A stretch of DNA of 9,440 nt from DASVDK01 sp036562265 [NCBI: Thermodesulfobacteriota bacterium] (GTDB lineage Bacteria > DASVDK01): contig DATCKS010000198.1 of assembly GCA_036562265.1 (NCBI GenBank), positions 1-9,440 of the forward strand. The letters run 5' to 3'. Position 1 is the stretch's first letter. The number at the start of each line of letters is the position of its first letter. Below, piece after piece: positions 1 to 9,440 of the stretch. Both the position numbers and the translations under genes were made by a program. The notes under the pieces were generated by a model, which saw nothing but the letters and a program-made list of their open reading frames with translations, did not search any database and was not told the DNA's origin.

Positions 1-1
1 C

Positions 2-127
2 TTCATGGAGGTGCACGAGGACCCCGACCGCGCGAAGAGCGACGGGCCCAACTCCATTCCGCTCGCCTGGCTGCCGCGCCTCTTCGACGAGATCAAGGCG
101 CTCGACGCCGTGGTGCGCCGGCCATGA
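2..127 (+). CDS. kdsA: 3-deoxy-8-phosphooctulonate (Kdo-8-phosphate) synthase, C-terminal end only
   Basis: This is the last 41 codons of a gene that begins left of the window. The reading frame starts at base 2 and ends at TGA 125-127. The peptide contains EVHEDPDRAKSDGPNSIPL followed by a C-terminal helix ending DAVVRRP. That matches the end of KdsA, where a conserved H-x-(D/N)-P...A-x-(S/C)-DGP segment closes the TIM-barrel active site. KdsA condenses phosphoenolpyruvate with arabinose-5-phosphate to give Kdo-8-phosphate in the cytoplasm. The assignment fits its neighbours: the next two genes make its substrate (KdsD) and dephosphorylate its product (KdsC). The stop codon shares ATGA with the kdsD start, so the two are probably translationally coupled. 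The catalytic residues of the N-terminal part cannot be checked here. Confidence 0.9.
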   Translation, partial: FMEVHEDPDRAKSDGPNSIPLAWLPRLFDEIKALDAVVRRP

Positions 128-1140
128 AGCCGCACGTGGTCCGGTCGTCCCCCGCCGTCTCGCCGGCCAGGGCCGCCGCGGCGCGCGCCCTCGAGATCGA
201 GGCGGCGGCCGTCAACGACCTCGTGAGTCGCCTCGACGAGCGATTCGACCGGGCGGTCTCGCTCGTGCTCGCCTGCCAGGGCAAGGTCGTCGTCACCGGC
301 ATGGGCAAGAGCGGGCTGGTCGGGCAGAAGATCGCCTCGACGCTCGCCTCCACCGGAACCCCGGCCTTCTTCCTCCACCCGGCCGAGGGGATCCACGGCG
401 ATCTCGGGATGCTCCACAGGCGGGACCTCGTCATCGCCATCTCGTACAGCGGCGAGACCGAGGAGGTCGTCCGCCTGCTGCCGGTCCTCCGGCGGATGGG
501 GCTGCCGCTCGTCGCCATGACCGGCCGCCCGGGGTCGACCCTCGGCCGCGCCGCCGACGTCGTCCTCGACTGCGCGGTGCGCCAGGAGGCCTGCCCGCTG
601 AACCTCGCGCCGACGGCCAGCACGACGGCCACGCTGGCCCTGGGCGACGCCCTGGCCGTCGCCCTCGTGGAGCAGCGCGGCTTCAAGGCGGAGGACTTCG
701 CCCTGCTCCACCCCGGAGGGGCGCTCGGGCGCCGGCTCCTCCTCACCGTGGCCGACGTCATGCACACCGGCGACGAGATCCCGAAGGTGCGCACGGGAAC
801 GCTCATGCGCGACGTGCTGTTCGAGATCTCGGAGAAGCGCCTCGGGATCACGGGCGTGGTCGACGAGGACGGACGCCTGGTGGGCGTGATCTCCGACGGC
901 GACCTCCGGCGGGGGCTCCTGGCCCACGGGGACGGCTTCCTCCAGCGCCGCGCGGAGGAGGTGATGACCCGCGGCGCCAAGCGGGTCGAGAAGGACGCCC
1001 TCGCGGCGCGGGCGCTCTACCTGATGGAGGAGAACAAGCCGAGGCCGATCACGAGCCTCTTCGTCTTCGACGCGCCCGACTCCCAGGTGCCGATCGGCAT
1101 CGTCCACATCCACGACATCCTGAAGGCCGGTGTCGTCTAG
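124..1140 (+). CDS. kdsD: D-arabinose-5-phosphate isomerase (KpsF/GutQ family)
   Basis: This 338-residue protein interconverts ribulose-5-phosphate and arabinose-5-phosphate, the first committed step towards Kdo. An N-terminal helical stretch leads into a SIS sugar-isomerase domain (about residues 38-180) with GMGKSG at 59-64, HPAEGIHGDLGM at 85-96 and SYSGET at 107-112. These are hallmark family segments, including the conserved active-site histidines. Two CBS domains follow (about 208-265, with GVISDGDLRR, and about 279-335). The length is close to the roughly 328 residues of E. coli KdsD. The ATG at 124 overlaps the kdsA stop as ATGA and has no clear Shine-Dalgarno sequence, which fits coupled reinitiation. 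The neighbouring kdsA and kdsC favour KdsD over the paralogue GutQ. The first 20 or so residues are weakly conserved, so the exact start is slightly less certain than the rest. Confidence 0.95.
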   Translation: MKPHVVRSSPAVSPARAAAARALEIEAAAVNDLVSRLDERFDRAVSLVLACQGKVVVTGMGKSGLVGQKIASTLASTGTPAFFLHPAEGIHGDLGMLHRRDLVIAISYSGETEEVVRLLPVLRRMGLPLVAMTGRPGSTLGRAADVVLDCAVRQEACPLNLAPTASTTATLALGDALAVALVEQRGFKAEDFALLHPGGALGRRLLLTVADVMHTGDEIPKVRTGTLMRDVLFEISEKRLGITGVVDEDGRLVGVISDGDLRRGLLAHGDGFLQRRAEEVMTRGAKRVEKDALAARALYLMEENKPRPITSLFVFDAPDSQVPIGIVHIHDILKAGVV

Positions 1141-1705
1141 CGCGGTCCCGGATCCGCTGCCGCCCGCCTTCGTCGAGCGGGCGAGGCGGGTGAGGCTCCT
1201 CCTGCTCGACGTGGACGGCGTGCTCACCGACGGGGGCCTCACGATCCACGGCGACGGCTCCGAGAGCAAGACGTTCCACGTCCGCGACGGCCACGGCATC
1301 AAGCTCTTGCAGCGCGCGGGCATCGAGGTCGGCATCCTGTCGGGCCGCCGCTCGGCGTCGACCGACCGCCGGGCCGCCGAACTGGGGATCACGCTCGTGC
1401 GGCAGGGGGTGGAGGACAAGGTGGCCGCCCTCGAGGCGATCCTCGCGGCGCGCGGCCTCACCCCGGACGAGGTGGCGTACCTGGGCGACGACCTGGTCGA
1501 CCTCCCGGTCCTGCGCCGCGTGGGGCTCCCGATGACCGTTGCGGATGCCGTTGACGAGTTGGCCCCGTTCGTGCAATACGTCACCCGCGCCGCCGGGGGG
1601 CGGGGCGCCGTCCGGGAGGCGGCTGAGGCGCTCCTGAAAGGGCAAGGGCGATGGGGAGATGTGCTCGCCCGATACCTCGGGGACCGGCCGAACCGGGTAG
1701 GCTGA
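1130..1705 (+). CDS. kdsC: Kdo-8-phosphate phosphatase (HAD superfamily)
   Basis: This 191-residue HAD phosphatase hydrolyses Kdo-8-phosphate to Kdo and phosphate in the cytoplasm. HAD motif I is LLLDVDGVLTDG (nucleophile D27, acid/base D29). Motif II is ILSGR (69-73), motif III has K97 in VEDK, and motif IV is LGDDLVD (118-124). The C-terminal GGRGAVREAAE (156-166) matches the family's conserved tail that reaches the neighbouring subunit's active site. There is no cap domain, as expected for this tetrameric C0-type family. The GTG start at 1130 overlaps the kdsD end by 11 bases. It gives 20 residues ahead of motif I, comparable to relatives. A GTG at 1190 is a possible shorter start but would begin almost on the first beta-strand. 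The final residues after the GRG tail are not recognisable. Confidence 0.95.
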   Translation: MSSSAVPDPLPPAFVERARRVRLLLLDVDGVLTDGGLTIHGDGSESKTFHVRDGHGIKLLQRAGIEVGILSGRRSASTDRRAAELGITLVRQGVEDKVAALEAILAARGLTPDEVAYLGDDLVDLPVLRRVGLPMTVADAVDELAPFVQYVTRAAGGRGAVREAAEALLKGQGRWGDVLARYLGDRPNRVG

Positions 1706-1729
1706 AAGGGAGGATTCCCTTTACTTTTC
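1705..1729 (+). terminator. Terminator-like hairpin at the end of kdsC
   Basis: A perfect 7-bp stem AAAGGGA (1705-1711) / TCCCTTT (1716-1722) with a GGAT loop begins on the last base of the kdsC stop and is followed by ACTTTTC, a short T-rich tract. The stem has only three G-C pairs, so it would be weak. In this very G+C-rich window, a T-rich tail after an inverted repeat is nonetheless unusual. It could be a partial terminator or attenuator between the Kdo genes and lptCAB, or an mRNA 3' end stabiliser. No expression evidence is available. Confidence 0.4.
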
Positions 1730-1748
1730 GAGAGGTTGTTGGTACTCT
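1720..1748 (+). promoter_or_regulatory. Weak sigma-70-like promoter candidate ahead of lptC
   Basis: TTTACT (1720-1725) matches the -35 consensus TTGACA at 4 of 6 positions. After a 17-base spacer, TACTCT (1743-1748) matches the -10 consensus TATAAT at 3 of 6. The spacing is ideal but both boxes are weak. The main support is the location: this is the most A+T-rich stretch of the window, about 80 bases upstream of the lptC GTG, in the only sizeable gap of the left half. It is a suggestion only; lptC may simply be read through from kdsC. Confidence 0.2.
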
Positions 1749-1778
1749 CCGTACCTTGCACGACGGGCCTTCGGCCCG
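1741..1778 (+). other. Two small inverted repeats in the kdsC-lptC gap
   Basis: GGTAC (1741-1745) and GTACC (1751-1755) pair around TCTCC. CGGGCC (1764-1769) and GGCCCG (1773-1778) pair around TTC. With the hairpin at 1705-1722 this makes three consecutive stem-loops in the 121-base gap. The remaining bases to the lptC start (1779-1826) are G+C-rich and hold a GGCGGGG stretch (1813-1819) that could serve as a ribosome binding site. The repeats could be an mRNA leader structure, a regulator site, or chance in G+C-rich DNA. I recognise no riboswitch class. Confidence 0.35.
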
Positions 1779-1826
1779 AACCCACCCCGGCGCGGGCCGG
1801 GCAGGTCCACGAGGCGGGGCGGACCG

Positions 1827-2420
1827 GTGAGACGGCTCAGGATCACGTTCGGCGTCAGTTTGATCGGGGTCCTGCTCCTCATCGGGGGTCTCGCGGTACA
1901 GGGTTACCGGCGGGCGGGTAGCCTGCCGCCCGCGGTCGCGCCCACCCCGGGCCCCCAGGCGTCGCTGACGCTGAACAACTTCCACGTCACCGAGACGTCC
2001 GGCGGGACGACCCGGTGGGACCTCAGCGCGGCACAGGGACAGTACTTCGAGGACCGGCAGGAGACGGTCCTGAGCGACGTGGAGGTGGTGTTCTTCACGT
2101 CCGACGGCAAGACGCTGACGCTGCGGGGCGACTCGGGGGTGCTCAGGACCGACACGAAGGACATCTCGCTGTCGGGCAACGTGGTGGCAACCTCGAGCGA
2201 CGGGTTTCGCGTGACGACCGGGGCGCTCGACTACACGAACCGCGACCGCATCGTGAAGGGGGACGGGCCGGTGGATCTGGTGGGCCAGACAGTCGAGGTG
2301 TCGGGCGTCGGCGTTCGGATCGACGTCGAGGACCAGACGGTCGTCATCCCCGACGGCGTCGAGAGCGTGTTGAAGACGGTCGCGGCCGCCGCGGCCGGTC
2401 GAGTCGGCGGAGCGCGGTAG
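1827..2420 (+). CDS. lptC: LPS export ABC transporter periplasmic protein LptC
   Basis: LptC is the bitopic inner-membrane subunit of the Lpt machine. It receives LPS from LptB2FG and passes it to LptA across the periplasm. The 197-residue protein starts with a basic MRRLR, then one hydrophobic helix (about residues 7-25). A Pro-rich linker follows, then a beta-rich OstA/LptC-type domain with repeating short strands (about 47-175, for example LSGNVVATSSDGFRV and LVGQTVEVSG). The E. coli protein is 191 residues, so the length is normal. The GTG start at 1827 places the membrane helix at the expected N-terminal position. The C-terminal Ala/Gly/Arg tail (about 184-197) is not conserved in the family. 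The stop is one base before the lptA start. Sequence conservation in this family is low, so the call also relies on the adjacent lptA and lptB. Confidence 0.9.
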   Translation: MRRLRITFGVSLIGVLLLIGGLAVQGYRRAGSLPPAVAPTPGPQASLTLNNFHVTETSGGTTRWDLSAAQGQYFEDRQETVLSDVEVVFFTSDGKTLTLRGDSGVLRTDTKDISLSGNVVATSSDGFRVTTGALDYTNRDRIVKGDGPVDLVGQTVEVSGVGVRIDVEDQTVVIPDGVESVLKTVAAAAAGRVGGAR

Positions 2421-2421
2421 C

Positions 2422-3132
2422 GTGCCGGCCCGCGGCCTCCGGGGACCGCGCGCGGCGGCGCTGGTCCTCGCGGTTGCCTGCCTCTGCTCGACGGCGGCAG
2501 CGGCGGGCACGGCGCCGCGGGGCGAGGACACGGGCATGAGGGGCCTCTTCCTCGGCGGCGGCCGAGAGCGGGGCCCGATCACGATCGACGCTCGCCGGTT
2601 CGAGGTGGACAACAAGCGCCGGACGGCCACCTACAGCGAGCAGGTCGTCGCACGGCAGGCCGACACCACGCTCACCGCCGATCGGCTCGTGCTCGCCTTC
2701 GACGAGAGCCGGCGGATCTCGCAGGTGACGGCGGAAGGGAGCGTGAGGATCGTGCAGAAGGTGGCCGAGGCGCCCGGGGTTCCGCCGGCCGAGCGCGAGG
2801 CGACCTGTGCGAAGGCGGTCTTCGCGGTGACGGACGACCGCATCGTCTGCACCGGGACGCCGGCGTCGATGCGGCAGGGCGACGACGTGATCCGGGGGGC
2901 CCGGATCACCGTGTGGGTGGCCGACGAGCGGATCGTCGTGGAGGGCGACGACGCGTCCCCGCGAGTCACCTCGCGGATCACGCCGAGGCCCGAGGCCTCC
3001 GGCGGGGGCCGGGCCGGCTCCGCGGGGGAGCCTGGCGGCGCGGGGCCGTCGCGCGAGGCCGGAGGCCGGCCGGGCCCGCGGGGCCAGGCGGGGGCCACGA
3101 GCCAGGCCGGCAGCGCCCGGCCCGCCAATTGA
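2422..3132 (+). CDS. lptA: LPS transport periplasmic protein LptA (OstA-like), with low-complexity tail
   Basis: LptA polymerises into the periplasmic bridge that carries LPS from LptC to the outer-membrane LptD. The 236-residue precursor begins with an Arg-containing n-region and a hydrophobic core (about residues 11-28), a likely Sec signal peptide cleaved near AAAAG. Cys20 sits in LAVAC, a poor lipobox, so lipidation is possible but unlikely. The OstA/LptA beta-jellyroll spans about 52-175, with typical [26 protein letters not shown], and [10 protein letters not shown] near its end. From about residue 189 to 236 the protein is a Gly/Pro/Ala/Arg-rich tail of unknown role; E. coli LptA has 185 residues in all. 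A GGAG (2409-2412) lies 9 bases before the GTG start. The stop overlaps the lptB ATG by one base (TGATG). Confidence 0.92.
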
Positions 3133-3866
3133 TGGCGCCGGGCGCCCAGGTCCTGTCGGCGCGGGGGCTGACGAAGGCCTACCGCAACCGGACGGTCGTC
3201 GACCGGGTGAACCTCCAGGTGCGGGCCGGCGAGGTCGTCGGGCTCCTGGGGCCGAACGGGGCCGGCAAGACGACGACCTTCTACATGGTCGTCGGGCTCA
3301 CGCGGCCGGAAGCGGGGCGGGTGTTCCTCGACGACGAGGACATCACCGACGTCCCGATGTACGAGCGGGCGCGGAAGGGGATCAGCTACCTTCCGCAGGA
3401 GCCCTCGATCTTCCGGAAGCTGACCGTGGAGGAGAACATCCTGGCGATCCTCGAGACGATCCCCATGGAGCGCGCCGAGCGGCGCGCGCGCCTCGAAGCG
3501 CTCCTGGGCGACCTCAGGATCGGCCACATCGCGAGGTCTCGTGGATACGCGCTGTCCGGCGGCGAACGCCGGCGCGTCGAGATCACCCGAGCGCTGGTGC
3601 GCTCCCCGTCGTTCATCCTCCTCGACGAACCGTTCGCGGGGATCGACCCGATCGCGGTGATCGATATCCAGAACATCATCTTTCAGTTGAAGGAGAAGGG
3701 GATCGGCGTCGTCATCTCGGATCACAACGTGCGCGAGACCCTCGGGGTCTGCGATCGGGCGTACATCGTGAACGCCGGTCAGATCCTCGAGGAGGGGCCG
3801 CCGACGGCCATCGCGAACAGCGCCAAGGCACGCGCCATCTACCTCGGCGAGAAGTTCCGGCTCTGA
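3132..3866 (+). CDS. lptB: LPS export ABC transporter ATP-binding protein LptB
   Basis: LptB is the cytoplasmic ATPase that, as a dimer with LptF and LptG, extracts LPS from the inner membrane. The 244-residue protein has all ABC motifs: Walker [10 protein letters not shown] (40-48), Q-loop Gln89 in YLPQE, signature LSGGE (141-145), Walker B ILLDEP (162-167, catalytic Glu166) and switch His198 in SDHNV. The segment [10 protein letters not shown] after the Q-loop is specific to LptB, where the F-R pair contacts the coupling helices of LptF/LptG. The start is the ATG at 3132, overlapping the lptA stop as TGATG. The frame stays open upstream to about 2913, but that part is an out-of-frame reading of lptA and resembles no ABC protein. 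No clear Shine-Dalgarno precedes it, so translation probably depends on lptA. lptF and lptG are not in the window. Confidence 0.97.
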
Positions 3867-3894
3867 TCCCCTGACGGCGGCGTAAGGTCGACGA

Positions 3895-5325
3895 ATGGCA
3901 CTCGAGATCAAGCAGAACCTCAAGCTCTCGCAGCAACTGATCATGACGCCGCAGTTGCAGCAGGCGATCAAGCTGCTGCAGCTCTCGCGGCTCGAGCTGG
4001 TGGACCTGGTCCAGCAGGAGCTGACGGAGAACCCGGTGCTCGAGGAGGCGCCGGAGGACTACCAGTCCGAGGAGTCGAAGGCCGAGGGCCCCGAGGAGAA
4101 CCTGGAGCAGCAGGCGAGCGAGGAGAAGCCGGCCTCCGAGATCGACTCGAAGAGCGACATCGACTGGGACAACTATCTCGAGAACTACAGCGCGTCGTCG
4201 TACACCGCCTCGTACGAGGACGAGGAGCGTCCGTCGTTCGAGAGCACCCTGACCCGCAAGGCGTCGCTCACCGACCACCTCCTCTGGCAGCTCAAGCTCG
4301 CGGAGTTCCCGCCGGAGGAGGAGGAGATCGGATCGCTCATCATCGGCAACCTCGACGACGACGGCTACCTGCAGGCCGACATCGCCGAGATCGCGAAGCA
4401 GGCGGCGGTGCCGGTCGAGAAGGCCGAGGCGGTCCTCAAGCGCATCCAGGAGTTCGATCCGGTCGGCGTCGCCGCGCGCAACCTCCAGGAGTGCCTGCTC
4501 ATCCAGGCGTACCACCTGGGGCTCAAGGGCTCGCTCGCCGAGCAGATCCTCAAGCGGCACCTCCAGAACCTGGAGAACAAGAACTACAACGCCATCGCGA
4601 AGGACCTCGGCGTGAGCCTCCAGGAGGTCATCGACGCGGTGCGCGTGATCGCCCGCATGGAGCCGAAGCCGGGGCGGCCCTACGCCACCGAGGAGCCGCA
4701 GTACATCACGCCCGACATCTACGTCCACAAGGTCGGGGACGACTACGTCGTCGTCCTCAACGAGGACGGGATGCCGAAGCTGCGCATCTCCTCCTTCTAC
4801 AGGAACGCGCTCCACAACTCGGGCGACGGCGTCGCCAAGGAGTACATCCAGGACAAGCTCCGCTCGGCCGTCTGGCTCATCCGCAGCATCCACCAGCGGC
4901 AGCGGACCATCTACAAGGTCACCAAGAGCATCATCAAGTTCCAGCGGGAGTTCTTCGACAAGGGCGTCGCCTACCTGAAGCCGCTCGTCCTGCGCGACGT
5001 GGCCGAGGACATCCAGATGCACGAGTCCACGATCAGCCGCGTCACGTCGAACAAGTACGTCCACACGCCGCAGGGCGTCTTCGAGCTGAAGTTCTTCTTC
5101 AACTCGTCGATCAACCGGACGGACGGCGATCAGGTCGCCTCGCAGAGCGTGAAGGACAAGATCCGGCAGATCGTGGCCACCGAGAACCCGCGCAAGCCCT
5201 ACAGCGACCAGAAGATCGTCGAGATCCTCAAGCAGGCTGACATCGACATCGCCCGCCGAACGGTGACGAAGTACCGCGAGATGATGGGCATCCTCTCCTC
5301 GACGCAGCGCAAGAGGCTCTTCTAG
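3895..5325 (+). CDS. rpoN: RNA polymerase sigma-54 factor RpoN
   Basis: Sigma-54 directs RNA polymerase to -24/-12 promoters and needs AAA+ activators to open DNA. The 476-residue protein (E. coli 477) has the Gln/Leu-rich activator-interacting region I (1-50, with LSQQLIMTPQLQQAIKLLQL). A strongly acidic, Ser-rich region II follows (about 51-115), then the core-binding domain (about 120-300, with FDPVGVAARNLQECL at 187-201). A helix-turn-helix lies around 366-389 (VAEDIQMHESTISRVTSNKYV), and the RpoN box ARRTVTKYRE is at 453-462. All parts are intact. TAAGG (3883-3887) lies 7 bases before the ATG. The 28-base gap after lptB is too short for much regulation, so it is probably co-transcribed with lptCAB. 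This gene has the lowest G+C feel in the window because of its Lys/Glu/Gln/Asn content, but nothing suggests transfer. Confidence 0.98.
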   Translation: MALEIKQNLKLSQQLIMTPQLQQAIKLLQLSRLELVDLVQQELTENPVLEEAPEDYQSEESKAEGPEENLEQQASEEKPASEIDSKSDIDWDNYLENYSASSYTASYEDEERPSFESTLTRKASLTDHLLWQLKLAEFPPEEEEIGSLIIGNLDDDGYLQADIAEIAKQAAVPVEKAEAVLKRIQEFDPVGVAARNLQECLLIQAYHLGLKGSLAEQILKRHLQNLENKNYNAIAKDLGVSLQEVIDAVRVIARMEPKPGRPYATEEPQYITPDIYVHKVGDDYVVVLNEDGMPKLRISSFYRNALHNSGDGVAKEYIQDKLRSAVWLIRSIHQRQRTIYKVTKSIIKFQREFFDKGVAYLKPLVLRDVAEDIQMHESTISRVTSNKYVHTPQGVFELKFFFNSSINRTDGDQVASQSVKDKIRQIVATENPRKPYSDQKIVEILKQADIDIARRTVTKYREMMGILSSTQRKRLF

Positions 5326-5391
5326 GTGCTCGGGGCCTCGACCGCGGGCGGGCGTCCGGCGACCTCGCCGCGCGGGCGTACGATGCCGGTC
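5326..5391 (+). other. Gap after rpoN with no recognisable gene
   Basis: These 66 bases lie between the rpoN stop and the first recognisable hpf remnant. They contain a small inverted repeat, CGGCG (5357-5361) / CGCCG (5366-5370) with an ACCT loop, with no T-rich tract after it, so it is not a convincing terminator. No frame shows the N-terminal half of HPF. It may be scar sequence from the deletion that removed the hpf start. Confidence 0.4.
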
Positions 5392-5560
5392 GGCCATCGG
5401 CTGGAGGCGGCGGCGCCGGTCCGCCGTCTCGCGATCCAAGCGGCAGAGGAGACCTAGCGACATGTACGCGGCCATCGACCTCGTCGTCGACAGGCTCGAC
5501 CGACGGATCGACCGGACCCGAGAGCGGCGTCGCGAGCCGCGCCGGAGCACCTGGGCGTGA
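5392..5560 (+). pseudogene. hpf: Decayed hibernation-promoting factor (C-terminal half, frameshifted)
   Basis: HPF normally sits between rpoN and ptsN and binds the 30S subunit to silence ribosomes. Here only its 3' half is recognisable. Bases 5462-5560 read MYAAIDLVVDRLDRRIDR..., the classic C-terminal helix of HPF. Just before it, one frame over, 5392-5454 read GHRLEAAAPVRR then LAIQAAEET, and end at a TAG (5455-5457). Skipping the single T at 5455 joins the two as ...EET-SD-MYAAID. The distance from His (5395) to the Asp before MYAAID is then 22 residues, the same as in E. coli HPF as I remember it. The first roughly 45-50 residues of HPF are absent: 5326-5391 is too short and none of its frames resembles the family. 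The result is a 5' deletion plus a one-base shift. A sequencing error could explain the shift but not the missing half. Confidence 0.72.
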
Positions 5561-6018
5561 AGATCACCGACTTCCTGGCCCCCGACAGCGTGGTGGCCGA
5601 CCTCGATGCCACCACCAAGCGTGACGTGCTCGGCCGCCTGGTGGACACGCTGGCGGCCGCCGAGCCCGACATCCAGCCGGCGCGGCTGGTCGAGGCGCTC
5701 CTCGAGCGCGAGCGGATCGGCTCGACCGGCGTCGGCGACGGCGTCGCCATCCCGCACGCGAAGCTGAAGGGCCTGAGGCGGCTCGCCGCGGCCTTCGGCC
5801 GCAGCCGGGCCGGCGTCGACTTCGAGGCGGTCGACGGCCGGCCCTGTCACCTCTTCTTCCTCCTGGTCGCCCCCGAGGAGGCCGCGAGCGATCACCTGCG
5901 CGCGCTGTCCCGCATCGCGAGGCTCATGCGCGACGCGGAGGTCAGGCGGCGGCTCGTCGAGGCGCCCGATGCGGCGGCGATCTACGCGCTCCTGGCCGAG
6001 GAGGACGACAAGCTCTAG
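5557..6018 (+). CDS. ptsN: PTS-Ntr EIIA component (nitrogen regulatory IIA protein)
   Basis: PtsN is the terminal phosphoryl acceptor of the nitrogen-related PTS. In proteobacteria it acts by protein contact on targets such as potassium transport and stress signalling rather than by sugar uptake. The 153-residue protein is a single PTS EIIA type-2 (fructose/mannitol-type) domain. The phosphorylatable histidine is His67 in GVAIPHAKL, preceded by the typical RERIGSTGVGDG (51-62). The E. coli protein is 163 residues with His73 as acceptor. The GTG start at 5557 overlaps the TGA of the hpf remnant (GTGA), with GGAG (5544-5547) 9 bases upstream. It therefore appears to have kept the coupling junction of the ancestral hpf-ptsN pair. 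Starting at MKITDFL matches the usual N-terminus. Its donor (HPr or NPr, enzyme I or EI-Ntr) is not encoded in the window. Confidence 0.95.
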   Translation: MKITDFLAPDSVVADLDATTKRDVLGRLVDTLAAAEPDIQPARLVEALLERERIGSTGVGDGVAIPHAKLKGLRRLAAAFGRSRAGVDFEAVDGRPCHLFFLLVAPEEAASDHLRALSRIARLMRDAEVRRRLVEAPDAAAIYALLAEEDDKL

Positions 6019-6027
6019 GCGTCTACC

Positions 6028-6039
6028 GGAGGGCGCCCT
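6028..6039 (+). promoter_or_regulatory. hprK ribosome binding site overlapping a 10-bp palindrome
   Basis: GGAGGG (6028-6033) is a strong Shine-Dalgarno, 9 bases before the hprK ATG. Its second half is part of the perfect palindrome AGGGCGCCCT (6030-6039), which could pair and partly hide the site in mRNA, although a hairpin this short would be weak. hprK is one of the few genes here with its own good site and a true gap (24 bases) from the gene before it. Confidence 0.5.
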
Positions 6040-6042
6040 GCC

Positions 6043-6999
6043 ATGCTGACCGTTCGGGAGCTCCTCGCGGAGGCGGGCGAGAGCTTCCAGCTCGAGACGC
6101 TGGCCGGCCTCTCGGGGCTCGGCCGCACGATCGCCTCGCCGCGGATCCAGAAGCCGGGCCTCGCGCTGGCCGGCCACATCCGGCACGTCAACTCCGGCCG
6201 CGTACAGGTGCTCGGCGCGACCGAGCTGTCGTTCCTCTCCGGGCTCACCGCCGCCGAGCAGGAGCAGGCGGTGGCCGGGCTCCTCGCCGCCGACGTGCCC
6301 TGCCTCCTCGTGACCAAGGGGCTCGAGGTGCCCGACGTCCTCGTCCGCGAGGCCGAGCGGCGCGAGGTGCCGCTGCTCCGGACCCCGCTCGTCTCCTCGC
6401 GGCTCATCTCCGGCATCACCGCCTACCTCGAGCAGCGCCTCGCGCCGAGCACCACGATGCACGGCGTCCTGCTCGACATCCTCGGCGTCGGGCTCCTCCT
6501 CACCGGCAAGAGCGGCATCGGCAAGAGCGAGTGCGCGCTCGACCTCGTGCAGCGGGGGCACCGCCTCGTCGCCGACGACGTCGTGCGCGTCACGCGCCGG
6601 GAGCCGTCCATGCTGATCGGGACCGGCGCGGATCCGATCCGGCACCACATGGAGATCCGGGGCCTCGGCATCATCAACGTGAAGGACCTCTTCGGGATCA
6701 CGGCGGTGCGCGAGGTGAAGGCGATCGACCTGGTCATGGAGCTGGTCGAGTGGGACCAGGCGGCCGACGTCGATCGCACCGGGCTCGACGAGCAGACGGT
6801 CGAGATCCTCGGCCTGCCGGTCCCGTACATCCGCATGCCGGTCCGGTTCGCGCGGAACATGACGACGATCATCGAGGTGGCCTGCCGCAACCACCTCCTC
6901 AAGTCGGTCGGGCACCACGCGGCGCGCCTGTTCCAGGAGCGCCTCGAAGCGGAGCTGGCGCAGGCGGCGCGGCCGCCGGGATCGCGAGGCCCCCGATGA
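6043..6999 (+). CDS. hprK: HPr kinase/phosphorylase
   Basis: HprK phosphorylates HPr on the regulatory serine using ATP or pyrophosphate and reverses the reaction by phosphorolysis. The 318-residue protein has an N-terminal regulatory domain (about 1-130) and a C-terminal kinase domain. The kinase domain shows Walker A GKSGIGKS (155-162), His140 just before it, and the Asp pair D178-D179 in HRLVADDVV. The family signature region MEIRGLGIINV (203-213, Glu204) and Arg245 in DVDRTG follow, as does the C-terminal PVRFARNMTTIIEVACRNHLLK region. These positions coincide with the catalytic residues described for the Gram-positive enzyme, so both activities are likely retained. The length is standard. 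The last 15 or so residues are variable. Its stop overlaps the rapZ start (ATGA). In Gram-negative bacteria hprK is often beside ptsN and rapZ, where its role is poorly defined. HPr itself is not in the window. Confidence 0.97.
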   Translation: MLTVRELLAEAGESFQLETLAGLSGLGRTIASPRIQKPGLALAGHIRHVNSGRVQVLGATELSFLSGLTAAEQEQAVAGLLAADVPCLLVTKGLEVPDVLVREAERREVPLLRTPLVSSRLISGITAYLEQRLAPSTTMHGVLLDILGVGLLLTGKSGIGKSECALDLVQRGHRLVADDVVRVTRREPSMLIGTGADPIRHHMEIRGLGIINVKDLFGITAVREVKAIDLVMELVEWDQAADVDRTGLDEQTVEILGLPVPYIRMPVRFARNMTTIIEVACRNHLLKSVGHHAARLFQERLEAELAQAARPPGSRGPR

Positions 7000-7889
7000 A
7001 GGCCGGGACCACGCCCGTCGCGCCCGATGCGATCCGGGTGGTGATCGTCACCGGCCTGTCGGGCGCCGGCAAGAGCACCGCCATCCACGCGCTCGAGGAC
7101 CTCGGCTTCTTCTGCGTCGACAACCTGCCGGCCGCGCTCTTCCGCGACCTCCTCGAGGTCTGCCGCTCGGGCGGCGTGACCAAGGTGGCGCTCGGCATGG
7201 ACCTCAGGTCCCGGGAGTTCGCGGCCTCGACGCCGCGGCTGCTCGCGCCCATCCGGGCCGCCGGCTACCGGGTGGAGTTGCTCTACCTCGACGCCTCCGA
7301 CGAGGCGCTCATCCGGCGCTACTCGGAGACCCGCCGGCGGCACCCGCTGGCCGAGGGGGACAGCGCCGTCGACGGCATTCGACGCGAGCGGGCCCTCCTG
7401 GCCGACCTGCGAAGCGTGGCGGACCAGGTGATCGACACGACCGGCCTCAACGTCCACCAGCTCCGCGACGCCATCCGCGAGCGCTACCTTGCCGACTCCC
7501 GGGTGAAGCGGCTGACCGTGACGCTCGTGTCGTTCGGCTTCCGCCACGGGCTGCCGCCCGAGGCCGACCTCGTCATGGACGTCCGGTTCCTGCCCAATCC
7601 CTACTTCGTCGACTCGATCAAGGCCTTCGACGGCAGCGAGCCGGAGGTCGCCCGCTACGTCTTCCAGTCCCCCGCCGCCACCGAGTTCCTCGAGCGGCTC
7701 GTCTCGATGCTCGACTTCCTGCTGCCGCTGTACGAGCGCGAGGGCAAGGCGTACCTCACCGTCGCCATCGGATGCACCGGCGGCCAGCATCGGTCGGTCG
7801 CCATGGTGCTGGCGCTGGCCGAGCGCCTGGACCGCGAGCGCTACCTTGTCCGGGTACGCCACCGGGACGTGGACCGGGACCGGCGCTAG
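6996..7889 (+). CDS. rapZ: RNase adapter / nucleotide-binding protein RapZ (YvcJ family)
   Basis: In E. coli RapZ senses glucosamine-6-phosphate and delivers the small RNA GlmZ to RNase E. In other phyla its targets are largely unknown. The 297-residue protein has a P-loop kinase-like N-terminal domain with Walker A GLSGAGKST (20-28) and GFFCVDNLP (37-45). The C-terminal domain holds SFGFRHGLPPEADLVMD (179-195), RFLPNPYF (197-204) and the phosphate-binding GCTGGQHRS (259-267). It ends in a basic tail, VRHRDVDRDRR, comparable to the RNA-binding end of the E. coli protein (284 residues). The extra length is mainly at the N-terminus. The ATG at 6996 overlaps the hprK stop. The frame is open further upstream, but that part is only an off-frame reading of hprK. 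Whether a GlmZ-like RNA exists here cannot be told. Confidence 0.96.
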   Translation: MKAGTTPVAPDAIRVVIVTGLSGAGKSTAIHALEDLGFFCVDNLPAALFRDLLEVCRSGGVTKVALGMDLRSREFAASTPRLLAPIRAAGYRVELLYLDASDEALIRRYSETRRRHPLAEGDSAVDGIRRERALLADLRSVADQVIDTTGLNVHQLRDAIRERYLADSRVKRLTVTLVSFGFRHGLPPEADLVMDVRFLPNPYFVDSIKAFDGSEPEVARYVFQSPAATEFLERLVSMLDFLLPLYEREGKAYLTVAIGCTGGQHRSVAMVLALAERLDRERYLVRVRHRDVDRDRR

Positions 7890-7904
7890 AGTGAAGGGCG
7901 ACAC

Positions 7905-7910
7905 GGAGGG
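7905..7910 (+). promoter_or_regulatory. Ribosome binding site that decides the EIIA start
   Basis: GGAGGG lies 10 bases before the ATG at 7921, in the 31-base gap after rapZ. It supports that ATG over longer starts (GTG 7891 or further upstream), which would add residues with no counterpart in the EIIA-Man family. The ATG at 7913 is out of frame. Confidence 0.6.
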
Positions 7911-7920
7911 ACATGCGGCT

Positions 7921-8319
7921 ATGGTCGGAGTGGTCGTGGTCGCGCACGGTCGGCTGGCCGAGGAGTACCTGGCGGTGACCGAACTCATCGTGGGGCGGCT
8001 CCCGCAACTGGCGGCCGTGGCGGTCGGACCGCAGGACGGCAGCGACGCCGTCCGCGAGCGTCTCTCGGCGGCGATCGCCGAGGTGGACGGCGGCGACGGG
8101 GTCCTGATCCTCACGGACATGTTCGGCGGGACCCCCTGCAACATCGGGCTGTCCCTCTACGACGGCGAGCGCGTGGACGTCGTCTCGGGTGTGAACCTGC
8201 CGATGCTGATCGCGCTGTCGAGCCACCGCGAGGGCAAGAGCCTGTCGGAGCTCGCCGCCTTCCTGAAGGCGTACGGGCAGAAGAACATCAACCTGGCGAG
8301 CGAGATCCTGACCCGGTGA
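7921..8319 (+). CDS. PTS mannose-family EIIA component
   Basis: This is a 132-residue stand-alone EIIA-Man domain, which takes a phosphoryl group from HPr and passes it to EIIB. The fold begins directly with VGVVVVAHGRLAEEYL, where His9 in AHG is the phosphorylation site. LTDMFGGTPCNIG (64-76) carries the conserved Asp66 that supports the active-site histidine. GVNLPML (90-96) is a further family signature. In E. coli ManX the EIIA and EIIB domains are fused; here they are separate genes, the usual arrangement next to hprK-rapZ in related Gram-negative lineages. The sugar specificity cannot be read from the sequence. A regulatory role, as proposed for incomplete systems of this kind, is possible, but the EIIB and EIIC that follow allow a real permease. 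The stop overlaps the EIIB start (GTGA). Confidence 0.94.
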   Translation: MVGVVVVAHGRLAEEYLAVTELIVGRLPQLAAVAVGPQDGSDAVRERLSAAIAEVDGGDGVLILTDMFGGTPCNIGLSLYDGERVDVVSGVNLPMLIALSSHREGKSLSELAAFLKAYGQKNINLASEILTR

Positions 8320-8798
8320 ACATCGCGCTGGTACGGGTCGACAGCCGACTCATCCACGGGCAGATCGTGGAGGCCTGGGTGCCGCACACCGGGGCCTCGG
8401 CGCTCGTGGTGCTGAACGACGCCGCTGCCGCCTCCGCTCGCACGCGGGCCGTCATGGCCATGTGCGTGCCGAAGTCGATCACGGTGGTGGTGGCCCGGGT
8501 GGACGAGGCCGCGGCCGTCTTCGCGCGCAGCGACCTCGAGCAGCAGACCGCGATCGTCCTGGTCGCCACGCCGAGGGACGCCCTCGCCGTGCACGAGGCG
8601 GGGCTGGCCTTCTCGCGCCTCAACCTCGGCAACCTGCACTACGCGCCGGGCAAGCGCCAGGTTTCCACCTCGCTCTCGCTCGACGACGACGACTGCAAGG
8701 CGCTCGAGGCGCTCGAGGCGCGTGGCGTGTCGATCGAGGCGCGGGCCGTTCCTCGCGAGCGATCGCGCCCGTACCACGAGCTGGCCGGGACGCGATGA
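8316..8798 (+). CDS. PTS mannose/sorbose-family EIIB component
   Basis: This 160-residue EIIB of the mannose-sorbose family carries the second phosphorylation step, from EIIA to sugar bound at EIIC/EIID. The N-terminal VRVDSRLIHGQIVEAW (6-21) is the family signature, with His14 as the phosphorylated residue. LNLGNLHYAPGKRQVS (102-117) matches the conserved mid-domain loop. The length is that of a complete EIIB domain. The GTG at 8316 shares GTGA with the end of the EIIA gene, and the stop shares ATGA with the EIIC start, so the three are evidently made as a unit. A run of four Asp residues (123-126) before the final helix is mildly unusual. No substrate can be assigned. Confidence 0.94.
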   Translation: MNIALVRVDSRLIHGQIVEAWVPHTGASALVVLNDAAAASARTRAVMAMCVPKSITVVVARVDEAAAVFARSDLEQQTAIVLVATPRDALAVHEAGLAFSRLNLGNLHYAPGKRQVSTSLSLDDDDCKALEALEARGVSIEARAVPRERSRPYHELAGTR

Positions 8799-9440
8799 CC
8801 GGCGCCGAGGTGGGCGCGCTCGCCCTCCTGGGCGGGCTGCTCGCCCTCGACCGCGTGGCGGTGGGGCAGTTCGGCGTGTCGCAGCCGGTGGTGACCGGGC
8901 CGCTCGTGGGCTGGCTCCTCGGCGACCCCGGCAGCGGGCTCCTCGTGGGGGGGCTCCTGCAGCTCCTCTACGCGGGGGCGCTGCCGGTCGGGGCGTCGAT
9001 CCCGCCCGACGAGACGACCGCGGCGCTCGTCGGCACCGCCGGCGCGCTCGTCGGAGCCCGCGCGGCGGGCGACGGGGTGCCCGAGACGGCCATCGTGCCG
9101 GTGGGGCTCCTGGCGGGCCTCGCCGCCGGCGAGGCGGGCCGGGCGCTCGACACGTGGGTGCGGCGAGCGAACGTCTGGTTCGCACACCGCGCCGACGCCG
9201 CCGCGGCCCGAGGGGACGACCGGGCGGTCGAGCGCCTGGCGCTGGGAGGGCTCCTCCTCTGGACCGCCGTGGGGGCGCTCTCGGCGGCGGTCTTCGCGCC
9301 GGCCGCCGCGCTCGTGGTCGGCCTCGCCGTCGGGGCGGTCTCGGCGTCGGGGGAGACGGTGCTGGGGGTGCTCCTGCTCGCCGTGGCCGTCATCGCCCTC
9401 GGCTCGGCCCTGGCCGCCATGCGCGCGCCCCGGCGGGTGG
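8795..9440 (+). CDS. PTS mannose/sorbose-family EIIC permease component (3' end outside window)
   Basis: The frame opens at ATG 8795, overlapping the EIIB stop (ATGA), and stays open for 215 complete codons to the window edge. The product is very hydrophobic. It has helices around residues 5-20, 33-43, 47-63, 74-90, 97-112, 148-170, 171-184 and 188-207. The sequence LLALDRVAVGQFGVSQPVV (15-33), GPLVGWLLGD (35-44) and PVGASIPPDETTAAL (64-78) is characteristic of EIIC of the mannose-sorbose family (ManY/SorA). A cytoplasmic-type segment RRANVWFAHRADAAAARG (123-140) resembles the corresponding basic loop of relatives. Family members are about 250-265 residues, so most of the gene is present. EIIC normally works with EIID, which would be expected just to the right. 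A degraded or regulatory-only EIIC cannot be excluded without the end. Confidence 0.88.
   Translation, partial: MTGAEVGALALLGGLLALDRVAVGQFGVSQPVVTGPLVGWLLGDPGSGLLVGGLLQLLYAGALPVGASIPPDETTAALVGTAGALVGARAAGDGVPETAIVPVGLLAGLAAGEAGRALDTWVRRANVWFAHRADAAAARGDDRAVERLALGGLLLWTAVGALSAAVFAPAAALVVGLAVGAVSASGETVLGVLLLAVAVIALGSALAAMRAPRRV

Follow-up and report, generated by a model that had tools for sequence, protein, structure and literature searches.

A probable hpf pseudogene between rpoN and ptsN in an otherwise intact sigma-54 cluster

The gap between rpoN and ptsN in the stretch of DNA analyzed here (9,440 nucleotides in all; "the window") probably holds a pseudogene of hpf, the gene for a ribosome hibernation factor of the S30AE family, within a sigma-54 cluster that is otherwise intact. 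The second half of the S30AE/HPF domain sits in this gap, split over two reading frames. We imagine that hpf formerly stood in its usual place between the two genes, that a deletion took its first ~41 residues together with the start, and that a one-base frame change interrupted the rest. An initial annotation had likewise proposed a loss by deletion plus frameshift, and this is still the best reading, with the frameshift visible in this sequence and the deletion deduced purely from absence. With nearly half of the domain gone, the remnant seems unlikely to yield a working ribosome-binding protein. The loss appears confined to hpf, as rpoN, ptsN, and hprK all look intact.

The window comprises a sigma-54 cluster of the diderm type, which we read as kdsD, kdsC, lptC, lptA, lptB, rpoN, ptsN, hprK, rapZ, and mannose-type PTS genes. 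The identities of rpoN, ptsN, and hprK were confirmed by Pfam with near full-length family matches, and all three are open. The other names in this list are our presumption, read from the translations, and their backing is limited to matches in the loci of relatives. A passage of a published comparison describes a conserved context for rpoN in diderms, with yhbH (HPF), PTS-Ntr, lptABC, and kdsCD (PMC3162934). The upstream neighbor of the gap, rpoN (positions 3895 to 5325, forward strand), encodes sigma-54 and is intact (Sigma54_AID, Sigma54_CBD, and Sigma54_DBD at 62.2, 224.1, and 215.5 bits; GC by codon position, 0.61/0.32/0.98), as is the downstream neighbor, ptsN, encoding EIIA-Ntr (5557 to 6018, forward strand; PTS_EIIA_2, 118.3 bits). 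From the rpoN stop codon (5323 to 5325) to the GTG of ptsN at 5557, the gap measures only 231 nt. No Rfam family reached its gathering score within the window, and no promoter- or terminator-like site was found at 5200 to 5700. Elsewhere in the cluster, the product of the presumed lptA ORF has a C-terminal tail of ~45 residues rich in Gly, Ala, Pro, and Arg (2990 to 3129).

Taken by itself, the frame that carries the MYAAID motif matches PF02482 (88 positions; cut-off, 23.7 bits) at 29.2 bits (E = 1.6e-6, positions 60 to 88), which is above the cut-off; the upstream frame, that of 5326, matched no Pfam family on its own. When the two frames are joined, the score rises by 8.5 bits to 37.7 (E = 3.5e-9) and the match extends over positions 42 to 88, which is still short of the complete domain (1 to 88). 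The joined query gave two further Pfam matches, both below their cut-offs (RHH_10, 16.6 bits; Arb1, 11.8 bits). With NCBIfam TIGR00741 (cut-off, 40.9 bits), the joined query passes at 43.2 bits and the MYAAID frame alone falls below at 28.1. The downstream piece also matches solved HPF chains by sequence (6gzx, E = 0.00091; 2ywq, E = 0.0013).

A local HMM built from the HPF domains of 49 relatives scored the downstream piece alone at 29.3 bits and the piece joined via the frame of 5326 at 39.9 bits, a gain of 10.6; joining via the other two forward frames gave 29.1 and 28.5 bits. None of 6,000 control upstream pieces reached 39.9 bits, the maxima being 35.3 for dinucleotide-shuffled, 34.8 for codon-position-shuffled, and 37.6 for random window pieces (0 of 2,000 for each type). 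Because the joined score was unmatched by these controls, the frame break within HPF is real in this sequence, and HPF sequence is interrupted by it. The local HMM aligns only ~12 residues of the upstream frame, and BLASTP of the joined protein begins at its own residue 17, corresponding to homologue residue 42 (39% identity over 51 aa to L011). Detectable HPF similarity spans ~5374 to 5557, beginning a little further upstream than the remnant start of 5392 first assigned. For the first ~41 S30AE positions neither the local HMM nor BLASTP detected any remnant, as the initial annotation had held. Apart from the MYAAID frame, nothing in the window scored above 2.0 bits with the local HMM, and the 2.0-bit match lies on the minus strand inside rpoN.

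All parts of the remnant are on the forward strand. The first 48 nt of the gap (5326 to 5373), where the missing N-terminal half would have its place, are without detectable HPF similarity by the local HMM, the joined match beginning further downstream. The frame of 5326 opens with a GTG that immediately follows the rpoN stop and runs for 43 codons to a TAG at 5455 to 5457; within it, positions 5374 to 5454 make up the upstream piece, covering S30AE positions ~42 to ~60 as judged from the gain on joining (Pfam and local HMM) and from BLASTP. Six-frame reading puts the TAG in frame with this piece and the one-base frame change at about the same point. The MYAAID motif (ATG at 5462) is in the next frame, which has no stop between 5285 and the TGA at 5558 to 5560. 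The downstream piece (5459 to 5560) comprises DMYAAID, the last S30AE helix, eight further residues, and the TGA. This open frame, which carries DMYAAIDLVVDRLDRR, ends with its TGA overlapping the ptsN start, and the overlap with ptsN is 4 nt. Across the frame break the join is gap-free, with EET on one side and SDMYAAID on the other, and relatives L007, L015, and L027 read EETSDMYSAID. The earlier claim of continuous HPF-like sequence on joining is thus borne out by the join and by the PF02482 and TIGR00741 scores. A single extra T at 5455 had been named as the cause of the in-frame TAG; the TAG and the frame break stand, but a single sequence does not fix the changed base uniquely, and T 5455 is one of the compatible choices.

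Codon usage, trained on the window's own genes (with rapZ left out of the comparison), gave 0.01 bits per codon for 5326 to 5454 and 0.34 for 5456 to 5557, compared to 0.45 to 1.18 for the window genes and -0.74 to -1.18 for shifted frames; both pieces are weaker than the genes, yet both beat the shifted frames. The signal of the upstream piece is weak. In sliding 60-nt segments, the frame of 5326 was best only for starts at 5350 to 5398, with frame 5328 best at 5326 to 5338 and the MYAAID frame best from 5410, where the segment contains the TAG; GC by codon position for 5326 to 5388 (0.71/0.86/0.90) is not coding-like. The downstream piece is still gene-like in codon usage, and no stop interrupts its frame before the ptsN start, both of which count against a pseudogene. 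It looks as though the decay of hpf happened recently or translation of the downstream piece continues.

For comparison of the slot, an RpoN scan of genome contigs kept 80 of 396 relatives, none of them close (best-segment identity, 53 to 63%); the best RpoN identity in the tree was 65%, and no well-supported group took in the window. By its GC content and gene order, the window might come from Rokubacteria. A full-length HPF lies behind rpoN in 75 of the 80 loci, so that the initial statement that HPF occupies this place in most rpoN clusters holds among the relatives surveyed. With the rpoN-linked hpf of the HPF/YfiA family (PF02482, TIGR00741), the window remnant shares the last part of S30AE with DMYAAID and the place between rpoN and ptsN. 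Relative to these intact homologues of the same slot, which come from distant relatives, it is truncated and frame-broken: the first ~41 domain residues are missing, and the TAG and frame change leave no single open frame with a start. S30AE matches occur in 107 of 118 genomes drawn from the phylum to which L049's genome belongs, 12 of the 107 having two; none of the 119 matches listed is a C-terminal fragment like that of the window, each covering at least positions 6 to 83. A single S30AE match was found in eight of nine relatives' genomes checked. Genome G054 has a copy near hprK and, on a different contig (L094), a further S30AE match of 60.4 bits within an open frame of 410 aa.

Searches with HprK over even draws from what were in effect two phyla (57 + 57 genomes, 56 shared, and 59 + 59, 58 shared) gave a best identity of at most 55%; the 118-genome S30AE draw shares its phylum and genomes with the latter pair. 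RpoN and HprK scans of viral contigs found no relatives, and a plasmid search (225 records) returned only RpoN, below 60%. Among the titles and abstract openings listed in the literature searches, none described hpf decay next to rpoN.

The remaining five loci comprise two with an N-terminal stub (L006 and L032), two with nothing before ptsN (L062 and L072), and one with no HPF in 864 bp (L017). The first four resemble the window in having no intact hpf in that rpoN slot. Unlike in the window, the N-terminal end survives in L006 and L032, where ptsN is also absent from the vicinity, and no hpf piece at all is left in L062 and L072. In these last two (rpoN stops at 7455 and 7458, respectively), ptsN follows rpoN by ~22 to 28 nt with no hpf between, and two S30AE matches lie elsewhere in the L062 genome, one of them weak and in a 1029-aa open frame. 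L006 and L032 are sister rows in the RpoN tree, and in both the stub is followed by other sequence. In L032 (1806 to 2072), the HPF behind rpoN stops after ~49 model positions, and this stub, under the Pfam cut-off, is the sole S30AE match of its genome. Besides two N-terminal HPF stubs (L006, 7422 to 7556; L099, 866 to 1093, counted on the minus strand), the L006 bin contains a separate contig, L095, on which rpoN-HPF-ptsN is intact, and we therefore rejected L006 as a second case of hpf loss. The sequence after the L006 stub (7598 to 8029) also follows the L099 stub, at 90% identity, as though a single element or strain variant had broken hpf twice. Because this bin also holds an intact copy, it shows that a broken hpf copy in a bin need not mean that the gene has been lost.

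The same bin bears on the possibility that the organism has an intact hpf and that the contig is misjoined, collapsed, or carries an indel at this point. We consider such an assembly or sequencing artifact unlikely, but it deserves some weight: the window may be a metagenome contig, poor local assembly can produce two faults, a deletion and a frame change, in one short GC-rich stretch, the downstream piece keeps a gene-like codon usage, and in the L006 bin the stub stands beside an intact copy ~92% identical in DNA. Arguing for a faithful sequence are the open frames and family matches of rpoN, ptsN, and hprK, the 4-nt overlap with ptsN that the remnant keeps, as an ordinary operon junction would, and the repeats at 5200 to 5700, which are only short and imperfect.

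If the window does hold an hpf pseudogene, the ancestral form of the protein decides what the remnant represents. In all 52 relatives with the order rpoN-HPF-ptsN, HPF is long (~173 to 206 aa, as estimated from HMM alignment starts), and the slot measures ~539 to 1074 nt, versus 231 nt here. For the other 23 full-length slot HPFs, no ptsN was found within 1.5 kb; 21 of these are 101 to 121 residues long, and two are 209 and 239. The long form thus accounts for 54 of the 75. The joined piece is closer to it, at 40.4 bits with a domain HMM built from 54 long-form sequences against 20.1 with its counterpart built from 21 short-form sequences, a comparison confounded by kinship, as 16 of the 21 short-form sequences are labeled Bdellovibrionota and are more distant. 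Long-form HPF of the relatives has a C-terminal dimerization domain, which the window remnant lacks: an HMM for this domain, which recovers 54 locus ORFs at >30 bits, gave no match in any of the window's six frames (best, -0.1 bits). Judged from these sequence comparisons, the ancestor was likely long-form and both ends were lost. In that case the remnant would be an internal piece, and a deletion would have removed the C-terminal dimerization domain as well. This argument draws on distant relatives, and enterobacteria are known to combine this gene order with a short HPF. The initial description of the slot as holding only the C-terminal half of HPF is correct in that the second half of S30AE is present, in two frames, but would be right as a whole only if the ancestor was short-form.

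The persisting coding signal of the downstream piece would also suit a leader ORF, kept after hpf function had gone, with translation from ATG 5462 to TGA 5560 feeding ptsN via the overlapping stop and start. An AGAGGAG 10 nt before this ATG makes a 32-aa product possible, and its TGA overlaps the ptsN GTG. Such a leader is not needed, because a GGAG already stands 9 nt ahead of the ptsN GTG; an ordinary operon junction also leaves an overlap of this kind, and the same arrangement was seen in none of the relatives. We regard this reading as very improbable. Just as much of a long shot is its extension to a whole lineage outside the sampled groups, which would have dropped rpoN-linked HPF, retained the last helix as a leader of 32 aa that is under constraint and couples ptsN translation to the operon, and left hibernation to an unlinked factor or to none. 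Programmed +1 frameshifting at the TAG, joining the two ORFs into a mini-HPF, can practically be dismissed: it would fit with GTG 5326 coming right after the rpoN stop and with a purine-rich, SD-like stretch immediately preceding ACC-TAG, in an arrangement that loosely resembles the prfB site, but the prfB slippery codon is not ACC, 5326 to 5388 is not coding-like in its codon-position GC, and a product missing nearly half of S30AE would hardly bind ribosomes.

With an hpf pseudogene as the preferred reading, the organism may use another S30AE protein, another route to hibernation, or none. As a single contig, this is an ordinary decayed gene; if hpf is truly lost, the lineage would be one that either depends on a different hibernation factor or manages with none.
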